From contig DASXDT010000006.1 in the NCBI GenBank assembly GCA_036490475.1, positions 434,001 through 498,000 of the forward strand: a stretch of 64,000 nucleotides of DNA, in the 5' to 3' direction. A model generated the notes under the pieces. That model did no database searches, was not told the DNA's origin, and saw nothing but the letters and a program-made list of their open reading frames with translations. Source of the stretch: Candidatus Tumulicola sp. (GTDB lineage: Bacteria; Vulcanimicrobiota; Vulcanimicrobiia; Vulcanimicrobiales; Vulcanimicrobiaceae). Made by a program: the position numbers and the translations under genes. Positions 1 to 64,000 of this stretch are shown here, in pieces (positions within the stretch are counted from its first letter, which is position 1; every line of letters begins with the position of its first letter).

Positions 1-398
1 GCAACGCTCATCGACAATGCGCCGGCCGGGACACGCACGCCGTCGAGGCGCATGTCGAGCGCGTTTCGCAACGTGCCGTCGGACGCGCGCGCGAACTGGC
101 CATCGCGCGTATACCAACGTTTGCCACGATCGTCGGCGACCGTGAAAAACCCCGGGCCGTCGATCGCAACGTCGAACGGCCCGTTCGATTTCTCCAGCTT
201 TCCCTGCGACAGCACGACCTGCGGCCCGAGTGCGATCGTACCGCTCCCATCTTCGCCGGGCGCGGTCAACTCAGCAAATCGCTGCACTTGGCCTTTGAAC
301 CCGGCGACGTCGCTGTTTGCTAAGTTATCTGTGATCGTGTCGAGATTTTGTTGTTGTGCGGCCATGCCCGTTGCGGCCGCGGATAATGCGCGATCCAT
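1..398 (-). CDS. flgG: Flagellar basal-body rod protein, FlgG-like (partial, 3' end outside window)
   Basis: The reverse strand reads from an ATG at 398 to the left edge without a stop, so only about 132 N-terminal residues are present. They begin MDRALSAAATGMAAQQQNLD and include TDNLANSDVAGFKG, the N-terminal signature of the FlgF/FlgG/FlgE rod-hook family, followed by the conserved DGPGFFTV segment. These proteins are exported by the flagellar type III apparatus and polymerise into the axial rod. The gene lies 9 bases downstream of a second rod gene on the same strand, the usual flgF-flgG order. Assignment as FlgG rather than FlgF rests on order only, because the C-terminus is missing. Confidence 0.85.
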   Translation of the reverse strand, partial: MDRALSAAATGMAAQQQNLDTITDNLANSDVAGFKGQVQRFAELTAPGEDGSGTIALGPQVVLSQGKLEKSNGPFDVAIDGPGFFTVADDRGKRWYTRDGQFARASDGTLRNALDMRLDGVRVPAGALSMSV

Positions 399-407
399 CT
401 CGGGCCT

Positions 408-1013
408 CTATCGAACGCGCGCGACGTCGGATGCGTTTTTTTGACGGAGCGAGTCGATCGCGCCGACCACTTTCTGTGCGCTTTCGAATGAGCGCGATGC
501 GTCGACGATTCCCACCATTTCGGCGATCGGATCGACGGACGACTCTTCGAGGAAGCCGGCCCGCACCGTCGAGTCGTGCGGCAGTGGCAGCGTTCGATGC
601 GTATCGGTGTCGCCCGCCAGCACGCGCCCGCGTTCGTCGATCGTGGCGCCTTGCGGCACGATCAACGGTTCGGCGTCACTCAGCAGCGTTCGCCCGCGCG
701 CATCGACCAGCGTTCCCCGAAGCGTGCGCTCGAAGGACCCCGAGCGCGTTTCAACGACTCGCCCGGCGGCATCGCGTACGGAAAAATGTCCGGGGCCGAC
801 GATTGCCAGGTCGTAGTCGCGGCCGGTACGCCGGATGCCGCCGCGTTGACTCGAGCGCTCGGCGTCGACGCGCGCGCCGTTCGACGTCAACACACCGCGC
901 GCCGTGAGCTTTCGAAAGCCGTCGCTCGATACATTCGCGAGATTGCGTGTGGCGATATCGAGGCGCGTACGCGCCGCCAGCATCGCGCTTCCGGCCCAAT
1001 CCAAAGCATCCAT
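408..1013 (-). CDS. flgF: Flagellar hook-basal body protein, FlgF-like (short)
   Basis: This 201-residue protein starts MDALDWAGSAMLAARTRLD and carries TRNLANVSSDGFRK (about residues 22-35), the rod/hook family N-terminal motif. A central DYDLAIVGPGHFSVRD segment matches the DGxGFF region. The C-terminal helix (SRSFESAQKVVGAIDSLRQK) is the coiled-coil end that packs with the N-terminal helix in assembled axial proteins. It is about 40-50 residues shorter than a typical FlgF or FlgG, so the variable middle domain is reduced. It is followed after 9 bases by the FlgG-like gene. GTAGGCGGT stands directly before the ATG as a weak ribosome-binding site. Confidence 0.85.
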   Translation of the reverse strand: MDALDWAGSAMLAARTRLDIATRNLANVSSDGFRKLTARGVLTSNGARVDAERSSQRGGIRRTGRDYDLAIVGPGHFSVRDAAGRVVETRSGSFERTLRGTLVDARGRTLLSDAEPLIVPQGATIDERGRVLAGDTDTHRTLPLPHDSTVRAGFLEESSVDPIAEMVGIVDASRSFESAQKVVGAIDSLRQKNASDVARVR

Positions 1014-1068
1014 ACCGCCTACGATAGCGGCGGTGTATGAACGCCGTGTGTCCGATTTGTCGCCGGCG

Positions 1069-2070
1069 TTATCCGGCGGTCCAGATCACCACGTTTCCGG
1101 CCAGCACGAGACCGCCGCCGAAACCCATCAGCAACAGCTTATCGCCCGGACGCACGCGTCCGTCGCGCACCGCAGGCGTTAATGCCAACGGGATGCTGGC
1201 GCCGGACGTGTTGCCGTATTCTTCGATGCTGAGCAGCGTGCGTTCGATGGGAAACGGCAGCCGATGGGCGAGTGCTTCGATCATGCGCGCGTTGGCGCTG
1301 TGGGGCACGAACCAATCGATGTCGTGCAACGTCAGACCCGCGCGATCCAATACCGCCTGGATCGCCGCCGGAATGTTCTCCATCACCCAGCGATAGATCG
1401 ATGCGCCTTCCTGACGCACCAGCCGCGACGAATCGATCTTGCCGTTTACTTCTTGCCGTACCGCGGTGCGATATAAAAATGCGCCGGCAGTTCCGTCGGA
1501 GCCGGCATACATACCGGAGATCGCCGGCTTCTCCGAGCGCTCGACCAGCGCCGCCCCGCCACCGTCGCCGAACAGCACGCAGGTCGCGCGGTCGGTGTAA
1601 TCGATCGTGCGCGTTAACGCGTCGCCGACACAGACGAGTACGCGCTCCGCTTGTCCGGAGGCGACCAAGCCCGCCGCTAAGTTCAAACCGTAGGTGAACC
1701 CCGCGCAGGCCGTGCTGATGTCTACCGCACCAACCGTCAGCGGCATCTTGTAGTGCGCCTGTACGAGTGCGGAAATACTCGGGAATGCATAATCGGCGGT
1801 CGACGAGCCGGCGATGATGAAGTCGACGTCGCGGATCGTGTATTGCGGATTATGCGCGAACAGATCGTCGATCGCTCCGAAGGTGACGGTGCTGGCGTAC
1901 TCGCCTTCGCCGACGCGATGGCGACGCCGGATGCCGGTGCGCCGGACGATCCACTCGTCGCTGGTGTCGACCATGCCCTCAAGATCCGCGTTTGTGAGCA
2001 GTCCGGCAGGCGCCCAAGCGCCAATCGCCGCGATGCGGGCCGGGGCTGATATCACCTTCGCTCCGTTCAT
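1069..2070 (-). CDS. fabH: Beta-ketoacyl-ACP synthase III (FabH)
   Basis: FabH condenses a starter acyl-CoA with malonyl-ACP to begin fatty-acid synthesis. At 333 residues it has normal length. The thiolase-fold catalytic triad is visible: Cys122 in DISTACAGFTYG, His257 in VPHSANARMIEAL and Asn287 in EEYGNTSGAS. The glycine-rich C-terminal GFGGGLVLAG is also typical. The ATG at 2070 overlaps the leuB stop in an ATGA junction, so the two are translationally coupled. Nothing in the neighbourhood suggests a secondary-metabolite role; the pairing with leuB may reflect branched-chain starter supply, but that is inference. Confidence 0.95.
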   Translation of the reverse strand: MNGAKVISAPARIAAIGAWAPAGLLTNADLEGMVDTSDEWIVRRTGIRRRHRVGEGEYASTVTFGAIDDLFAHNPQYTIRDVDFIIAGSSTADYAFPSISALVQAHYKMPLTVGAVDISTACAGFTYGLNLAAGLVASGQAERVLVCVGDALTRTIDYTDRATCVLFGDGGGAALVERSEKPAISGMYAGSDGTAGAFLYRTAVRQEVNGKIDSSRLVRQEGASIYRWVMENIPAAIQAVLDRAGLTLHDIDWFVPHSANARMIEALAHRLPFPIERTLLSIEEYGNTSGASIPLALTPAVRDGRVRPGDKLLLMGFGGGLVLAGNVVIWTAG

Positions 2071-3137
2071 AAGAGGGTTGCGACCACGTTGGTAAATTGC
2101 GAAGTCGACAGCGCCGGGCCGCCGGCCGCGACATCGGCCGTGCGCGCGCCTTGCGCATAGGCGGTTTCGACCGCGGTCTCGATTCGCGTAGCGCCATCCT
2201 CATCGCGCAAGCTGTGACGCAGCAGCATCGCCGCGGACAGGATCGCCGCGGTCGGATTGGCGACACCACGGCCGGCGATATCGGGCGCGGTACCTCCGAT
2301 CGGCTCGTACAGTCCGAACCGTCCTGTTTCGGTTTCGCGCGTTCCGAGGCTCGCGCTCGGAAGCGTCCCAATCGAACCGGTCAAAATCGCCGCCTCGTCG
2401 GAGAGAATGTCCCCGAACATATTCTCGGTTACGATCACGTCGAAGTCACCTGGACGCCGTACGAGTTGCATCGCGGCATTGTCGACCAGTAAATGATCGA
2501 GCGTTACATCCGGATACTCGCTCGCAAGACCGCTTACGACGCGCCGCCAGAGTCGCGACGTTTCCAAGATATTTTGTTTATCGACCGAGGTGCAGCGTCC
2601 TCGGCGCGAGCGTGCCAACTCGAACGCGACGCGCGCGATGCGCTCGACTTCGGGTGCTCGATAGATCATCGTATCGATCGCTTCGTCCACTCCATCGACG
2701 CAACGTTGTTCCTTGGGCGTGCCGAAGTAAATGCCACCGGTGAGTTCGCGCACGACCACCAGATCGAGACCTCGTACCAACTCCGGTTTGAGCGACGAAG
2801 CCGCTTCGAGGCCCTCGAAAACGCGCACGGGCCGTATGTTGGCGAACAGCTCGAAGTCGCGACGCAGGACGAACAGCGCGTATTCGGGCCGTTCCTTGAG
2901 CGGCTTGCCGTCGTATTGCGGTAAACCAACGCTGCCGAACAGCACCGCCGCGCTGCGCTCGCACAGCGCGAGCGTTTCGGGCGGCAACGCGTTGCCGGTG
3001 CGCTCGAGAGCGGCGCCCCCAGCCAATGCTTCGACGCAGTCGATGTCGGGACGCACGAGTTGCAGAATTCCGGCCGCAGCGGCAACGACTTCCGGACCGA
3101 TGCCGTCACCGGCCAGTACTGCGACAGTGTGCTTCAC
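2067..3137 (-). CDS. leuB: 3-isopropylmalate dehydrogenase
   Basis: LeuB catalyses NAD-dependent oxidative decarboxylation of 3-isopropylmalate in leucine biosynthesis. The 356-residue product starts MKHTVAVLAGDGIGPEVV, the family N-terminus. It contains RELTGGIYFG and the metal/substrate block VTENMFGDILSDEAA, and ends with the NAD-binding region PIGGTAPDIAGRGVANP. The EPIGGTAPDIAG motif and overall length favour LeuB over isocitrate or tartrate dehydrogenase. It lies 9 bases after divIVA and overlaps fabH by four bases. The other leucine genes (leuA, leuC, leuD) are not in the window. Confidence 0.95.
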   Translation of the reverse strand: MKHTVAVLAGDGIGPEVVAAAAGILQLVRPDIDCVEALAGGAALERTGNALPPETLALCERSAAVLFGSVGLPQYDGKPLKERPEYALFVLRRDFELFANIRPVRVFEGLEAASSLKPELVRGLDLVVVRELTGGIYFGTPKEQRCVDGVDEAIDTMIYRAPEVERIARVAFELARSRRGRCTSVDKQNILETSRLWRRVVSGLASEYPDVTLDHLLVDNAAMQLVRRPGDFDVIVTENMFGDILSDEAAILTGSIGTLPSASLGTRETETGRFGLYEPIGGTAPDIAGRGVANPTAAILSAAMLLRHSLRDEDGATRIETAVETAYAQGARTADVAAGGPALSTSQFTNVVATLL

Positions 3138-3146
3138 GAAAAAGTG

Positions 3147-3695
3147 TTAGTAAACCGTAATACGGGTCGTGTCGTCGCTCGGCGGCGCCTCACCATTGCC
3201 CGATGCAGTCGATGGCGGTGGCAGCGCAGCTTCCGGGGGCGGCGTCGGCAAAACGCCTTTTTCGAGTAGGGCGAGATGCGTCGCCAGCAGATTACGGAAC
3301 TCGGTTCGAGTTTTTTCGCTCGCTTCGACGGTGCGCTGATGTTCGCGACGGATATCGCCGATCGCGTCGTTGTAACTGGCGATTTCCCGCTCGGCTTCGA
3401 GTCGCGCTTTCTCGCGAATGAGGTCGGCTTCTTTATGCGCCGATGCTTTGGTTTCGTCGGCCGTGCGCTGCGCTAACACCAACGTGTTTTGCAGCGACTC
3501 TTCCATGGCTTTGAAGTGGCTGATGCGCTCTTTGAGATCGGCGGCTTCGGCTGCGAGCGCGGCTTGGTGCTGCGCGCCGTCTTCGAGCGTTTCGATGATC
3601 TCGTCGAGGAACGCATCGACTTCGGTGCGATCGTAACCTTGAAGCGCCTTCTTGAAACTCTTGTGCTGGATATCGATCGGCGTTATCTTTTGCAT
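3147..3695 (-). CDS. divIVA: DivIVA-domain cell-division/polarity protein
   Basis: The protein of 182 residues begins MQKITPIDIQHKSFKKALQG and continues YDRTEVDAFLDEI, the DivIVA N-terminal lipid-binding domain. A long coiled coil follows (about residues 30-140, with repeated E, K, A and Q heptads), then a proline-rich tail. DivIVA binds negatively curved membrane at poles and septa and recruits division or growth proteins. I chose the ATG at 3695 because GAGGA lies six bases upstream; an upstream in-frame start at 3716 would overlap sepF and adds seven unconserved residues. It begins one base after the sepF stop. Confidence 0.93.
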   Translation of the reverse strand: MQKITPIDIQHKSFKKALQGYDRTEVDAFLDEIIETLEDGAQHQAALAAEAADLKERISHFKAMEESLQNTLVLAQRTADETKASAHKEADLIREKARLEAEREIASYNDAIGDIRREHQRTVEASEKTRTEFRNLLATHLALLEKGVLPTPPPEAALPPPSTASGNGEAPPSDDTTRITVY

Positions 3696-3696
3696 G

Positions 3697-4107
3697 CTAT
3701 CCTCGGCCGGATACAAAATCGAGCGTGCCGTCGGTCATCATCGATTCGCGTAAGCCGGCGGCGTTGACGACGATTCCGGCCGGAACGATCAGATAGATTG
3801 CCTCGGCGAGTTTCTGCATCTTGCCGTCGATCGTATAGGCAACGCCCGAGGCGAAGTCTACGACGCGTTGCAGCAACGCGCGATCGGCGTTCTGCAAGTT
3901 CACGATCACCACTTGCCGGTTGCGCAGCGAGTTAGCGACTTCCATCACGTCTTGGAAGCTGCGCGGAGAATACACGCTGACTTCCGTGCCGGCGCGACGG
4001 CCGGCCTGTGAGATCGGGACGACCCGACCGTCGGATTCTTCTTCATACGGATCGTCCTCGTCGTCGCGAATCGAGAAGAACGAACCAATTTTACTGAACA
4101 TGCTCAC
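3697..4107 (-). CDS. sepF: Cell division protein SepF
   Basis: SepF anchors FtsZ to the membrane in organisms that often lack FtsA or supplement it. The N-terminal amphipathic stretch (MFSKIGSFFSI) is the expected membrane-targeting helix. It is followed by an acidic linker and the globular domain, with SPRSFQDVMEVANSLRNRQ, VVIVNLQNAD and FASGVAYTIDG. Length (136 residues) is normal. GTG at 4107 is preferred because GGAGG lies eight bases upstream and it forms a GTGA overlap with the yggS stop; an ATG two codons later is possible. The yggS-sepF-divIVA order is the classical ylm-type division cluster. Confidence 0.94.
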   Translation of the reverse strand: MSMFSKIGSFFSIRDDEDDPYEEESDGRVVPISQAGRRAGTEVSVYSPRSFQDVMEVANSLRNRQVVIVNLQNADRALLQRVVDFASGVAYTIDGKMQKLAEAIYLIVPAGIVVNAAGLRESMMTDGTLDFVSGRG

Positions 4108-4772
4108 GCTGAGATCCTCCCGCCAAACAAAGCCGTGCCCACCCGCACCATCGTCGATCCGGCTCGCACGGCTTCACGCCAGTCGCCGGACATACCGATG
4201 GAGAGCGTTGTTCCACCTACGCGGTCAAACGTCTTGGCGGCCAGAGCGAAAGCGCGAGAAATCTCTTCGCGAGACTGGGCGAGCGGCCCGATCGCCATGA
4301 CGCCGTCGAAGTGCAGTGCGGCATGCGCGCGCAGCTCGTCGGCGAGGCGCGGCGCTTCCTCGGGCGAGCAGCCGAATCGCTCGGTCGGGGAAATGTTGAC
4401 TTGGAGCAGCACGGTGACGCGTTTGCCGATCCGCTCGGCTGCGTTGGCGAGCGCCAAGCCTGCCCGGTTGCTATCGACGCTCTGCACCACGTCGAAGAGC
4501 TCCGCCACCGCCTTCGCCTTGTTGGTCTGAAGATGACCGATGAAGTGCCGGCGGACGGGAGGGAGCGCCGCAAACGCCTCCTGCGCCTCCTGCAGGTAGT
4601 TCTCTGCCACGTCGGCCAGCCCGGCGTGGATCGTCTCGGCGACGAGGTCGAGCGGCTGACGTTTAGCCACGCCGACGAGCGTGACGCTGCCGGCCGGCCG
4701 GTGGTTACGAGCCAATTCATCCTCGATCGCCGAGCGCAGCGCCGCCAGCGCGGCCGCCGCGTCGCGGCTCAC
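4104..4772 (-). CDS. PLP homeostasis protein, YggS/PLPBP family
   Basis: This is the pyridoxal-phosphate-binding YggS/ProsC family, which controls PLP and amino-acid/keto-acid balance. Recognisable motifs are TLVGVAKRQPLD with the PLP lysine, HFIGHLQTNKAKAV, VQSVDS, LLQVNISPTERFG and TLSIGMSGDWREAV followed by GSTMVRVGTALFG. The open frame extends upstream to 4982, but that extra part lies inside lgt and is arginine-rich shadow. The GTG at 4772 overlaps the lgt stop as GTGA and gives a normal 222 residues. It is translationally coupled to both neighbours. Confidence 0.94.
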   Translation of the reverse strand: MSRDAAAALAALRSAIEDELARNHRPAGSVTLVGVAKRQPLDLVAETIHAGLADVAENYLQEAQEAFAALPPVRRHFIGHLQTNKAKAVAELFDVVQSVDSNRAGLALANAAERIGKRVTVLLQVNISPTERFGCSPEEAPRLADELRAHAALHFDGVMAIGPLAQSREEISRAFALAAKTFDRVGGTTLSIGMSGDWREAVRAGSTMVRVGTALFGGRISA

Positions 4773-5635
4773 TGCGAGGTGGTAGGGGCGGCGACGGGGA
4801 CGGCGTCGCCTTCGGTTCTGGGACCGGGCCGAGTCGCGCAGTAGACGATTCCGATGACGCCGATCAAGATCATGGGTAAGGCGTATAGCTGTCCGCCGGT
4901 GATGCCCAGGAACGTGAAGTCGGCCTGGCGCCACAGTTCTGCGACGCTGCGCGTGATGCCATAGGCGGTGAACCACGTCCAAGCCACGACGCCGTCTTTC
5001 GGTTTAGCGCGATAGACGAGCAGCAACAACGGCAACGTCAATAGATCGAGTACGGCTTCGTACAGTTGTGCCGGATGGCGATAGGAGTTCAGCGGCGGCC
5101 ACGCCGCGGTGTCTTTGGGGATCATGCACCACGCGCGGTCCGGTATGCAGAGATTGCCCCACAGTTCGTCGTTGATGAAATTCACGAGGCGTACTAGTGT
5201 TATTCCCAGCGGCAGCATAACGACGACTTCGTCTCCCAGGACTCGAAAGCGCAATCCCGGATGCTTGCGTAAGAAAAAAACGATCGCGATGACGACGCCG
5301 ATCAATCCGCCGTGAAACGCCATGCCACCGTTCCATACCGCGATGAAATTGATCGGGTTCGAAAAGTAAAAGCTCGCGTCGTGGCGGCTGATGATGTCGT
5401 TGATGACGAAGAACGTGCGTCCGCCGACGAGCACGCCGATCAATCCGTAGAATAAGAAGTCTTGTATCTGCTCGCGGGTCAAGCCCAAGCGGCGGCGTCC
5501 GGCCGGCCGGCTCATCCATAGGTAGACGCAAACGAACGCGACGAGATAGGCGATTCCGTACCAGTGAATACTTAGCGACCCGAGGTGAATCGCGACCGGG
5601 TCGATATTTGTCGGATAGGTAAACCAGTGAGTCAT
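4769..5635 (-). CDS. lgt: Prolipoprotein diacylglyceryl transferase
   Basis: Lgt transfers diacylglycerol from phosphatidylglycerol to the lipobox cysteine of prolipoproteins, the first step of lipoprotein maturation in the inner membrane. Motifs seen are SIHWYGIAYLVAF, VWNGGMAFHGGLIG (the HGG signature), RLVNFINDELWG and HPAQLYEA, with about seven hydrophobic segments. ATG at 5635 is preferred over the TTG one codon earlier. The window encodes many lipoprotein substrates and also lspA, the next enzyme of the pathway, on the opposite strand less than 1 kb away. Confidence 0.95.
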   Translation of the reverse strand: MTHWFTYPTNIDPVAIHLGSLSIHWYGIAYLVAFVCVYLWMSRPAGRRRLGLTREQIQDFLFYGLIGVLVGGRTFFVINDIISRHDASFYFSNPINFIAVWNGGMAFHGGLIGVVIAIVFFLRKHPGLRFRVLGDEVVVMLPLGITLVRLVNFINDELWGNLCIPDRAWCMIPKDTAAWPPLNSYRHPAQLYEAVLDLLTLPLLLLVYRAKPKDGVVAWTWFTAYGITRSVAELWRQADFTFLGITGGQLYALPMILIGVIGIVYCATRPGPRTEGDAVPVAAPTTSQ

Positions 5636-5680
5636 CAATGAGAGGCCTTAAACGGACGACGGGATAACCTTTTTCGACGC

Positions 5681-6415
5681 ATGAGTTCCGCGCCGCATAT
5701 TACCGTCTGGATCGCCTTCGTGGCGGGTTTCGTTTCCTTCGTTTCGCCGTGCGTCCTCCCGCTGGTTCCCGCCTACCTCTCGTTGCTGACCGGCGAAAGT
5801 CTCGAAGACCTCAAATCGGCGACGACGGCCGCCGCTCGCGGTCGCACGATGGCGCTCGCGTTGGCCTTCGTGGCCGGATTCAGCATCGTGTTCATCGCGC
5901 TCGGATTAGGTGCCAGCTTAGCCGGCGGCGTCTTAAACGCGCATCGCGTGCTGGTGGCACAGATCGGCGGCGCGATCGTGATCGTGCTCGGTCTGCACAT
6001 GATGGGCATCATTCAAATTCCGTTCCTGATGATGGACGCTCGCGCGCACGTTCAGCAATCGGGTCGACGAACGTTGTGGACCTCGCTGATCGTCGGAATG
6101 GCGTTCGCAGCGGGTTGGTCGCCGTGCATCGGACCGATCCTCGCGGGCATTTTAGCCATCGCCTCCGAACAGCGCAACGGCGAGGCGGCACTCCTGTTGG
6201 CCGCCTACTCGCTGGGATTGGCCGTCCCATTTTTGGCGACTGCAGCCGCGATCGGATTCGTGCTGCCGATCCTCAACAAAATTAAACGCGCTCTTCCGAT
6301 TATCGAGTTTGCGGCCGGCGCTTTCTTGGTCGTCGTCGGACTCATACTCGTCAACAACGCATTTCTCAACGTCGCAGGATGGTTTTATCAGTTTGTCCCG
6401 CAACCGAAACTCTAG
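5681..6415 (+). CDS. ccdA: Cytochrome c biogenesis protein CcdA (thiol reductant transporter)
   Basis: CcdA is a six-helix membrane protein that carries reducing equivalents from cytoplasmic thioredoxin to periplasmic thiol proteins, for cytochrome c maturation or disulfide reduction. The two redox-active cysteines are in FVSPCVLPLVPAY (about residue 24) and WSPCIGPILAGIL (about residue 148). Length (244 residues) fits the short CcdA type, without the thioredoxin domain of DsbD. It starts only 45 bases from divergent lgt, so their promoters must overlap. No thioredoxin-like partner is adjacent. Confidence 0.93.
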   Translation: MSSAPHITVWIAFVAGFVSFVSPCVLPLVPAYLSLLTGESLEDLKSATTAAARGRTMALALAFVAGFSIVFIALGLGASLAGGVLNAHRVLVAQIGGAIVIVLGLHMMGIIQIPFLMMDARAHVQQSGRRTLWTSLIVGMAFAAGWSPCIGPILAGILAIASEQRNGEAALLLAAYSLGLAVPFLATAAAIGFVLPILNKIKRALPIIEFAAGAFLVVVGLILVNNAFLNVAGWFYQFVPQPKL

Positions 6416-6881
6416 CCTCGTCCAAGCGCTGACGATCGCGATCGTCGCGATCGCGACCCTTTGGCTCGATCAATACACGAAGCGTTTGATCGTGCAAAAC
6501 TTCATGCCGGGTCAGAGCCGTTTAATTATTCCGCACGTGCTTCGGTGGACGTACGAACGCAACGTGCACGGCGCGTTCGGGCTGTTCGGCAGCAACTCCG
6601 TGTTGCTGATCGGAATGGCGATCGTCGTGCTCGTCCTGTTCTGGTACAGCTTCCGCGAAGCCGCCGCAAAATCGCTGATGGTGCGCATCGCGTTCGGCAT
6701 GATCGCGGGCGGCGCGATCGCCAACATCATCGATCGCGTGCACTACGGTTACGTCATCGATTTCATCGACGTCTTCGTCTTTCCATGGTGGGGCAACATT
6801 TTTAACGTCGCCGATTCGTGCATCACCGTCGCCGTCGCGTTATTGATTATTTCGTCGTTTGCAACACGCCGTCAGCGCTGA
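6393..6881 (+). CDS. lspA: Lipoprotein signal peptidase (signal peptidase II)
   Basis: LspA is the aspartyl protease that cleaves signal peptides ahead of the lipidated cysteine. Four hydrophobic segments and the family motifs are present: LWLDQYTKRL, RNVHGAFGLFG, NIIDRVHYGYVIDFID and FNVADSCIT. Counting from the TTG at 6393, the catalytic aspartates are Asp123 and Asp141, and the length is 162 residues, as expected. The frame is open further upstream but lies within ccdA. TTG is the best remaining start because no ATG or GTG occurs in frame before the first helix; its ribosome-binding site is weak. It overlaps ccdA and, at the 3' end, rluD. Confidence 0.9.
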   Translation: MSRNRNSSLVQALTIAIVAIATLWLDQYTKRLIVQNFMPGQSRLIIPHVLRWTYERNVHGAFGLFGSNSVLLIGMAIVVLVLFWYSFREAAAKSLMVRIAFGMIAGGAIANIIDRVHYGYVIDFIDVFVFPWWGNIFNVADSCITVAVALLIISSFATRRQR

Positions 6882-7758
6882 AGAAGCGGGCTTTCGCGCC
6901 GACGTCGTCGTCGCGCGCCTAGCGACCGCATCGCGCGCCGCCGTCGCGGCCGCGATTAAACGTGGCGACGTTACCGTGAACGGCGAGCCGGTCAAAGCGA
7001 GCCGCACCCTCGAAGAAGGCGATGTCGTCGTATACGACGTTCCTCAGCCCGAACGGCCCATCGCTCGGGCGGAATCGATCGACGTTCCAATCGTGTACGA
7101 AGACGAGGATCTCATCGTGGTCGACAAGCCGGCCGGCATGGTGACGCATCCCGCGCACGGCTCTCCCAACGGCACGTTGGTCAACGCACTGCTCGGCTAT
7201 CTCGGAACGCCGCTGCCCGGCAGTTCGGTCCGCCCCGGACTCGTGCACCGGCTCGATCGCGACACATCCGGCCTGCTGGTCGTGGCAAAAAACGAGCCGG
7301 CGCTGTCGGCGCTCGGGATTGCGATGAAAGCGCGCCGCATCGGTCGTGAATACGTCGGGTTAGTGACCGGCATTCCGGATCATGCGCGGGGCACGTTGGA
7401 CGGTCCGGTCGGCCGCGACCCTCATAATCGGCTCAAGTTCGCAATCGTGTCGAACGGAAAGGCCGCCGTCACGCACTACGAGCTGATCGAACGATTTTCG
7501 CGCAACGCCGAATTGTCGTTCCGGCTCGAAACGGGGCGGACGCACCAAATTCGCGTGCACTTCGCTGCACTCGGTCATCCGCTGGTCAACGATCGCATCT
7601 ACGGACGCGCCGATTCGCGCAGCGAGCTGCCGGGTCAAGCATTGCACGCCCGCCGCCTCTCGTTCGCGCACCCGCGCACCGGCGAAGCGATGACGTTCGA
7701 AGTCGATCCGCCGGCGGAGTACGAGCGCACGCGCGAGGCACTCGCCGTCGAACGCTAG
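6859..7758 (+). CDS. rluD: RluA-family 23S rRNA pseudouridine synthase (RluD-like)
   Basis: The 299-residue protein has an N-terminal S4 RNA-binding domain (about residues 6-60) and a RluA catalytic domain. The catalytic aspartate is Asp133 in HRLDRDTSGLLVVAK. The LETGRTHQIRVHFAALGHP block near the C-terminus is also characteristic. RluD-type enzymes modify helix 69 of 23S rRNA; RluC or RluA specificity cannot be excluded from sequence alone. The TTG start at 6859 overlaps lspA by 23 bases, and lspA-rluD is a widely conserved pair, which supports the assignment. Confidence 0.92.
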   Translation: MQHAVSAEEAGFRADVVVARLATASRAAVAAAIKRGDVTVNGEPVKASRTLEEGDVVVYDVPQPERPIARAESIDVPIVYEDEDLIVVDKPAGMVTHPAHGSPNGTLVNALLGYLGTPLPGSSVRPGLVHRLDRDTSGLLVVAKNEPALSALGIAMKARRIGREYVGLVTGIPDHARGTLDGPVGRDPHNRLKFAIVSNGKAAVTHYELIERFSRNAELSFRLETGRTHQIRVHFAALGHPLVNDRIYGRADSRSELPGQALHARRLSFAHPRTGEAMTFEVDPPAEYERTREALAVER

Positions 7759-7765
7759 GGCGAAC

Positions 7766-8872
7766 GTGGCGGATTTTACGCTGGTCGCCGTCGACGGTAG
7801 CGCGCGCAGCGGTACGCTCGCGCTGACGCACGGCGTCGTCGAGACTCCTTGTTTCATGCCGGTCGGCACGGCCGCCACCGTTAAAGGGTTGACACCCGAC
7901 GACTTGCACGCGACCGGCGCGCAGATCGTGCTGGCCAACGATTATCACTTGTGGTTGCGACCCGGACTGCGCGTACTCGAGGCCGCCGGTGGATTGCACC
8001 GCTTCATGGGCTGGGACGGCCCGATCCTCACCGACTCCGGTGGCTTTCAGATTTTTAGCTTGGAAGGCCGCCGCACGATCGACGACGATGGCGTCACCTT
8101 TCGATCGCACATCGATGGTAGCGAGCACCGCTTCACTCCCGAGAGCGTCATAGCGTTTTCGCGCGCGCTCGGCGTCGACGTCGCAATGGTGCTGGACGTG
8201 TGTACCAAACTGCCGGCCAGCTATGCCGAGCTGGAGCGTGCGGTCGAATTAACAACACGGTGGGCCCGCCGTTCGGCCCCCGGTGCAAACGATGGACCGA
8301 CCGCGGCGTTCGCCATCGTACAGGGCGGTCTCGATCGTACGCTCCGCGAGCGCAGCGCGCGCGAGCTCGTCGAGCTCGATTTCCCAGGGTACGCCATCGG
8401 CGGTTTATCGGTGGGCGAGACGCGTGACGAGCTGTATGCGACGGCGCGATTCACCGCCGAGCGATTACCGCAGAACAAGCCGCGCTACCTGATGGGCGTC
8501 GGCACGGTAACGGATTTAATCGAAGCGGTCGACGCTGGCGTAGACCTGTTCGACTGCGTGTATCCCACCCGTTGCGGACGCACCGGTCGCGCGATGACGC
8601 GCGACGGTCATTTCAACATTTTTAACGCACGGTACAGCGACGATTTTGGCCCGCTCGATCCGAACTGCGGCTGCCGGGTCTGCGCTCGATTCAGCCGCGC
8701 ATATCTCGCGCATCTCTTCCGCAGCGAAGAGATGCTGGGGCCACGCCTGCTCTCCGAGCATAACGTGACGGTTCTCAACGACCTCATGCGCGACGCCCGC
8801 ACGGCGATCCGCGCCGGTCGATGGCGCGTTTTGGCCGAGTCGCTCTTGGGCAGAACCAACCATCCCGCCTAA
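7766..8872 (+). CDS. tgt: tRNA-guanine transglycosylase (queuosine pathway)
   Basis: Tgt exchanges guanine-34 for preQ1 in GUN anticodons. The 368-residue product has the general-base block ILTDSGGFQIFSL, the nucleophile block LFDCVYPTRCGRTGRA, AIGGLSVGE, and a C-terminal zinc site CGCRVCARFSRAYLAHLF. The substrate-recognition loop, usually FDECTPYP, reads LDVCTKLP here: the aspartate is kept but the following glutamate is valine. Other queuosine genes are absent from the window, so whether preQ1 is made or salvaged is not shown. Start is GTG at 7766 with AGGGCG before it. Confidence 0.94.
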   Translation: MADFTLVAVDGSARSGTLALTHGVVETPCFMPVGTAATVKGLTPDDLHATGAQIVLANDYHLWLRPGLRVLEAAGGLHRFMGWDGPILTDSGGFQIFSLEGRRTIDDDGVTFRSHIDGSEHRFTPESVIAFSRALGVDVAMVLDVCTKLPASYAELERAVELTTRWARRSAPGANDGPTAAFAIVQGGLDRTLRERSARELVELDFPGYAIGGLSVGETRDELYATARFTAERLPQNKPRYLMGVGTVTDLIEAVDAGVDLFDCVYPTRCGRTGRAMTRDGHFNIFNARYSDDFGPLDPNCGCRVCARFSRAYLAHLFRSEEMLGPRLLSEHNVTVLNDLMRDARTAIRAGRWRVLAESLLGRTNHPA

Positions 8873-8882
8873 AGGAGCCGTC

Positions 8883-9536
8883 TTGCCGAATATTCTTTGC
8901 GTCGTTACGAGCCATTCCGAAATCGATTCGGACCATCCGACCGGATTGTGGTTGGAAGAATACGCCCACGCGTTCGCGATTTTTCGCGACGGCGGCTGCG
9001 CTATCACGACCGTCAGCCCGCGCGGCGGGGTGATACCCATCGATCCGCGCAGCAAAAACGACGACAGCGACGCCGAAGCGGTCGCCGCGTTGCAGACGAC
9101 CCTCATGGTGCATCAGGCCGGCGACGCGATGCAATACGGAGCGATTTACATTCCCGGAGGGCACGGTGCGATGTTCGATCTGGCCAGATCGGCGCCGCTC
9201 AAATCGTTGTTGAGCGAGTTCGACGCGCAGGGTAAGATCATCGCGTCCATTTGCCACGGTCCGGCTGCGTTCGTCGACGCCATCCGCGCGGGCGAACCGG
9301 CAACGCTCGTGGCCGGGCGGCGCATGACGTGTTTCACCGACGCCGAAGAACGCGAAACGGGGTTGGTCGATCGCATGCCGTTTTTACTGGCGTCCAAACT
9401 CCGCGAACAAGGCGCGAACGTCATCGAAGGTGATTCGTGGAGCGATCACGTGGAGGTCGACTGCACGTGGGTGACCGGGCAAAATCCGCAATCGACGGCA
9501 AGCACGGCCCGCGCGGTTCTCGCCGCACTGCAGTAA
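8883..9536 (+). CDS. DJ-1/PfpI-family type 1 glutamine amidotransferase-like protein
   Basis: Residues 1-217 form a class I glutamine-amidotransferase fold of the DJ-1/PfpI (Hsp31-like) superfamily. The nucleophile elbow is ASICHGPAAFV with Cys124, and IYIPGGHGAMFDL supplies the conserved glycine-rich loop and glutamate/histidine region. GLWLEEYAHAF near the N-terminus is typical of the Hsp31/glyoxalase III branch. Members act as chaperones, deglycases or glyoxalases; which one cannot be told from sequence. The TTG start at 8883 has a strong AAAGGAG six to seven bases upstream. It follows tgt by ten bases and is probably co-transcribed. Confidence 0.88.
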   Translation: MPNILCVVTSHSEIDSDHPTGLWLEEYAHAFAIFRDGGCAITTVSPRGGVIPIDPRSKNDDSDAEAVAALQTTLMVHQAGDAMQYGAIYIPGGHGAMFDLARSAPLKSLLSEFDAQGKIIASICHGPAAFVDAIRAGEPATLVAGRRMTCFTDAEERETGLVDRMPFLLASKLREQGANVIEGDSWSDHVEVDCTWVTGQNPQSTASTARAVLAALQ

Positions 9537-9546
9537 CGTCGCGCGA

Positions 9547-10419
9547 ATGAGCCGGGCGAGCACCTGGTTCGCCTGCGCGCTCTTCGCGGTGCTTCCATGT
9601 GCGGCGATGGCACAATCGTCGCCGGTGTCGACGCCTTCACCGGCACCATCACCGACTGCGGATCAGTGCGGCGGACACGGTCGATTGCTGTCGACCGCCA
9701 ACCGGCCGACGATCGGCTATTCCGCGTGCGCGGTCGCGCCGCGAACCGCCGTTTTCGAACTGGGGTATCAAAACCAAACGACCGGATCCCCGCAAACCGG
9801 TAGCGTTACCTCGCAAGTGCCGCAGGCGTTCACGCGCATCGGCGTTGCGCCACGTTTTGAGGTCGATGTGATCGGCCCGAACTACGTCGCGACGCGAGCC
9901 TACGACGCGGTGACACCGATCGCGCGCACGGCCGGCGTCACGGATTCGGGCGTTGGCGCGAAATACGAACTGGCGGCGAGCAAACGTTGGATCGTTGGAA
10001 TCGATGGTCTGTACACGCCGCCCACCGGATCCACGTTTCTGACGGCCGGCAACGCGACCATCACTGGGAACCTCGACGTCGCCTACGCGTTGAGCGAGGC
10101 GACCGGACTCGGCACGACGATCGCGGTCGCGAGCACCGGCGGATTCGCGCCGGACGGAACGCACGCGCGGTACGGCGTCACGACGCCGTCGTTCGTCGCT
10201 ACGACCCGCCCGGCACCCAACACGCAACTCTATGCCGAATACGTCTACGTTTCGAAGATCGCCGCGGTCGAGGGCGGTCGCGCGTTTGCCGATGCCGGCG
10301 TCCAGCAACTGCTTGGCACGAATTTCGAACTCGACGTCGAGTACGGCCACTCGTTCATCGCGAGCCCGGCTCTCGGCTTTCAATACGTCGGGGCCGGCCT
10401 CGTGCTGCAGATCCCTTAA
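9547..10419 (+). CDS. Secreted, putative outer-membrane beta-barrel protein
   Basis: A signal peptide is clear (about residues 1-22, ending AAMAQ). A Ser/Pro/Thr-rich linker and an alternating polar/hydrophobic pattern follow through to the C-terminus, which ends YVGAGLVLQIP, suggesting amphipathic beta strands. Repeated phrases such as GVGAKYELAA, GNLDVAYALS and AYADAG-like segments resemble the Phenol_MetA_deg 'transporter' barrel family, but I cannot confirm that assignment. Two cysteines near the mature N-terminus (DQCGGHG and YSACAV) could form a disulfide. Its stop codon overlaps the stop of the convergent membrane-protein gene. Confidence 0.6.
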   Translation: MSRASTWFACALFAVLPCAAMAQSSPVSTPSPAPSPTADQCGGHGRLLSTANRPTIGYSACAVAPRTAVFELGYQNQTTGSPQTGSVTSQVPQAFTRIGVAPRFEVDVIGPNYVATRAYDAVTPIARTAGVTDSGVGAKYELAASKRWIVGIDGLYTPPTGSTFLTAGNATITGNLDVAYALSEATGLGTTIAVASTGGFAPDGTHARYGVTTPSFVATTRPAPNTQLYAEYVYVSKIAAVEGGRAFADAGVQQLLGTNFELDVEYGHSFIASPALGFQYVGAGLVLQIP

Positions 10420-11108
10420 GGCGCTTCGCTTGTAAAATCCTCGACCGAACGGAGCGCCCCGAATGCGGCAGTCAAGTTGCTGCCGGAGATCGTTCGAAGC
10501 ACGTACTGCCATGCCGCGTTCGAGCCGGCACGCGTCTCGAGTAATCGACAGATCCAGACCGCGACCGGAACGAACACCACACCGGCGGCCACGTTCGCCA
10601 ATAGCCAGGTGCGGTCGAGCGTCGCCGATACATCGACGCCGAAAACGGCATGCAACCCGACGATCGTCAGCGGCACCCACGCTAGTAACGCGAAGGCGAA
10701 AACACCGCGTGCCGCTCGCAGACGCTGCAGCCGCAAACGTTCCAGTGCTGATTGCACGAGCGCAAGCGGACCGGCGTAGTCGATCGAACGCAGTGTCGCG
10801 ATTTGCATCCCGAGGTTGATCAACAGCAGGATCGCAAACACGTCCAGCACGACAGCCGATACGAACGCGACCGGTTCGTGCACCCACTCCGCGGCGGCAT
10901 TTCCGAGCCACGCGACCGTACAAATAGACAGTGCGAGCTCGGCCCAGAGTCCGGCTTGGAACCAGCGCAACGGTCCGCGAACTCCGTTACTGCTGAGCGC
11001 GTGCAATGCTCCGCGATCGACCACAACGATGCGGCCGTGGTCGCGATTCTGCTGCAACCAGCGCTCGAAAGCTCTCTCGAAACGTTCCTCCATGCGATCT
11101 CCGTTCAC
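10416..11108 (-). CDS. Membrane protein coupled to the ECF sigma factor
   Basis: The unrecognised 230-residue protein has a soluble N-terminus (NGDRMEERFERAFERWLQQN) and about four hydrophobic segments. These include WAELALSICTVAWLG, FVSAVVLDVFAILLLINLG, GVFAFALLAWVPLTIVGL and NVAAGVVFVPVAVWI. The GTG at 11108 overlaps the sigma-factor stop in a GTGA junction and has AGAGGA upstream; the longer open frame to 11483 only shadows the sigma gene. Position suggests a sensor or membrane anti-sigma role, but it lacks a recognisable zinc anti-sigma (HxxxCxxC) motif, so this is inference. Confidence 0.75.
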   Translation of the reverse strand: MNGDRMEERFERAFERWLQQNRDHGRIVVVDRGALHALSSNGVRGPLRWFQAGLWAELALSICTVAWLGNAAAEWVHEPVAFVSAVVLDVFAILLLINLGMQIATLRSIDYAGPLALVQSALERLRLQRLRAARGVFAFALLAWVPLTIVGLHAVFGVDVSATLDRTWLLANVAAGVVFVPVAVWICRLLETRAGSNAAWQYVLRTISGSNLTAAFGALRSVEDFTSEAP

Positions 11109-11614
11109 AAGCGATCCTCTCTTAGTTGTTGGTCGAAGCGGCATCGCAGCTCCGACTTTATGCGGTTGATTTTCGTCCCGACGTTGCTCTCGCTGATACC
11201 GAGCGTCTCGGCGATCTCGCGATGCGGATACCCCTCGAGGTAGAGCAGCATCAGGGCTTTTGGAAGCGGGTCGAGTTCTTCGATAAACGAACGCAGCGCC
11301 GTTAGGTCGTCCGCATTCTGCGGTTCTTGCTGCACCGCCGCATCGATGGCGGCATCGTCGAACAGCATGTGTTCGGTATGACGGCGCATGCGCCGGCGGT
11401 ACGAGATCGCGACGTTCAGCGCCACGCGGTACATCCACGTTGAGAACGCATACCGATCGTCGTAACGCTCGAACGAGCGCCATAACTGCGCGACGATCTC
11501 TTGACCGAGATCCTCGCGTTCGTTACGGTCGGCGCAGTACGAGCGGCAAACCGTATAGAGAATGCCGCGGTGCTCCTCGATCAGCCGCTCGAAGCGGCCC
11601 TGGCGTTCGTCCAT
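11105..11614 (-). CDS. RNA polymerase sigma factor, ECF (sigma-70 family)
   Basis: The 169-residue protein has region 2 (HRGILYTVCRSYCADRNERE, EDLGQEIVAQLW, FSTWMYRVALNVAISYRRR) and region 4 (LPKALMLLYLEGYPHREIAE, TLGISESNVGTKINRIKSEL), with no region 1 or 3. This is the ECF architecture. It directs RNA polymerase to a small regulon, often in response to envelope stress. It is translationally coupled to the downstream membrane protein, which may set its activity. The ATG start at 11614 leaves 33 bases to the ileS stop. Confidence 0.93.
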   Translation of the reverse strand: MDERQGRFERLIEEHRGILYTVCRSYCADRNEREDLGQEIVAQLWRSFERYDDRYAFSTWMYRVALNVAISYRRRMRRHTEHMLFDDAAIDAAVQQEPQNADDLTALRSFIEELDPLPKALMLLYLEGYPHREIAETLGISESNVGTKINRIKSELRCRFDQQLREDRL

Positions 11615-11647
11615 CTACCGCGGTTATTCGCAGCCGCGGCGGAAAAA

Positions 11648-14410
11648 TCACAGATCGAGGCTGGAAAGTACCTCGGCGCAGTCGGAACACACCAGCGGAT
11701 TGGCCGGGTCCGAGCCGAGCCGCCGGAATTTCCAGCAGCGCGCGCACTTCTCACCCGAGGCGGCAAGTAATTCGAAGCTCTCCGTCTCGCCCTCGGATCG
11801 GAACAGTTCGACGTCCGAAACGACCAAGGCTTCGCGCAGATTGTCGCCCAGCGATGCAAGCCAGTCGAAGCTCTGAGCCGGCGCACCTAGCCGGACCCTG
11901 GCTTCGAAGTCACGCGGGGATTGCGATGCGGCGACGCGCGCTCGTAGCTCGCGCAGTTGCTGCCACCGCCCGACCGCGGGATCTGCGGGATCGCCGTCAC
12001 GCAGTTCGAGGTCGAACACGCTGACAGCATCGCCGTGCAACGCTTCGGGCAGCGACTGCCACGCTTCTTCGGCCGTAAACGACAGCACCGGCGCAAGAAC
12101 GACGAGCAACCGCTCGAGTACGTAGAGTAACGCCGACTGCGCGCTGCGCCGGCGCGCATCGTGGCGTGCCCGAGAATACAGCGGATCCTTGAGCGCATCG
12201 AAGTAGAGGCTCGACATGGCGCTTTCGAACTCGACGATTTGCAGGTACGCCTCATGCAACGCGAAGGCATCGTACGAGCGTCGGACGCCTCCGGCGAACG
12301 CGTCTGCGACCGCGCACGCCAAGCGGTCGAACGGCTCCATCGCATCGCGGGGAACGATCGCATCGTTCGGAAGATCGTTGACGTTCCCGAGCAAGAATCG
12401 GATTCGATTGCGCAGATTGCGATACACGCGACCGATTTGATCGACGACGTTGGGTCCGAAACGCACGTCGTCGACGAACTCCACCGAGGCCGTCCACAAG
12501 CGCAACACGTCGGCGCCCCAGCGTTCCATTGCCTCACGCGCGCCGATGCCGGTGCCGGTGGATTTGGACATCGCCCGGCCGTGCTCGTCATTGACCCAGC
12601 CGTGATTGATCACGCGTCGATAGGGCGCGCCACCCTCGATCGCAACGCCGGTAATCAGCGAACTGCGAAACCAGCCGCGGTATTGATCGGCACCTTCGAG
12701 CACGGCGTCGCTCGGCCAGTTCAAACCGTCACGCCCGAGCACGGCCAGGTGCGAGACGCCCGACTCGAACCAAATGTCGACGATGTTCCGTTCGAGTTCG
12801 AACTCGCCGCCCGCGCAATGCGGACAGGCAAAGCCGGCGGGAAGATAGGTTTCGACCGGATCGGTCCACCAGACGCTGGCGCCCGCTTCTTCGAACCGAT
12901 CCGCGGCGCGACGCGCGACGCCGGGATCGAGCACCGACTGCCCGCACGCGCGGCAGATCAGCGCGGGAATCGGCGTTCCCCACGTGCGTTGGCGCGAGAT
13001 ACACCATTCCGGATGCGTTTCGATCATTTGGCGTTGTCGCGTGCGTCCCCATTCGGGAACGTACGACACGTCTTCGATGGCCGCAACCGTCCGTTGGCGC
13101 AGCTCGTTGCGGTCCATCGAAATAAACCACTGTGCCGTGGCGCGGAAAATTACCGGATTGTGACAACGCCAACAATGCGGATACGAATGCTCGTACGCTT
13201 CGACGCTCCACAGTGCGCCGGTCGCGCGCAAATCCTCGACGATGCGGTCGTTCGCATCGAAGATAAACTCGCCCGCGTATTTGCCCGCGGCTTGCGTGAA
13301 ATGGCCGGCAGCGTCGACTGGATTGAGAATTGCTAGTCCGTAGCGACCGCCGGTTTCGAAGTCGTCGGCGCCGTGGCCGGGAGCGGTATGCACGGCACCC
13401 GTTCCGGTTTCGAGCTCGACGTACGCACCGAGGACGAGCAATGAATCGCGCTCCTCAAACGGATGCCGCACGGCGGCACGTTCGAGCTGCGATCCCTCGA
13501 CCGTCGCCAGCAGTTCGGCAGATGCGAATCGCTCGCCCAACGTGCGTTCGGCCAGCGCGGCAGCAAGGATCAACCGCTCGCCGTGTACGCGATACATGCC
13601 GTACGTAGCGTCGGCGCGCAACGCGATGGCGACGTTGGCCGGCAGCGTCCACGGCGTCGTCGTCCAAATAAGAATCGAAAGCGGAGCGTCGTCGTGCGGC
13701 GTACCGAAGCGTCGTTCCAGTTCGCGCACTTGTTCGCCGCGTGCTGGGAAACGCACGTAGATCGACGGCGACGTTTTGTTTTCGTACTCGATCTCGGCTT
13801 CGGCCAGCGCCGTTTCGTCGTGCACGCACCACAGCGTCGAACGCAAGCCTTTATAGATCTGCTCGCGCTCGGCGAGATCCGCCAGCACGCGTACGATCGT
13901 CGCTTCGTACGACGGCTCGATCGTGCGGTACGGCCGTTCCCATAAGCCGAAGTTGCCCATCCGGATGCGAATGTCGCGTTGCCGTTCGAACCAGTAGATG
14001 GCCCGCTCGCGGCACCGTTGGCGCAGTTCGACCGGATCGATCGCATGGAAATCCGTGATGCCGAGATGCTTTAGCGTTTCGAGTTCGATCGGCAGACCGT
14101 GCATGTCCCAGCCGGGAACGAACGCCGAGTACTTGCCTTCGAGCAACGCAACCTTGACGAACACGTCCTTGAGGACCATGTTGAAGAAACCGCCCATATG
14201 CGGCTCGTTATTGGCATACGGGGGACCGTCGTGCAGCGTCCACCGCGCGTTGGCCGCGTTGCGTTCGAGCCGCCGTTCGTACGAGCGTTGGCGCTCCCAC
14301 CAGGCAACGCGGTCGGGCTCGCGCTTGGGCAGCTCGGCCTTCATCGCAAAGTCGGTGCGGGGCAGATTTAACGTGTCGCGATAATCGCGGCGCGCTCCGG
14401 TATCGGTCAT
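11648..14410 (-). CDS. ileS: Isoleucyl-tRNA synthetase with a variant HIGH motif
   Basis: The 920-residue class I synthetase charges tRNA-Ile. It has the editing (CP1) domain with TTPWTLPAN (residues 251-259) and GTGAVHTAPGHGADD (336-350). WCISRQRTWGTPIP (469 onward), the KMSKS-type loop AMSKS (613-617) and a C-terminal zinc finger (CARCWKF...CSDC) follow. Domain order and the zinc finger indicate the common bacterial IleRS1 type. Oddly, the ATP-binding HIGH motif after GPPYANNEP reads HMGG (residues 71-74): the second histidine is glycine. This was checked against the DNA. It is the last gene of the DUF5693-csaB-ileS run. Confidence 0.95.
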   Translation of the reverse strand: MTDTGARRDYRDTLNLPRTDFAMKAELPKREPDRVAWWERQRSYERRLERNAANARWTLHDGPPYANNEPHMGGFFNMVLKDVFVKVALLEGKYSAFVPGWDMHGLPIELETLKHLGITDFHAIDPVELRQRCRERAIYWFERQRDIRIRMGNFGLWERPYRTIEPSYEATIVRVLADLAEREQIYKGLRSTLWCVHDETALAEAEIEYENKTSPSIYVRFPARGEQVRELERRFGTPHDDAPLSILIWTTTPWTLPANVAIALRADATYGMYRVHGERLILAAALAERTLGERFASAELLATVEGSQLERAAVRHPFEERDSLLVLGAYVELETGTGAVHTAPGHGADDFETGGRYGLAILNPVDAAGHFTQAAGKYAGEFIFDANDRIVEDLRATGALWSVEAYEHSYPHCWRCHNPVIFRATAQWFISMDRNELRQRTVAAIEDVSYVPEWGRTRQRQMIETHPEWCISRQRTWGTPIPALICRACGQSVLDPGVARRAADRFEEAGASVWWTDPVETYLPAGFACPHCAGGEFELERNIVDIWFESGVSHLAVLGRDGLNWPSDAVLEGADQYRGWFRSSLITGVAIEGGAPYRRVINHGWVNDEHGRAMSKSTGTGIGAREAMERWGADVLRLWTASVEFVDDVRFGPNVVDQIGRVYRNLRNRIRFLLGNVNDLPNDAIVPRDAMEPFDRLACAVADAFAGGVRRSYDAFALHEAYLQIVEFESAMSSLYFDALKDPLYSRARHDARRRSAQSALLYVLERLLVVLAPVLSFTAEEAWQSLPEALHGDAVSVFDLELRDGDPADPAVGRWQQLRELRARVAASQSPRDFEARVRLGAPAQSFDWLASLGDNLREALVVSDVELFRSEGETESFELLAASGEKCARCWKFRRLGSDPANPLVCSDCAEVLSSLDL

Positions 14411-14444
14411 GGGAACGCTCGAGTTTCGCGCAGGCTCGGGGGCT

Positions 14445-15527
14445 TTACTCCCCGATTAAGTCGTCGAGCACGTCGAAGTTGCGCTCCGCCGCCGCCCGGA
14501 TCGCCGCGACATCACCGGCCAGGTGCTCGGAAATCGCGTCGTGCTCGGCGATCAGCCGGTCTACCAGCTCGTCGGCCGATGCCGGTTCGCGCCGGCGTCC
14601 CGGCTCCCACAGCGGTTCGAGTGGGTAGCGGAGATCGTCGCACAGCGCGTTGACCTTCGGATCGTAGGCCAGCGCCAAGAACGGCACGGCAAAGCGCGCA
14701 GCCAAAACGAGCGCGTGTAGCCGCATCCCGATCACCGCGCGCGAGCCTGCGATAATTGCGCCGGCTTTTTCCAACGAGCATTCCGGCAACAGCACCGGCG
14801 CGCTCGCACACTTGCGAATGATGTCCGTCGAAATTTCTGCGTCCGGCGCGCCGCCCAACGGAAGAAACGCGCTACGGATGCCGTGAACGCCCGCCAACCG
14901 ATCGACCGCGTGCGCGACGGTTTCGACCCCGTCGCGAAAGCCCGGCGACTTGCGAACGCTTATGACTGCATACTGGCCGCTATCGGGACCTAAGCCCTCA
15001 GCGCTCAGGTCGTGGGCCGGCGCCGCCGGATCGTACAGAAACACCGGATCGGCCGTGCGCTCCACCAAGGTGCGCGGGAGTAGCCGCTGGAGCAATCCAC
15101 GCGAGCGCTCGTCACGCACCGTCGCGCGCGAAACGCCGCTACAGAATTGCCGCACCAAGAACTCACCAAGACGATCCAACGGTCCGATCGACTGCGCGAA
15201 AATCATCGATTTCCGGCGCGCTCGTACGGCCTCACGAACGATTCCGGCATAATACAGCAAGCTGCGCGAGCTCGTAGCATTTTGTAACAGGCCGCCTCCT
15301 CCCGAGAGAACGACGTCGCACTCGCGGATCGCACGACGTACGTTTCGCCATTGTTCTCGCGGCGACGATCGTACGTCGAGTTGGCGAGCGGTCAACAGCG
15401 GCGTAGCCGACAAAACTTCGATATCGGCGTTTGGTACGCGTGCGCGGATGCGCTCTACGATGATTCGCAGCAGCGCCTCATCGCCCAGGTTGCCGAATCC
15501 GTAATAACCGGAGATCAGCAGGCGCAC
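14445..15527 (-). CDS. csaB: Polysaccharide pyruvyl transferase CsaB
   Basis: CsaB adds a ketal pyruvate to secondary cell-wall polysaccharide, creating the ligand for SLH-domain proteins. The 360-residue protein begins MRLLISGYYGFGNLGDEALL, the family signature. It has VLSGGGGLLQNATSSRSLLY, FAQSIGPL, and a C-terminal glycosyltransferase-like half with VIGMRLHALVLAARFAVPFLAL. Genes for a DUF5693-type membrane protein and CsaB are often neighbours, as here (three bases apart). In a diderm this would fit outer-membrane tethering through SLH porins, though no SLH protein is encoded in the window. Confidence 0.93.
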   Translation of the reverse strand: MRLLISGYYGFGNLGDEALLRIIVERIRARVPNADIEVLSATPLLTARQLDVRSSPREQWRNVRRAIRECDVVLSGGGGLLQNATSSRSLLYYAGIVREAVRARRKSMIFAQSIGPLDRLGEFLVRQFCSGVSRATVRDERSRGLLQRLLPRTLVERTADPVFLYDPAAPAHDLSAEGLGPDSGQYAVISVRKSPGFRDGVETVAHAVDRLAGVHGIRSAFLPLGGAPDAEISTDIIRKCASAPVLLPECSLEKAGAIIAGSRAVIGMRLHALVLAARFAVPFLALAYDPKVNALCDDLRYPLEPLWEPGRRREPASADELVDRLIAEHDAISEHLAGDVAAIRAAAERNFDVLDDLIGE

Positions 15528-15530
15528 TCG

Positions 15531-17534
15531 CTAGGTAAGAGTGGCTGGGCGCACAGCCATCTTTCGATATACGTACACGACGATCGAACCCACGATGGCG
15601 CCGATGATCAGCCCGTTGACGATCCGCAACAGCGAGATGGAAAGCGGCGTGTGCAGATGCGAGAACGTATCGATCACATCGCCGATTCCGACGCCCGCTC
15701 CGAGCGCGAGCAGCCAGCCGACGGCGCGCCGGTGTAGCGGTGTTAACGCCGCGATCAGCATCATACACGGGAAGCCAACCAAAAACTCTTTGAATCGCGG
15801 CCGGACCGACAGCACGTTCGTTAACACGTGACGCAGCGTCAGCTCGAACTGCGACGGCGAGATGTCGCTGTCGTTTCCGCTGCGCATGACTAGGAACGCG
15901 GCCCCTGCGACGACGACCAGCCCCGCCAAGAGTTGATACGCCAGCACCGGCGATGAAGACAGCTCTTTCAACCGGCGCCCGACGCCGAACCGCGGGTCGA
16001 ACGTATACATCAACAGCGCGATGAGTGGCGGAAGTGCAAGCACGAGTTTGACGCCGCGAAAGCGCTCGATCTCTTCCATCGCGAGTGGCGCACTCATCAG
16101 CCCGACGACGACCAGTGCGCCAAGAAGTGCGACGCCGGTGGCGGCCAACGTCCACCCCGAACAGCGCAACAGTTGGGTGCGCGTGTCGCGTGCCGGCTCT
16201 TCACGAAATGCGGGAGCGAGCACCGCGAACGCAGCGGTGGCGAACAACAGAGCTCCGGCGAGCGCCAGGACCGAGCGAATCAACAAATCGTGATGCGATA
16301 CGACGCCGCCCGCGTACGCGAGCACCGTTACGGCATAGGCGGCGATTGCCCACCGCAGACGGTACAAGCCGAACCACTCGAGCAGCAAGATGAAGATCGA
16401 CGGCACGGCGAGCGCTGCGACGGCGACGATGAGACGATTGTTTCCGTGGTACGGTGGAATCGGCGTCGCGCGGCCCAGGCGGTAGCCGCCCGATTTAAGC
16501 TGGTTCGCGATGGACGCGACGAAGTCGACGTTCGTTCGCTCGATCGACTTGTTTCCGTCGCGATGATCCCACGGACGCAAGTACACGACGCGCACGTTTC
16601 GCTCGCGCGCGCCCAACACGTAACGAGCGACGGCGACGTCAACTTTGATTTTGTCCAGCTCGGTTTTCGCGATGGCTTGTACGCGCACGGTGCGGCCGGG
16701 GATCAACTCGGCCAGGCCGTCGTTACCCTTTTGCACCGTCGCTTGATCGTAGGTTTCGATCGAGCCGAAATTAAACCGATGCTCTTTGAAAATTGCCGCC
16801 ATATCCTCGAGATGGTCGGGAAATCCCATGACTTGGTTGCGCAGCCCGAAGAAAATCAACGTCGATACTTTCGGATCGTAGCGCAATACCGCGTCGATTT
16901 CGGCGGACATTTGCGAACGTTCGAACCGTTCGTCGTTCTGTAGCCGCGGAATGACTAAGAGGCCGAGACGACGCGCGAGCAAGATCTCGTCGGTTGGTAT
17001 ACCCAACGAGGTGGTGTTGAAATAATCGATTTGCGTGCGCACTTCGATCAACCACGGCCGCGATGCTCGCAGCACGCGGACGCTGCGCGGAGCGAAGTGC
17101 AGACCCAACTGCAAGCGATATCGTTGATAGGTCAGTGCGTCATCGACCAACAGATACACCGCGCCGGGATCGATACGTCCGGACGCGACCATTCGCGCCA
17201 GCAACGGATCGCGGATGGGCGCAATTTGCGCCTGATTGCGCAACGACGCTCCCGTAAGAACTTGCGCCTTCCCGTCGTCGCCGACGTTCGCGCCGAGCTC
17301 TTCTGTCAGCGCGAGCGAGGTCAAACCGGCTCGCCGCAATGCGATCAAAAAGCCCGCAGGGTTATAATCATACGAACGCGCCAGCGCCGCGAAGTCTTGA
17401 TAGTCCATCGAGACCTCGACGCGTTTGGCACGATCTTCCGTCTGTAGACGAAACACCGCGACAGCCAAACAAGCAAGTAACCCGACCAGAAGCACGATTC
17501 CGGCATAGCGCGTACGCGTCGACACAAACGTCAC
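15531..17534 (-). CDS. DUF5693-like multi-pass membrane protein next to csaB
   Basis: The 667-residue protein has one N-terminal hydrophobic segment (GIVLLVGLLACLAVAVF). An extracytoplasmic domain of about 350 residues follows, with VYLRPWDHRDGNKSIERTN near its end. The C-terminal half carries about eight or nine hydrophobic segments. This layout, and the gene directly before csaB, match the DUF5693 family; its biochemical role is unknown. A part in cell-wall polysaccharide handling is inferred from the conserved neighbour. GTG at 17534 is the start. The upstream region contains the terminator-bounded RNA candidate. Confidence 0.75.
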   Translation of the reverse strand: MTFVSTRTRYAGIVLLVGLLACLAVAVFRLQTEDRAKRVEVSMDYQDFAALARSYDYNPAGFLIALRRAGLTSLALTEELGANVGDDGKAQVLTGASLRNQAQIAPIRDPLLARMVASGRIDPGAVYLLVDDALTYQRYRLQLGLHFAPRSVRVLRASRPWLIEVRTQIDYFNTTSLGIPTDEILLARRLGLLVIPRLQNDERFERSQMSAEIDAVLRYDPKVSTLIFFGLRNQVMGFPDHLEDMAAIFKEHRFNFGSIETYDQATVQKGNDGLAELIPGRTVRVQAIAKTELDKIKVDVAVARYVLGARERNVRVVYLRPWDHRDGNKSIERTNVDFVASIANQLKSGGYRLGRATPIPPYHGNNRLIVAVAALAVPSIFILLLEWFGLYRLRWAIAAYAVTVLAYAGGVVSHHDLLIRSVLALAGALLFATAAFAVLAPAFREEPARDTRTQLLRCSGWTLAATGVALLGALVVVGLMSAPLAMEEIERFRGVKLVLALPPLIALLMYTFDPRFGVGRRLKELSSSPVLAYQLLAGLVVVAGAAFLVMRSGNDSDISPSQFELTLRHVLTNVLSVRPRFKEFLVGFPCMMLIAALTPLHRRAVGWLLALGAGVGIGDVIDTFSHLHTPLSISLLRIVNGLIIGAIVGSIVVYVYRKMAVRPATLT

Positions 17535-17575
17535 GGGGCGCTCTCATTCGACGCGCGCGCCGCGTGCCCGCTCCG

Positions 17576-17613
17576 AAAAACACAGGGAGACTCGCCAACG
17601 GCGAGTCTCCCTG
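17576..17613 (-). terminator. Intrinsic terminator, 14-bp perfect stem
   Basis: Positions 17583-17596 and 17600-17613 are perfect reverse complements (14 bp, three-base loop). On the minus strand the stem is followed by a run of five T (complement of 17576-17580). It ends the RNA candidate upstream of it and lies 40 bases before the DUF5693-like gene, so it could also act as an attenuator for that gene. Confidence 0.85.
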
Positions 17614-17723
17614 GCGTCGCGTATGTACGAGCCCTTTTTGTCGGGACAATACATACCGGGTGTGGGCGACGGTTTATGCGCGAAACGCGCCCACTCATAG
17701 CCCATATGAGTGTCGCGGAACTT
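17577..17723 (-). ncRNA. Candidate structured small RNA or regulatory leader
   Basis: About 147 bases lie between a promoter-like pair and an intrinsic terminator. They can form consecutive perfect stems: 17692-17699 with 17705-17712 (8 bp), 17662-17668 with 17688-17694 (7 bp, partly exclusive with the first), 17621-17627 with 17650-17656 (7 bp), and the 14-bp terminator. No long ORF fits. I looked for T-box signatures (AGGGTGG, TGGNACCGCG), because ileS is in the operon below, and saw none; nor did it match a riboswitch or 6S pattern I know. It is either a free sRNA or the leader of the DUF5693-csaB-ileS transcript. Confidence 0.5.
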
Positions 17724-17729
17724 CTCTGG

Positions 17730-17758
17730 AGCGTACCGAAACCCACAGGGTTTGTCAA
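17730..17758 (-). promoter_or_regulatory. Sigma-70-type promoter for the RNA candidate
   Basis: On the minus strand TTGACA (complement of 17753-17758) is followed after 17 bases by TACGCT (17730-17735). The -35 box is perfect and overlaps the enoyl-CoA hydratase stop codon; the -10 box matches three of six positions. The predicted start of transcription is near 17723. Confidence 0.5.
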
Positions 17759-18528
17759 TGCCAGCGCGGCGCGCGTTTTTCTAAGAACGCGTCGATGCCC
17801 TCGCACGCGTCGGCTTCCGACGCGTTTCGAATCATGACTTCCTTGGTGTAGGCGTACGCACCGGCCGTGTCGCGGTCGATCTGTGCGTAAAACGCTCGCT
17901 TGCCAATCGCCAAGACCGTTGGACTTGCGCCGGCGATCCGCGTCGCTAGGGCCAACGTTTCGTCATGAATACGCTCGGGTGCGACGACGAGGTTGACGAG
18001 TCCCCATTCGCAAGCGGTGCGCGCGTCGATCGGATCCCCGGTCAACAGCATCTGTAACGCTCGCTTGCGACCAACCGCGCGCGACAACGCAACCATGGGC
18101 GTGCTGCAAAACAACCCGATCCGCACGCCGGGTGTCGCGAAGGTCGAACGTTCCGATGCAACGGCCAGATCGCAGGCCGCCACGATCTGGCAGCCGGCGG
18201 CGGTCGCGATGCCGTCGACCTCGGCGATGACCGGCTGCGGGATATCTTCGAGGCGCTGCATCAGGCGCACGCACGCGTCGAACACATCCCTGTGGATAAC
18301 TGGGTCGCCTTGGCGGAGCTCGCGCAAGTCGTGGCCCGAACTAAAGGCTGGGCCCTCGGCCCGCAGCACGACCGCCCGTACGGAGCGTTCGCCGGCGGCC
18401 GCTTCGAGCGCGTGATCGAGCTCGCGCATAACAGCTAGCGACAGCGCGTTACGCCGCGCGGGACGGTCGAGCGTCAGGACGCGAACGGCGCCTTCATCGA
18501 CAACGGCGATGGTGCGATCTTCGAGCAT
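17755..18528 (-). CDS. Enoyl-CoA hydratase/isomerase family protein
   Basis: The 257-residue protein belongs to the crotonase superfamily. The oxyanion-hole segments are AFSSGHDLRELR and VDGIATAAGCQIVAACDLAVAS, and ATPGVRIGLFCSTPMVALSR resembles the ECHDC3 branch. Typical catalytic glutamates of classical hydratases (around the second oxyanion segment) are not evident: the segment reads TPGVRIGLF. The substrate and exact reaction are therefore open. It stands alone, divergent from the SGNH-MBOAT gene, and its stop overlaps the promoter of the RNA candidate. Confidence 0.85.
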   Translation of the reverse strand: MLEDRTIAVVDEGAVRVLTLDRPARRNALSLAVMRELDHALEAAAGERSVRAVVLRAEGPAFSSGHDLRELRQGDPVIHRDVFDACVRLMQRLEDIPQPVIAEVDGIATAAGCQIVAACDLAVASERSTFATPGVRIGLFCSTPMVALSRAVGRKRALQMLLTGDPIDARTACEWGLVNLVVAPERIHDETLALATRIAGASPTVLAIGKRAFYAQIDRDTAGAYAYTKEVMIRNASEADACEGIDAFLEKRAPRWH

Positions 18529-18602
18529 ACCAACCTTTACGAATCGGCGACGCGAGGCTCCCGCGTGGGAAGGCTCGTCCCGGGCACGAACCAGCTTCCG
18601 GC

Positions 18603-21176
18603 TTGCGTTCGTTTCGAGGCGGCGCCGTGCTCGCCGGCGCGCTGCTCCTCTTCATTATTATCGACTTGGCCGCATTCTACGCGCCGCTCTACCGGCCGCT
18701 GCTCGACCCGAAATCGAGCACCGGCGCGTTCGAAGGTTCGTTGGGGGCCTTGCGCGCGCTGCCGCCCGCCGCGGAGAGCGACGTCCTGGTGCTCGGCGAC
18801 TCGCGCATCTATTCCGGGCTGGACCCGGCGTCGGCGGATCGCGCGTCTCGCGGCATGCTGCGGTTTCTCAATGGCGGCGTCCCGGGAACGAATCCGCGCT
18901 GCTGGTACTTCTTTCTGCAAGAACTCGATCCGCATGCGACTCGCTACCGAGCGCTGGTCATTCCGGTCGACACCTACTCCGACGACGATAGCGCTCTCGG
19001 CAGCATCGACGGCGACCAGCGGACGCCCGACCTGCACTACATCGCGTTAGCCGTGCCACCGAGCGACATTCCCAAGCTCGCTCGCTCGTTCCCCGACCCA
19101 AGAACGCGGTTGGCCGTAGCCATCGACATGCTCTTGCGCGGCCCGGAGTTGCGCGGCGACGTGCAAGCGTTGCTAGGCTCACCGCACGCGCGCTTTCAGG
19201 CCATCGCCGACGCGAAGTCTCGACACCTGTACGACCCGTTCGCGAGTCATCTCGAAGTCGCGTCGGTTTCCGGCACTCACCTCGACGCGCGCACCGGACG
19301 GCTCACGATCGCGTCGAACGTGCCGGCCAGCGAGCGGCCGCTCCTCGCCGACATCGTCCTGCGGCTCGGCCGGCCAAGCCCGTCGTACGCCGAATATCGA
19401 CGCCGCTGGCTCGAGCCGATCGTCCGTCGATACGCCGCCGCAGGCGTTCCGGTCATTTTCGTTCGCATTCCCACGCGTCCGATTCACCGCGACGAAGGCG
19501 AGCGGGTGGATGGTACCATTGCCGGCTTCGAACGCCAGTATGGCGCGACGTTACTCGATGCCGCTCCTTACGGTCATCTCGAGCAACCGCAACTCTTCTT
19601 CGATCACGACCACCTCGATCGAAGCGGCGGCCAGACCTTCAGCCTCATGTTGGGGCGAGATGTCGCTCGGGTACTGTCGGCTCCACACTCCGGCGCGTCG
19701 ATCGCCGGCGGACAGCCGGCAACCACGCATACCGCGGAGCGCCCGCGCACCGGGCTGCTGGTCGGAATCGGAATTCCGATGCCGATGCAGTCCTACGAAT
19801 TCTGGATCTTCATTCTGGTGGTAGCTGCGGGCTTCTACTGCCTGCCGCTACGCGTTCGCTGGTGGTTTCTGCTGGGCGCGAGCTACTATTTCTACGCGCG
19901 CTGGAATGGCGCGTTCGTCGGCTTCTTGTTGGCGCTGACGCTGTCCGATTGGGCGATCGGACTCGGACTCGAACGACTAACCGGAAACGTACGGCGCGTC
20001 GCGTTGGCCGCCGGCATCGCTGCGAACGTCGCATTTCTCGGCACGTTCAAGTATGCCAACTTCGCCAGTTCGACGATTGCGGCGCTGGCCGGAATGCATG
20101 GCAATCCGTGGTTCGTCAAGCTGTTCGTGCCGATCGGTATCAGCTTTCACACGTTTCAAAGCATTTCGTATCTGGTCGACGTGTATCGCCGGAAAATATC
20201 GGCGACGCGCAGCCTGTCGCGCTATGCGATGTATTTAGCGTTTTTCCCACAGCTGCTGGCCGGTCCGATCGTGCGAGCCGGGCTGTTTTTTTCCGAGCTC
20301 GCGCACTGGCGTGCGCCGGACGCGTCCGACGTGTCGTACGGCTGCATGCGCGCCGCCTTCGGATTAGCGAAAAAGATCGGGATCGCCGATCAATTCTCGC
20401 CGATCTCGGACGCGTATTTTTCGGCACCGGCGGCGCATCCCGGCGCATTAGCGGCGGCCGGTGCGATCTTCGCGTTCTCGATGCAAATTTATTTCGATTT
20501 CTCCGGATACAGCGATATCGCCATCGGCTGCGCCCGCCTATTTGGATTCGTCTTCCCCGAAAACTTCGCCCAACCGTATCTCGCTTCCAGCGTTACCGAT
20601 TTCTGGCATCGCTGGCACATCACGCTGTCGACGTGGCTGCGCGATTATTTGTACATTCCACTTGGCGGCAACCGCCACGGCGAGTTCGGTACGTTACGCA
20701 ATCTCTTGCTAACGATGCTGCTCGGTGGATTGTGGCACGGCGCGCAGTGGACGTTCGTCGCGTGGGGAGCCGTGCACGGGGTACTGTTATGTGTCGAACG
20801 CCTCGCCGGAATCGGGCGCACCGGCGACGCCCCGCGCGGCATCGCGTACATATCGCGCGCCGGCGCGACGTTCGCGGTCGTGAGTCTCGCGTGGGTGTTG
20901 TTTCGAGCGCCCGATTTCGCAACGGCTGGAACGATGTACCGGCAGTTGTTTAGCGGAGGATTGTCCGGTTGGCCGCTGCATGGCTGGGTCGCGTTGCTCG
21001 CTGCGGGAATCGTCTGTTTCGCGATACTCCGCGCCTGCTGGCAACGCATGCAAACCTTTCAATGGAACGCGGTTCCACCGGCACTACGTGCGGGAGCGCT
21101 GGCGACGGCATTACTCTGCATCGAGCTTCTGTCGTGGCCCGGCACGCCCGCAACGTTTATTTACTTCAAGTTTTAG
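18603..21176 (+). CDS. Fusion protein: SGNH/AlgJ-like domain + MBOAT O-acyltransferase
   Basis: One uninterrupted frame encodes 857 residues. After an N-terminal membrane anchor (about residues 8-26), residues 50-360 form an SGNH-hydrolase-like domain with VLVLGDSRIYSG (block I) and FDHDHLDRSGG (block V). Residues 390-857 are a multi-pass MBOAT domain with FKYANF, SYLVDVYRRK, FFPQLLAGPIVRA, FWHRWHITLSTWLRDYLYIPLGG and the catalytic-histidine block GGLWHGAQWT. AlgI and AlgJ/AlgX normally are separate proteins that acetylate exopolysaccharide; here export and transfer halves are joined. The substrate polysaccharide is unknown. Start is TTG at 18603, with no clear ribosome-binding site. Confidence 0.88.
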   Translation: MRSFRGGAVLAGALLLFIIIDLAAFYAPLYRPLLDPKSSTGAFEGSLGALRALPPAAESDVLVLGDSRIYSGLDPASADRASRGMLRFLNGGVPGTNPRCWYFFLQELDPHATRYRALVIPVDTYSDDDSALGSIDGDQRTPDLHYIALAVPPSDIPKLARSFPDPRTRLAVAIDMLLRGPELRGDVQALLGSPHARFQAIADAKSRHLYDPFASHLEVASVSGTHLDARTGRLTIASNVPASERPLLADIVLRLGRPSPSYAEYRRRWLEPIVRRYAAAGVPVIFVRIPTRPIHRDEGERVDGTIAGFERQYGATLLDAAPYGHLEQPQLFFDHDHLDRSGGQTFSLMLGRDVARVLSAPHSGASIAGGQPATTHTAERPRTGLLVGIGIPMPMQSYEFWIFILVVAAGFYCLPLRVRWWFLLGASYYFYARWNGAFVGFLLALTLSDWAIGLGLERLTGNVRRVALAAGIAANVAFLGTFKYANFASSTIAALAGMHGNPWFVKLFVPIGISFHTFQSISYLVDVYRRKISATRSLSRYAMYLAFFPQLLAGPIVRAGLFFSELAHWRAPDASDVSYGCMRAAFGLAKKIGIADQFSPISDAYFSAPAAHPGALAAAGAIFAFSMQIYFDFSGYSDIAIGCARLFGFVFPENFAQPYLASSVTDFWHRWHITLSTWLRDYLYIPLGGNRHGEFGTLRNLLLTMLLGGLWHGAQWTFVAWGAVHGVLLCVERLAGIGRTGDAPRGIAYISRAGATFAVVSLAWVLFRAPDFATAGTMYRQLFSGGLSGWPLHGWVALLAAGIVCFAILRACWQRMQTFQWNAVPPALRAGALATALLCIELLSWPGTPATFIYFKF

Positions 21177-21190
21177 CCACCGTTCCGCAT

Positions 21191-22549
21191 TTATTCGAAA
21201 TCGGGAGGTCGCGTGTCGACCGCTCGCGTTAAGAAAAATTGCTCGTCTTGCGGAGCCTTGATCGGCACGAACGCCCGCGGCTTCTGCTTGAAGTCGAAGC
21301 AATCCAAAGCTGGGGAATTTGCGCGCTTATCGGACGCCGACAACTGCGGCAACCCGAACAGATCTTCGGTGAAGCGCAAAATGCTGCCGTGCTCGTATTG
21401 CACGTTCGATATGTAGTTTTTCTTGGCGTACGGAGAAATGACCAGCAACGGAGTCCGGAACCCTAAGCCGTCATACCCTGCGTACGGCGGAGGAACCTGA
21501 TCGTACAACCCACCCCAGTCGTCCCAGAAGACGAAGATGGCGGTCGAATTCCAGAACTTACTGTTGCCGACGGCGTTGACCAACGACGTTACCCACGAAG
21601 GCCCGAGGCCGCCGCCGCAGGCGGTGTGATCCGACTCTTCGCACGTAGGCGTGATCCACGTCACGCTCGAGAGCGTGCCTTTTCTAACGTCGCTAAGAAA
21701 CTTCTTTTGCGGGTTGATAACGTTCGCCCAATCCGGACCGTAGCGGATATGTTTGATCGCCTGATAGCCCGACCAAAAACCACCCATCGGTTGGGAAACC
21801 GGACTCGTGTAGAACCGCCACGTGAGTTTTGCGGTGTCGAGTTCGTCGCCGAGCGTCGGGTAATCGAAACAGGCTTGTTGTTGGGGTCCGAACGTCCGGT
21901 CTTTCAAGATGGTACCGACCTGGGCGCGCGTTCCACCGTCACAGCCCCATTCGGGCCCCAGCGGTACGTCCACGCTCGACTGCGCCTGACCGGCGATGAT
22001 GTATTGGTGCGAAACGAAGCTCTCGTCGACTTGTGAGGGGTGGAAATTGTCGCCGAGGACCCACTCCTTTGCCATATCCCAATATGGTTTCGATTCGTTG
22101 TGCGGAACGTAGACGTATTGAGGGTTGGGCGGTCCGCCGTACGAATATTCTTGATCGAACGCATCCATACGGCAGTGCGTGCCCGGCATTTTTCCCGTAC
22201 CGTCGCACGCGGCAAACATTGCTTGGGCCGAATGATCGATGACGTATTTCGTTTTCAAGCTGACCGGCTGCAGCTGGATCGTTTTACCCTTCGAATTTTT
22301 TCCGCTCGACACGGTATTCGCACCCGGGTACCCTTGGAACATATTGTCGACCGTACGATTCTCTTGCACGATGATGACGACGTGCGAGATCGCGCCGGCG
22401 CCGCTTGGCAGAATCGTGTGCAGCGGCACGCCGTTCGGTGCGCTTTGCGGCAACCCGCCGACGGAGTTGGAATTTGACGAACATGCAACCGAAGCGACGG
22501 CAGCTATCGCCGCCATCGTCGTCCGTAACGAACGAATAGAAAAAAACAT
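21191..22549 (-). CDS. Secreted phosphoesterase (phospholipase C/acid phosphatase family), copy 1
   Basis: The 452-residue lipoprotein-like protein begins MFFSIRSLRTTMAAIAA and has a likely lipidation cysteine in VASVACSSNS. It belongs to the phosphoesterase family PF04185 (AcpA/PlcC type). HVVIIVQENRTVDNMFQG holds the metal-binding Glu-Asn, SFVSHQYIIAG the presumed nucleophile region, and FVFWDDWGGLYDQV the Asp-Asp pair. The C-terminus ends RPPDFE. The ATG at 22549 has AGGAGG upstream; the longer frame to 22756 is unsupported. It is one of four paralogues in the window. The last gene of a minus-strand run below ctpA, tRNA-Val and a small ORF. Confidence 0.88.
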   Translation of the reverse strand: MFFSIRSLRTTMAAIAAVASVACSSNSNSVGGLPQSAPNGVPLHTILPSGAGAISHVVIIVQENRTVDNMFQGYPGANTVSSGKNSKGKTIQLQPVSLKTKYVIDHSAQAMFAACDGTGKMPGTHCRMDAFDQEYSYGGPPNPQYVYVPHNESKPYWDMAKEWVLGDNFHPSQVDESFVSHQYIIAGQAQSSVDVPLGPEWGCDGGTRAQVGTILKDRTFGPQQQACFDYPTLGDELDTAKLTWRFYTSPVSQPMGGFWSGYQAIKHIRYGPDWANVINPQKKFLSDVRKGTLSSVTWITPTCEESDHTACGGGLGPSWVTSLVNAVGNSKFWNSTAIFVFWDDWGGLYDQVPPPYAGYDGLGFRTPLLVISPYAKKNYISNVQYEHGSILRFTEDLFGLPQLSASDKRANSPALDCFDFKQKPRAFVPIKAPQDEQFFLTRAVDTRPPDFE

Positions 22550-22679
22550 AGCGAGACCTCCTAAGGGGGAAGCGACGCGTCGTTCGACGGTATGCGCCGG
22601 CTTCACTCCGAAGCAACCGGCCCGGTTAGCACGGTTGCGGTGTCGACTAGCGAACGTTTGAACGGGAGGCGACGTCCGG

Positions 22680-22838
22680 TTAGGGTTCGTCCGGTCCCGT
22701 GCCGCCTTCGTTTGGTGGTATGCTTCCCGGATCCGGAGTTTCGGGCGCCGGTCCAATGCCCGGTTCGGCGGGCGACGACGGATCCGTCGTTTTGTGCGAC
22801 TCGTCGTGCCCGCGTTGGTTACTCAATCGGTCGGTCAT
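22680..22838 (-). CDS. Small disordered acidic protein (52 aa)
   Basis: Reverse-strand ATG at 22838, preceded by AAGGA at a normal distance, opens 52 codons. The product starts MTDRLSNQRGHDESHKTTDP and is rich in Pro, Gly, Asp and Glu, ending TGPDEP; it should be unstructured. It begins 20 bases after the CCA end of tRNA-Val, an unusually tight arrangement. No family is recognised. A second small protein of similar composition lies at 60696-60827. The good ribosome-binding site and biased composition support it; no homology evidence is available. Confidence 0.5.
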   Translation of the reverse strand: MTDRLSNQRGHDESHKTTDPSSPAEPGIGPAPETPDPGSIPPNEGGTGPDEP

Positions 22839-22857
22839 AGCAATCCTTACGATACAA

Positions 22858-22933
22858 TGGTGGGCGATGACGGGCTCGAACCGCCGACATCCTCCGTGTA
22901 AGGGAGGCGCTCTCCCAGCTGAGCTAATCGCCC
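22858..22933 (-). tRNA. tRNA-Val (anticodon UAC)
   Basis: The reverse strand folds into a full cloverleaf of 76 bases: acceptor GGGCGAT pairs with ATCGCCC, the D arm is GCTCAGCTGGGAGAGC, the anticodon loop CTTACAC gives UAC, and the T arm has GGTTCGAGCC. Discriminator A and CCA are encoded. It sits ten bases downstream of the ctpA stop on the same strand. Confidence 0.97.
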
Positions 22934-22943
22934 ATGCCAGCCG

Positions 22944-24269
22944 TTAGATCGTTTTGGCTTGCGCTATCTTCTTCTGCAAGAATAGGATTGCGGCCCGCAA
23001 CTGTGCGTCGTGATCGACGTCACCGATGAGAGAATCGCTATTCTCGTCGACACGCAAATCGGGCTCGATGCCCTTGAGGTTGATGTCGCGCCGGTTGGGC
23101 GTCAAATAATGGGCGGTCGTGATTTTGATGCCGGCGCCGTCGGGCAACGCCGTTAGCGTCTGCATCACGCCTTTGCCGAAGGTCTTGGTGCCGACCAGTA
23201 TTCCGATTCCGTCGTCCTGTAGTGCGCCGGCCGTGATCTCCGACGCCGATGCGGTATATTGATTCACCAGAACGATCAGGGGCAGCGTGACCGACGTTTC
23301 GTTATCGGCGCGGATGGTTTCTGCGCGATTACCGCGTTCTTCGAAAATCAGCAACGTCTTGTTTGCGATGAATCGAGAACTGATCAACAGCGCCGAATCG
23401 ACTAAACCACCTCCATCGAAGCGCAAATCCAAGGCAATCGCTTTGGCGCCTTGCGCTTTCAAGCGCGCGACCGCCGTGTCGAACTCCGACGGCGTGGCTT
23501 TACCGAAAACCCTAACGTAAATATAGCCGATATCGCCGGGCAACATGCGAAAGACGACGGTCGGCGGCTGCACTTCGGCGCGCTCGATCGAATACGGTGT
23601 TTCGGTTCCGCCGTTGCGCACGACGCGCAGGACGACGGTCGAGCCCGTATCGCCGCGTAACCGCTTGCTGGCATTTTCCACCGACATGCCTTTGGTCGAG
23701 GTCGAGGCGATCGATGTTAGGACGTCGCCGGGTTGTAGTCCGGCCCGATCGGCGGGCGTGCCCGGGACGACGTACGTCAAGTCGATTTGCGATGTGGCTG
23801 CGTCGATGCCGATCATAACGCCGATTCCGCCGATTCGCTCGGGATCGAGCGCCTCATTAAATTTCTTCAACTCATCGGGCGTAAAGAATTGCGTGTAGCG
23901 GTCACCGAGCGATCCCGCCATCGCGCGAATCGCAGCGTATGCGAAATCGGTCGGCGATGCGTGCGCGGCGTCGGCCGCCGCCGCGATCGCGGAATCCAAT
24001 CCGGCAACCGTCTGCGTAGGATCGGATTCGACGCGCAGCGCGGGCGGACCGATCGTCGTGCCGTGTTTCTTCGCTTCGTCGACCAGCGCGTCGGACGCCG
24101 CAGCGAGTAGGGACTGCGGACTGACCGTGCGATACGCGGTAGACGTCAGCAGCGTATAACTCAACTGAACGTCGCCGGCAACGCCCGCAGGCAGCACCGG
24201 CGGCTGCGCCGCGGCTAACAAACAAACGGATAGCACGACAAGCGCGCTACGACGACCGAAATTCAGCAT
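22944..24269 (-). CDS. Carboxy-terminal processing protease, S41 family (CtpA-like)
   Basis: The 441-residue exported protein has a signal peptide (about residues 1-30) and an N-terminal helical region. A PDZ domain follows (about 145-225, with VVPGTPADRAGLQPGDVL), then the S41 protease core with YIYVRVFG and DLRFDGGGLV. The Ser-Lys dyad is Ser341 in QYTASASEI and Lys366 in TKTFGKGVMQT, 25 residues apart as in E. coli Prc. It would degrade or trim periplasmic proteins at their C-termini. tRNA-Val follows closely on the same strand. Confidence 0.93.
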   Translation of the reverse strand: MLNFGRRSALVVLSVCLLAAAQPPVLPAGVAGDVQLSYTLLTSTAYRTVSPQSLLAAASDALVDEAKKHGTTIGPPALRVESDPTQTVAGLDSAIAAAADAAHASPTDFAYAAIRAMAGSLGDRYTQFFTPDELKKFNEALDPERIGGIGVMIGIDAATSQIDLTYVVPGTPADRAGLQPGDVLTSIASTSTKGMSVENASKRLRGDTGSTVVLRVVRNGGTETPYSIERAEVQPPTVVFRMLPGDIGYIYVRVFGKATPSEFDTAVARLKAQGAKAIALDLRFDGGGLVDSALLISSRFIANKTLLIFEERGNRAETIRADNETSVTLPLIVLVNQYTASASEITAGALQDDGIGILVGTKTFGKGVMQTLTALPDGAGIKITTAHYLTPNRRDINLKGIEPDLRVDENSDSLIGDVDHDAQLRAAILFLQKKIAQAKTI

Positions 24270-24339
24270 CGCACCTCTTTACCGGCAAAACATAACGTCA
24301 CGCCACTTCGTTACCGGCCGCGCAGTTCCGCCGGAAGGA

Positions 24340-25302
24340 TCAGCTCGACGAAGCTTCCGCACGGCGCAGCCGGTCGGCGATCGCGAGGCCGATGCCCCGC
24401 TCCGGAATGCGTTCGGCGTCGATGCGTTCGAGCGAGCGTTCGTCGAGTTCGTGTAGCGCCTCGAACAACATCGCAGCAGCTTCACGCAAGTCGCCAGTGG
24501 GCGAGAGAACGCGCGAGTACGCATATCCCGGCGCCGGATGGCGCAAGCCGAGCCAGCCCGCACGCGAGCGGCTGGCAGCGGGCACGCTATCCCAGTCCAC
24601 CACGTTTAAGGGCGTCGCCGGGGCGTAGTGGTGGACGACGTTGCCGGGAACCGCGACACTTCCCGGCGTCGCTCCACGGGCCAGCGGTCCGATTACTGCC
24701 TCGATCTCCTCGGGGCCGATAGCGCCGGCGCGCAGCAACGCCGGCTCCGGATCCAAAGATACGATGGTCGACTCGAGCCCGTATTCGGCCGGTCCGCCGT
24801 CGACGATCAGGTCGACCGCGTCGCCGAGGCCGCGCCAAACGTGCTGCGCGCGCGTTGGGCTCAGCCGTCCGAACGGGTTGGCGCTCGGCGCCGCCAGCGG
24901 CACTCCGGCGCGCTCGATGATCGCTCGAGCGACGGGATGCGCCGGCGCTCGAACGGCGACGGTCGCGGCACCGGCCGTTACGATTCCCGGTACGGCAGCA
25001 GCTTTCATGAGAACGATCGTCAGCGGCCCGGGCCAAAAGCGCTCCATCAGTCGATATGCGGCGGCCGGAATCGCGCCGGCCACCGCCTGCAGCATCGCCT
25101 CGCCGGAAACGTGCACGATGAGGGGATCGAACGACGGGCGTCGCTTGATCTCGAAAACGCGCGCGACGGCCACAGCGTCCAGCGCATTGGCGGCCAATCC
25201 GTACACCGTCTCGGTGGGAATGGCGACCACGCCGCCGTCTCGCAGCAAGGCTGCCGCGCGCTCGATCGTTGCCTCGCTCGATGCCGCAGGCGCCGGGGCC
25301 AC
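24340..25302 (-). CDS. L-threonylcarbamoyladenylate synthase, Sua5 type
   Basis: This enzyme makes threonylcarbamoyl-AMP for t6A-37 in ANN-decoding tRNAs. The YrdC domain (residues 10-205) shows IPTETVYGLAANAL, IKRRPSFDPLIVHV, FWPGPLTIVL, VAVRAPAHPVA and PSANPFGRLSPT. A C-terminal extension of about 110 residues, joined by a linker with GNVVHHYAPATPL, makes it the longer Sua5 form rather than TsaC. The GTG start at 25302 immediately follows the PhzF-like gene's stop, so they are probably one transcript. The partner genes tsaB, tsaD and tsaE are not in the window. Confidence 0.93.
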   Translation of the reverse strand: MAPAPAASSEATIERAAALLRDGGVVAIPTETVYGLAANALDAVAVARVFEIKRRPSFDPLIVHVSGEAMLQAVAGAIPAAAYRLMERFWPGPLTIVLMKAAAVPGIVTAGAATVAVRAPAHPVARAIIERAGVPLAAPSANPFGRLSPTRAQHVWRGLGDAVDLIVDGGPAEYGLESTIVSLDPEPALLRAGAIGPEEIEAVIGPLARGATPGSVAVPGNVVHHYAPATPLNVVDWDSVPAASRSRAGWLGLRHPAPGYAYSRVLSPTGDLREAAAMLFEALHELDERSLERIDAERIPERGIGLAIADRLRRAEASSS

Positions 25303-26187
25303 CTAAACGAACAGCGTTCCGCGCCCGGCGCGCACGGCGCTGCCGCCCACTTGGAACGCCGGCGCGCCGTCGGTACCTCGCGCGCGGCGCACGAACAGCT
25401 CCGATTCGCGCCCCATCGCGACGCCCTGCCGAATCGTGAAGCGCTCGCCGCCGGGTAATGCACCCTTGCGATCGAGCATCGCCGCCAGCGGCCCGGCAGC
25501 ACTCCCGGTCGCCGGATCCTCGGCAATCCCCGACATGGGCGCGAACATACGCGAATAGGCACCTTTGCCGGTGAGTGCGTACACATAGACGCCGTTGATA
25601 TCGTCCCAACCGGCCCGAGCCCGCACCTCGTCGGCCACGACGGCGGCGCGGTCGACCACCGCCTGACTTGCGACCGGGACGTACAAAAAGGGAACGTCGG
25701 CGCCCGCTAACCCGGCCGGCAGATCCGGGCGCAGATCTGATGCGCTCAGGCCGGTCATGGCCGCGGCCTCGGCCGTCCCGAATTCCGCCCCGAATCGCAC
25801 CGGCGGGGTAGTAAGCCACGCGACGGTTGCCGACAGACTGCGTTCTATGGCGATACGTATCGGGCCGATACCGAGTTGCAGTTGGAACTCGAGTGCCGCC
25901 GGTTCCACCCAGCCGGCGTCGTCGGCGAGAACGAGCGCCGCCCCGATCGTCGGATGTCCCGCGAAGCGCATCTCGTGAAATGGAGTGAAGATCCGCAATG
26001 CAGCAGCCACGCCGGGAGCGCGATCCACGAACACCGTTTCGGAAAGATTCAGCTCGCGCGCGATCGCTTGCATCGCCACGCGATCGACGTTCGCCTCGAA
26101 GAACACCGCCAACTGATTGCCCGAAAACGGGCGGCTGGTAAAGACGTCGAGGAGCGCGTACTGCAGTTCGACCTCGTACCTCATCAT
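25303..26187 (-). CDS. PhzF-family isomerase/epimerase
   Basis: The 294-residue protein has the PhzF fold, two similar half-barrels. The N-terminal YALLDVFTSRPFSGNQLAVF is the family signature. The catalytic glutamate lies in ARELNLSETVFV, with RIFTPFHEMRFAGHPTIGAA and GIAEDPATGSAAGPLAAML in the two halves. Only PhzF itself makes phenazines; most family members have unknown substrates, and there are no other phenazine genes here, so no pathway is assigned. The first ATG (26187) is used; a second ATG follows directly. Divergent from phosphoesterase copy 2. Confidence 0.9.
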   Translation of the reverse strand: MMRYEVELQYALLDVFTSRPFSGNQLAVFFEANVDRVAMQAIARELNLSETVFVDRAPGVAAALRIFTPFHEMRFAGHPTIGAALVLADDAGWVEPAALEFQLQLGIGPIRIAIERSLSATVAWLTTPPVRFGAEFGTAEAAAMTGLSASDLRPDLPAGLAGADVPFLYVPVASQAVVDRAAVVADEVRARAGWDDINGVYVYALTGKGAYSRMFAPMSGIAEDPATGSAAGPLAAMLDRKGALPGGERFTIRQGVAMGRESELFVRRARGTDGAPAFQVGGSAVRAGRGTLFV

Positions 26188-26257
26188 TAATTAAGCGCTT
26201 GCTGCCTTCGATCGGCGGTGTGAAAGATGAATGGTCGGCCTGAGGAATAGTGCGAAC

Positions 26258-27598
26258 ATGAATCGCAGGCTACTGCCTATCTTCGTCGCTTTCTCTATGG
26301 CCGCTTGCTCTTCATCCGGCGGCGGATCGTCGACTCCATCCGCGGCCGTCCCGACCGCCAATCCAGGACCGGCGACAACGACCCCCATCAAACATGTCGT
26401 CATCATAATTCAAGAAAACCGGACCTTCGATGATCTTTTTTCGACGTTTCCCAATGCCGACGGTTCCACCGTCGGCCTGCACGACGGTAAGCCGTTTCAC
26501 AACACGCGCGGGCCGTTGGTCGGAAAAGATCTCAATCACATTCACTCGGGTTTTAAAACCGAATACGACGGCGGCAAAATGGATGGATTCGACAAGGTCC
26601 ATTTCGGTGCGAGCGGACAGGGACCGCCGGCCGGAACGTATGCGTTGCGCTACGTCGATCCGAGCTACATCCAACCGTACTGGGCGATGGCACAACAATA
26701 CGCGCTGGCCGATCATATGTTTCAAACGCAAGGCAGCGGAAGCTTCACGGCCCATCAAGATTTGATCCGCGGCAACACCGCGATCAACGATCACGAAAGC
26801 TTGATCGATTTTCCGTCGCGTGGTCCGTGGGGATGTGACGCCGGGCCGAGCGCGCACACCTCGTTGCTCACCGATACCGAGCAGTATCTTTTCAACAAAG
26901 GTCCCGCGCCGTGTTTGGATTACACGACGCTGCGCGATTTGCTCGATGCGAAAAACGTGAGCTGGAAGTACGACGTGCCTCCGCTCTACGGCGGCACCGG
27001 ATACCTGTGGAACGCGTTCGACGCAATTCGTGCCGTGCGCTACGGCAACGGCGGTGCGGAGTGGAAGGGCAACGTGATCTCGCCGGAGACCGGCGTGTTC
27101 AACCAAATTTCCAACGGCCAGCTGGCCAACGTCACGTGGCTCATACCGTCAGCTCAGAATTCCGACCACCCCTACTATATCGACCACGGACCGCAGTGGG
27201 TTGCCCAAGTCGTGAACGCGATCGGAAAGAGCCAGTACTGGAATTCGACGGCGATTATCGTCACGTGGGACGATTGGGGCGGTTGGTTCGATCACGTGTC
27301 GCCGCCGCAACTCGACTATCAAGGTCTTGGCTTTCGCGTGCCGATGCTCGTAATATCGCCGTACTCGAAGCCGTCGTACGTTTCGCACACGCAGTATGAG
27401 TTCGCCAGCATTCTCAAATTCGTCGAAGACAACTGGAACTTGGGCCGCATCGGCGTCAACGACGTGCGCGCCGCGAGCATCGCCGATTGCTTCAACTTCT
27501 CGCAAGCGCCGCGCGCCTTCACCACAATCCAGTCGGACTTGTCGCGTGAATACTTCGAACGCGAACGCCCGAACAACGTGCCCGTCGATCCGGAATAG
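26258..27598 (+). CDS. Secreted phosphoesterase (phospholipase C/acid phosphatase family), copy 2
   Basis: The 446-residue lipoprotein begins MNRRLLPIFVAFSMAACSSS, with a lipobox-like MAAC. Family motifs are HVVIIIQENRTFDDLFSTF, GSGSFTAHQDLIRG and VTWDDWGGWFDHV. QYWNSTAIIVTW and the tail PVDPE are shared with the paralogues. The enzyme should hydrolyse phosphomono- or phosphodiesters outside the inner membrane. Start at 26258 gives a proper signal peptide; the upstream in-frame start at 26231 adds nine non-signal residues. It is followed by the polyketide synthase gene on the same strand, but 140 bases separate them. Confidence 0.88.
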   Translation: MNRRLLPIFVAFSMAACSSSGGGSSTPSAAVPTANPGPATTTPIKHVVIIIQENRTFDDLFSTFPNADGSTVGLHDGKPFHNTRGPLVGKDLNHIHSGFKTEYDGGKMDGFDKVHFGASGQGPPAGTYALRYVDPSYIQPYWAMAQQYALADHMFQTQGSGSFTAHQDLIRGNTAINDHESLIDFPSRGPWGCDAGPSAHTSLLTDTEQYLFNKGPAPCLDYTTLRDLLDAKNVSWKYDVPPLYGGTGYLWNAFDAIRAVRYGNGGAEWKGNVISPETGVFNQISNGQLANVTWLIPSAQNSDHPYYIDHGPQWVAQVVNAIGKSQYWNSTAIIVTWDDWGGWFDHVSPPQLDYQGLGFRVPMLVISPYSKPSYVSHTQYEFASILKFVEDNWNLGRIGVNDVRAASIADCFNFSQAPRAFTTIQSDLSREYFERERPNNVPVDPE

Positions 27599-27635
27599 CG
27601 ACGCCGCTTCAGAAGTTAACCGCAATCATCGCTAT

Positions 27636-27704
27636 ATGATGACTAAAGTTCTTAAGCTCAAAACGAGCTACGGAACGGCCGCCTTGCTGAAATGGAAAGC
27701 CTAA
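27636..27704 (+). CDS. Possible 22-residue basic peptide upstream of the polyketide synthase
   Basis: A short frame encodes MMTKVLKLKTSYGTAALLKW and two further residues (KA), ending TAA at 27704. No clear ribosome-binding site precedes it. GCCGCCTT within it is the reverse complement of AAGGCGGC at about 27715-27722, just before the polyketide synthase start, so the region could fold into a leader hairpin. It may be a leader peptide or a chance ORF. Confidence 0.2.
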   Translation: MMTKVLKLKTSYGTAALLKWKA

Positions 27705-27739
27705 GAACCCAACGAAAGGCGGCTTGGAAGACAAACGTT

Positions 27740-29017
27740 ATGATAACATCGACCTCCATCCCCGCCACCCCCGGATCCCGTCAAACCGCTACCGCCGCCG
27801 GCACCATCGCGGGCGGGCGCCTGCCCTACCCCGTGCCCGTCGTCTTTGCCGATTTCGAGAACGTCGTGATGACGCCATTACGCGATCAAGACGAACTCAA
27901 AAAGATCCAAGTTCATTTCATGACGATCGCGCAAAGTGCCAAGCGCGGTCTAACCACCGACGCAGAACGCGAGGAGCTCGGTCGCGCGATCGCCGAACGC
28001 ATGGAACGTTTTGGCGCGGCCTCGCGCCACATCTCTGCGCGCCAAGTCGGCGTTCTCGACTCGAACTTCGTCGTACGCGACGAGCTAGCAACCGGTTCCA
28101 TCGGTGAATACGGTAACTTGCGGGTTCCGACCGGCGAGCCGCTCGACTCGCGCATGAGCCTATTCGAACAAACCGCCTACACCATGCTTGGACGGGTGTA
28201 CGGTGAAGGCGCGACCCCACCCGATGGCATCGTGCACGTTACGTGCTCCGGGTACGTCTCGCCGAGCCCCGTTCAAATGTTCTTCTCCCACCGCGGATGG
28301 CTGCGTACTGCAGTAACGCACTCGTACCACATGGGATGTTACGGCGCATTCCCGGCGATTCGGACCGCGCTCGGACTCGTCGGCTCGTCGTACGTGTCGC
28401 TGCCGGAGCCGAAGAAACGTGTCGATGTCGTGCACACCGAGTTTCTGTCGCTGCACTTCGATCTGTTGGGTGAAACGCCCGATGCCTTCGTAACGTCCAC
28501 GCTGTTCGCTGACGGTTTCATCAAATATTCGGCCTACCCGCACGTCGAGTTCGCGAAGACCGGACGGCGCGGCTTGCGCGTGCTCGCGTTCGAGGAACAG
28601 TTGCTTCCCGACTCGCTTCCCGAAATGACGCTTCGCCCGGGGCCGCTGCAGTTCGACATGTCGCTATCGAAGCGCGTGCCGTTCTTGATCCGCGATTCGA
28701 TCGCGGGATTCGTTACCGCGCTGTGCGATCAAGCCGGCATCGACTTCGAGGCGGAAAAAGGTCGCATGGTGTTTGCCATCCATCCTGGGGGCCCGGCAAT
28801 TCTCAACCAGATTCGTAACCGCTTAGGCATCGAAGAATCGCAGTTGGAGGCGAGCCGCCGGGTGCTCTTCGAGCGCGGAAACATGGCTTCGGCGACGGCA
28901 CCGCACATCTGGCAGGAGATCGTCGAATCCGAGGACATCCCGACCGGAAGCAAGGTGCTTAGCATGGCATTCGGCCCGGGCCTGACAGTAATCGGCGCCC
29001 TGTTCGAAAAAGTCTAG
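27740..29017 (+). CDS. Type III polyketide synthase (chalcone-synthase-like)
   Basis: Type III synthases extend an acyl-CoA with malonyl-CoA units without an acyl carrier and cyclise to resorcinols, pyrones or phloroglucinols. From the ATG at 27740 the protein has 425 residues. The catalytic triad is Cys200 in THSYHMGCYGAFPAI, His348 in FAIHPGGPAIL and Asn381 in LFERGNMASATAPHIW, all diagnostic. The 40-residue N-terminus before the core is low in complexity. GGAAGA before 27740 favours that start over the one at 27692. It is followed after five bases by a sulfotransferase gene, which suggests the product or a later derivative is sulfated. Starter and chain length are unknown. Confidence 0.9.
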   Translation: MITSTSIPATPGSRQTATAAGTIAGGRLPYPVPVVFADFENVVMTPLRDQDELKKIQVHFMTIAQSAKRGLTTDAEREELGRAIAERMERFGAASRHISARQVGVLDSNFVVRDELATGSIGEYGNLRVPTGEPLDSRMSLFEQTAYTMLGRVYGEGATPPDGIVHVTCSGYVSPSPVQMFFSHRGWLRTAVTHSYHMGCYGAFPAIRTALGLVGSSYVSLPEPKKRVDVVHTEFLSLHFDLLGETPDAFVTSTLFADGFIKYSAYPHVEFAKTGRRGLRVLAFEEQLLPDSLPEMTLRPGPLQFDMSLSKRVPFLIRDSIAGFVTALCDQAGIDFEAEKGRMVFAIHPGGPAILNQIRNRLGIEESQLEASRRVLFERGNMASATAPHIWQEIVESEDIPTGSKVLSMAFGPGLTVIGALFEKV

Positions 29018-29022
29018 CAGCC

Positions 29023-30201
29023 ATGGCTTCCCAACAGACGACTCCCAACCAGCGCTTCAGCGTGCCGGCCGGCTTCTACTGGGCCGTGCGCGGGGTTCAT
29101 GCCGGTGCCCCGCTCTTCGTCGGCCTCGGCAATCTCGAGTCGCAGGTACTCGGACGCCGCATGCGCGAGGTCAAGGTCGATCGACCCGTCTACATTTGCG
29201 GGCTGCCGCGCGCGGGCACGACGATTTCGCTCCAAATGCTGAGCGAGCACCCCGATGTCACCACGCATAAGTATGCAGACTTTTTGATGCCGTACGCACC
29301 GTATGCGTGGAACTGGCTGTTTCCGAAAGTTCCGGTCGATGCGATGCGCAAACCCGTGCCGCGCATCCACCGCGATCGCATTCAAGTGACGCGCGACAGC
29401 GCCGAAATGGGCGAAGAGATTCTGTGGGAACGCTTCTTCCCGTTCATTCATAACGAAGAGCGCGTCAGCGTTTTGGACCGCAATACCAGCAATGCGGATT
29501 TCGAGCGGTTCTACACCGAGCATCTGCAAAAGCTCTTGCTTTCGCGCAAGCGCCCGCGGTACGCCAGCAAAGCGATCATGTGCGTCATTCGCATGCAATA
29601 TCTGCTGAAGATGTTCCCCGACGCAAAGTTCTTGCTGTATATCCGTAATCCGATCGATCACGTTGCGTCGCTCCTCAAACAAGATCGCATTTGGGACGAG
29701 CTCGATCGCGACGATCCGCGTCAGATCGAGATCATCGAGCTGACCGGGCATCACGAGTTCGGGCAGCGGCAAATCATGGCCAACGTGGGCGACTCGCGCG
29801 TGCTCGACGAGATTCACGAATTGCGCGACGCCGGCCGGACGACGCGCGCTCGCGCCCGCTACTGGTCGTACATGTACGATTTCGTGCTCGCCCAGCTCGC
29901 GGGCGATCCCAACTTGGCGAAAGCCGTCACGGTCGTCCGCTACGAAGACCTGTGCGGCGACTCGGGAACCACGATCGACCGCATCATCGCGCACGCAGAG
30001 CTCGACCCGGCGAAGTTTACCGCCGTGCGCGAAACGTACACACAGAAACTTTCGTTACCCGACTATTACAAACCCAAGTTCAACGCGGACGAACTCAACG
30101 ATATCGTCGAAGTGACCGACGCGACCGCCAAGCAATTCGGGTACGACGTCGCCGCCATCGCGAACCGTGTAGCGGTTCCGGCAGAAACGAGCACAGCGTA
30201 A
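29023..30201 (+). CDS. Sulfotransferase family protein
   Basis: The 392-residue protein has the PAPS-binding P-loop YICGLPRAGTTISLQ (about residues 57-71) that opens the sulfotransferase fold. The second PAPS element, around FLLYIRNPIDHVASLLK (Arg and Ser for the 3'-phosphate), is also present. VVRYEDLCGDSGTTIDRI corresponds to the conserved 'yEdL' helix. It most resembles the PF13469/aryl-glycan sulfotransferase group. It starts five bases after the polyketide synthase and ends overlapping the next lipoprotein gene by one base, so the three are one operon. The acceptor is unknown. Confidence 0.9.
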   Translation: MASQQTTPNQRFSVPAGFYWAVRGVHAGAPLFVGLGNLESQVLGRRMREVKVDRPVYICGLPRAGTTISLQMLSEHPDVTTHKYADFLMPYAPYAWNWLFPKVPVDAMRKPVPRIHRDRIQVTRDSAEMGEEILWERFFPFIHNEERVSVLDRNTSNADFERFYTEHLQKLLLSRKRPRYASKAIMCVIRMQYLLKMFPDAKFLLYIRNPIDHVASLLKQDRIWDELDRDDPRQIEIIELTGHHEFGQRQIMANVGDSRVLDEIHELRDAGRTTRARARYWSYMYDFVLAQLAGDPNLAKAVTVVRYEDLCGDSGTTIDRIIAHAELDPAKFTAVRETYTQKLSLPDYYKPKFNADELNDIVEVTDATAKQFGYDVAAIANRVAVPAETSTA

Positions 30202-30722
30202 TGTTACGTACGATTATGAGCGTTCTCGCGGCCGCGGCGTTAACCGGTTGCGCGGCTTCGACACCGGTACAATCGTCGATCCCATCGACGACGACCGGCG
30301 CGGCTATTCCAGCGGCGAAAAGCACCATCGCCGGACAGTACCAAGGCACCGGCAAGGACTCGCAGTACGGAAAAGGGGAAGGCGCGGCCGACCTTTCGCA
30401 ATCCGGGAAAGCGGTCGGCGGCGCTCTCGGTTTCGAGTATCAGCCACAAAACGTCGACGGCTCGGCGGCACTGATCGATAAGGCCGGAGCCCTCGCGGGA
30501 ACGATGACCGTGACGATCGGCTCGGTCGCGTGCAGTTTCACAGTCGCGGCCGCGTACGACGATCAGAAATTTACACTCGACGGAACGTACACCGCAAAGC
30601 ATGGGTGCACCGGAGAAACCGGCACGTTCAAACTCAAGGAGCGCTGCTACTACATCGACGGAATCCGTACGCACAACGCTCGCCGGGCGCGTCCGGCGGC
30701 GGGCGGCCTCAAACCCTGCTAG
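30201..30722 (+). CDS. Small lipoprotein of unknown function
   Basis: ATG at 30201 shares its A with the sulfotransferase stop (TAATG). The 173-residue product has a textbook lipoprotein signal with lipobox LTGC (Cys15 or nearby in AAALTGCAAS), a Thr/Ser/Pro linker, and a small beta-rich domain. That domain contains GQYQGTGKDSQYGKGEG and GTMTVTIGSVACSFTVAAAY, with two cysteines that might pair. No family recognised. The longer frame from 29691 is a shadow of the sulfotransferase. Operon position suggests a link to the polyketide/sulfation genes, but no function is shown. Confidence 0.75.
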   Translation: MLRTIMSVLAAAALTGCAASTPVQSSIPSTTTGAAIPAAKSTIAGQYQGTGKDSQYGKGEGAADLSQSGKAVGGALGFEYQPQNVDGSAALIDKAGALAGTMTVTIGSVACSFTVAAAYDDQKFTLDGTYTAKHGCTGETGTFKLKERCYYIDGIRTHNARRARPAAGGLKPC

Positions 30723-30723
30723 T

Positions 30724-33378
30724 TTAGAGCTGCTGCGCGAATGCGGCGGCGCGTTCGTCGCTCCACATCGCACCTTCACGCACGGCCGTTTCATACGGTG
30801 CGTCGCCCATCGCACGTCGCACCTCGTCACGTAAGCGGCTCGCAATCGCCGCATCGGATGCAGCCAACGTCCACTGCAAACGGCCGAGTTGCGCATCGAT
30901 GAACCCGATCGTTCTCGCTCGCAACACCATTCGATCGTCGCCGGAAAGCGCGGCCAGATAGAGCGTCGCGCACAGCTCGGCGACTTCGTGGCGCGCTTCC
31001 CGCGCCAACCGCAACGATTGACGAGCGAGCGGGAGGGCCGCATCGCTATCGCCGAGCGCGACGTACCAGCCGGCCATGCCGTTGATCAAGAACATCAACA
31101 GATCCGGCGGACAGCCATCCAGCGCTCCGGCGGCAATCGACACGGCCGCCGCTGGGTTGCCGGAAACGCCTTCCGCATCGGCCCACCACATCATCGCTCG
31201 CGCCATTTCGTCGTCCCGGCCGAGCGCGCGGAACAGGTCGATCGCTTCGGCGTATCGGCTTCGCGTCAACGCCATGTCGGTCGATTCCGACACCATCGCG
31301 CAACGCTGCAGCGTCGCCGCCAACAAGCGCGGCTCGCCGGCCGCGCGAGCGAGCTCGAGTGCGCGATCGGCCGTGGCGCGCGCGTCGTCGATTTGACCGC
31401 ATGCGGCGCTTTCGTATGCGACTTGCGACAGCGAGCGCGTGAGACCACGCTCGTCGCCCGCAACTTCGTACCGTTCGACCGCTTCGCGTGCGCAGCGCAG
31501 CGCGCGGTCGTCGGCGCCGAGATTATGGTACAGCATCGAAGCAGCATACTGCAGACGCGCCGCCGTTCGTGCGGACAACACATCGGTGGACGACATCGCG
31601 CGTTCGCACCATCCGGCGCCCTCGCGTAGCAGCGAAAGGCGCATAAACAATGGAGCCGCCGATGCCGCCAGCGACGCGGCGTCGTCGAATCGTTCCGGAC
31701 GTTCGAACGACCACCGCAACGCAGCCCGCACGTTGTCGAGTTCGAGCGCGTAGCGCGTAAGCCAGTCGGCGCCCGGATCGGTGTCCCATTCCGCGTACGC
31801 TCGATCGGCGAACTCGCGAAACGTGCGCGCGTGGCGTTCCAACGCCGCCGGTGCTTCGCCGTCCCCATCGAGCCGATCGCGCGCGTATTCCCGAATCGAC
31901 TCGAGCAACCGGTAGCGCTGCGTTCCGGCGCCGATATCGGCAACGAGCAACGACTTCTCCGTAAGCGATGTCAACGCATCGAGTGTGTTCCATTCGCCGG
32001 CGCCGTCGAGTTCGCAAGCGGCTGCCAGCGTAAACCCTCCCGCGAACACCGACAACGCGCGGAACGTGCGTCGTTCGTCGCCTGCGAGTAAGTCGTAGCT
32101 CCAATCGATGAGAGCGTGCATCGTTTTTTGACGCGGGTCGCGATCTCGGTCGCCGGACGTTAGCGCGCGCAACTCTAGGCGACGCAACAGTTCTTCGAGC
32201 GAAAGCACGCGCATGCGTGCGGCGGCAAGCTCGATGGCCAGCGGGAGACCGTCTAAGCGGCGGCAGAGCTCGATTGCCAGCGGACGAGTGCGATCGTCGA
32301 GGGTAAACGCCGGATCGACCATTGCCGCGCGCTCGGCAAAAAGCGCGGCAGCCGAATCGTCGTCGAGAGACGTCAGCCGATATTCGCGCTCGCCATTCAC
32401 GCGTAGCGGCGCGCGACTCGTCGCGAGCGTCGCCACATGCGGACAGTGCGCCAGCAGCGCCGACGACGTGCGAGCCGCCGCATCGACGACGTGTTCGCAG
32501 TTGTCGAACACCAGCAGCGTACGGCGTTTGCGCAAGACGTCGACCAAGGCGTCACGGGCCGATGCCGCGTGCGAACGGCCGGCCCGCAGCGTCGTTAACA
32601 CCGCGCTTGGTACCAACTCTTCGTCGCGCAGGGGCGCGAAATCGATGAACCACGCGCCGTCGGGATACTCGGCGCGAACGTCCGATGCCGCGGCGAGGGC
32701 TACACGCGTCTTGCCGATGCCGCCCGGACCATCCACCGTCACTAACCGGCCCCCGCCTAACGCGGCGGCGATGGCGGCGCGAGCGGAAGCGCGTCCGATC
32801 AATTGCGTCGGCTGTAACGGAAAATTACTGGGCGGCGCCCGGAGCGCGTGGAGCGTTGGAAAGTCATCGCGAAGGTCGGCCGCGCACACCTGAAAGACCC
32901 GTTCCGGATCGGGCGTCCCGCGGAGCGTCAGTGCGCCGAGCGCGCGTAAGGTCACTCCGTCCTCGAGCCTGCCGATATGCTCGACGGCGACCGCAGACAC
33001 GAGAATCTGACCGCCGTGGCCGTGTTCCAGCATCCGCGCGACGCGATTGAGCGGCGGCCCAAAGAAATCGCCGTCGCGAAGTTCGGCATCGCCGGCATGC
33101 ACGGCCATCCGCACCCCCAGTCCACCGACCGCGTCCCACGGTTCGTCGCGAATAAGGCGTTGGGCGGCCACGGCGGCCGCGATGGCCGGACCGGTAGAAT
33201 CGAAGGCCGCGCAAAACGCGTCCCCGATCGTTTTGAAGACCGTCCCGCCGCGCGACTCGATCGCCGAGCGAAGCAGCGCGTCGTGGCGCCGGACGGCGTC
33301 CGCCATGGCCGCCCCGTGCCGCTCCCAACGCGAAGTGCTGCCTTCGATGTCGGTAAATAAAAAGGCCGGCACGTTCAC
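30724..33378 (-). CDS. Class III adenylate cyclase domain fused to ATPase and TPR-like repeats
   Basis: The roughly 884-residue protein has an N-terminal class III nucleotidyl cyclase domain. PAFLFTDIEGSTSRWE provides the first metal aspartate, GGTVFKTIGDAFCAAF the second and the purine-site lysine, and FFGPPLNRVARML the transition-state Asn and Arg. All key residues are present. A STAND/AAA-type ATPase follows (Walker A VDGPGGIGKTRVAL, Walker B LLVFDNCEHV), then a long alpha-helical TPR-like region to the C-terminus. No helix-turn-helix is visible, unlike many BTAD/LuxR relatives. I chose GTG at 33378, next to the cyclase domain; a TTG at 33438 is possible. Confidence 0.88.
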   Translation of the reverse strand: MNVPAFLFTDIEGSTSRWERHGAAMADAVRRHDALLRSAIESRGGTVFKTIGDAFCAAFDSTGPAIAAAVAAQRLIRDEPWDAVGGLGVRMAVHAGDAELRDGDFFGPPLNRVARMLEHGHGGQILVSAVAVEHIGRLEDGVTLRALGALTLRGTPDPERVFQVCAADLRDDFPTLHALRAPPSNFPLQPTQLIGRASARAAIAAALGGGRLVTVDGPGGIGKTRVALAAASDVRAEYPDGAWFIDFAPLRDEELVPSAVLTTLRAGRSHAASARDALVDVLRKRRTLLVFDNCEHVVDAAARTSSALLAHCPHVATLATSRAPLRVNGEREYRLTSLDDDSAAALFAERAAMVDPAFTLDDRTRPLAIELCRRLDGLPLAIELAAARMRVLSLEELLRRLELRALTSGDRDRDPRQKTMHALIDWSYDLLAGDERRTFRALSVFAGGFTLAAACELDGAGEWNTLDALTSLTEKSLLVADIGAGTQRYRLLESIREYARDRLDGDGEAPAALERHARTFREFADRAYAEWDTDPGADWLTRYALELDNVRAALRWSFERPERFDDAASLAASAAPLFMRLSLLREGAGWCERAMSSTDVLSARTAARLQYAASMLYHNLGADDRALRCAREAVERYEVAGDERGLTRSLSQVAYESAACGQIDDARATADRALELARAAGEPRLLAATLQRCAMVSESTDMALTRSRYAEAIDLFRALGRDDEMARAMMWWADAEGVSGNPAAAVSIAAGALDGCPPDLLMFLINGMAGWYVALGDSDAALPLARQSLRLAREARHEVAELCATLYLAALSGDDRMVLRARTIGFIDAQLGRLQWTLAASDAAIASRLRDEVRRAMGDAPYETAVREGAMWSDERAAAFAQQL

Positions 33379-33429
33379 ACGGTACGCGATTCGGGGGAAA
33401 AACGCCAGCGCGGAGGGGGGCGGGAGCGC

Positions 33430-33927
33430 GTGCTCCAAGCCCCTCCCATGCGCAAGGTCAACACTACTGCTCTAGAAGACCTCGAATGGGGATCGCCCAA
33501 GAAAAAATACCGAGGTTTCGGGAAGCAAATTTCCGAGGCACTCGGTCGCAAGCCGCTGTCGCTCGATTTAAACGAACGCCACCCGTTCGACGTCGAGATC
33601 ATGCGTTTAGGACCCGGCGATGTTCCCTATCCGTATCACTCGCATAGCGCGCAGTGGGAGTTTTACCACGTCATCTCGGGCAGAGGTAAAGCGCGCCACG
33701 CGGATGGGACGACGCCGATCGAGACCGGTGATGCATTCATCTTCCGGCCCGGTGAGCCGCATCAGCTGTTCAACGACGGCGATGAGGATCTCATCATCTA
33801 TGTCGTCGCGGATAATCCGATCGGCGAATCCACACATTATCCGGATAGCACAAAATGGATCGTGCGTTCGCCGGAGCGCGCTATCGTTCGATCCGCACCC
33901 ATCGATTATTTCGACGGAGAGGAATAA
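33430..33927 (+). CDS. Cupin-domain protein
   Basis: The 165-residue protein contains one cupin barrel. Motif 1 is GDVPYPYHSHSAQWEFYHVISG with His, His, Glu/Gln-type ligands. Motif 2, DAFIFRPGEPHQLFNDGDEDL, supplies the last histidine. An N-terminal segment LEDLEWGSPKKKYRGFGKQI precedes it. Such single cupins are often isomerases, dioxygenases or sugar-binding regulators; none can be assigned here. GTG at 33430 has GGGAG before it; ATG at 33448 is an alternative but lacks a ribosome-binding site. It is followed by a secreted protein gene after two bases. Confidence 0.85.
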   Translation: MLQAPPMRKVNTTALEDLEWGSPKKKYRGFGKQISEALGRKPLSLDLNERHPFDVEIMRLGPGDVPYPYHSHSAQWEFYHVISGRGKARHADGTTPIETGDAFIFRPGEPHQLFNDGDEDLIIYVVADNPIGESTHYPDSTKWIVRSPERAIVRSAPIDYFDGEE

Positions 33928-33929
33928 CT

Positions 33930-34346
33930 ATGAAAATACTATTGTCGTTCGTCACCGTAATCGCAATGGCAACGCTTCCCGCAGCGGCCGCATGCGCCGG
34001 CGCGGATCCCTCGCTCGGCAGCGTTTCGGCCGGCCACGTTTCCACGGCCGCCGGATTGTCGACGTATCGGCTCACCGGTACCGTCACCAATGCCGGCAAC
34101 ACGGCGCAAGCTTCCGATGTGCTGCAGTCCGTCGATGTCTTTCAAGACGGGCAAAAGGTCGATACTATTGGCATTCCGCCGCTTCATCCGCATCAATCGT
34201 ACACGTTCTCGTACTCCGCGAAGCGTTCCAGTGAGGCCGGCGCCGGAACGACGAAGATGCTGTTCCGTCTCCGCATGAGCCGGCCGGTTGGAACCGGGCC
34301 GCAAGACTGCAACGCGGGGAATGACTCGAGCACGATGACGTTCTAG
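33930..34346 (+). CDS. Secreted CARDB-like domain protein
   Basis: A 138-residue protein with a signal peptide (MKILLSFVTVIAMATLPAAA). A single beta-sandwich resembling CARDB/FxLYD domains follows: YRLTGTVTNAGNTAQASDVL, VDVFQDGQKVDTIGIPPLHP and HQSYTFSYSAKRSSEAG. Such domains mediate adhesion or protein contacts outside the cell. Cysteines are at the mature N-terminus (AACAGAD) and near the C-terminus (QDCNAGND). Start at 33930 has AGAGGA upstream and lies two bases after the cupin stop. The open frame from 33855 is a shadow. Confidence 0.75.
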   Translation: MKILLSFVTVIAMATLPAAAACAGADPSLGSVSAGHVSTAAGLSTYRLTGTVTNAGNTAQASDVLQSVDVFQDGQKVDTIGIPPLHPHQSYTFSYSAKRSSEAGAGTTKMLFRLRMSRPVGTGPQDCNAGNDSSTMTF

Positions 34347-34416
34347 CGCAAGATCCCGACCAGCAGTTGTTTGCGCCTCGCGATGGGGACGGGTCCGTTC
34401 CGGGTAATGATGCACC

Positions 34417-34779
34417 ATGAACGAGCGCAGCGAAGTCGGCCTTTTGCCCGGCGACCTGGATCCGACGACCAGCATCCTCGACGTCCGGCATTCCGGACAC
34501 CGCCAGATTCGCGGGGCCTTGCAATACGACCCAAAGGCGCTGCTCGACGCCGATCCGCTAGCACTCCCGTTACCGCACGATAGAACGGTCGCGGTATACG
34601 GCGACAACGACGAAACGGTAGCGCGGGTCGTGCAAAAACTGCGCGCCGCCGGATATTCCGGCGCAGCACCGTTGGCCGGCGGCATCGCCGCCTGGGAAAG
34701 TGCTGGTCTTCCGCTCGAGGAGGTTACCGAAGAGCAGCCCGTTCCGGGCGAACCCGGATCGGGCATGCAGCGCCTTTAG
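34417..34779 (+). CDS. Rhodanese-like protein without the catalytic cysteine
   Basis: The 120-residue protein has a rhodanese fold: an N-terminal strand SILDVRHSGHRQIRGAL, a central strand and loop RTVAVYGDNDETVARVVQKL, and the C-terminal GYSGAAPLAGGIAAWESAGLP. The active-site loop, normally VVYCxxGxRS, reads AVYGDNDET, so the cysteine is missing. It is likely a regulatory or sulfur-independent member. It stands between the secreted CARDB-like gene and the convergent phosphoesterase copy 3. The start ATG is at 34417, with no strong ribosome-binding site. Confidence 0.8.
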   Translation: MNERSEVGLLPGDLDPTTSILDVRHSGHRQIRGALQYDPKALLDADPLALPLPHDRTVAVYGDNDETVARVVQKLRAAGYSGAAPLAGGIAAWESAGLPLEEVTEEQPVPGEPGSGMQRL

Positions 34780-34791
34780 CGAGCGGCCGCC

Positions 34792-36147
34792 TTATTCGTA
34801 GTCGGTCGGCTTACCCGAAGGTTTTTGCTTGAGAAAGTACGCCTTGGAATATTTCGTGCCGATCGTTACGAACTTGCGCGGAGGTTGCGTGAAATCGAAT
34901 ACGTCGTCGATCATGCTGGCGGCGCGGACGTCGGTCGTGCCCAAACGCGACAGACCCCAGTTGTCTTCGACAAACTTGATGATCGTTCCGAATTCGTACT
35001 GATGGTGCGTAATGTACCCTTTGCGCGCATACGGCGAGATTACCATCATCGGGACGCGGAACCCGAGGCCCCCGAACGACTGCGTTCCGGGAGGACGCAC
35101 GTGATCGTACCAGCCGCCCCAATCGTCCCACGTAACGACGATCGCGGTCGAGTTCCAATCTGGGCTATTGCCGATCGCGTTAACGACCTGCGCCACCCAG
35201 GACGGTCCGGTGTCCGATGTATCGCCCGGATGATCCGAGTTTTGATAATCGGGAATCACCCACGAAACCGACGGAAGGTTGCCCGCGGTAATATCTTTGA
35301 ACACGTTGGTTTCCGGCCACGTGACGTTAGTGTTCCACTCCGAGCCATATCGCACGGCCCTGATTCCATCGAACGCATTCCACAGGTCTCCGCCGAAGCT
35401 TTGGCCGACTTCCGGCGCGTAATAGCGCCACGGCACGCCGCCCGCATCGAGCGGATCGCGCAACGTTTGATACGACAGGCATGGAAACGGCCCGGCGTTG
35501 TGCATGAAAGCGTTCGTTTTGGTGATCAGGCTGGTTTGCGATCCCTTTTCGGCGTCGCAACCCCACACCGGCCCGATGCTAGGAAAATCGATAACCGCAT
35601 GCTCGGGATCGATGTTGGTGCCGCCCGCGATCAAGTCTTGGTGGGCGGTGTAACTCCCACTACCCTCGGTTTGGAACGTGTGGTCCGACAACACGTATTG
35701 TCGAGCTAAATCCCAATACGGAACGATCTGCGCCGGGTCGACATATTGATACACGTACTGGCCGCTGATCGGCCCGATGTTCACGGTGTCGAAGCCGTTC
35801 ATGCGGCCGTTGTTCCAATCGTGGATCCAACAACATTCGTATCCGTTACCTGGAGAAATGCGGCTCTCGAGATTCGCCTTCGCTAGCCGAATGTTTTGCC
35901 CGTTATGTCCCTTGCCGACGGTAACGCCGTCGCCGCCGGGAAACGTCGCGAATAGATTATCGTAGGTGCGATTTTCTTGAATGATGATAACGATGTGTTT
36001 GAAATATTTGCCCGCTTTTGCCGGTGGCAGGTTGGGGAGGGGACCGGTCGTCGGTCCATTGCCGCCGCCGCCTCCGCAACCGGCGAACACGGCCGTCAAA
36101 CATGCGAACGCCGCGACGAACGCACGATTCACCCAGTTATGCTTCAT
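34792..36147 (-). CDS. Secreted phosphoesterase (phospholipase C/acid phosphatase family), copy 3
   Basis: The 451-residue lipoprotein starts MKHNWVNRAFVAAFACLTAV and has lipobox VFAGC followed by a glycine run. Family motifs: HIVIIIQENRTYDNLFATF, GSGSYTAHQDLIAG, VVTWDDWGGWYDHVRPP and a C-terminus ending KPTDYE. It is most like copy 2 (26258-27598). The ATG at 36147 is preferred; the longer frame to 36303 is arginine-rich and overlaps the upstream gene. It lies 55 bases after the hypothetical secreted protein on the same strand and convergent to the rhodanese-like gene. Confidence 0.88.
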   Translation of the reverse strand: MKHNWVNRAFVAAFACLTAVFAGCGGGGGNGPTTGPLPNLPPAKAGKYFKHIVIIIQENRTYDNLFATFPGGDGVTVGKGHNGQNIRLAKANLESRISPGNGYECCWIHDWNNGRMNGFDTVNIGPISGQYVYQYVDPAQIVPYWDLARQYVLSDHTFQTEGSGSYTAHQDLIAGGTNIDPEHAVIDFPSIGPVWGCDAEKGSQTSLITKTNAFMHNAGPFPCLSYQTLRDPLDAGGVPWRYYAPEVGQSFGGDLWNAFDGIRAVRYGSEWNTNVTWPETNVFKDITAGNLPSVSWVIPDYQNSDHPGDTSDTGPSWVAQVVNAIGNSPDWNSTAIVVTWDDWGGWYDHVRPPGTQSFGGLGFRVPMMVISPYARKGYITHHQYEFGTIIKFVEDNWGLSRLGTTDVRAASMIDDVFDFTQPPRKFVTIGTKYSKAYFLKQKPSGKPTDYE

Positions 36148-36202
36148 ACGGGCGGTATCATCGGGGCCGCGGCGATTTCCCTGCCCGTTCGAGTTCGAAC
36201 CT

Positions 36203-37759
36203 CTACGTGGCGTACGGTAGAACGCTTGAAGAGCAACCCGCGCAACGGACCACGATCGTTTGCACGCCGCCGTGCAATACAAGCGGTACGACGACGCCCG
36301 CACGGCCGGCGGCGATCGTGGGGCGGCCGCTTACTCGCAACCGCGCCGCATCGGTCCAAAACGCGAGTGCGAACGGCGTTGCCTTCGGCGCGGCGATGGT
36401 CAGCTCGACGCGTCCGGCGAGCACCCGCGCCACCACCAAACGCGGCATTTCGGCTGCAGGCACCGGCACCATCGGACGATCGAAACGCGATCGAGTTTGC
36501 GCGTCATACCGGAAAATGCGCGACGGAAACGTGTGCCCGGCTAGGAACGTCATGCCGGCCGTGCGATCGTGATAATCGATGGTCGCCGGATAGAGCGCAT
36601 CGCCGCCCAACACCGGCGACGGTACCGCCGGCGCGGCCGGAAGCGACGGAAACGCCACGGCGCGTGGAGACGAAGCAAACGCACGCGCGTCGCGCGCCGC
36701 ATCGCGCAAGGTTTGCCGGCGCAAATTATCGGCCGCCACGCGTCCGAAGAGCGCGTCGACGATCGCGTCGTCGCCCGCGTTCGTTTCTTCGCCGCTCTCT
36801 TGTTGCGTTACGACCACGAGCGGTTGCGTCTGGCCGGCTGCAGCGTAGGCGTCGATCACCTGCCGCACGTAGCGTTTCGCGGTGTCGATGCTCATGCCGG
36901 CGCGTTGCAGATCGTCAGGATCGGTAGAAAACCAGTCTTCGCGACCGCTCAAATATGCCCGCGTTAGATCGCGAGCCGTCCATTCGAACGCGACCTCCGG
37001 ACAACTCGCGTACGGATCGGGTCGCTTGTAGGATTGCGGGTCGGCGCAGTACGTACCCCAGGGCGCACCACGGTCGGCGGTTCCGTCGACGCCGTGACTA
37101 TTCCACGCAATTCCCCAAAACGCGTGTTCCCCAAATGCACCGGCGCGCGAAAGATCGCGCTCTTGCCCCGCGCCTGCGACGCTTACGGTCGGAACGTACC
37201 ACGGCATGGCCGCCCGCATTCGATCGTGCAGGCTGGCAAAGTATTCGGCTTCAACGTCGTCGCCGTTGGCGGCGTGAAAGCGATTGTAATAATCGGCGAG
37301 TCCGATCCACCACAAATCACCGAGCATCCACGTCATCGGAATCGAATATCGTGAAGCCGTACGTTCCAGCGCCAACATCCCGGAAACAGAGAACCGTTGC
37401 TGCAGCGAGGTCGCGACGAACCGCGTCTGCGTGGGGCCGTTCGGAACGGCCCAAGACGGCGGAGCCACGACATACGATCGCGACAGCGCGAACGAACCGC
37501 ACTGCGCGTAGCGCGCGTCGATCGGAGAGAACGACCCAGCCGGCACGCGGTACCACAAGCCTGCGTCGTACGCCACGGCGCACGAAGTCGAGCTTTCGTC
37601 GTACGTACGCGCGATCGCGGTATGCTCGCACGCCAAAAACGCCACCGCGAACGCGATGAAAAGTCGTGGCGCGCGCCCCGGCGACCGCCGTCGCTCGCCC
37701 GCCCTCCCTACAGACCAAGGGGGGTTTTTTGTCTGCTGCGAGTAGGACCTAAGACTCAC
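36203..37759 (-). CDS. Secreted protein of unknown function
   Basis: About 480 residues of mature protein follow a hydrophobic segment LFIAFAVAFLACEHTAIA. Notable blocks are MTWMLGDLWWIGLADYYNRF, EHAFWGIAWNSHGVDGTADR and CADPQSYKRPDP. The acidic and aromatic residues and the central WTARDLTRAYLSGREDW region look like a TIM-barrel glycosidase or deacetylase fold, but I cannot name a family. The C-terminus has a small beta domain with a CAGC. The start is uncertain: the only in-frame GTG before the signal is at 37759, giving a 30-residue basic leader, and it abuts the GTG of the divergent gene. The frame open to 38233 is a shadow. Confidence 0.65.
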   Translation of the reverse strand: MSLRSYSQQTKNPPWSVGRAGERRRSPGRAPRLFIAFAVAFLACEHTAIARTYDESSTSCAVAYDAGLWYRVPAGSFSPIDARYAQCGSFALSRSYVVAPPSWAVPNGPTQTRFVATSLQQRFSVSGMLALERTASRYSIPMTWMLGDLWWIGLADYYNRFHAANGDDVEAEYFASLHDRMRAAMPWYVPTVSVAGAGQERDLSRAGAFGEHAFWGIAWNSHGVDGTADRGAPWGTYCADPQSYKRPDPYASCPEVAFEWTARDLTRAYLSGREDWFSTDPDDLQRAGMSIDTAKRYVRQVIDAYAAAGQTQPLVVVTQQESGEETNAGDDAIVDALFGRVAADNLRRQTLRDAARDARAFASSPRAVAFPSLPAAPAVPSPVLGGDALYPATIDYHDRTAGMTFLAGHTFPSRIFRYDAQTRSRFDRPMVPVPAAEMPRLVVARVLAGRVELTIAAPKATPFALAFWTDAARLRVSGRPTIAAGRAGVVVPLVLHGGVQTIVVRCAGCSSSVLPYAT

Positions 37760-40291
37760 GTGTCGATTTTTCAACAGCTCCAACAAGCGCTCGATTCGGA
37801 CGATGCATTTGCCGCGGTAGCCGATGCGATACCGCAGTTGGTTTGGACGTCGGCTGCCGACGGGACAATCGATTATTTCAACCGTCGCTGGATCGGGTAC
37901 ACCGGCGTAACGCTGTCCGAATTGCGGGATCGCGGGCCGGTGCCCGAGATCGTCCATCCCGACGAGTTGGACGAGACGTGGTTCCGTTGGAATGCGTCCA
38001 TTTCCGACCGAGTGCCGTTCGAAATCGAACATCGCCTGCGCGGCGCCGACGGAAATTATCGTTGGTTTCTCACGCGCGCCGAACCGCTGCGAAACGCCGA
38101 CGGCCAGGTCGTGCGCTGGGTCGGCACCGCGACCGAGGTCGACGAGCAGCGCAGGCTGCGTGACAGCCTGGCGTTCATCGTTGAAACGAGCAACATCTTC
38201 CTCTCCTCGCTCGACGAACGCGCGATTTGCCACGCGTTAGCGGACATCACCGTCGGAAACTTTGCCGACTGGTGTTTCGTTTGGTTGATAGAAACGGGCA
38301 GTGTCCGCACCGCCGCCATCGCGCATAAGGATGTAGCGTTGTTGCGGTGCGTCGAACGATTACGCCTGCGAGACCTGCCGTTCGCGGGCGCCGCGTTATC
38401 GCGGGTGCTCAGCGAAGGGTCACCGCTGCTCGTCGAACGCATCGTTCCGGAACGCTTCGCACAAGACGCCTGCGAACCGTCGCACGCACAACTTCTGCAA
38501 ACGCTTCGACTGCATTCGGCGATGGTCGTTCCGATGGTGACGCCCTCCGGCACGATTCTCGGCGCGCTCGGCGTGGCGTCCGCCGAATCGGGGCACGAAT
38601 TCAACTCAGGCGACCTCGACGTCGCCGGCGCGGTAGCGGCGCGGACCGCGGCGGCGATCGAAAACGTTCGAATCCTGGCCAGCGAACGGACGACGTCGCA
38701 ACGACTCCGTTTTACCAGCCGCGTCAACGAGATGTTGCTCGACTCGAGAGACGTATGGAGCACCATGAAAGCCGTGGCGACCGCGATCGCAGAAGATCTT
38801 GCGGACGCATGCGCCGTGATCAAGCTCGAGGGCGACGCCATTCGCGTGGAAGCGGCCGCCGCTCGTAACCCGGTCGCGGCCGCGGCGATGGCCGCCTTAG
38901 AGGGCCAGCGTCCGTTGCGGCCCGAGGTAGAACGCCGGCTCGCGCGCCGGCTCCGCGAACACGGTTCGGTGGTCCACGATCCCGACTCACCGCAACGGAT
39001 GAAGTTGCGGACGTGGCCGTATCTGGCCGATCACATCGACGCCCTGCGCGTCCGGTCGACCGTGATCGTGCCGTTACATTCGGCCGACGCGACCTACGGT
39101 GCACTCACGGTGATGTTTTCGGAGCACTCGTACGAACCGTTGCGCGACTTGCCGGCGATCGAGGATGTCGCGGCACGCGCATCGGTCGCGGTCGAGCGAA
39201 CCGAAACGTTCGAGCGCGAACGCAATATCGCATCCACGCTGCAAAAAGCGTCGCTGCCGACGATCATTCCGAAATCGAAAGGATTGCAGTTCGACGCGGT
39301 CTATCTGCCGGCCGGACAACAGGCCGAAGTTGGTGGCGATTGGTACGATGCGATCGAACTCGACGACGGGTCGGTCGTCATCAGCGTCGGCGACGTTACC
39401 GGACGCGGCATTCAGGCGGCCGCGATCATGAGCAAAGTGCGTCACGCGATGGGCATGGTGCCGCTGCACGAAGTCGACCCCGCTAAGATTCTCGATTCGG
39501 CCGAATGGTTTTTGCGCAAGCGGTATCCCGAAGCGATCGTAACGGCATTCGTTGCGATCGTGAACCCCGAGCGGACCTCGATGCAATTTGCCAACGCGGG
39601 GCATCTTCCACCGTTTTTGCGGCGGCACGGCCAACTGCTCGCACTCGAGGATGCCGGTTTGCCGCTCGGCCTGCGCTATATGGAGACCGGCGCGCAGAGC
39701 CGCAGCATCGAGTTGCACGAGGGCGATCTGCTCGTCTTGTTCACGGACGGTTTAGTGGAATGGAATCGCAACTGGGATGAAGGCGAACGCGCCCTAGAGC
39801 GCGTCTTGTCGAGCCACGCGGTTGTCGCAACGGGAGCGCCCGCAAAGCTGATCGCGCGCAGCTGCTTGCCGGCGCGTCCGTACGACGACGTCGCGATCTT
39901 GGCGGTCCGTGTCGGACGCGCGCCGGTTTGGTCGTTCACTGCAGACGATGCGCGCGCCGCAGTCGACGCACGCAGATCGTTCGTCGCCTTCCTCCGCCGG
40001 AGCCCGGGCGATGCACAGATGGTCGCGCGTGCCGAAGTCGTTTTCGGCGAACTGCTCGGTAACGTGGTACGCCACGCTCCGGGACCGGTGGAGATTCAGC
40101 TCTATCGCAACGATGGAACGTGGAAATTGCACGTGATCGATTCGGGCGACGATTTCGATGCGTCGGGCACGCTGCCCAGCGATATCTTGAGCGAACTAGG
40201 CCGCGGGCTCTATATCGTGCAGCAGCTAGCGAAGCGCGTTCGGGTAGAACACGTCGCCAACTGCGGCAATCACATCACCGTGGAGCTGTAA
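37760..40291 (+). CDS. PAS-GAF-GAF-PP2C phosphatase with C-terminal anti-sigma-type ATPase
   Basis: The 843-residue protein has a PAS domain (about residues 5-125, AIPQLVWTSAADGTIDYFNR), two GAF-like domains (about 130-290 and 310-470), and a SpoIIE/PP2C phosphatase with GGDWYDAIELDDG and SVGDVTGRG. It ends with a GHKL ATPase of the RsbW type with VVFGELLGNVVRHAPG and a glycine-rich ENDRGLGLYIVQQL-like loop. It would act in a partner-switching pathway, turning sensory input into anti-sigma control. No RsbV-like antagonist is adjacent. GTG at 37760 is chosen because the upstream frame overlaps the divergent gene. Confidence 0.88.
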   Translation: MSIFQQLQQALDSDDAFAAVADAIPQLVWTSAADGTIDYFNRRWIGYTGVTLSELRDRGPVPEIVHPDELDETWFRWNASISDRVPFEIEHRLRGADGNYRWFLTRAEPLRNADGQVVRWVGTATEVDEQRRLRDSLAFIVETSNIFLSSLDERAICHALADITVGNFADWCFVWLIETGSVRTAAIAHKDVALLRCVERLRLRDLPFAGAALSRVLSEGSPLLVERIVPERFAQDACEPSHAQLLQTLRLHSAMVVPMVTPSGTILGALGVASAESGHEFNSGDLDVAGAVAARTAAAIENVRILASERTTSQRLRFTSRVNEMLLDSRDVWSTMKAVATAIAEDLADACAVIKLEGDAIRVEAAAARNPVAAAAMAALEGQRPLRPEVERRLARRLREHGSVVHDPDSPQRMKLRTWPYLADHIDALRVRSTVIVPLHSADATYGALTVMFSEHSYEPLRDLPAIEDVAARASVAVERTETFERERNIASTLQKASLPTIIPKSKGLQFDAVYLPAGQQAEVGGDWYDAIELDDGSVVISVGDVTGRGIQAAAIMSKVRHAMGMVPLHEVDPAKILDSAEWFLRKRYPEAIVTAFVAIVNPERTSMQFANAGHLPPFLRRHGQLLALEDAGLPLGLRYMETGAQSRSIELHEGDLLVLFTDGLVEWNRNWDEGERALERVLSSHAVVATGAPAKLIARSCLPARPYDDVAILAVRVGRAPVWSFTADDARAAVDARRSFVAFLRRSPGDAQMVARAEVVFGELLGNVVRHAPGPVEIQLYRNDGTWKLHVIDSGDDFDASGTLPSDILSELGRGLYIVQQLAKRVRVEHVANCGNHITVEL

Positions 40292-40296
40292 ACGCC

Positions 40297-41640
40297 TTAC
40301 TCGGGATCCTCGATGTCCGGGCTACCGGTTCGAGTATCCGAGCTCGGATCGAACGGCGGAGCTTTAATCGGAACGAAGGCGCGTGGCCGCTGCTTGAAGT
40401 CGAACGCATCGTACAGGTTATCGGAGCGAACGTCGGTCGTTTGCATCGAACCGAGATCGAACGTTTTTTCCGCGAACTTGAGGATGCTGCCAAACTCGTG
40501 CACTTTGTGCGACACGTAGCCTCGTTTCGCATACGGCGAAACGACGACTAACGGGACTCGAAACCCCAACTCGTAGTGATTGTAGAACGGAGGCTTGACG
40601 TGATCGTACCAGCCGCCCCAATCGTCCCACGTGATGAAAATAGCCGTCGAGTTCCAATATTGACTTTCGCCCACTGCGTTAACGACTGCGGAAACCCACG
40701 AAGGCCCCTTAGCGCTTAGGCTGTCGGGATGATCCGAATACGCGTCCGACGGCGGAATCACCCACGACAGCGAAGCGAGGTTGCCCGATCCGATATCCGC
40801 GAGAATCGTTTGCGACGGCGTGATGACGTTGGCGTAATCCTTGCCGTAGCGCACTTCTCTGATCGCATCGAAGGCGTGCCAGTTGCCGACCCCGAGGTCG
40901 TGCTGATAATACCGCCACGACAAGCTTTTGGCATCGAGCAGATCGGCCAGCGAGACGCGTTTGAAACACGCAAACTCATCGGGTCCGTACGAGCCCGTGT
41001 GAATGTCGAGCGTTTCGACGTACGAGGTATCGGGGGCGTCGCAGCCGACTGGCCCGGGCTTTCCGTTCTTATCGTCGACGCCGTTGCTCGAAACGCTGTC
41101 GGACGACGCCGGCAACGCGGTAGCCGCGCCGCTCACGATGTACTGATGGGCCGGGAAGCTGCCGGATTGCTGCGTCTCAAACATGCGATCGGCGAACACA
41201 TATTGGGTTGCCATATCGAGATACGGTTGTACTTGATGCGCGGGTGCGTACCCGTATGGATGCTGATGCTGACTCCAGGGAAGGCGGCTATCGAAGCCGT
41301 CCATCTTACCGTCGTTGTAGTCGGCGATAAACGACTCACGGTTATGTCCGAGGTCCCACGGGGCGGCCAGCGAGATCGGGACGAGTCGGATGCTTTGTCC
41401 GCGCGAGTCGACACCGGTGGTTGCGATGTCCGCGCCGGGAACGCCTTGAAACAAATTATCCGGCGTGCGATTCTCTTGAAAAATAATAACGATGTGTTGA
41501 ATTGGCGAAACTTGTGCTCGGCGAGCGCGCGTGGTCGAAACTACCGCTTGACTGGATTGGGGAAGCGACGAACCGGACCGTTCGGCGCACGCCGAAACCA
41601 GAACGAGTCCGATCGCCGCACATAGGAATCGTGTTTGCAC
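40297..41640 (-). CDS. Secreted phosphoesterase (phospholipase C/acid phosphatase family), copy 4
   Basis: The 447-residue lipoprotein starts with GTG at 41640 (VQTRFLCAAIGLVLVSACAE, lipobox VSAC). Motifs: HIVIIFQENRTPDNLFQGVP, QQSGSFPAHQYIVSG, FITWDDWGGWYDHVKPP, and the end SPDIEDPE. It contains a longer central insertion (DSVSSNGVDDKNGKPGPVG) than the other copies. The start codon shares its G with the stop of the patatin gene, so phosphoesterase and phospholipase are translationally coupled. That pairing fits phospholipid breakdown outside the cytoplasm, an inference. Confidence 0.88.
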   Translation of the reverse strand: MQTRFLCAAIGLVLVSACAERSGSSLPQSSQAVVSTTRARRAQVSPIQHIVIIFQENRTPDNLFQGVPGADIATTGVDSRGQSIRLVPISLAAPWDLGHNRESFIADYNDGKMDGFDSRLPWSQHQHPYGYAPAHQVQPYLDMATQYVFADRMFETQQSGSFPAHQYIVSGAATALPASSDSVSSNGVDDKNGKPGPVGCDAPDTSYVETLDIHTGSYGPDEFACFKRVSLADLLDAKSLSWRYYQHDLGVGNWHAFDAIREVRYGKDYANVITPSQTILADIGSGNLASLSWVIPPSDAYSDHPDSLSAKGPSWVSAVVNAVGESQYWNSTAIFITWDDWGGWYDHVKPPFYNHYELGFRVPLVVVSPYAKRGYVSHKVHEFGSILKFAEKTFDLGSMQTTDVRSDNLYDAFDFKQRPRAFVPIKAPPFDPSSDTRTGSPDIEDPE

Positions 41641-42839
41641 TAGACGGCGAACGTTTGCCAATCGTAGTCGGAAAACCCTCGGATGTAGTCCAGCCATCCG
41701 GTGCGATACGTTTTCCCGATTCCGACTTCGTCGTCGAATCCTATCACGCTGACCTCCAGCACCGCTTTTGGCCGGATATACCGTAAAGCGGTGGCTGGAA
41801 CGCCGTGCAACAAGCGGTGGAGAATTTCGTCGTTTCCGACGACGGACGACAGCAACTGTGCGGGAACGCGTTCGAGGGCCCGCTTGCCCAACGACTGGAA
41901 GTATGCGTTACGCATTTCGACTTCCAAAATTTTGCGCTGCATCGTTCCGAAGACAGCGTAGGCAATTTCGATCGCGTCGGTATAGTGGAGTTCGGGTTCG
42001 AACGGCGGGTCGAGCAGCACGACGTCCGCCGCGCTGGAAATCGCATGCGCGATGCCGACCGGCGAGTTGCTCGCGACGCCGCCGTCGCAATACGAGTTGA
42101 TCGTTCCGTCGCCCACCGGTAACTGCACCGGATCGAACACGATCGGCAACGCAGCCGAGGCGAAGATCGCTCGGTGTACTAGGTCGGGCGTCGCTTCCCG
42201 CACGATCGTGTGTGGACCGAGCGAAAGCTGCAACGCGTGAATCAGGCGATCCGACAAGTCGCGGTTGTCCGACGGCGGACGCATGTAGAAATACTCCGGC
42301 CGCTGCTGCGATAGATTCGTCACGGCAAAAACGAAGGGAATGACGAGTGGCGTTTGCGGATCGATATTTCGTTGGATCCACGCGAGCACCGGTTCGGATT
42401 GGAGCATGCCGGCCTGATCGTCGGTGAGGCCGATGAGCCCGACGACGGACCCGACGCGATCGAACAGCCCACTCTCGGGATCGCGTAATGCCTTGTATTG
42501 CGGCTTCAGGCGGATCAAATGCTGTCCGCTAATCCCGTACCACAGCTCTTTGAGCTTGCTATACTGACCGGTGGCGACGAACCAGCCGTTCAATGCACCG
42601 ATCGAGGTCCCGCAGACGCCGCCGTACCCGGGAAGCGGTTGGCCGTCCGGCACGTTGTAGGCTGCGGCCAAGGCGCCGATCAATCCGGCCTCATATGCGC
42701 CTCGAGCTCCGCCACCGCTGAGTACCAACGTGCGGGGTATCGGCTCGATCGCCGGTTCTGCGCCGGCCAGCGCCGGGGACGCGAGTAGCGGCGCCGCGCT
42801 TACGGCGCCGGCGCTCATAAGGAAATTTGAGCGTTTCAT
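41640..42839 (-). CDS. Patatin-like phospholipase
   Basis: The 399-residue protein has an N-terminal signal (MKRSNFLMSAGAVSAAPLLA, ending ALAG). The patatin fold follows: oxyanion loop LVLSGGGARGAYEAG, nucleophile elbow VCGTSIGALNG (Ser of GTSIG), and the catalytic aspartate in CDGGVASNSP. It should be a lipid acyl hydrolase exported from the cytoplasm. ATG at 42839 is selected; the frame to 42950 overlaps the divergent catalase start. Its 3' end overlaps phosphoesterase copy 4 by one base. Confidence 0.92.
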   Translation of the reverse strand: MKRSNFLMSAGAVSAAPLLASPALAGAEPAIEPIPRTLVLSGGGARGAYEAGLIGALAAAYNVPDGQPLPGYGGVCGTSIGALNGWFVATGQYSKLKELWYGISGQHLIRLKPQYKALRDPESGLFDRVGSVVGLIGLTDDQAGMLQSEPVLAWIQRNIDPQTPLVIPFVFAVTNLSQQRPEYFYMRPPSDNRDLSDRLIHALQLSLGPHTIVREATPDLVHRAIFASAALPIVFDPVQLPVGDGTINSYCDGGVASNSPVGIAHAISSAADVVLLDPPFEPELHYTDAIEIAYAVFGTMQRKILEVEMRNAYFQSLGKRALERVPAQLLSSVVGNDEILHRLLHGVPATALRYIRPKAVLEVSVIGFDDEVGIGKTYRTGWLDYIRGFSDYDWQTFAV

Positions 42840-42930
42840 CGTGTAAGCGCACGCTTGGCCGTGCCAGGGTTTCGAGCCTGCGCCGCATGGGCAAAGCGCG
42901 TTCACCCTCTTACGAGTTTGAAAGAAACGG

Positions 42931-45039
42931 GTGTCCCACCTCATGCCCAAAAAGAGCGACCGCGAGGCCGATGCCAGCGGAAAAGCCGGCGAACTGCATC
43001 AGCTCGCGGGCGGTAACGTCGAATGTCTGACCACGCAACAAGGCGTCGTCATTTCCGACGATCAGAACTCGCTACGCGCCGGCGCCCGCGGCCCGACGCT
43101 GCTTGAAGACTTTGCGTTGCGCGACAAGATCTTCCACTTCGATCACGAGCGCATTCCCGAACGCGTCGTACACGCGCGCGGTTTCGGCGCGCACGGATAC
43201 TTTGAATGTTACGAACCGCTGACCGAACTCACGATGGCAGCGCCGTTCGCATCGGCCGGAGAAAAAACCGAAGCGTTCGTTCGGTTCTCGACGGTGGCCG
43301 GAAGCCAAGGTTCGCCCGATCTGGCGCGCGATGTGCGCGGCTTTGCCGTTAAATTGTATACCAAGAGCGGTAACTGGGACATTGTCGGCAACAATATTCC
43401 GATTTTCTTCATTCAAGATGCCATCAAGTTTCCGGATTTGATACACGCGGCAAAACCGGAGCCCGACATCGACGTGCCGCAGGCGCAAACGGCTCACGAC
43501 AACTTTTGGGATTTTATTTCGTTGACGCCCGAATCGATTCACATGGCGTTATGGATCATGTCCGATCGCACGATCCCGCGCTCGTTCCGCTTCATGGAAG
43601 GCTTCGGAATCCACACGTTTCGTTTCGTCAACGCCGAAGGGACGTCGACGTTCGTCAAGTTTCATTGGAAACCGAAGCTCGGCATGCAGTCGGTGCTTTG
43701 GAACGAAGCCCTGAAGATCAACGGCGCCGATCCCGATTTTCACCGGCGCGACCTGTGGAACGCCATCGCCGCCGGCAATTTTCCCGAGTGGGACTTCGGC
43801 ATTCAGGTGCTGGACGACGAGTTTATAAAGAACTATCCGTTTGACATTCTCGATCCTACGAAGCTCGTGCCCGAGGAAGACGTACCGGTCCGGCGCGTCG
43901 GGCGCCTGGTCTTAGACCGGCACGTCGACAACTTCTTTCAAGAAACCGAACAAGTCGCGTTTTGTACGCAAAACATCGTTCCCGGCATCGACTTTTCCGA
44001 CGACCCGCTCTTGCAGGGGCGAAATTTCTCGTACCTCGACACGCAGATCAAACGGCTCGGCAGTCCCAACTTTACGAACATTCCCATCAACGCACCGCGC
44101 TGCCCGTGGAGTTCGTTTGCGCAAGACGGGCACATGGCAACTAAGAATCGGACCGGCCGCGCTAACTACGAACCGAACTCGTGGGGCGCCGCCGGCGGTC
44201 CCCGCGAGGATCCGGCGACCGGCTTTCGCAGCTTTCCCGCCACGGTCGACGGCGACAAGGTTCGCGAACGTTCGGAAACCTTCGCCGACCACTACAGCCA
44301 AGCGCGACTGTTCTACGTCAGTCAAGCGCCGCACGAACAGGCACATATCGCCGCGGCCTTTACGTTCGAACTTTCAAAAGTGCGAACGGTGGCGATCCGT
44401 GAACGAATCGTCGGACATCTGCGTAACGTCGATAACGATCTCGCGCGCACCGTCGCGAACGGGCTTCGCCTACGCGAACTTCCGGCGGCAGCATCGGCCG
44501 CTCGTCCCACGATCGCCGACCTGCCGCCGTCGCCCGCTCTCAGCATCGCAGACAACGGACCGAATAGCTTTGCGGGGCGAAAACTCGGCGTCGTAATTTC
44601 CGATGGCGTCGACGGTGCAGCACTCGACCGGCTGCGTACTGCGGCGGAGTCGGCCGGCGCGAACGTTGAGATCATTGCGCCGCACGTTGGAGGGGTGAAG
44701 TCGGCTGGGGGCGCGTGGATCGAAGCCGACGAGAAGCTGGACGGCGCTCCGTCGGTCGTGTACGACGCCGTTGCCGTTTTGACGTCCGAGGCGGGAGCTC
44801 GCGAATTAAGCGCGGCGTCGGTCGCACGGGACTTCATCTCGGACGCATTCGCGCATTGTAAGTTCATCGGGTATACGCCGAGCTCGGCGGCATTGATCGA
44901 GGGCGTTATCGGCCGCGACCGGCTGGACGATGGCGTCGTGCAACTCGATGCCGATGACAGCGAAGAAGCGTTTATCGTTGCCTGCGGCGCGTTGCGCATT
45001 TGGGCACGAGAGGCGGCAATGCAGATCCCGCCTGGCTAA
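42931..45039 (+). CDS. katE: Large-subunit catalase, clade 2 (KatE/HPII type)
   Basis: The haem catalase has 702 residues, including a C-terminal DJ-1/GAT-like domain (about 550-702, [29 protein letters not shown]). The catalytic histidine is in [15 protein letters not shown], the asparagine in [15 protein letters not shown], and [20 protein letters not shown] is the diagnostic loop. The proximal tyrosine region is QARLFYVSQ. It removes hydrogen peroxide and is usually induced in stationary phase. The GTG at 42931 or the ATG at 42943 may start translation. Divergent from patatin, with 91 bases between. Confidence 0.94.
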
Positions 45040-45043
45040 GAAC

Positions 45044-45082
45044 CTGGCAGAAAATGTGCTCGCGAGTTATACTATTCGCGAG
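45044..45082 (+). promoter_or_regulatory. Promoter with inverted-repeat operator across the -10 box
   Basis: CTGGCA at 45044-45049 is spaced 18 bases from TATACT at 45068-45073, a good sigma-70 match (four and five of six). The perfect inverted repeat CTCGCGA (45059-45065) and TCGCGAG (45076-45082), with ten bases between, brackets the -10 box. A dimeric repressor bound here would block transcription of the small gene at 45111. Confidence 0.6.
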
Positions 45083-45110
45083 CGCATAGTCGCGCTCGGA
45101 GGCCGGTAAC

Positions 45111-45275
45111 ATGGACGAAGCTATCAAAAAACTCACGCCTCGCGAGGCGGCGCGCAAGTTCACCCCACAGGTGGCTCCGAATCTTCAACAGACGGAGAAG
45201 GTGTCCACCCAATCTCCTGGGGCGTCCGTAGAGCGCGCCATGAAAGCAAAAGAGCGTCTACGCGGTCTGGTGTAG
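45111..45275 (+). CDS. Small basic protein (54 aa) behind a regulated promoter
   Basis: ATG at 45111 has a strong GGAGG eight bases upstream. The 54-residue product starts MDEAIKKLTPREAARKFTPQ and ends MKAKERLRGLV, is basic and likely helical at both ends. It follows a good promoter that carries an inverted-repeat operator. Function and family are unknown. It overlaps on the opposite strand the 3' end of the GAF-domain gene (45160-46092) by 116 bases, so one of the two ends may be shorter than shown. Too short to be listed in a routine call. Confidence 0.55.
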   Translation: MDEAIKKLTPREAARKFTPQVAPNLQQTEKVSTQSPGASVERAMKAKERLRGLV

Positions 45276-46092
45276 CGCGCATCAGCGCTCGAACTCGCGG
45301 ATGGAGAAACGCATAGCCGAGCAGCTCGGCTAACCCCCGCGCCACGTTCTCGGCGTCGGCGCCGAACGTCGACGGCTGCTCGCGATCTACCGAGAGCATC
45401 CCCACCGGCTGATCGAGGACGCGCACCGGGACCAGCAGCAGCCCGTGATACTCGATTTGTGCGTCGCGAATCGAAACGTAAAACGACGATAACGGCGCGT
45501 CTTCGAGATTGTATGCGCGGTTTTCGGCGAACGCTTGGCCCATCAATCCGGAGTTTGGCAAGAAGCGAAAACGTTTGGTGCGTTCGTCGCGGATATCGTT
45601 GCTGAACATAAAAAACAGATCGCCGTCGCCCTGATCTTGCCACCACAACGATATACGAATCGGCTCGCCCGCATCGCCCATCCATTCTTTCGCGTCTTCC
45701 ATCCGCTCGAGACAGTGGCGAAACACCGAACTCAACGCCGTATCGTCGTCGACGTCCCGGCGCTGCAGATAGGTATTGAACCACGCAACGGTTCCCAGCC
45801 ACTCGGCGACTAGCTCCGTCGCCGCTCCGAGCGCATGCTCGAAGCCGGCGATGCCTTCCTCGCCCGCGGCTACTGCTTGCGCGAACTTCACTCCGCCGCC
45901 GCCGGGCAACTCGATCGAATCGATGCTCGGCAACAGAACGCCTAACGCGGCAAATCCGAGCCAACCCATCGTGATGAGGTCGGTGTCGGGCCAGTAATGG
46001 GCCGCACCGCCGAGCGCGTGCGATACCGCGCCGGCGAGACCAAACACGACCCAGATCGTCCGGATCGGTCCGGGTACGCGCGGGCGTTTCAT
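45160..46092 (-). CDS. Membrane-anchored GAF-domain protein
   Basis: The 310-residue protein has two N-terminal hydrophobic segments (TIWVVFGLAGAVSHALGG and LITMGWLGFAALGVLLPSI). A helical linker and a GAF-like sensor domain follow (about 120-280), with FRFLPNSGLMGQAFAENRAY, LLLVPVRVLDQPVGMLSVD and ENVARGLAELLGYAF. There is no output domain, so it may work with a partner or bind a ligand to modulate another protein. The C-terminal tail (SWRALRTPQEIGW onward) is antisense to the small gene at 45111. The start ATG at 46092 has no evident ribosome-binding site. Confidence 0.75.
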   Translation of the reverse strand: MKRPRVPGPIRTIWVVFGLAGAVSHALGGAAHYWPDTDLITMGWLGFAALGVLLPSIDSIELPGGGGVKFAQAVAAGEEGIAGFEHALGAATELVAEWLGTVAWFNTYLQRRDVDDDTALSSVFRHCLERMEDAKEWMGDAGEPIRISLWWQDQGDGDLFFMFSNDIRDERTKRFRFLPNSGLMGQAFAENRAYNLEDAPLSSFYVSIRDAQIEYHGLLLVPVRVLDQPVGMLSVDREQPSTFGADAENVARGLAELLGYAFLHPRVRALMRATPDRVDALLLSWRALRTPQEIGWTPSPSVEDSEPPVG

Positions 46093-46142
46093 CGTTTTTC
46101 AAGTATCCCCTGAGCGATGCCAACTGTATGGCACACACTTTA

Positions 46143-46207
46143 TTGAGCACTCCGGACGTGAACACGCCGCCCCGTTCGGGAGCGGCGTGTTCACCGGGTC
46201 TGCTCAA
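46143..46207. repeat. Two-tier perfect inverted repeat
   Basis: Inner arms 46158-46170 and 46182-46194 are perfect 13-bp complements around a loop that itself forms CCCG/CGGG. Outer arms TTGAGCA (46143-46149) and TGCTCAA (46201-46207) are a perfect 7-bp pair. No T-run follows on either strand, so it is not an ordinary intrinsic terminator. It fills half of the 140-base gap between two minus-strand genes. Confidence 0.75.
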
Positions 46208-46232
46208 AATTGGACGCTATGGAGACGCGCGG

Positions 46233-46892
46233 TTAGATTGAAAACGAAACGATTTCGTCGCCTTCGCGATGGCTCGTCCACCACGCCGATCCGTCGTATG
46301 CGAGCGCTCGTACGTCGATATCGAAACCGGCGACCGGGCGTACGTCCGGAGCGTCCTGCGAGATATCGATTTGCGCCAACTCGAGTTTTTCAAACTCTTC
46401 GTCGGCACTGATGATATATGCTTCGTTACCCGCAAATCCGAGCCCGGCGAACCGCGTCGACAAATCGATCGTGCGCCGAGGCGCACCGTCGTCACCCAAC
46501 TCGAGAATGCGCGTGTTACCGAGCTGGCAGAGATATAACGTCGATCCCTTCACCGCCAGATGCGAGCCGGTGTGATCGGGACACGCGCGCTTGGTCGAGA
46601 GATCGAACGCGTCTTGCGAACACTCGAACATATACCGATTGTCGTCTTCCAACGCGACCACGACGCGAAGCGAATTCTTGAATGCGGCGATGCCGTAGGG
46701 ACGGCCCGGCGCCGGAATTTCTTTTACCACTTGCCAGCTTTGCGGGTCGATCGCGTAGAGGCTGTCCGTGTCCCACGATCCCATCCAAAGCAAATTGTTG
46801 AAGAATGTTAGTGGCTGCGGGCGTTTAGCGGGCGACGGCCGCCGGCTGAGGACGTGTACGTTCTGCATATATGCGGCACAACTCGCCGCCAC
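46233..46892 (-). CDS. Beta-propeller-like protein of unknown function
   Basis: The product (219 residues from the GTG at 46892, or 211 from the ATG at 46868) has repeated strand patterns typical of a beta-propeller. Examples are LTFFNNLLWMGSWDTDSLYA, GRPYGIAAFKNSLRVVVAL, HLAVKGSTLYLCQLGN and ALAYDGSAWWTSHREGDEIV. No signal peptide is clear, so it may be cytoplasmic. WxGSWDTDSLYAIDP resembles SMP-30/NHL-like repeat blades, but no catalytic metal site is recognised. It lies just downstream of the Fur-family gene on the same strand, 27 bases away. Confidence 0.65.
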   Translation of the reverse strand: MAASCAAYMQNVHVLSRRPSPAKRPQPLTFFNNLLWMGSWDTDSLYAIDPQSWQVVKEIPAPGRPYGIAAFKNSLRVVVALEDDNRYMFECSQDAFDLSTKRACPDHTGSHLAVKGSTLYLCQLGNTRILELGDDGAPRRTIDLSTRFAGLGFAGNEAYIISADEEFEKLELAQIDISQDAPDVRPVAGFDIDVRALAYDGSAWWTSHREGDEIVSFSI

Positions 46893-46919
46893 CGGCCTGG
46901 GTTGCGGACCGCCCGCAGG

Positions 46920-47303
46920 CTAACGCGAGCACGTCGCGCAGACGCCGTACAGCGTTAGCGCATGATCTTGCACGCGAAAGCGCGGCGGCACGAGTTTGCG
47001 TACGTTTTCGATACAGCCACCGACGTCGTACACACGTTCGCAGCGGCGGCACTGAAAATGGTGATGGTGTCCTTTGCCGCCGCGCTCGTACCGCGACGGC
47101 TCGCCGGGGATATCCACCGCCTCGAGCCAGCCTTCTTCGACGAACGCGTTGATTGCGCGGTAGACCGTGGCCATTCCCAAGCCATCGATCGTTCTCGAGG
47201 CGCGGTCGAAGAGTTCCGGCACGCTGAGCGGCCGGTCGGACTGCTCGAAGACGGCGCGCAGCGCGTCGCGCTGACGCGTCTTTCGATTAGCGGCTACAGA
47301 CAT
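46920..47303 (-). CDS. Fur-family metal-responsive repressor
   Basis: The 127-residue protein has the winged-helix N-terminus TRQRDALRAVFEQSDRPLSV and TVYRAINAFVEEGWLEAV, then the dimer/metal domain with KGHHHHFQCRRCERVYDVGG and LTLYGVCATCSR. The two CxxC pairs bind structural zinc, and the HHHHFQC run carries regulatory-metal ligands. This matches the Fur/Zur/PerR family; which metal is sensed is not decided by sequence. It is divergent from a TonB receptor, and a palindrome between them lies over the receptor promoter. Confidence 0.92.
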   Translation of the reverse strand: MSVAANRKTRQRDALRAVFEQSDRPLSVPELFDRASRTIDGLGMATVYRAINAFVEEGWLEAVDIPGEPSRYERGGKGHHHHFQCRRCERVYDVGGCIENVRKLVPPRFRVQDHALTLYGVCATCSR

Positions 47304-47344
47304 AACTGCGTTCCCGGCTTCCTCTCACTCGGCGCGCGAGCCTC

Positions 47345-47381
47345 TTGACGTAACGATATTGATATTCTATTATCAATAACG
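47345..47381 (+). promoter_or_regulatory. Promoter of the TonB receptor overlapped by a Fur-type palindrome
   Basis: TTGACG (47345-47350) and TATTAT (47368-47373) are spaced by 17 bases. The perfect inverted repeat TATTGATA (47357-47364) and TATCAATA (47371-47378), with a six-base spacer, overlaps the -10 box; with one mismatch the arms reach 10 bp (47354-47381). The divergent Fur-family repressor is the obvious candidate to bind it. Confidence 0.7.
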
Positions 47382-47417
47382 TCCTAACCCGCCGTCCAGC
47401 CCGGGAGTTTTTCGCAG

Positions 47418-49808
47418 ATGACCGTTCGATCGATACGCCGGCGCGGCGTTTGTTTCGTGCTGCTCTGGATACAGTGGAGCGTTGCGGCCCCCGCCTTCGC
47501 CGGCGCGCCGACGGCGATCTTGCGCGGCCGCGCGACCCACGCCGGCAAACCCCTCGCAGGCGTCAGGATTTCGCTGAACGGGAACGACGAGACCATACGC
47601 ACCGTAAGCGACGCATTCGGGCATTTCGCCTTCGCGCCGCTTCCACTTGGTACGTACGATCTCACGGCCGATCGCGACAACCTGCGTGCGCACGTTCGCG
47701 TCGATCTCGGCAGCGATGGCGCAACGATCGCGGTCGCGCTACAGCCGCTCTCCGAAATTCACGACGTGACGGTGTATCGATCGTCGACCATGCACGGCAG
47801 CGGCAGCGACGTAACGCTCGACGCGTCGGATCTCGAGCGCTTTCCATACGTCAATAGTTTTCCAAGCATGCTGATCCAGCTACCGGGCGCCGTGCGCGGT
47901 GCCGACGGCGTCGTACACATCAACGGCGACCACGGCGTCATCGATTATCAAATCAACGGCGTCGCGCTGCCGCAAGGATTGAATCGAGACATCGGCAGCG
48001 AGATCGACCTGAACGACATTTCGTACGTCGATGCAATCGAAGGTGCGTATCCGGCGCAATACGGCTTGAAGTTCGGAGCCGTTCTCGATCTGGCGACGAA
48101 GTCCGGAACTGGGCCGGCCGGTTTCGACGGCCAAGCGTCGGCCGGATCGTACGCGAACGCCGGCGCAACGGCCGGATATCACGTGCCGCTGTCGGGCGGA
48201 GGCGGTGTCTCGATTGCGGCCGGCGGATTCTCGACCACCCGCGGATTGGATCCGTCGGACTTCGACTCACCGCACAACGATGCGGCAGGCGCCAATCAAT
48301 ATCTCGGCGCTGCGATTCCCACCGGAGCGAACTCGTTTGCCGATGTAACGCTGGTCCATAGCCGGTCATCGTTTCAAATACCAAACGACGTCGAGGGCGG
48401 CGAACCCGCTGCGACGGACGATCGCGAAACGCAAGCCGACACATTCGCGAGCGTGCAGTTCCGGCATGCGATGGGACCGGACGGCAGTCTTACCTTTGGA
48501 CCGGCCTTCAAAGTTTCGACGATTGCCGATTCCGGCGATCCGGTCAACGATTGGATCTATGGCGAGGCGCTCAACGTCACGCCGCCACCATTCGGCAACG
48601 GAGGCTCGCCAAGCGACTGTGCCGATGCGTTACGCACGGGAGATTTCGCACCGACCACCTGCGCGTATTCGCTCTCGGATCGCCGCACTGCAACCGACTA
48701 CATCTTGCAGGCGGACGCGTCCCAGCGCATCGGGCATCACGAACTGCGTGCGGGCGTCGCTTACGATCTCGAGCGGGTCGATAAGAATTACAGGATCGTG
48801 TTACAACCGCATAATTTCCTGGCGCCGCTGCTAACGCCGCAGACGCCCAACGCACCCACGCCCGTCGCCGACGACAGCCCCAACACCGGCAACACGTACC
48901 AATCGTACGTTCAGGATTCGTGGCTCATCGACGAGGCGTGGCAACTCGATATGGGATTGCGCTACGATTTTTTCGCGATTCGCTCGTCGCAGTTTGCCCA
49001 AGGCTTCGGCGCCTTCAGCCCGCGCGTGAAGCTTACGCGCAATTTCGATCCGCGCGCCAACGTGTATGCGTATGTGGGCCGCTTTTTTGAGCCGTTTTCG
49101 TTCGAGAACGTTTCCCCGCAGGCAGCGCAACTGTTGAATCTGCCGCTACAGCCGTCGCTCGCACGGTTCGATCTCAAACCCGAGCGCGACACACAGCTCG
49201 AGCTGGGCGGACATCTTCCGCTCGCATCCGGCGAGTTGGGGTGGCGCGTCTGGCAGAAGAACGCCAACGATTTAATCGACGACACGCAAGTCGGCGTTAC
49301 GTTGTTGCATCAAGACATCAACTACGTATTGGGGCGGCTATCGCAGGAAGCGCTCGACTACGTTCGCCCGCTCGCCCGCGGCGGGCGTGCGTACGTATCG
49401 GTCGCACACACCGTCTCGCTCAACAAAGGCTGCGAAACGCAGTTGCTCGCACCGTGTTTTGGATCGCCCGATGACTTCACGCCGGCCGACCACGATCAAA
49501 CCTACAGCGCCAACGGCGGCATTCTGTTGAACGACACCCGGGGTGGCTGGTTCGCAGCCGACGCCGAATACGGCAGCGGCCTCTCGTCGGATATTTGTCC
49601 AGACGACACACCGGGCTTTTGCAAGCGAACGCCGCACACGATCTTCAGCGTGTTGAAAGGCATCGCGATCGGACCGCGCGTGCAGTTGACATTCGCTATC
49701 CAGAACCTGCTGAACGACCGCTACTATGTGACGATCCTCAACGCGCAGGGCAACCACTTCGCACCGCCTCGAACGTTCGCACTCGGCATACGCTTCGGCA
49801 ACCCGTAG
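47418..49808 (+). CDS. TonB-dependent receptor (outer membrane)
   Basis: The 796-residue protein has a signal peptide (about residues 1-29) and a carboxypeptidase-regulatory-like beta-sandwich (residues 32-105, ILRGRATHAGKPLAGVRISL). A plug domain follows (VNSFPSMLIQLPGAVRGADG, INGVALPQGLNRDIGSEIDL), then a 22-strand barrel region ending ALGIRFGNP. The NRYYVTI-like and FEPFSFENVSPQAAQLL segments are typical. It would import a scarce metal complex or other ligand with TonB energy; the Fur-type regulator and operator suggest a metal. GGGAG upstream of ATG is suitable. TonB itself is not in the window. Confidence 0.92.
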   Translation: MTVRSIRRRGVCFVLLWIQWSVAAPAFAGAPTAILRGRATHAGKPLAGVRISLNGNDETIRTVSDAFGHFAFAPLPLGTYDLTADRDNLRAHVRVDLGSDGATIAVALQPLSEIHDVTVYRSSTMHGSGSDVTLDASDLERFPYVNSFPSMLIQLPGAVRGADGVVHINGDHGVIDYQINGVALPQGLNRDIGSEIDLNDISYVDAIEGAYPAQYGLKFGAVLDLATKSGTGPAGFDGQASAGSYANAGATAGYHVPLSGGGGVSIAAGGFSTTRGLDPSDFDSPHNDAAGANQYLGAAIPTGANSFADVTLVHSRSSFQIPNDVEGGEPAATDDRETQADTFASVQFRHAMGPDGSLTFGPAFKVSTIADSGDPVNDWIYGEALNVTPPPFGNGGSPSDCADALRTGDFAPTTCAYSLSDRRTATDYILQADASQRIGHHELRAGVAYDLERVDKNYRIVLQPHNFLAPLLTPQTPNAPTPVADDSPNTGNTYQSYVQDSWLIDEAWQLDMGLRYDFFAIRSSQFAQGFGAFSPRVKLTRNFDPRANVYAYVGRFFEPFSFENVSPQAAQLLNLPLQPSLARFDLKPERDTQLELGGHLPLASGELGWRVWQKNANDLIDDTQVGVTLLHQDINYVLGRLSQEALDYVRPLARGGRAYVSVAHTVSLNKGCETQLLAPCFGSPDDFTPADHDQTYSANGGILLNDTRGGWFAADAEYGSGLSSDICPDDTPGFCKRTPHTIFSVLKGIAIGPRVQLTFAIQNLLNDRYYVTILNAQGNHFAPPRTFALGIRFGNP

Positions 49809-49847
49809 CGCCGCAACGATTGCCGGCGCGCCCGCGGTTCCAGGCGC

Positions 49848-50762
49848 ATGCGGATCGGAATACTCGGTGCCGGCGCGATCGGCGGTTTCTTTGGAGGCCG
49901 CTTGCTGCAGGCCGGACGCGACGTCACGTTCATCGTGCGCCCGGCGCGCGCGCAAGCACTTTTTCGCGACGGATTGACGATCGCGAGTCCGGGGGGCGAG
50001 GTGACCCTGCCGGCACCGCCATCCCGCGCGGCCGGCGCAGCAGGCGAACCGTTCGATCTGATCCTGTTGGCATGTAAGGCGTACGACCTCGAGGGCGCGG
50101 TCGACTCGATCGCACCGTCGGTCGGACCTCAAACGGCAATTCTTCCGCTGCTCAACGGCATGCGGCACCTCGACGTCCTGCGCGCGCGCTTTGGCGACGG
50201 TGCGGTGCTCGGCGGAGCGTGCATGATTGCGGCGACGCTCCGTCCGGATGGGCGGGTCGTGCAACTCACCGAACTCGCCGCGCTGACGTTTGGCGAACTC
50301 GACGGTAGCCGCCCCGAACGCATCGATCGCATCGAGCAAGTGCTATCCGACGCTCGTTTCGATGCGAGCGCATCTGCGGCGATTCTCGCCACGATGTGGG
50401 AAAAATGGGTGTTCTTGGCGACCACCGCGGGTATCACGTGCTTGATGCGCGGGACGATCGGAGAAATCGTTGCGGCTGGCGGTTCGTCGACGACGCTGGC
50501 GTTGCTCAACGAGTGCGCGGCGATCGCCGCCGCGGCCGGATATCCGGTCTCGGAGACGAGCATAAGCGAGCTTCGAACCGTGGTGACGACCCCGCAATCG
50601 CGTATGGGCGCCTCCATGTTTCGCGATCTTCAACAAGGCCTGCGGGTCGAAAACGATCACGTCATCGTCGATCTATTGCGGCGCGCTCCCAAACCGGAGG
50701 AATGTCGCACCCTAGCCACCGTCGCCGCACACCTCAACGTCTACGAACGGCAACGGCAATAA
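49848..50762 (+). CDS. panE: Ketopantoate reductase family protein (PanE-like)
   Basis: The enzyme reduces 2-dehydropantoate to pantoate with NADPH in coenzyme A synthesis. The Rossmann N-terminus MRIGILGAGAIGGFFGGRLL is diagnostic, and LACKAYDLEGAVDSIAP and ILPLLNGMRHLDVL follow. The C-terminal helical domain holds ATMWEKWVFLATTAGITCLM and QSRMGASMFRDLQQGLRVE, with the lysine and asparagine expected of the active site. Paralogues with other ketoacid substrates exist, so the role in pantothenate synthesis is likely but not certain. It follows the TonB receptor by 39 bases. Confidence 0.88.
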   Translation: MRIGILGAGAIGGFFGGRLLQAGRDVTFIVRPARAQALFRDGLTIASPGGEVTLPAPPSRAAGAAGEPFDLILLACKAYDLEGAVDSIAPSVGPQTAILPLLNGMRHLDVLRARFGDGAVLGGACMIAATLRPDGRVVQLTELAALTFGELDGSRPERIDRIEQVLSDARFDASASAAILATMWEKWVFLATTAGITCLMRGTIGEIVAAGGSSTTLALLNECAAIAAAAGYPVSETSISELRTVVTTPQSRMGASMFRDLQQGLRVENDHVIVDLLRRAPKPEECRTLATVAAHLNVYERQRQ

Positions 50763-50768
50763 ACGAAA

Positions 50769-50794
50769 GACCCCGCACATTCGTGCGGGGTCTC
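50769..50794. terminator. Probable bidirectional intrinsic terminator
   Basis: Positions 50769-50779 and 50784-50794 are perfect 11-bp complements (AGACCCCGCAC) with a four-base loop. Reading the minus strand, a T-rich stretch TTCGTTTATT follows; on the plus strand the tail is less T-rich. It lies between the convergent panE and HELGE lipoprotein genes. Confidence 0.7.
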
Positions 50795-50838
50795 GATATC
50801 GAGTTTGCCCCGGCGTAACGCCGGTGCATTCGATGTCG

Positions 50839-52023
50839 CTAACAGGCGCCTTGCGCGCTCGTGAACGTTCCTTCGAACGAAAACTTACCGCCGGTTCCGG
50901 TCGAATTCGTGCGGTAGAACCACGAGAAGAACGCTAGTTCTTGCGGATGGTACTGGAAGTTCTTGTACGTGAGGTCGAACGGCGTACCCGTAAGCGGATC
51001 TCCGACTTCGAAGTTGTTCTGGCAACCACCGACTTGGCCGATGTGGCCCCATGCCGGCGTACCGTTGTTGACGAACGGGTCGTTGATCAACTCGCCGAGT
51101 TCGTGCGTCCACGCATGGATGTCTTCGATCGGCACGCTGAAGATGCCGGAGTCGTTGTACGCGCCGACGGCGTAGGTTTGCACACCCTTGGAGGTGCCGA
51201 ACGCACTGTGGTAACCGAGAACGCAGCAGCCGCCGCCTTCCGTTTCGAACGTGTTGTACGAAAGAACGATCGGAACTTGGTTCGGTGTGGCATATTTGGC
51301 GGCGAGCGTTTCCATCTCGTCGTCGTACGAGTTGATGTCGATCTCACCGATACGGTGGCTGACCTTCTTCGAATCCGAGCAGACGCCGCCGACGGTCGTC
51401 GAGCCGCTCGGCGCGGTGTAATCGACGATAATCGGTTTCTTGGCCGCGGTCAAAAGGAGGTGATAGTTCTTGCTCTTCAGGATCGTCCAGAACTCGGCGC
51501 GTTGGAATGCGTCGTTGATCTGCGTCTTGCCGACGTTGATGCCGTTCGACTTCAACGCGGTCTTTTCGAAGTTCGGTCCCTTGAAGAAACGATCTTCGAC
51601 CGAAACGGTGTCGTTACAGCCGGGCTGCGTGGGATCGAGCACGGTGCCGTCGCTGAAATGGATACGTACGACGATCGGAACGTACTCCAGTTTCGTAGTG
51701 CCGGTCGACTTGGTCGGATCGGCGCCGACGATTTGATAGCTGTACGTTTTTCCGTCGAGCGGCGACTTGACCGACCCGTCGTAGAACGGGAGCGACTTGT
51801 TGCCGTCGCGCAACCCTTCGATCTTCGACATGTCGACGTTCTTGGGTGCCATGACGGCGAAGTGCGGAACCCATTCGCGCTGATCGGCAATAGTACCGGT
51901 GCGGCCGGCATTCACGCCGGCGTTGGACGCGACACCTTGCCCTGGCAGTCCGCCACCTTGGCCGCTGCACGCCGCAAGGAGTGCACCGGCCGAAGCTGCG
52001 GCCGCAAAACGAAGCAATTTCAA
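50839..52023 (-). CDS. Secreted HELGE-motif lipoprotein
   Basis: The 394-residue lipoprotein starts at TTG 52023, where GGAGG lies nine bases upstream; LKLLRFAAAASAGALLAACS has the lipobox LLAAC. The mature protein is beta-rich, with PIVVRIHFSDGTVLDPTQPG and VPIVLSYNTFETEGGGCCVL. A HAWTHELGELINDPFVNNG block resembles a zinc-metalloprotease helix (HExxE/H) and is similar to [10 protein letters not shown] in the gene at 55508. No family is certain. The frame open to 52206 is a shadow of the intergenic region. It is divergent from the multicopper oxidase gene and ends beside a terminator shared with panE. Confidence 0.8.
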   Translation of the reverse strand: MKLLRFAAAASAGALLAACSGQGGGLPGQGVASNAGVNAGRTGTIADQREWVPHFAVMAPKNVDMSKIEGLRDGNKSLPFYDGSVKSPLDGKTYSYQIVGADPTKSTGTTKLEYVPIVVRIHFSDGTVLDPTQPGCNDTVSVEDRFFKGPNFEKTALKSNGINVGKTQINDAFQRAEFWTILKSKNYHLLLTAAKKPIIVDYTAPSGSTTVGGVCSDSKKVSHRIGEIDINSYDDEMETLAAKYATPNQVPIVLSYNTFETEGGGCCVLGYHSAFGTSKGVQTYAVGAYNDSGIFSVPIEDIHAWTHELGELINDPFVNNGTPAWGHIGQVGGCQNNFEVGDPLTGTPFDLTYKNFQYHPQELAFFSWFYRTNSTGTGGKFSFEGTFTSAQGAC

Positions 52024-52263
52024 GAGTTTCTTCCTCCAATAAGTTTTTACGGAATGGCGTGGTCCACATACGTAACGATTGGGGACGTCGATGTGTCCCG
52101 AAACGCAGGCCACAGCGAAAGCATCATAGCACGTTTTCCTAAATTCAGAACAAGGGAGGGTCGCACGCCTGCCTTGGAGGGCAACGCTCGCGCAGGATTG
52201 TGCCAAAACCGGTACGGTGTTACCATGTGGGACATTCCCGGCTACGCGTACGTTAGGAGCTCG

Positions 52264-53790
52264 ATGATTCGCCGTTTAATCCCATTAGCCGCGATTACAG
52301 CGCTCGGAGTTGCCGTATCCGCCTGTTCCGGTAACCAATCCGCACCCGGCGTTCTACCGCAAGGCGCACCTGCATTCTTGCAGTCCTCGCCATCGCCACC
52401 CAACATCCTACCCGAACCGCCGGTCGTTGCATCGGTCAATCACGTTGCGACGGTCTCGCTCGAAGCGCGCGTCAACATCGCGACCGAGTTGCCGGCGTTT
52501 TTCTGGAACGGTGAAGCGAACGTCGCGCCAACGATTCGCGTGCATCCCGGCGATACGATCGTCATCGATCTGCTCGACAGCTTGCCGCAACCCGGCGCGC
52601 TCGGTGAGATGAACTTGCATTTCCACGGGCTGACCGTTTCGCCGAAGAAACCGGCCGACGATGTGATAACGATGCTTGCAATGCCGGGCGACACGCTGCA
52701 TTACGTCGTGCCGATTCCGAAAACGCAGCAGCCCGGGTTATATTGGTACCATCCGCACGTATTTCCGGTAACCGACAAACAGGTCGGGCAGGACGGAATG
52801 TCCGGCGCGATCGTCATCGACGGACTCGAACGGCACATTCCCGCGCTGGCGAACATGAAATCGCACGTCATCATCGTGCGTGCGACCGGTCTTGCAGACA
52901 TCAACGCGCAGCCGAACCATCCGCTTCCGCATCTTAACGGCGCACCGCCCTGCGGCGCCGATCCCGGGTACACGATTTCGCTCAATAATGTCGTGAAGCC
53001 GATCATTCCGATCGGAGCCGGCGAATCGGAGTTCTTCCGAGTGATCAACGCAACCGGACACAAAACGCTGCGCCTGGCGGTCGATAATTCGTCGCTGCAG
53101 CTCGTTGCGATCGACGGCGTCGCGCTGGACGCATATCCGGGCACCGGACCGACCGAAACGGTCCCGGACATCGTGTTGCCTGTGGCCGGGCGTGCCGAGT
53201 TCGTCGTAACCGGTCCCCCCGGTGGAAGTGTCAAGTTCCGAACCAAGTGTTTCGACGCCGGCCCCGGCGGTGACGAAGATCCCAACATCGTCTTGGGCAC
53301 GCTCCAAACCAAGCATGCGCTCATGGGCAACGCGCGCCGCGTGGCGTTCGCCGACTTGCGTGCGAGCGGAACGCTGCCCAATGGCGGACCGCTTCCTCCG
53401 CCGGTCACGAAGCGCATCGTGACGCTGAGCGAAGACGACAAACGCATGTACATCAACGGCAAATCGTTTCACATGTCCGATCCGCCGATGTTCGACGTGA
53501 AGATTGGCACGGTCGAAAAGTGGGTCATTACCAACGTAACCGACGAGATCCACGACTTCCACATGCATCAGACGCATTTCGTGGTTAAAGAAATCAACGG
53601 CAAGCGGCTGCAACATCCGTATTGGTCCGATAGCGTGGTGGTGCCGAACGAAGGCAAAAATGGACTTCCGGGAACCGCAACGCTGCTCATGGACTTTCGC
53701 GATCCTGTCATCAAGGGAACGTTCATGTTCCATTGCCACATCCTCGATCACGAGGACAGCGGCATGATGGCCAAGATCCGAGCGTCATAG
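52264..53790 (+). CDS. Multicopper oxidase lipoprotein
   Basis: The 508-residue protein has a lipoprotein signal (MIRRLIPLAAITALGVAVSA, with the lipobox cysteine next) and all copper-ligand motifs. Type 2/3 pairs are NLHFHGLTV and YWYHPHVF; the C-terminal motifs are HDFHMHQTHF and FHCHILDHEDSGMM. The trailing HCHxxxHxxxGMM pattern gives the type 1 and type 3 copper sites. Such enzymes oxidise metals or phenols and reduce oxygen outside the inner membrane. ATG 52264 has GGAG close upstream; the long frame from 50941 runs antisense through the lipoprotein gene and is not real. Confidence 0.93.
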   Translation: MIRRLIPLAAITALGVAVSACSGNQSAPGVLPQGAPAFLQSSPSPPNILPEPPVVASVNHVATVSLEARVNIATELPAFFWNGEANVAPTIRVHPGDTIVIDLLDSLPQPGALGEMNLHFHGLTVSPKKPADDVITMLAMPGDTLHYVVPIPKTQQPGLYWYHPHVFPVTDKQVGQDGMSGAIVIDGLERHIPALANMKSHVIIVRATGLADINAQPNHPLPHLNGAPPCGADPGYTISLNNVVKPIIPIGAGESEFFRVINATGHKTLRLAVDNSSLQLVAIDGVALDAYPGTGPTETVPDIVLPVAGRAEFVVTGPPGGSVKFRTKCFDAGPGGDEDPNIVLGTLQTKHALMGNARRVAFADLRASGTLPNGGPLPPPVTKRIVTLSEDDKRMYINGKSFHMSDPPMFDVKIGTVEKWVITNVTDEIHDFHMHQTHFVVKEINGKRLQHPYWSDSVVVPNEGKNGLPGTATLLMDFRDPVIKGTFMFHCHILDHEDSGMMAKIRAS

Positions 53791-53900
53791 CAATCATCCG
53801 GGCGGGTGCCTCGACGGGCGCTCGCTCGTGCGCTTGCCGACCCAAGCCACGGGTCGCATGAAGGAAACCCGCCGCACACCCTGCATTTAGACTCTCGGTT

Positions 53901-53920
53901 CGAGCGAGATTCCTCGCTCG
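53901..53920. repeat. Short perfect hairpin in the MCO-Kelch intergenic region
   Basis: CGAGCGAG (53901-53908) and CTCGCTCG (53913-53920) form an 8-bp stem with a four-base loop. It sits between the multicopper oxidase stop and the Kelch gene start. No T-run follows. It may be a processing or mRNA-stability site. Confidence 0.6.
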
Positions 53921-53961
53921 CCACGCCCCTTTCGCTACTGATGCATCCTGGAGGATCACGA

Positions 53962-55491
53962 GTGCTACGCTCTTGGAAGAGTCTTATTGCCGTTAGCGCG
54001 CTATTTGCAACCGGCCTCGCCGGCTGTTCGGGCGGCGGCGGTGCGGTCCCAACCGTGGCCGGAGTACCGGCCGGCAGACACGGCAACTTGTACATGCGCC
54101 CGGGACTGGCGCGAATACAATCGCAGCCACCTGACTACATGCAGATGGCGTTCGTCATGACCGACGGTTCGGTCCTCACGCAATCGTATTCGAATAACGC
54201 CGTTTGGTATAAATACACGCCCGACCAAAACGGCGACTACTCGGACGGCACGTGGACGCAAGTCGGTTCGCTGCAAAGCGGATACGGCCCGGATGCGTTT
54301 TCGTCGGACGTCCTGCCCGACGGCCGCTTCGCGATCATCGGCGGCGAGTACAACACGCCGGGTAACTACGATCTGCAGTTAGTGAACCTCGGCGCCATCT
54401 ACGATCCGACTTCTGCAACGTGGACGCCGCTCGGCCATCCCAAAGGCTGGAAGTACATCGGCGATTCGGCTTCAACGGTGTCGGCCGACGGACGCATGCT
54501 GGTCGGCCAGAAGCTGACGCAAAATGTCGCCGCGCTCGATGAAAAGACGCTGAAGTGGACGAGCCTTCCGCATACCGGTAAATCCGATTTCAATTCCGAG
54601 GAAGGCTGGACGCTGCTTCCCAACGGCAACATCTTGACCGCCGACGTGAAGAACTCGCCGAACACCGAGTTGTATAACGTTTCCACCGGAACGTGGAAGA
54701 GCGCCGGTAAAACCCCGGTCAACCTAGCCTCACCCACCGACATTTACGGCTGCCTTCAGTACGGACCCAAGCCGAAGGACTGTTACTATCCGCCGGGTGA
54801 GATCGGGCCGGCAATACTGCGCCCCGACGGTACCGTGTTTGCAACCGGTTCCAACTCCGGCGCTAGCGGGTACGGCGCGGGCCATACCGCGATCTATAAC
54901 GTAAAGTCCGGACAGTGGACCGCCGGCCCGGATATTCCGAATGGCGACAACGCCGGCGACTCATTCGCGGCGCTGCTTCCCAGCGGCGACGTCCTGGTCT
55001 TCGGTTTGTTCGGCGGGTTATACGAATTCGACGGCACCAAGTTCACCGACGAAGGCTCGTACGGCGGAGCCCCAGTGCTTCTGCCGACCGGCCAAGTGCT
55101 GATCGTCGGCAATAACACCGTATTGTACACCGGCCAAGGCAAACCGAAAGCCGCATGGGCACCCAAGGTGACGAAGTTCACGGCAACGATGTCGCGCGGA
55201 CAAACCTATGCCGTATCGGGTAGGCGGTTCAACGGAATGAGCCAAGCGATGTCGTTTGGCGACGAATTTCAAAATGCCACGAACTATCCGCTCGTTCGCA
55301 TCACCATGACGAGCAGCGGTCACGTGTTTTACGCGCGCACGCACGACCATTCGTCGATGGGCGTGCAGACGGGCAAGCTGATCGTTTCCACACAGGTCGA
55401 TATTCCGTCGAACATGGAAGCCGGGTCCGGCTCGCTGGTCGTCGTCGCGAACGGCATTCCGTCGAAGCCCGTTGCGGTCACCATCAAGTAA
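53962..55491 (+). CDS. Galactose-oxidase-like Kelch-repeat lipoprotein
   Basis: The 509-residue protein has a lipoprotein signal with lipobox LAGC (about residue 24). A six- or seven-bladed beta-propeller follows, with phrases like DVLPDGRFAIIGGEYNTPG, LLPNGNILTADVKNSPNTE and LRPDGTVFATGSNSGASGYG. The C-terminal beta domain, RITMTSSGHVFYARTHDHSS and VVVANGIPSKPVAV, resembles the DUF1929 end of galactose oxidases. The copper residues of a true galactose oxidase (Cys-Tyr cofactor) are not obvious, so activity is open. GTG at 53962 has GGAGG seven bases upstream. It follows the multicopper oxidase. Confidence 0.82.
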   Translation: MLRSWKSLIAVSALFATGLAGCSGGGGAVPTVAGVPAGRHGNLYMRPGLARIQSQPPDYMQMAFVMTDGSVLTQSYSNNAVWYKYTPDQNGDYSDGTWTQVGSLQSGYGPDAFSSDVLPDGRFAIIGGEYNTPGNYDLQLVNLGAIYDPTSATWTPLGHPKGWKYIGDSASTVSADGRMLVGQKLTQNVAALDEKTLKWTSLPHTGKSDFNSEEGWTLLPNGNILTADVKNSPNTELYNVSTGTWKSAGKTPVNLASPTDIYGCLQYGPKPKDCYYPPGEIGPAILRPDGTVFATGSNSGASGYGAGHTAIYNVKSGQWTAGPDIPNGDNAGDSFAALLPSGDVLVFGLFGGLYEFDGTKFTDEGSYGGAPVLLPTGQVLIVGNNTVLYTGQGKPKAAWAPKVTKFTATMSRGQTYAVSGRRFNGMSQAMSFGDEFQNATNYPLVRITMTSSGHVFYARTHDHSSMGVQTGKLIVSTQVDIPSNMEAGSGSLVVVANGIPSKPVAVTIK

Positions 55492-55507
55492 GGAGCCCCA
55501 GTTCTCA

Positions 55508-56419
55508 ATGTCCACCATTGCACGAGTCGCCGGCGCGTTGAGCTGCGCCGCCGCAATCTGCACGAGCGGTTGTGGAGCCGGAAACGGTTCCACAACGTCC
55601 GCCGTACCGGCCGCCGGCGCGGTCTCGATGGCGGTAGCCGCATCACCACACTACATGCTTCCGCTCGGTGCCCCCGCACCGGCCGTTCATCCAGATACGT
55701 TCTTGACATACAATGCCGGGACGGTTTTGGTAGCGCCTAAGATGTACTTGATCTTCTGGGGATATAAGAAGGCCGGCGATCCCGATAGAGTCGCAACGCT
55801 GTTAACCACGTATGCGAAGAGCATCGGCGGTAGTGCTTTAAACGGCGTCGTAACGCAATACTATGAGGAGTCGGGGAAAAAACAAATCCTCATTACGAAT
55901 CCGAAAAACCAGTTTGGCGGAGTATGGAACGACAACTCCGCGATTCCCAAGAGTCCGAACGACGGTGACGTCTCGGCGGAAGCCTTGCGAGCCGTCGCGC
56001 ACTTCGGCTACGATCCAAATGGATCGTATTTCGTCGCCACCGCGCACGGACACGCCACGTCGGGTTTCGGAAAATCGTTTTGCGCCTATCATAGCTCGAC
56101 GATCTCCGGCAAGAACGTCGTCTCGTACACGAACTTTCCGTACATCCCCGACGGTGGCAAGCCGTGCTTCGTGGACGCTATTACGCCTCCGTCCGACGAA
56201 GGCGGCAAAGTTGAAGGCGTTACGGTCGTGGCCGGACACGAACTTGCCGAAACCGTCACCGATCCCGATCCGTTTAGCGGCTGGAACAGCGTGCAAGGCG
56301 AAATCGCCGACATGTGCCAGTCGGTGACGCAACTGAAGAACGACCCGTTCGGTAAGAACTCGTGGACGTCGCAGCCGCTGTTTAGCGATAAAACGCAAAC
56401 CTGCGTCCATAGTCTGTGA
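55508..56419 (+). CDS. Secreted HELAE-motif (EXORDIUM-like) lipoprotein
   Basis: The 303-residue lipoprotein starts [20 protein letters not shown] with cysteine in the TSGC lipobox. It has [34 protein letters not shown], and the block [20 protein letters not shown], reminiscent of the plant EXORDIUM/phi_1-type domain that bacteria also encode. HELAE could hold a metal-dependent active site. It shares that motif with the lipoprotein at 50839. Its TGA stop overlaps the GTG of the iron-sulfur gene in a GTGA junction, so the molybdenum-enzyme operon is translated directly after it. Confidence 0.82.
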
Positions 56420-56913
56420 CTGTTTCGTCTTCTACCTCCACGCCGCCGGTGACGGTTTCCATAACCGTTAACGACGCCGTGTACCGGAAGACGATCGACG
56501 TGCGCACCAGCTTGCTCGATTTTCTGCGCGAAACGCTCGGGCTCACCGGCACAAAAAAAGGCTGCGATCACGGACAATGCGGTGCGTGTACGGTGCACGT
56601 CAACGGGCGCCGCATCAACTCGTGCTTGCAACTCGCCGCGATGCACGACGGCGACCACGTCATCACCGTCGAAGGACTCGCGCGAGACGGCGTGTTGCAC
56701 CCCGTGCAAGCGGCATTTTTGCAGCGTGACGGATTCCAATGCGGCTACTGTACGCCCGGGCAGATCATGTCGGCGGTCGCGCTGCTCTCGGAACCGTGCG
56801 GCTCCGGCGATGCCGACGTCGCCGAGGCGATGAGCGGAAACATCTGTCGCTGCGGTGCCTATGAAAATATCGTCGCCGCCATCCAAGATGCGCGCCGTAC
56901 GCTCGGCGCCTAA
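56416..56913 (+). CDS. Molybdenum hydroxylase, 2Fe-2S subunit
   Basis: The 165-residue protein has two clusters: a plant-type 2Fe-2S site with Cys50, Cys55, Cys58 and Cys70 ([18 protein letters not shown]), and a second with Cys109, Cys112, Cys144 and Cys146 ([10 protein letters not shown] and [11 protein letters not shown]). It passes electrons from the molybdenum subunit to FAD. It resembles PaoA or CoxS, but no Tat signal is seen, unlike periplasmic PaoA, so the complex may be cytoplasmic. GTG at 56416 overlaps the previous stop. Confidence 0.93.
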
Positions 56914-56916
56914 AAC

Positions 56917-57906
56917 GTGAAGCTGTTCGAGCTACGCCGTCCGGCAGATCCTCTCGAAGCGATACGAGACGGGCTGTCGCCGGGCGCGCGCTTCATCGCC
57001 GGCGGAACCACAATGGTCGATTTAATGCGTCTCGACGTCGAGCGTCCCGACGTGCTGGTCGATCTCAACCACCTCGGCTTGACAGACATCGAACGCACGG
57101 CCGACGGCGGCGTGCGATTGGGCGCGATGACACGCAACGCCGACGTCGCACATCATCCGTGGATCGTTGCCGAATACCCGGTGTTGTCGCAAGCGTTGCT
57201 GTCCGGCGCATCCGCGCAGTTGCGCAATGCGGCGACCACCGGCGGCAACGTGCTGCAACGCACTCGCTGCATTTACTTTCGCGACGTTCACGCTGCATGT
57301 AACAAGCGCGTTCCCGGTAGCGGATGTCCGGCGCTCGACGGATACCACCGCAATCTTGCGGTGCTCGGTACCAGCGCGAACTGCATCGCGACCAATCCAT
57401 CGGATATGAACGTGGCGCTGATTTCGCTCGATGCGATCGTCTCGTTGCGTTCGAGCGAAGGCCAGCGCGATGTTGCGTTCGCCGAGTTCCATCGCGAGCC
57501 GGGCGACACGCCCGAATGCGAAACGGTGTTGCGTCCCGGCGAGCTCCTTGCTGCGATCTCGCTCCCACCGGCACGTCCGCACGCGCGTTCGTACTATCTC
57601 AAGCTGCGCGATCGCGCGTCCTACGAGTTCGCGCTGGCCTCGACCGCAGTAACCATGTCGTTCGACGACCGCACGATGCGCGACGTCCGGCTGGCGCTCG
57701 GAGGCGTCGCTACCCGGCCGTGGCCGGCGACACAGGCCGCTCAACTGTTGGAGGGCCGTTCGCCCGAACCGAAACTCTTCCGCGACGCCGCCGAACTTGC
57801 AATGCTCGGCGCCGTCGGACGGCCGCAAAATCGCTTTAAGATCGAGTTGGCAAAGCGCTGCATCGTATCGGCACTCGCGCACGTTACTGCGGCGGAATTC
57901 GTATGA
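56917..57906 (+). CDS. Molybdenum hydroxylase, FAD subunit with 4Fe-4S site (PaoB-like)
   Basis: The 329-residue FAD-binding protein has the PP-loop like FIAGGTTMVDLMRLD and ATTGGNVLQRTRC. Four cysteines (118, 128, 137, 156) in CIYFRDVHAACNKRVPGSGC and SANCIATNPSDM match the extra 4Fe-4S loop of PaoB/YagS, which distinguishes this from simple CoxM subunits. It connects the 2Fe-2S protein to an electron acceptor. It lies three bases after its upstream partner and overlaps the next gene by four. Confidence 0.92.
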   Translation: MKLFELRRPADPLEAIRDGLSPGARFIAGGTTMVDLMRLDVERPDVLVDLNHLGLTDIERTADGGVRLGAMTRNADVAHHPWIVAEYPVLSQALLSGASAQLRNAATTGGNVLQRTRCIYFRDVHAACNKRVPGSGCPALDGYHRNLAVLGTSANCIATNPSDMNVALISLDAIVSLRSSEGQRDVAFAEFHREPGDTPECETVLRPGELLAAISLPPARPHARSYYLKLRDRASYEFALASTAVTMSFDDRTMRDVRLALGGVATRPWPATQAAQLLEGRSPEPKLFRDAAELAMLGAVGRPQNRFKIELAKRCIVSALAHVTAAEFV

Positions 57907-59981
57907 GCACGATCGGCCAGCCGGTCGACCGTGTCGACGGATCGTTGAAAGTAACCGGTGCGGCGACGTACGCTGCCGATTACCGGCTAGCGAATATGCT
58001 GTACGGCGTTCCGGTCGGCAGCACCATCGCGGCTGGAGAGCTGCTGTCGCTCGACCTGAGCGCAGCGCGCGCGACGCCCGGCGTTGTCGAGATCTTTCAT
58101 CACGACAATTTCGAGAAGCTCCGCGAAGCGCCGTCCGGCGATATGCCCGATGGACCCGATCCATTGGTCGACGAGCGACGCCCTCCGCTGTCCGACACCA
58201 CGATTCGGTATTACGGTCAATACATCGCGCTGGTCGTGGCCGAAACGTTCGAGGCGGCGTCCGAAGGTGCCATGCTGGTACGCGCAACCTATCGCACGAC
58301 CGACCCGGCGACGCCGCTGGGTGGCGAGCCGACGGGTCCGGCGCGCGAGGAGAACGCGCGAGGCGACGTCGACAAAGCGTTCGCGGCCGCGCCGATCCGT
58401 ATCGACGCGGTGTACGAGACGCCGGTCGAAACGCACAATCCGATCGAGCTGCACGCAACGGTAGCAGCCTGGGCCGACGGGCGCGTGACGCTGTACGAGA
58501 CGACGCAGGCCGTGGTCAATCATCGCCGGGTGCTCTCGATTATGCTCGGCGTACCCGCGTCGCACGTGCGTGTCATCAGTCATTTTCTGGGTTCGGGATT
58601 CGGCGGCAAACTATGGCCGTGGCCTCAGTCGCCCTTGGCCGCCGCGGCTGCCCGAACGTTGCAACGGCCGGTGAAGGTCGTGGTGACGCGACCGATGATG
58701 TTTCAAAACGTCGGGCACCGGCCCTATACGCACCAACACGTCCGCATCGCCGCCGAATGCGATGGAACGATCGTCGCGCTCGATCACGACTCGTACAACA
58801 CGACGTCGATTCTCGACGATTACGAAGAGTCGTGCGGTGAAGGTACGCCGTCGTTCTACGGAGCGCCGAACTTGCGCGTACGCAGCGCCCTGCGACGCCG
58901 CCACACGGGAACGCCGACGGCCATGCGCGGACCCGGCGCCGTCCCCGGCTTGTTCGCGACCGAATCCGCAACCAACGAGTTGGCGGACGCACTGCAGATC
59001 GACCCGGTGCAACTGCGAATTCAAAACGAACCAGAACGCGATTTGAGTCTGAAGGTTCCGTTTTCATCGCGTCATTACGTCGAATGCTTGACGTTGGGTG
59101 CGCAGCGCTTCGGGTGGCAGAATCGCTCCGCAGAGGTCGGATCGATGCGCGCGGGCGACGATACGGTTCTCGGTTGGGGCGTGGCCGGCGCGTCGTGGAT
59201 CGCCGAACGCTTCGCAGCCGACGTTAGCATCGAACTGCGCGACGACGATAGCGCCGAGATTCGCTGCGGCACGCAAGACATCGGAACCGGAACGTATACC
59301 ATGTTTGCGCAGATCGCGGCCCACGAGCTGGCAATACCGCTCGAGCGCGTGCATGTAACGCTGGGCGACACGGATTTGCCGCCGGGACCGATTTCAGGCG
59401 GATCCATGGTGACGGCCTCGATCATTCCGGCAATCGTGCGCGCGGCACGTTCCGCCCGCGAGCAACTGGCGCGTAACGGCGGTTCCAAGGCGACCGGCCA
59501 CGGTTCGTCGCCGGCAACGTTCGGCGAAGAGCAGCCGACGGTGTCCCGCCACTCGTACGGGGCGCATTTCGTCGAGATCGGATGGCAACCGCAGTTGGGA
59601 CGGTTACGCGTGCGGCGCATCGTTACCGTCATGGACGCCGGCCGCATCATCAATCCCAAAACAGCGCGCAATCAAATCGCCGGCGCGATGGTGATGGGCG
59701 TGGGTATGGCGCTGCTCGAAGAAACGATCTACGATCCGCGAACGCTCGAACCGCTCAACCGGAATCTGGCCGACTATATGGTCGCGACGAATGCGGACGT
59801 GCCGTCGATGGATATAACGTTCTTGGATTATCCCGACATGCACGTGAACGAACTAGGCGCCCGCGGTGTTGGTGAAATCGGTTTAGCGGGTGTGGCGGCG
59901 GCAATCGCTGCCGCCGCCCATCATGCTACCGGCGTGCGCGTGCGCGCTTTACCGATAACGATCGAGAAGCTGCTTCTCTAA
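57903..59981 (+). CDS. Molybdenum hydroxylase, molybdopterin-binding subunit (PaoC-like)
   Basis: The 692-residue subunit of the xanthine dehydrogenase family starts MSTIGQPVDRVDGSLKVTGA. The molybdopterin domains show FLGSGFGGKLWPWPQ, MRGPGAVPGLFATES, GTQDIGTGTYTMFAQIAAHE and the catalytic glutamate block GVGEIGLAGVAAAIAAA. Together with the two upstream genes it forms a three-subunit aldehyde or heterocycle oxidoreductase. The maturation factor XdhC/PaoD is not adjacent. ATGA overlap with the FAD gene shows co-translation. Confidence 0.93.
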   Translation: MSTIGQPVDRVDGSLKVTGAATYAADYRLANMLYGVPVGSTIAAGELLSLDLSAARATPGVVEIFHHDNFEKLREAPSGDMPDGPDPLVDERRPPLSDTTIRYYGQYIALVVAETFEAASEGAMLVRATYRTTDPATPLGGEPTGPAREENARGDVDKAFAAAPIRIDAVYETPVETHNPIELHATVAAWADGRVTLYETTQAVVNHRRVLSIMLGVPASHVRVISHFLGSGFGGKLWPWPQSPLAAAAARTLQRPVKVVVTRPMMFQNVGHRPYTHQHVRIAAECDGTIVALDHDSYNTTSILDDYEESCGEGTPSFYGAPNLRVRSALRRRHTGTPTAMRGPGAVPGLFATESATNELADALQIDPVQLRIQNEPERDLSLKVPFSSRHYVECLTLGAQRFGWQNRSAEVGSMRAGDDTVLGWGVAGASWIAERFAADVSIELRDDDSAEIRCGTQDIGTGTYTMFAQIAAHELAIPLERVHVTLGDTDLPPGPISGGSMVTASIIPAIVRAARSAREQLARNGGSKATGHGSSPATFGEEQPTVSRHSYGAHFVEIGWQPQLGRLRVRRIVTVMDAGRIINPKTARNQIAGAMVMGVGMALLEETIYDPRTLEPLNRNLADYMVATNADVPSMDITFLDYPDMHVNELGARGVGEIGLAGVAAAIAAAAHHATGVRVRALPITIEKLLL

Positions 59982-59985
59982 GCCG

Positions 59986-60627
59986 CTACCAGCCCGAGCC
60001 CGTCGTGGGTTGGCCGGTCGGACTGCCGGTCGGGCTGCCCTTCGGCATGGGGGTCGCCTGAATGCCGGGTTTTGCGGACTTCGAAACGACGAACACGTCC
60101 TGCATGCCGTCCTTGTAGTGGAAAAAGCAACCGACGAGATACGTGCCGGGCTTCGACAGCGTCACCGTTACCGAGCCGCCCGGTTTGATGATGCCGCTGG
60201 CGTAACCGACGCCCAGGACGCCTTTACCGGCAGGTTTTTGCGACAGTTTCGGGCTGTCCGGAAACTTCGCGGGACGGCCTTTGATCTCTGCGACCACGTC
60301 GAGCGTGTGGGCCGTATTTTTTGATAAGTTTTTTATCGTGAGTTTCGTGCCGGGCGGGAATCCTAACGCCTGCGAATACGTCTGCTGGGTGTATCCTCCG
60401 AGCGTCGCTCCCCAATACGACGAGTGCATGCTGCCGATGCCTTCGCCCGGCAGTTCTTCCCCGACCGTGTTCTTGGGCATCGTCACATCGATCTTCATAT
60501 CGCTTCCGAGCTGCGTCGTCATAACGTTGCTTTGCGGTACGAAACTTCCAGTGCTTTGGTGCGTGCTACACGCGGCGACGATCGTCCCTACCGCAAACAG
60601 TGCGGCCATGGCGCGTCCCTTCATCAT
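59986..60627 (-). CDS. Cupredoxin-like lipoprotein
   Basis: The 213-residue lipoprotein has Cys20 in IVAACSTHQS. A plastocyanin-like domain carries a type 1 copper set: His107 (NTAHTLDV), Cys167, His170 and Met175 in YLVGCFFHYKDGMQD. GGAGG lies five bases upstream of the first ATG. The glycine-, serine- and threonine-rich tail (PTGSPTGQPTTGSGW) is probably flexible. It would shuttle electrons, possibly to or from the multicopper oxidase or Kelch oxidase, which is inference. It is convergent to the molybdenum-enzyme operon, four bases away. Confidence 0.88.
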   Translation of the reverse strand: MMKGRAMAALFAVGTIVAACSTHQSTGSFVPQSNVMTTQLGSDMKIDVTMPKNTVGEELPGEGIGSMHSSYWGATLGGYTQQTYSQALGFPPGTKLTIKNLSKNTAHTLDVVAEIKGRPAKFPDSPKLSQKPAGKGVLGVGYASGIIKPGGSVTVTLSKPGTYLVGCFFHYKDGMQDVFVVSKSAKPGIQATPMPKGSPTGSPTGQPTTGSGW

Positions 60628-60695
60628 GCAATCCTCCGATTTGTCGTGAGCCGAGTCTCGCCATGATGCACCGTAGGCATGAAGGAAGCTTGAAG

Positions 60696-60827
60696 TCAGC
60701 CGGGAGCGGGGTCTCCCGTCTGTTTGGGGGTGCCGTCGGGGTTCGTCAAGACCGGGTCGCCGGCCGAACCTTCAATTTTGTCGTCGTCGGGAACATCGTC
60801 CCCGGGTCTACTGGGAGCGTCGTGCAT
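60696..60827 (-). CDS. Small disordered acidic protein (43 aa)
   Basis: Minus-strand ATG at 60827 has AGAGG upstream and gives 43 residues beginning MHDAPSRPGDDVPDDDKIEG and ending TGDPAPG. Composition is rich in Asp, Pro and Gly, so it should be unstructured. Its composition, though not sequence, is like that of the 52-residue protein at 22680. It stands 69 bases upstream of the cupredoxin gene. No family recognised. Confidence 0.45.
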   Translation of the reverse strand: MHDAPSRPGDDVPDDDKIEGSAGDPVLTNPDGTPKQTGDPAPG

Positions 60828-60925
60828 ATTGAAACCTCTGCGGAAGCCGCGCAAGCCGGTTTCCCGGTCGAAAGGGCCGCTCCCCGGCGAGGAACCGCGT
60901 ACGTCGGGCTTCGAAGGTCGAAGGA

Positions 60926-61825
60926 ATGCCCGAGCTGCCCGACGTCGCCGCCTACCTGCAAGCCCTGGAAACGCGCATTGCGGGCCAGCCGCTCGAGGGC
61001 GTGCGAGTGGCGGGCGTCTCCACCTTGCGCACGGCCGACCCGCCGTTGCACCAGCTCTTCGGCCGGACGGTCCGCTCTCTGCGCCGGATCGGAAAACGCA
61101 TCGCCATCGGACTCGACGGCGATCTCTGGATCGTCGTGCACCTGATGATTGCCGGCCGGTTACACTGGCGCTCCGCCGGCACGAAGCTCGCCGGCCGGCG
61201 AGACCTGGCGGCGTTCGATTTTCCGAACGGAACCCTGACGCTCACCGAGGCCGGCACCAAACGGCGCGCGTCGCTGCATGTGATCCGCGGCACGGTAGCG
61301 CTCGAGGCGATGGATCCCGGCGGTATCGACGTTCTCGCGGCTCGCCTCGAGGCGTTTCGCGCCGCTCTCTCGCGTGAAAATCGGACGCTCAAGCGCGCGC
61401 TGACGGATCCGCGCATCGCCGACGGGATCGGTAATGCATACTCGGACGAAATTCTGCACGCCGCGCACCTCTCACCGATCGCGCTCACCTCGAAGCTCGA
61501 CGACGCGGAGTGGGAGCGCTTATACGAAGCGACGCAATCGACATTGCGTTTGTGGATCGATCGTCTGGGCGCCGAAGCCGCCGGCGGATTCCCCGAGCGC
61601 GTGACCGCGTTTCGCTCCGACATGGCAGTCCACGGACGGTACGGCCTGCCGTGTCCGGTCTGCGGAGAACCGATCCAGCGCATCCGCTATGCCGACAACG
61701 AAACGAATTATTGCCCCGCGTGTCAGACCGGCGGAAAGCTGCTTGCCGACCGAAGTCTATCGCGTTTGCTCAAGAGCGATTGGCCTCGCACCCTCGAGGA
61801 TCTCGAAGAACTCAAACGCCGGTGA
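60926..61825 (+). CDS. Formamidopyrimidine-DNA glycosylase family protein (MutM/Nei-like)
   Basis: The 299-residue enzyme excises oxidised purines or related lesions and cuts the strand. After the initiator Met, the N-terminus is PELPDV, keeping the catalytic proline and the key glutamate, with Asp where Glu is usual. The helix-two-turn-helix segment [20 protein letters not shown] and a C-terminal zinc finger ([20 protein letters not shown] followed by CPACQTGG) complete the family. [11 protein letters not shown] replaces the common HLGMSG. MutM versus Nei specificity is unresolved. No clear ribosome-binding site precedes the ATG. Confidence 0.9.
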
Positions 61826-61879
61826 TTTCTCCGCGCCCCTTGTAGGGCCGATGTCAATGTGGTATCGTAGCGCACACAT

Positions 61880-61960
61880 ATGATGCTTGTAGCAATCGGC
61901 ACCGCGTACTATTATTACGGTCGTTTCGAAATGAATCGGCCCGGTGTGCCATTGCCGTAA
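61880..61960 (+). CDS. Possible 26-residue Tyr-rich peptide (leader or substrate peptide)
   Basis: The short frame starts ATGATG and encodes MMLVAIGTAYYYYGRFEMNR plus six residues, PGVPLP, to a TAA at 61960. Four consecutive tyrosine codons (TAC TAT TAT TAC) are striking. A promoter-like TTGTAG-17-TATCGT upstream would start transcription almost at the ATG, so translation might be leaderless; no ribosome-binding site is seen. An intrinsic terminator follows after 21 bases and then the diiron-oxidase gene. It could be an attenuator leader peptide, a modified peptide, or a chance frame. Confidence 0.3.
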   Translation: MMLVAIGTAYYYYGRFEMNRPGVPLP

Positions 61961-61981
61961 GCGAACATCGTCGCAAACGTC

Positions 61982-62015
61982 AAAGCCGCCTCGCCGATGC
62001 GAGGCGGCTTTTTTT
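61982..62015 (+). terminator. Strong intrinsic terminator before the diiron oxidase gene
   Basis: AAAGCCGCCTCG (61982-61993) and its exact complement (62000-62011) form a 12-bp stem with a six-base loop, followed by a run of seven T (62009-62015). It lies only 17 bases before the start codon of the downstream gene, so it ends an upstream transcript or controls read-through into that gene. Confidence 0.9.
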
Positions 62016-62032
62016 ATGCAAAGGAGATCGTC

Positions 62033-62821
62033 ATGACCGCCGTTACGGCATTCGAACCGTTCGCGCTCGACCGGTTTAAGCGTCGCGTCGCTGCGACCAT
62101 CGAAGACCATCCCATCGTGCGAGAGAATCGCTATACTCGATGGTTCGCTACCGGCAACGCGTCGGACGACGAACTGCGGGCGTTCAGCGTTCAGTTCTCG
62201 GTCTTCAGCCATCTCTTTCTCGAAGCACAACTGCGCAAATGCATCAACGCGTCGGATCGATCGGGATATCGCGCGGCCAAAGAAATTCTGCTGAACGAAC
62301 TCGGCGTCGCATTCACGCCCGATGGATCGGTCGAAGGCGGAACGTTCCGATTTACCGCCGGTCACTTCGAATGGCTCGCACAGTTCGCGCAAACGTTCGG
62401 TCTCGATTGGAACGATCTCGGTAAGCGCCGATTGGGTTCGCCGTCCACGCTGGCGTTCTGTGATGCGTTGCTCACGTGGTATGGCTCGGAAGACGAGTCG
62501 ACCGCGACCGGGGCGTCATATGCGATCGAACACTGGGCTGCGGCGGGCTTCTGGAAAGAACTCATCGCCGGGCTGCGGGTCATCAAACAAAAGCGCATAC
62601 CCGACCTGCCGCTCGGCTTCTGGACGTGGCACGACGCGCTCGAAGAGCGTCACGCCGAACACACCGACGACGAGTTGCGCGAAGCCCATTCCAAAACGGG
62701 CTTTTCGCCCGAACGCTTTCTGGTCGCCGGTACCGCAATGCTCGATGCTGTGGAAGCGTTTTGGAACGGACTCGCAACCGCGCAACCTGGGTTGGCCATG
62801 CCGGGTCTGCGCGAACGATGA
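62033..62821 (+). CDS. Haem-oxygenase-like diiron oxidase (PqqC/CADD-like superfamily)
   Basis: The 262-residue all-helical protein starts MTAVTAFEPFALDRFKRRVA. Ligand-like residues occur in the pattern of haem-oxygenase-like diiron oxidases: His111 in RFTAGHFEWL, Glu166 in YAIEHWAAAG, and a third helix with His200, Glu204 and His207 spaced HxxxExxH (TWHDALEERH). CADD, PqqC and similar enzymes share this. ATG 62033 has AAGGAG upstream. It is coupled by an ATGA overlap to an aldo/keto reductase. Product unknown. Confidence 0.85.
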   Translation: MTAVTAFEPFALDRFKRRVAATIEDHPIVRENRYTRWFATGNASDDELRAFSVQFSVFSHLFLEAQLRKCINASDRSGYRAAKEILLNELGVAFTPDGSVEGGTFRFTAGHFEWLAQFAQTFGLDWNDLGKRRLGSPSTLAFCDALLTWYGSEDESTATGASYAIEHWAAAGFWKELIAGLRVIKQKRIPDLPLGFWTWHDALEERHAEHTDDELREAHSKTGFSPERFLVAGTAMLDAVEAFWNGLATAQPGLAMPGLRER

Positions 62822-63702
62822 GCGATGTAACGTCTACCTCGGCTCTCGGTGGCCGGTTCACGTTCCCCGGGACCACGAGAAGCGTCAACCGCGTCGGCTA
62901 TGGCGCGATGCGGTTAACCGGTCCCAATATCATGGGTCTTCCGCGCGATCCCGACGAGGCGATCGCCGTTTTGCGCGAAGCCGTCGAGCGTGGCGTCGAC
63001 CATATCGATACGTCCGATTATTACGGTCCGCACACCGTCAACCAACTCATCCGCAAAGCGTTGCACCCGTATCCCGCTAGCTTGACGATCGTCACCAAGC
63101 TTGGCGCGCGCCGTCCGCCCGACGGCTCGTGGCAGCCGTGGATTTCGCCGCAAGACTTGCGGGACGGCGTGCTCGACAACTTGCGCAACCTCGGGATCGA
63201 GGCGCTCGACATCGTCAATTACCGCTCGATGGGCGACGGCCACGGACCGACCGAAGGATCGAATGCCGAGCAAATCTCGACGCTGGCCGATCTGCAACGA
63301 GAGGGTTTGATTCGACATATCGGCGTGAGCAACGTCACCCACGCGCAGATCGCCGAAGCGCGTACAATCGTCGATATCGTTTGCGTGCAAAATCTCTTTA
63401 ACGTGGTCGTCCGTAACGACGATGCGTTGATCGACGGACTGGCCGCCGACGGCATCGCCTACGTTCCGTTCTTTCCGCTCGGTGGGTTTACTCCGCTGCA
63501 ATCGTCCGAACTGAACGCCATCGCGTCGCGTCTGGGTGCGACGCCGATGCAGGTCGCGTTAGCGTGGTTGCTCGCGCGTTCGCCGAACATTCTATTGATT
63601 CCAGGTACCTCGTCGCTCGTGCACCTGCGTGAAAACCTCGACGCGGCGAAGGTCGAGCTCGACGAGCGGACGCTACGCGAGCTAGAAGCGCTGCGCGGAT
63701 AG
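62818..63702 (+). CDS. Aldo/keto reductase
   Basis: The 294-residue NADPH-dependent (beta/alpha)8-barrel oxidoreductase begins MSDVTSTSALGGRFTFPGTT. It has the catalytic-Asp/Tyr region DHIDTSDYYGPHTVNQLIRK, the lysine in TIVTKLGARR and the cofactor segment LIPGTSSLVHLRENL near the C-terminus. ATG overlaps the diiron-oxidase stop as ATGA, so the two are translationally coupled and may act in one pathway. The longer frame from 62476 is a shadow. Substrate unknown. Confidence 0.92.
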   Translation: MSDVTSTSALGGRFTFPGTTRSVNRVGYGAMRLTGPNIMGLPRDPDEAIAVLREAVERGVDHIDTSDYYGPHTVNQLIRKALHPYPASLTIVTKLGARRPPDGSWQPWISPQDLRDGVLDNLRNLGIEALDIVNYRSMGDGHGPTEGSNAEQISTLADLQREGLIRHIGVSNVTHAQIAEARTIVDIVCVQNLFNVVVRNDDALIDGLAADGIAYVPFFPLGGFTPLQSSELNAIASRLGATPMQVALAWLLARSPNILLIPGTSSLVHLRENLDAAKVELDERTLRELEALRG

Positions 63703-63709
63703 ACGCGCG

Positions 63710-64000
63710 TCAGTCGTCGCTACCGGCTTTTCCACTCGGCTCACCGTTGACGGCCAGAAACGTTACGACATCCCAAGCGTTGCGAATGCCGATGAAAATC
63801 AGGAGCACCGCCGCTCCCCCCAGCACGAATAACGACTGCGCCGGCTTCCACAAGAGCCCCAGTCCCGCGCTGAGCACGGCGATGTACGCGAGGAGCGGCA
63901 AGATGACGAACCACGTCCAATCCTCGAGGTCGGCCCGGTACTCGGAGAGACGGCTGGTTCGGGTCATCACGTAGATCGAAAAGATCGTTCCGTAAGCGCC
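63710..64000 (-). CDS. Membrane protein, 5' end beyond the window
   Basis: On the minus strand the frame is open from the right edge to the stop at 63710. The visible 96 residues include two or more hydrophobic segments (WFVILPLLAYIAVLSAGLGL and SLFVLGGAAVLLIFIGIRNA) and a polar tail. ATG and GTG at 63967 and 63970 exist, but ten residues upstream (AYGTIFSIYV) continue the same hydrophobic frame. The real start is therefore probably outside the window. No family recognised. Confidence 0.65.
   Translation of the reverse strand, partial: GAYGTIFSIYVMTRTSRLSEYRADLEDWTWFVILPLLAYIAVLSAGLGLLWKPAQSLFVLGGAAVLLIFIGIRNAWDVVTFLAVNGEPSGKAGSDD

Follow-up and report, generated by a model that had tools for sequence, protein, structure and literature searches.

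The fourth position of the HIGH motif is not strictly His among class I aminoacyl-tRNA synthetases other than isoleucyl-tRNA synthetase (IleRS), a likeness to the enzyme described here: PROSITE PS00178 permits H, N, T or G there, and variants of GluRS and TrpRS carry non-His residues. In the pre-transition-state complex of LeuRS, the alpha-phosphate of ATP is bound by the fourth His of HMGH and the beta-phosphate by its first His (PMC9424281). According to a review of class I structures, TyrRS activity drops when either His is mutated (PMC5919687). Brkic et al. found positions 1 and 3 to be the most conserved, with mutation of the first His costing about 1000-fold in class I enzymes, and described HXGH in all IleRS1, where variation of the motif is not tolerated; their non-canonical motif is the G/AXHH swap (PMC10485003). 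Work linking altered HIGH motifs to mupirocin concerns positions 1 and 3 of IleRS2, and the one statement on position 4 is a mention of His changed to Gln under laboratory selection (PMC10485003).

The window, a stretch of 64,000 nucleotides of Candidatus Tumulicola sp., carries an ileS gene with an altered HIGH motif. Its features are as follows.

11648..14410, minus strand: ileS, IleRS1-type isoleucyl-tRNA synthetase of 920 aa (from the open frame, TIGR00392, PF00133 and structure-based relatives)
14207..14209, minus strand: Asn68; Gly in all His74-bearing relatives sampled (from the alignment)
14189..14200, minus strand: HMGG, residues 71-74, in place of HIGH, with Gly74 for the second His (from codons and relatives)
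14183..14185, minus strand: Phe76; Leu or Val in His74-bearing family members (from the alignment)
12596..12598, minus strand: Trp605; Phe in most IleRS1 outside the clade (from the alignment)
12560..12574, minus strand: AMSKS, residues 613-617, for KMSKS, retaining the second Lys (616) but not the first (from the alignment)

The 920-aa frame has no internal stops, and its product scored 743.7 bits against TIGR00392, the ileS equivalog model (cut-off 621.4), and also matched PF00133. The nearest solved structures are the IleRS1 enzymes of P. megaterium (8C9E) and S. aureus (1FFY). Both align with it from end to end, including the C-terminal zinc motif CARCWKF...CSDC, and the protein thus has the IleRS1 architecture; the IleRS2 structure 8C8U and models of MupA and MupB gave much weaker matches. 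The window enzyme shares with these two IleRS1 the domain order, the editing domain, the zinc motif and the first His and Gly of HIGH, but differs from them at the fourth HIGH position (Gly) and the first Lys of KMSKS (Ala) and in having Asn68 and Trp605. The sequence-only reading had described everything outside the HIGH motif as intact, which is correct for the zinc motif but overlooks the missing first Lys in AMSKS.

The host genome comprises 3.32 Mb on 7 contigs and is 96% complete. The sequence-only reading had proposed looking for a second ileS; this 96%-complete assembly yielded no further IleRS1 or IleRS2, the next matches lying at E near 1e-16, where the same query gives 1e-72 to 1e-104 for IleRS2-like proteins of related genomes. 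Immediately upstream of ileS, the same strand carries a CsaB-like polysaccharide pyruvyl transferase (14445-15527, minus strand), followed by the frame of a large membrane protein (15531-17534, minus strand), and an ECF-sigma-like frame (11105-11614) lies downstream. All three were assigned by eye.

The minus-strand codons from 14200 to 14189 read CAT ATG GGC GGT, giving H71, M72, G73 and G74 directly after HDGPPYANNEP. The first His and Gly73 are kept, and the literal HXGH signature is absent. A second species of the same genus (G001, 75% amino acid identity) has HMGG too, as do two species of the sister genus (G010 and G097, 72-73%), in each case with partly different codons. Together with the window these form one clade of four species in two genera (SH-aLRT 94), and G017, of the same family, has HMGG of a second, independent origin. 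The replacement of the second His by Gly, and its suspected presence throughout a lineage, are therefore borne out. Pairwise dN/dS among the four genes of the clade is 0.11-0.20, and the window gene is accordingly under purifying selection. A pseudogene is ruled out by the open frame and dN/dS, in agreement with the earlier view that the gene is not broken. As the sole IleRS found, and one under purifying selection, the enzyme would be expected to charge tRNA-Ile with isoleucine.

Of 149 genomes surveyed in the phylum, 100 gave a readable IleRS1 motif, and its fourth position is His in 68, Thr in 16, Gln in 10, Gly in 5 and Ser in 1. All ten Gln enzymes belong to families other than the window's, and Gln is fixed there. 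A quick maximum-likelihood tree of this single gene, covering 72 members of the family and order and leaving out the motif region, requires nine changes of the fourth residue, or eight when scored as His versus non-His. The window's family itself requires about eight switches between His and Thr, Gly or Ser, and close relatives repeatedly differ. The choice of enzyme also varies within the phylum: in genomes G041-G054 (same class, another family) and in G133-G148 every match was IleRS2-like (about 30% identity, frames of about 1050-1100 aa), indicating that IleRS1 and IleRS2 have been swapped for each other. One genome of the same family (G005, 96% complete) gave no IleRS1 or IleRS2 match at E <= 1e-60, which is probably due to an assembly gap.

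Variation at this position extends to other phyla. We scanned about 85,000 species genomes with the pattern GPPY-[AST]-N-xxx-H-x-G plus a next codon whose middle base is C or G, which returned at least 118 loci. All matches listed were HxGT, and among them were Alphaproteobacteria, sulfate-reducer-like bacteria, Clostridia, Acidobacteria, Synergistota, Coriobacteriia, WOR-3 and others. Even samples gave 134 His and 8 Thr (8/142 Thr) in the proteobacterial phylum of Bradyrhizobium, and 46 His and 40 Thr (40/86 Thr) in the Clostridia-containing phylum of Ruminiclostridium; 150 listed genomes of the Acidobacteria-containing phylum gave 71 His, 65 Thr and 14 Gln. These surveys used DNA patterns that require the motif's first His and its Gly, and are therefore silent on changes at those two positions. 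No Gly at the fourth position was found outside the window's family among the enzymes in these surveys and the matches listed. HxGT IleRS1 (Bradyrhizobium, Pelagibacteraceae, Clostridia, Acidobacteria and others) resemble the window enzyme in lacking the second HIGH His; they differ in having a Thr hydroxyl where the window has no side chain, and most have KMSKS and Gly68.

Based on these genomes, bacterial IleRS1 is labile at the fourth HIGH position, and Gly is a rare form at a naturally changeable position. The sequence-only reading had treated HMGG as exceptional; this view is not supported, given the mixture of His and Thr in two other phyla, Gln in other families of the phylum, and flips among close relatives. 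The statement that HXGH is universal in IleRS1, taken literally, fails at position 4 in a large share of bacteria. Thr and Gln far outnumber Gly, which may thus come at a cost or depend on something undetected.

We therefore consider it very probable that the window gene is a working housekeeping IleRS1 with a rare natural Gly at an evolutionarily labile fourth HIGH position. Catalysis would rest on H71, Gly73, Lys616 of AMSKS and backbone contacts, and the fourth side chain, through its contact with the ATP alpha-phosphate, would contribute modestly. Thr, Ser or Gln may partly replace the fourth His, and Gly may manage without a side chain. The loss of the bulky His seems to ease a steric or conformational need for Gly68 in the loop just before the motif. 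Brkic et al. expected His-to-Gln at the fourth position to lower catalysis (PMC10485003), which counts against this explanation. No activity data for any HxGT, HxGQ or HxGG IleRS1 were found in the literature accessible to search.

The changes around the motif raise the question of compensation. The sequence-only reading had supposed that the lineage uses a compensated active site. In a specific form of this idea, Asn68, Pro70, Phe76 or other residues would assume the role of the lost His, and HMGG would work only in this background. The only changes found to correlate with residue 74 are at residue 68 and weakly at residues 70 and 76. Within the GPPYANNEP that the sequence-only reading had called conserved, residue 68, the second N of YANN, replaces a Gly invariant in His-bearing relatives. 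Within the family, residue 68 is Gly in 51/51 His-bearing members and Asn in 8/21 non-His members (window included), and Phe76 is found in 6/21 non-His and 0/51 His-bearing members; both changes thus occur there only with a non-His residue 74, as compensation would predict. In two other phyla as well, each enzyme found to lack Gly68 carries Thr or Gln as the fourth residue. When 398 genomes were searched for residues other than Gly68, with a pattern that omitted codons starting with G, four cases came up, all Asn68 with Thr, and in the Acidobacteria-containing phylum Ala68 or Ser68 is found in 25 enzymes, all with Thr or Gln, vs 0/71 with His (Fisher p 1.3e-8, kinship ignored). Cases of non-Gly68 among the at least 118 scan loci were not counted as evidence, as that scan could return non-His enzymes only.

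However, most non-His enzymes lack these changes: 13/21 in the family keep Gly68, and G017 combines HMGG with Gly68 and Leu76. The family offers too few events for a test on the tree (the sign test was not significant), no alignment column of the family away from the motif tracked residue 74 convincingly when every column was inspected, and relaxed constraint accounts for the same pattern. Compensation specific to this background is thus unlikely, and it is not required where H71 and Gly73 are kept and the covarying changes are optional. Because most non-His enzymes keep Gly68, we infer instead that Gly68 is a demand imposed by the second His and vanishing with it, not a compensation needed for activity. 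We tentatively propose, as a possibility that we would not yet favor, that the second HIGH His and Gly68 form an epistatic pair in IleRS1, Gly68 being obligatory with His and free without it. The His-less enzyme would then explore Thr, Gln, Ser and finally Gly, these states would tune ATP and inhibitor binding, and the signature would be HxG[HTQGS].

Adaptation to inhibitors is a further candidate explanation. The KMSKS loop is altered well beyond the HMGG clade: wherever the site is covered, members of the phylum's IleRS1 clade have Ala, Pro, Thr or Ser for its first Lys, and its third place is often His (AMHKS, TMHKS). Residue 605, eight residues upstream of KMSKS, is Trp in this clade and Met in two members, and a missing first Lys and Trp605-type features are also found among HxGT enzymes elsewhere. 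A putative adaptation to mupirocin-like IleRS inhibitors would hold that the fourth-position change, the missing Lys and Trp605 lower binding. Consistent with this, some laboratory-selected resistant S. aureus have His-to-Gln at the fourth position, among other mutations, and mupirocin bound to IleRS1 touches the backbone of the KMSKS loop and stacks against a Phe (PMC10485003). Other families of the phylum have Gln fixed at the fourth position, and both Trp605 and the loss of the Lys extend across the clade. On the other hand, the change is scattered over phyla, and the published mechanism of hyper-resistance requires His at position 3, which the window enzyme lacks. The G/AXHH IleRS2 of Brkic et al. 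2023 are likewise natural IleRS with an altered HIGH (PMC10485003), but in these positions 1 and 3 are swapped and position 4 is His, whereas in the window's IleRS1 only position 4 is changed. Hyper-resistance goes with Gly or Ala at position 1 and His at position 3 in an IleRS2 background; the window has His at 1 and Gly at 3 in an IleRS1. We regard this adaptation as quite improbable.

A general habit of losing the HIGH His among the class I enzymes of this genome was considered and rejected: HLGH, HVGH, HIGH and HLGH stand at its Val-, Leu-, Met- and Cys-like loci. Their second signature is KMSKS or KMGKS, and the retention of both signatures marks the drift as peculiar to IleRS.

An IleRS paralogue that is inactive or has taken on another role, tRNA-Ile being charged by a different synthetase, has a plausible precedent in genome G055 of the same phylum, where an IleRS1 copy lies in the same genome as an IleRS2. 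It is nevertheless very improbable for the window, where no other IleRS was found in the 96%-complete assembly, the first His, Gly73 and Lys616 are kept, and dN/dS is low. The G055 gene (G055:C112, L048 / L266:4588-7389) is full-length and open, has LPVH for HxGH and no recognizable KMSKS, and adjoins lspA and lgt homologues; the IleRS2 is located at G055:C49, and both come from one MAG that is 62% complete. It looks like an ancestral ileS whose catalytic motifs were lost after the gain of IleRS2. Finally, a base-calling or assembly error, which would account for a lone deviation and was one of the conditions under which the sequence-only reading would have fallen, has a negligible chance of having made HMGG and is ruled out by the relatives, which share Gly74 under partly different codons as well as three more neighboring changes. 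The other such condition, a canonical motif in the relatives with this assembly alone deviating, likewise came out in favor of the observation.

In conclusion, HMGG in this genome is of moderate interest, chiefly for having pointed to how widely position 4 is labile and to the link of that position to residue 68. HIGH is taught as a hallmark of class I synthetases, and its fourth position varies naturally in very many genomes; the window's Gly74, with no side chain at that position, is the extreme case. This variation helps to tell apart the roles of the two HIGH histidines and supplies natural variants for testing. It also bears on intrinsic sensitivity to IleRS inhibitors, for which the natural HxGQ and HxGT enzymes are an interesting test set.

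Follow-up and report, generated by a model that had tools for sequence, protein, structure and literature searches.

The window, the whole stretch of 64,000 nucleotides from Candidatus Tumulicola sp. that was analysed, carries a type III polyketide synthase (PKS) gene followed by a PAPS-type sulfotransferase (ST) gene, and these two genes form the conserved unit. We see an even chance that these two genes produce a sulfated envelope lipid of the alkyl-pyrone or alkyl-phenol type and that the pair derives from a sulfate relay. For an uncultured phylum, Candidatus Eremiobacterota, this adds a predicted sulfated lipid together with a clear test.

The PKS and ST genes are separated by 5 bases, the ST stop overlaps the start of a small lipoprotein gene by 1 base (TAATG), and all three lie on the plus strand among the open reading frames of the window; these coordinates agree with the spacing given in the earlier note (Table 1). 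The PKS start is backed by the alignment of its relatives, and a further in-frame ATG lies at 27692. Upstream, 141 bases separate the PKS start from the end of a gene for a PF04185 lipoprotein that the earlier note left out of its account, and a large cyclase/NB-ARC protein converges from the downstream side. Scans for promoters (0 promoter-like sites against 0.8 expected) and terminators (1 terminator-like site against 3.7 expected) were discarded as evidence.

Table 1. Features of the window around the PKS-ST pair.
Feature	Coordinates	Strand	Remarks
PF04185 gene	21191..22756		
PF04185 acid-phosphatase/phospholipase-C-like lipoprotein	26231..27598	+	Upstream of PKS; Pfam and structure-database matches
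Type III PKS, ArsB/ArsC-like	27740..29017	+	Leu298 at cyclisation-determining position; triad Cys200, His348, Asn381
PAPS-type ST, Sulfotransfer_3	29023..30201	+	PRAGTT 62-67, R208...S216
Small lipoprotein, predicted 8-strand beta-barrel	30201..30722	+	Lipobox, structure model
Large cyclase/NB-ARC protein	30724..33438		
PF04185 lipoprotein	34792..36303	-	Groups with upstream PF04185 genes of g5 pair loci (tree)
tRNA-Gly, called by ARAGORN	35041..35126		Inside the preceding PF04185 gene, same strand; probably a false call
PF04185 gene	40300..41907		

Both enzymes are what the earlier note had taken them for, a type III synthase and a P-loop sulfotransferase. The PKS matches Chal_sti_synt_C in Pfam (2.5e-21, above the cut-off) and its Cys-His-Asn triad is intact, while ArsC (3vs8/3vs9) aligns full-length to residues 29-425 with an E-value of about 1e-83 and 38% identity over the aligned length. 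The ArsB/ArsC family, as described in PMC6274091, uses long-chain acyl starters, and ArsB Trp281 and ArsC Gly284 decide between resorcinol and pyrone. Neither Trp nor Gly stands at this position in the PKS of the window, and the Leu found instead argues against a simple alkylresorcinol of the ArsB type and speaks more for a pyrone or some other ring. The same genome also encodes a second, distant type III PKS (L002, G000:C5:746403-747197, 27% identical), which is followed by a small protein resembling a membrane methyltransferase and has relatives in many genomes of the class.

The ST matches Sulfotransfer_3 in Pfam (1.9e-20). Its PRAGTT motif, R208 and S216 are kept in 18/18 Eremiobacterota ST sequences, and R63, G65, T67, R208 and S216 also in two relatives from other phyla, L083 and L084; we take PRAGTT to be the 5'-phosphosulfate loop and R208...S216 the 3'-phosphate motif, and thus these residues to be PAPS-binding positions. 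The structure model of the ST was poor (mean pLDDT 59.9) and was left out of the evidence. An adp-like PAPS cassette was sought and rejected: the operon holds no PAPS biosynthesis genes, and the full-length APS kinase match of the genome, a 624-aa frame, lies on another contig. This putative APS kinase can supply PAPS to the ST.

As to substrate, product, localisation and role, we infer that the PKS would load a fatty acyl starter, extend it with malonyl-CoA and cyclise the chain to an alkyl-pyrone or alkyl-phenol. In the cytoplasm, the ST would then transfer sulfate from PAPS to a hydroxyl group of the ring, and the product would be an amphiphilic, phosphorus-free anionic lipid ending at the envelope.

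Close PKS orthologues (67-77% identity) occur in 19 of the 117 genomes of the class, namely the own genome and 18 others, in genera g1, g5 and g14, and ST orthologues (62-83% identity) occur in the same 19. Some PKS match is present in 59 of the 117 genomes, and five further genomes contain short weak ST matches only. At all 19 loci the two genes are adjacent and co-directional, with the ST running off the contig end in G034 and the synthase frame broken in G040. The order of the genes is kept outside this genome, in 19 Eremiobacterota genomes and in two other phyla, and thereby passes the conservation check that the earlier note had set for it. The three-gene unit proposed in the earlier note stands in its tight spacing and in its PKS-ST part, but not in its third member: lipoprotein relatives occur in 37 of the 117 genomes, and the own genome and G094 (2/2 of the own genus) are the only ones in which the gene adjoins the pair. 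The lipoprotein is a genus-level addition to the pair. It has no Pfam match, and LTGC, spotted by eye in its sequence, is a lipobox. Its barrel model matches several unrelated barrels, the best being a quinohemoprotein amine dehydrogenase domain (Z 13.8), followed by avidin-like, TbpB-like and OmpA barrels, so that the model indicates a small beta-barrel and no function.

To follow the distribution of the pair beyond the class, we used the PKS alignment to scan genome contigs and kept 80 loci of 296 confirmed relatives; in the search with the PKS, 118 plasmid records matched. The Candidatus Eremiobacterota/Eremiobacteria MAGs in the scan come from palsa, soils, pasture and other environments. 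An ST directly follows the PKS in 16 of the 80 loci: thirteen from Eremiobacterota, L083 (a Candidatus Sulfotelmatobacter MAG, Acidobacteriota), L084 (a Chloroflexi MAG, Chloroflexota) and L089 (Polyangia). We surveyed the column of ArsB Trp281 in 81 synthases, that is, the window and the best PKS frame of each locus, and read Trp in 58, Leu in 15, Glu in 4 and Gly in 3, with one unreadable. Leu is present in all 15 readable synthases adjoining this ST (the window, 12 Eremiobacterota, L083 and L084) and in 0/65 of the remaining ones, those without it; the sole unreadable synthase also comes from an Eremiobacterota pair. In a separate PKS alignment, Leu occupies the position in 18/18 Eremiobacterota rows, the window included. 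Because the pair synthases form one clade in the PKS tree (support 0.938), Leu is a signature rather than an independent correlation, and it may reflect ancestry alone. With this signature, the ring chemistry of the pair synthases can be put to a direct test. Glu was read in four Burkholderia/Paraburkholderia synthases (L103, L105, L108 and L118) in an automatic alignment.

The PKS and ST trees share their branching order, Eremiobacterota, then L083, then L084. When the classes of L083 and L084 were searched with an ST model, the 399 genomes of the former gave a match in that of L083 alone, and the 396 of the latter gave one strong match (that of L084) and two weak ones; this sporadic presence suggests transfer of the pair. 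In L084, the genes run in the order ligase-ACP, PKS, ST, methyltransferase and arylsulfate sulfotransferase (ASST), and the AMP-binding ligase with its ACP domain directly before the PKS points to a fatty starter. In L083, an ASST gene is divergent from the PKS, and a second one lies elsewhere on the contig. The ST of L089 shares no more than about 22% identity and, under the rooting used, lies outside the ST clade, which makes a second recruitment likely; L089 is probably an independent PKS-ST pairing. This Polyangia MAG carries in a row a ligase, a type III PKS whose cyclisation residue is Trp, and the distant ST (L089:7857-12350).

Within Eremiobacterota, genes for PF04185 lipoproteins flank the pair at most loci. 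For the protein encoded upstream of the PKS, the closest matches are acid phosphatase 2d1g and phospholipases C, and its E62-N63, S171 and DD pair align to AcpA, at positions that are presumably the catalytic residues of this acid phosphatase. In 17 of the 19 pair loci, the PKS is immediately preceded by a co-directional PF04185 gene; the two exceptions are G059, with a divergent PF04185 gene, and G060, without any beside the pair. In genus g5, the ST is followed by a further co-directional PF04185 gene at 14 of 15 loci (the contig ends in the 15th), the start codon of which often overlaps the ST stop, and PF04185 arrays enclose the pair. None was found near the pair in L083 or L084. One-to-one orthology of the upstream gene was considered and rejected: in G094 and G037 the copy next to the PKS is the one most similar to the window protein, which does not hold for G036, G028, G024 or G026, and in the tree the upstream copies of g5 group with the minus-strand gene of Table 1 rather than with the upstream one.

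The family is also greatly expanded. PF04185 matches, often in tandem arrays, number 55 in the 3.3 Mb of the own genome (G000), 88 in G094 of the same genus and 32-58 in five further genomes that carry the pair; three that lack it have 4, 7 and 2. First-look candidates number 21-95 in the 19 pair genomes and at most 23 in the 98 others, save six exceptions at 32-62. At the genus level, the pair occurs in 3/6 PF04185-rich and 0/42 poor genera (p = 0.0012, from first-look counts with capped scoring and kinship ignored). These neighbours would suit a special case of an end-product lipid, in which PF04185 enzymes free phosphate on phosphate limitation and the sulfated lipid replaces acidic phospholipids. 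The matches to acid phosphatase and phospholipases C, the g5 arrays around the pair and the higher candidate counts in pair genomes are consistent with it, as are Azotobacter cysts, in which alkylresorcinols take the place of membrane phospholipids according to PMC4824345. However, three PF04185-rich genera (g11, g18 and g34, each with at least 42 first-look candidates) lack the pair, and the candidate excess ignores kinship; we consider this special case unlikely, if the best placed of the alternatives.

The relatives of the ST point in turn to a relay. In the ST tree, one clade (support 0.994) unites five Eremiobacterota STs, that of the window among them, with L083, L084 and the STs of seven plasmids, and an ASST is nearby, within three genes, in 9/9 of its non-Eremiobacterota members. 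For instance, an annotated arylsulfotransferase lies within three genes of the ST in six of the eight plasmid records with ST relatives, and the seventh, SC52, has two unannotated ASSTs near it. As background, a single ASST query, which misses divergent ASSTs, matched 36 of 72,556 plasmid records. The control with an unrelated Polyangia ST yielded one plasmid record only and so is of no use. The Stanieria ST falls outside the clade, and no ASST was found among the Stanieria neighbours examined. Judged by its gene neighbourhoods, this clade of STs has the look of a relay lineage, whose members outside Eremiobacterota would probably feed sulfated carriers to the adjoining ASST. Operons that combine a PAPS-type ST with an arylsulfotransferase and with small proteins (74-239 aa) of unknown family recur on alphaproteobacterial plasmids (L181, L182, L183, L184, L186, L187 and L188). 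In a Chloroflexota locus (L178:3762-6755), a distant ST is directly followed by an apparent fused sulfate adenylyltransferase/APS kinase.

In the alphaproteobacterial relatives, an ASST is present and no PKS is annotated beside the ST, so the acceptor of the ST need not be a polyketide. These relatives would favour an ST that acts on another acceptor, such as a glycan, a protein or another phenol, while the PKS product remains separate. Against this, PKS and ST occur strictly together and side by side in three phyla, and their trees branch in parallel; we hold this reading to be less probable than the phosphate-sparing case. Still more doubtful is a relay completed by an ordinary PF14269-type ASST elsewhere in the genome. 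The ASST linkage of the clade speaks for it, as do the rhodobacterial partners, which are PF14269-type ASSTs, some of them below the PF05935 cut-off. However, a genome-wide search of Eremiobacterota with PF05935 only, under whose cut-off PF14269-type ASSTs can score, found none in the 19 pair genomes and was positive in 2 of the 117 genomes of the class, both without the pair. Similarly, an ASST model built from nine partners found nothing when run on the window and on 17 pair regions.

The ASST partner thus appears gone in Eremiobacterota, which keep the first half of the relay and where PF04185 genes would now stand in the place of the second. With the partner apparently gone, the sulfated lipid would most likely be an end product that is either displayed at the envelope or stored there, with its genes next to those of exported PF04185 phosphoesterases. 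We rank the end-product lipid above a relay with another last enzyme and assign it the larger share of our confidence, since the searches turned up no known transferase. The most doubtful of the four alternatives has the sulfated lipid carry sulfuryl across the membrane and PF04185 lipoprotein(s) replace the ASST, moving or releasing the sulfuryl outside: the ASST linkage of the clade, PF04185 genes beside the pair in Eremiobacterota and not in L083 or L084, and the overlap of PF04185 starts with ST stops in several g5 loci favour it, whereas the retained catalytic residues of AcpA, a family so abundant that its neighbourhood is less telling, and the bare pair of G060 count against it, and we know of no PF04185 member that transfers sulfate. 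We give even less credence to its full form, a swap of the last enzyme by which expanded PF04185 lipoproteins, and not an ASST, would take up the carrier lipid made by the PKS-ST pair in the cytoplasm and, beyond the membrane, sulfate or process targets of the envelope with it.

The earlier note knew of no comparable unit, a claim that the literature overturns. Clusters with a type III PKS and an ST are already published, namely adp of Streptomyces davaonensis (sulfated adipostatins), cpz and tot, and AdpST has been described to sulfate adipostatin, the product of the type III PKS, both in vivo and in vitro (PMC12135136). In the open literature searched, adp was the only case found of an alkylresorcinol with sulfate and an ST gene cluster, and no such description was found of a type III PKS, ST or phosphoesterase from Eremiobacterota. 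New points here are the Leu signature, the ASST beside relatives of an ST whose pair genomes lack PF05935, and the PF04185 genes flanking the pair.

Among known systems, ArsB and ArsC of Azotobacter vinelandii share the catalytic triad and a presumed fatty starter with the synthase described here, but carry Trp (ArsB) or Gly (ArsC) in place of its Leu, and the ST partner is particular to our pair. We compared adp and cpz through the published descriptions of the clusters. The adp operon (AdpPKS/AdpST, sulfatostatins) likewise joins a type III PKS and a PAPS-dependent ST, and there the ST has been shown to modify a PKS-made lipid; adp differs in having its own PAPS cassette, absent here, and no PF04185 gene is reported for it in that description. 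The alphaproteobacterial plasmid operons resemble our pair in having an ST of the same clade, but differ in that an ASST is present and no type III PKS is annotated.

The cpz cluster for caprazamycin (type III PKS, PAPS-ST Cpz8 and ASST Cpz4) shares the PKS and the PAPS-ST; the primary paper on its relay is said to be Tang 2013. It differs in its ASST, a search with PF05935 having found none in the 19 Eremiobacterota genomes, and no antibiotic cluster is seen around the pair. In cpz, as PMC4257720 describes it, a sulfated polyketide is the donor for the ASST in a two-step relay, and L083 and L084 resemble cpz in that an ASST adjoins their pair. For most bacterial ASSTs, according to a 2026 review (PMC13426309), natural substrates and roles are still poorly known. 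Since STs of this clade are linked to ASSTs in Acidobacteriota, Chloroflexota and Alphaproteobacteria alike, sulfation in two steps, known from an antibiotic cluster, may be widespread.
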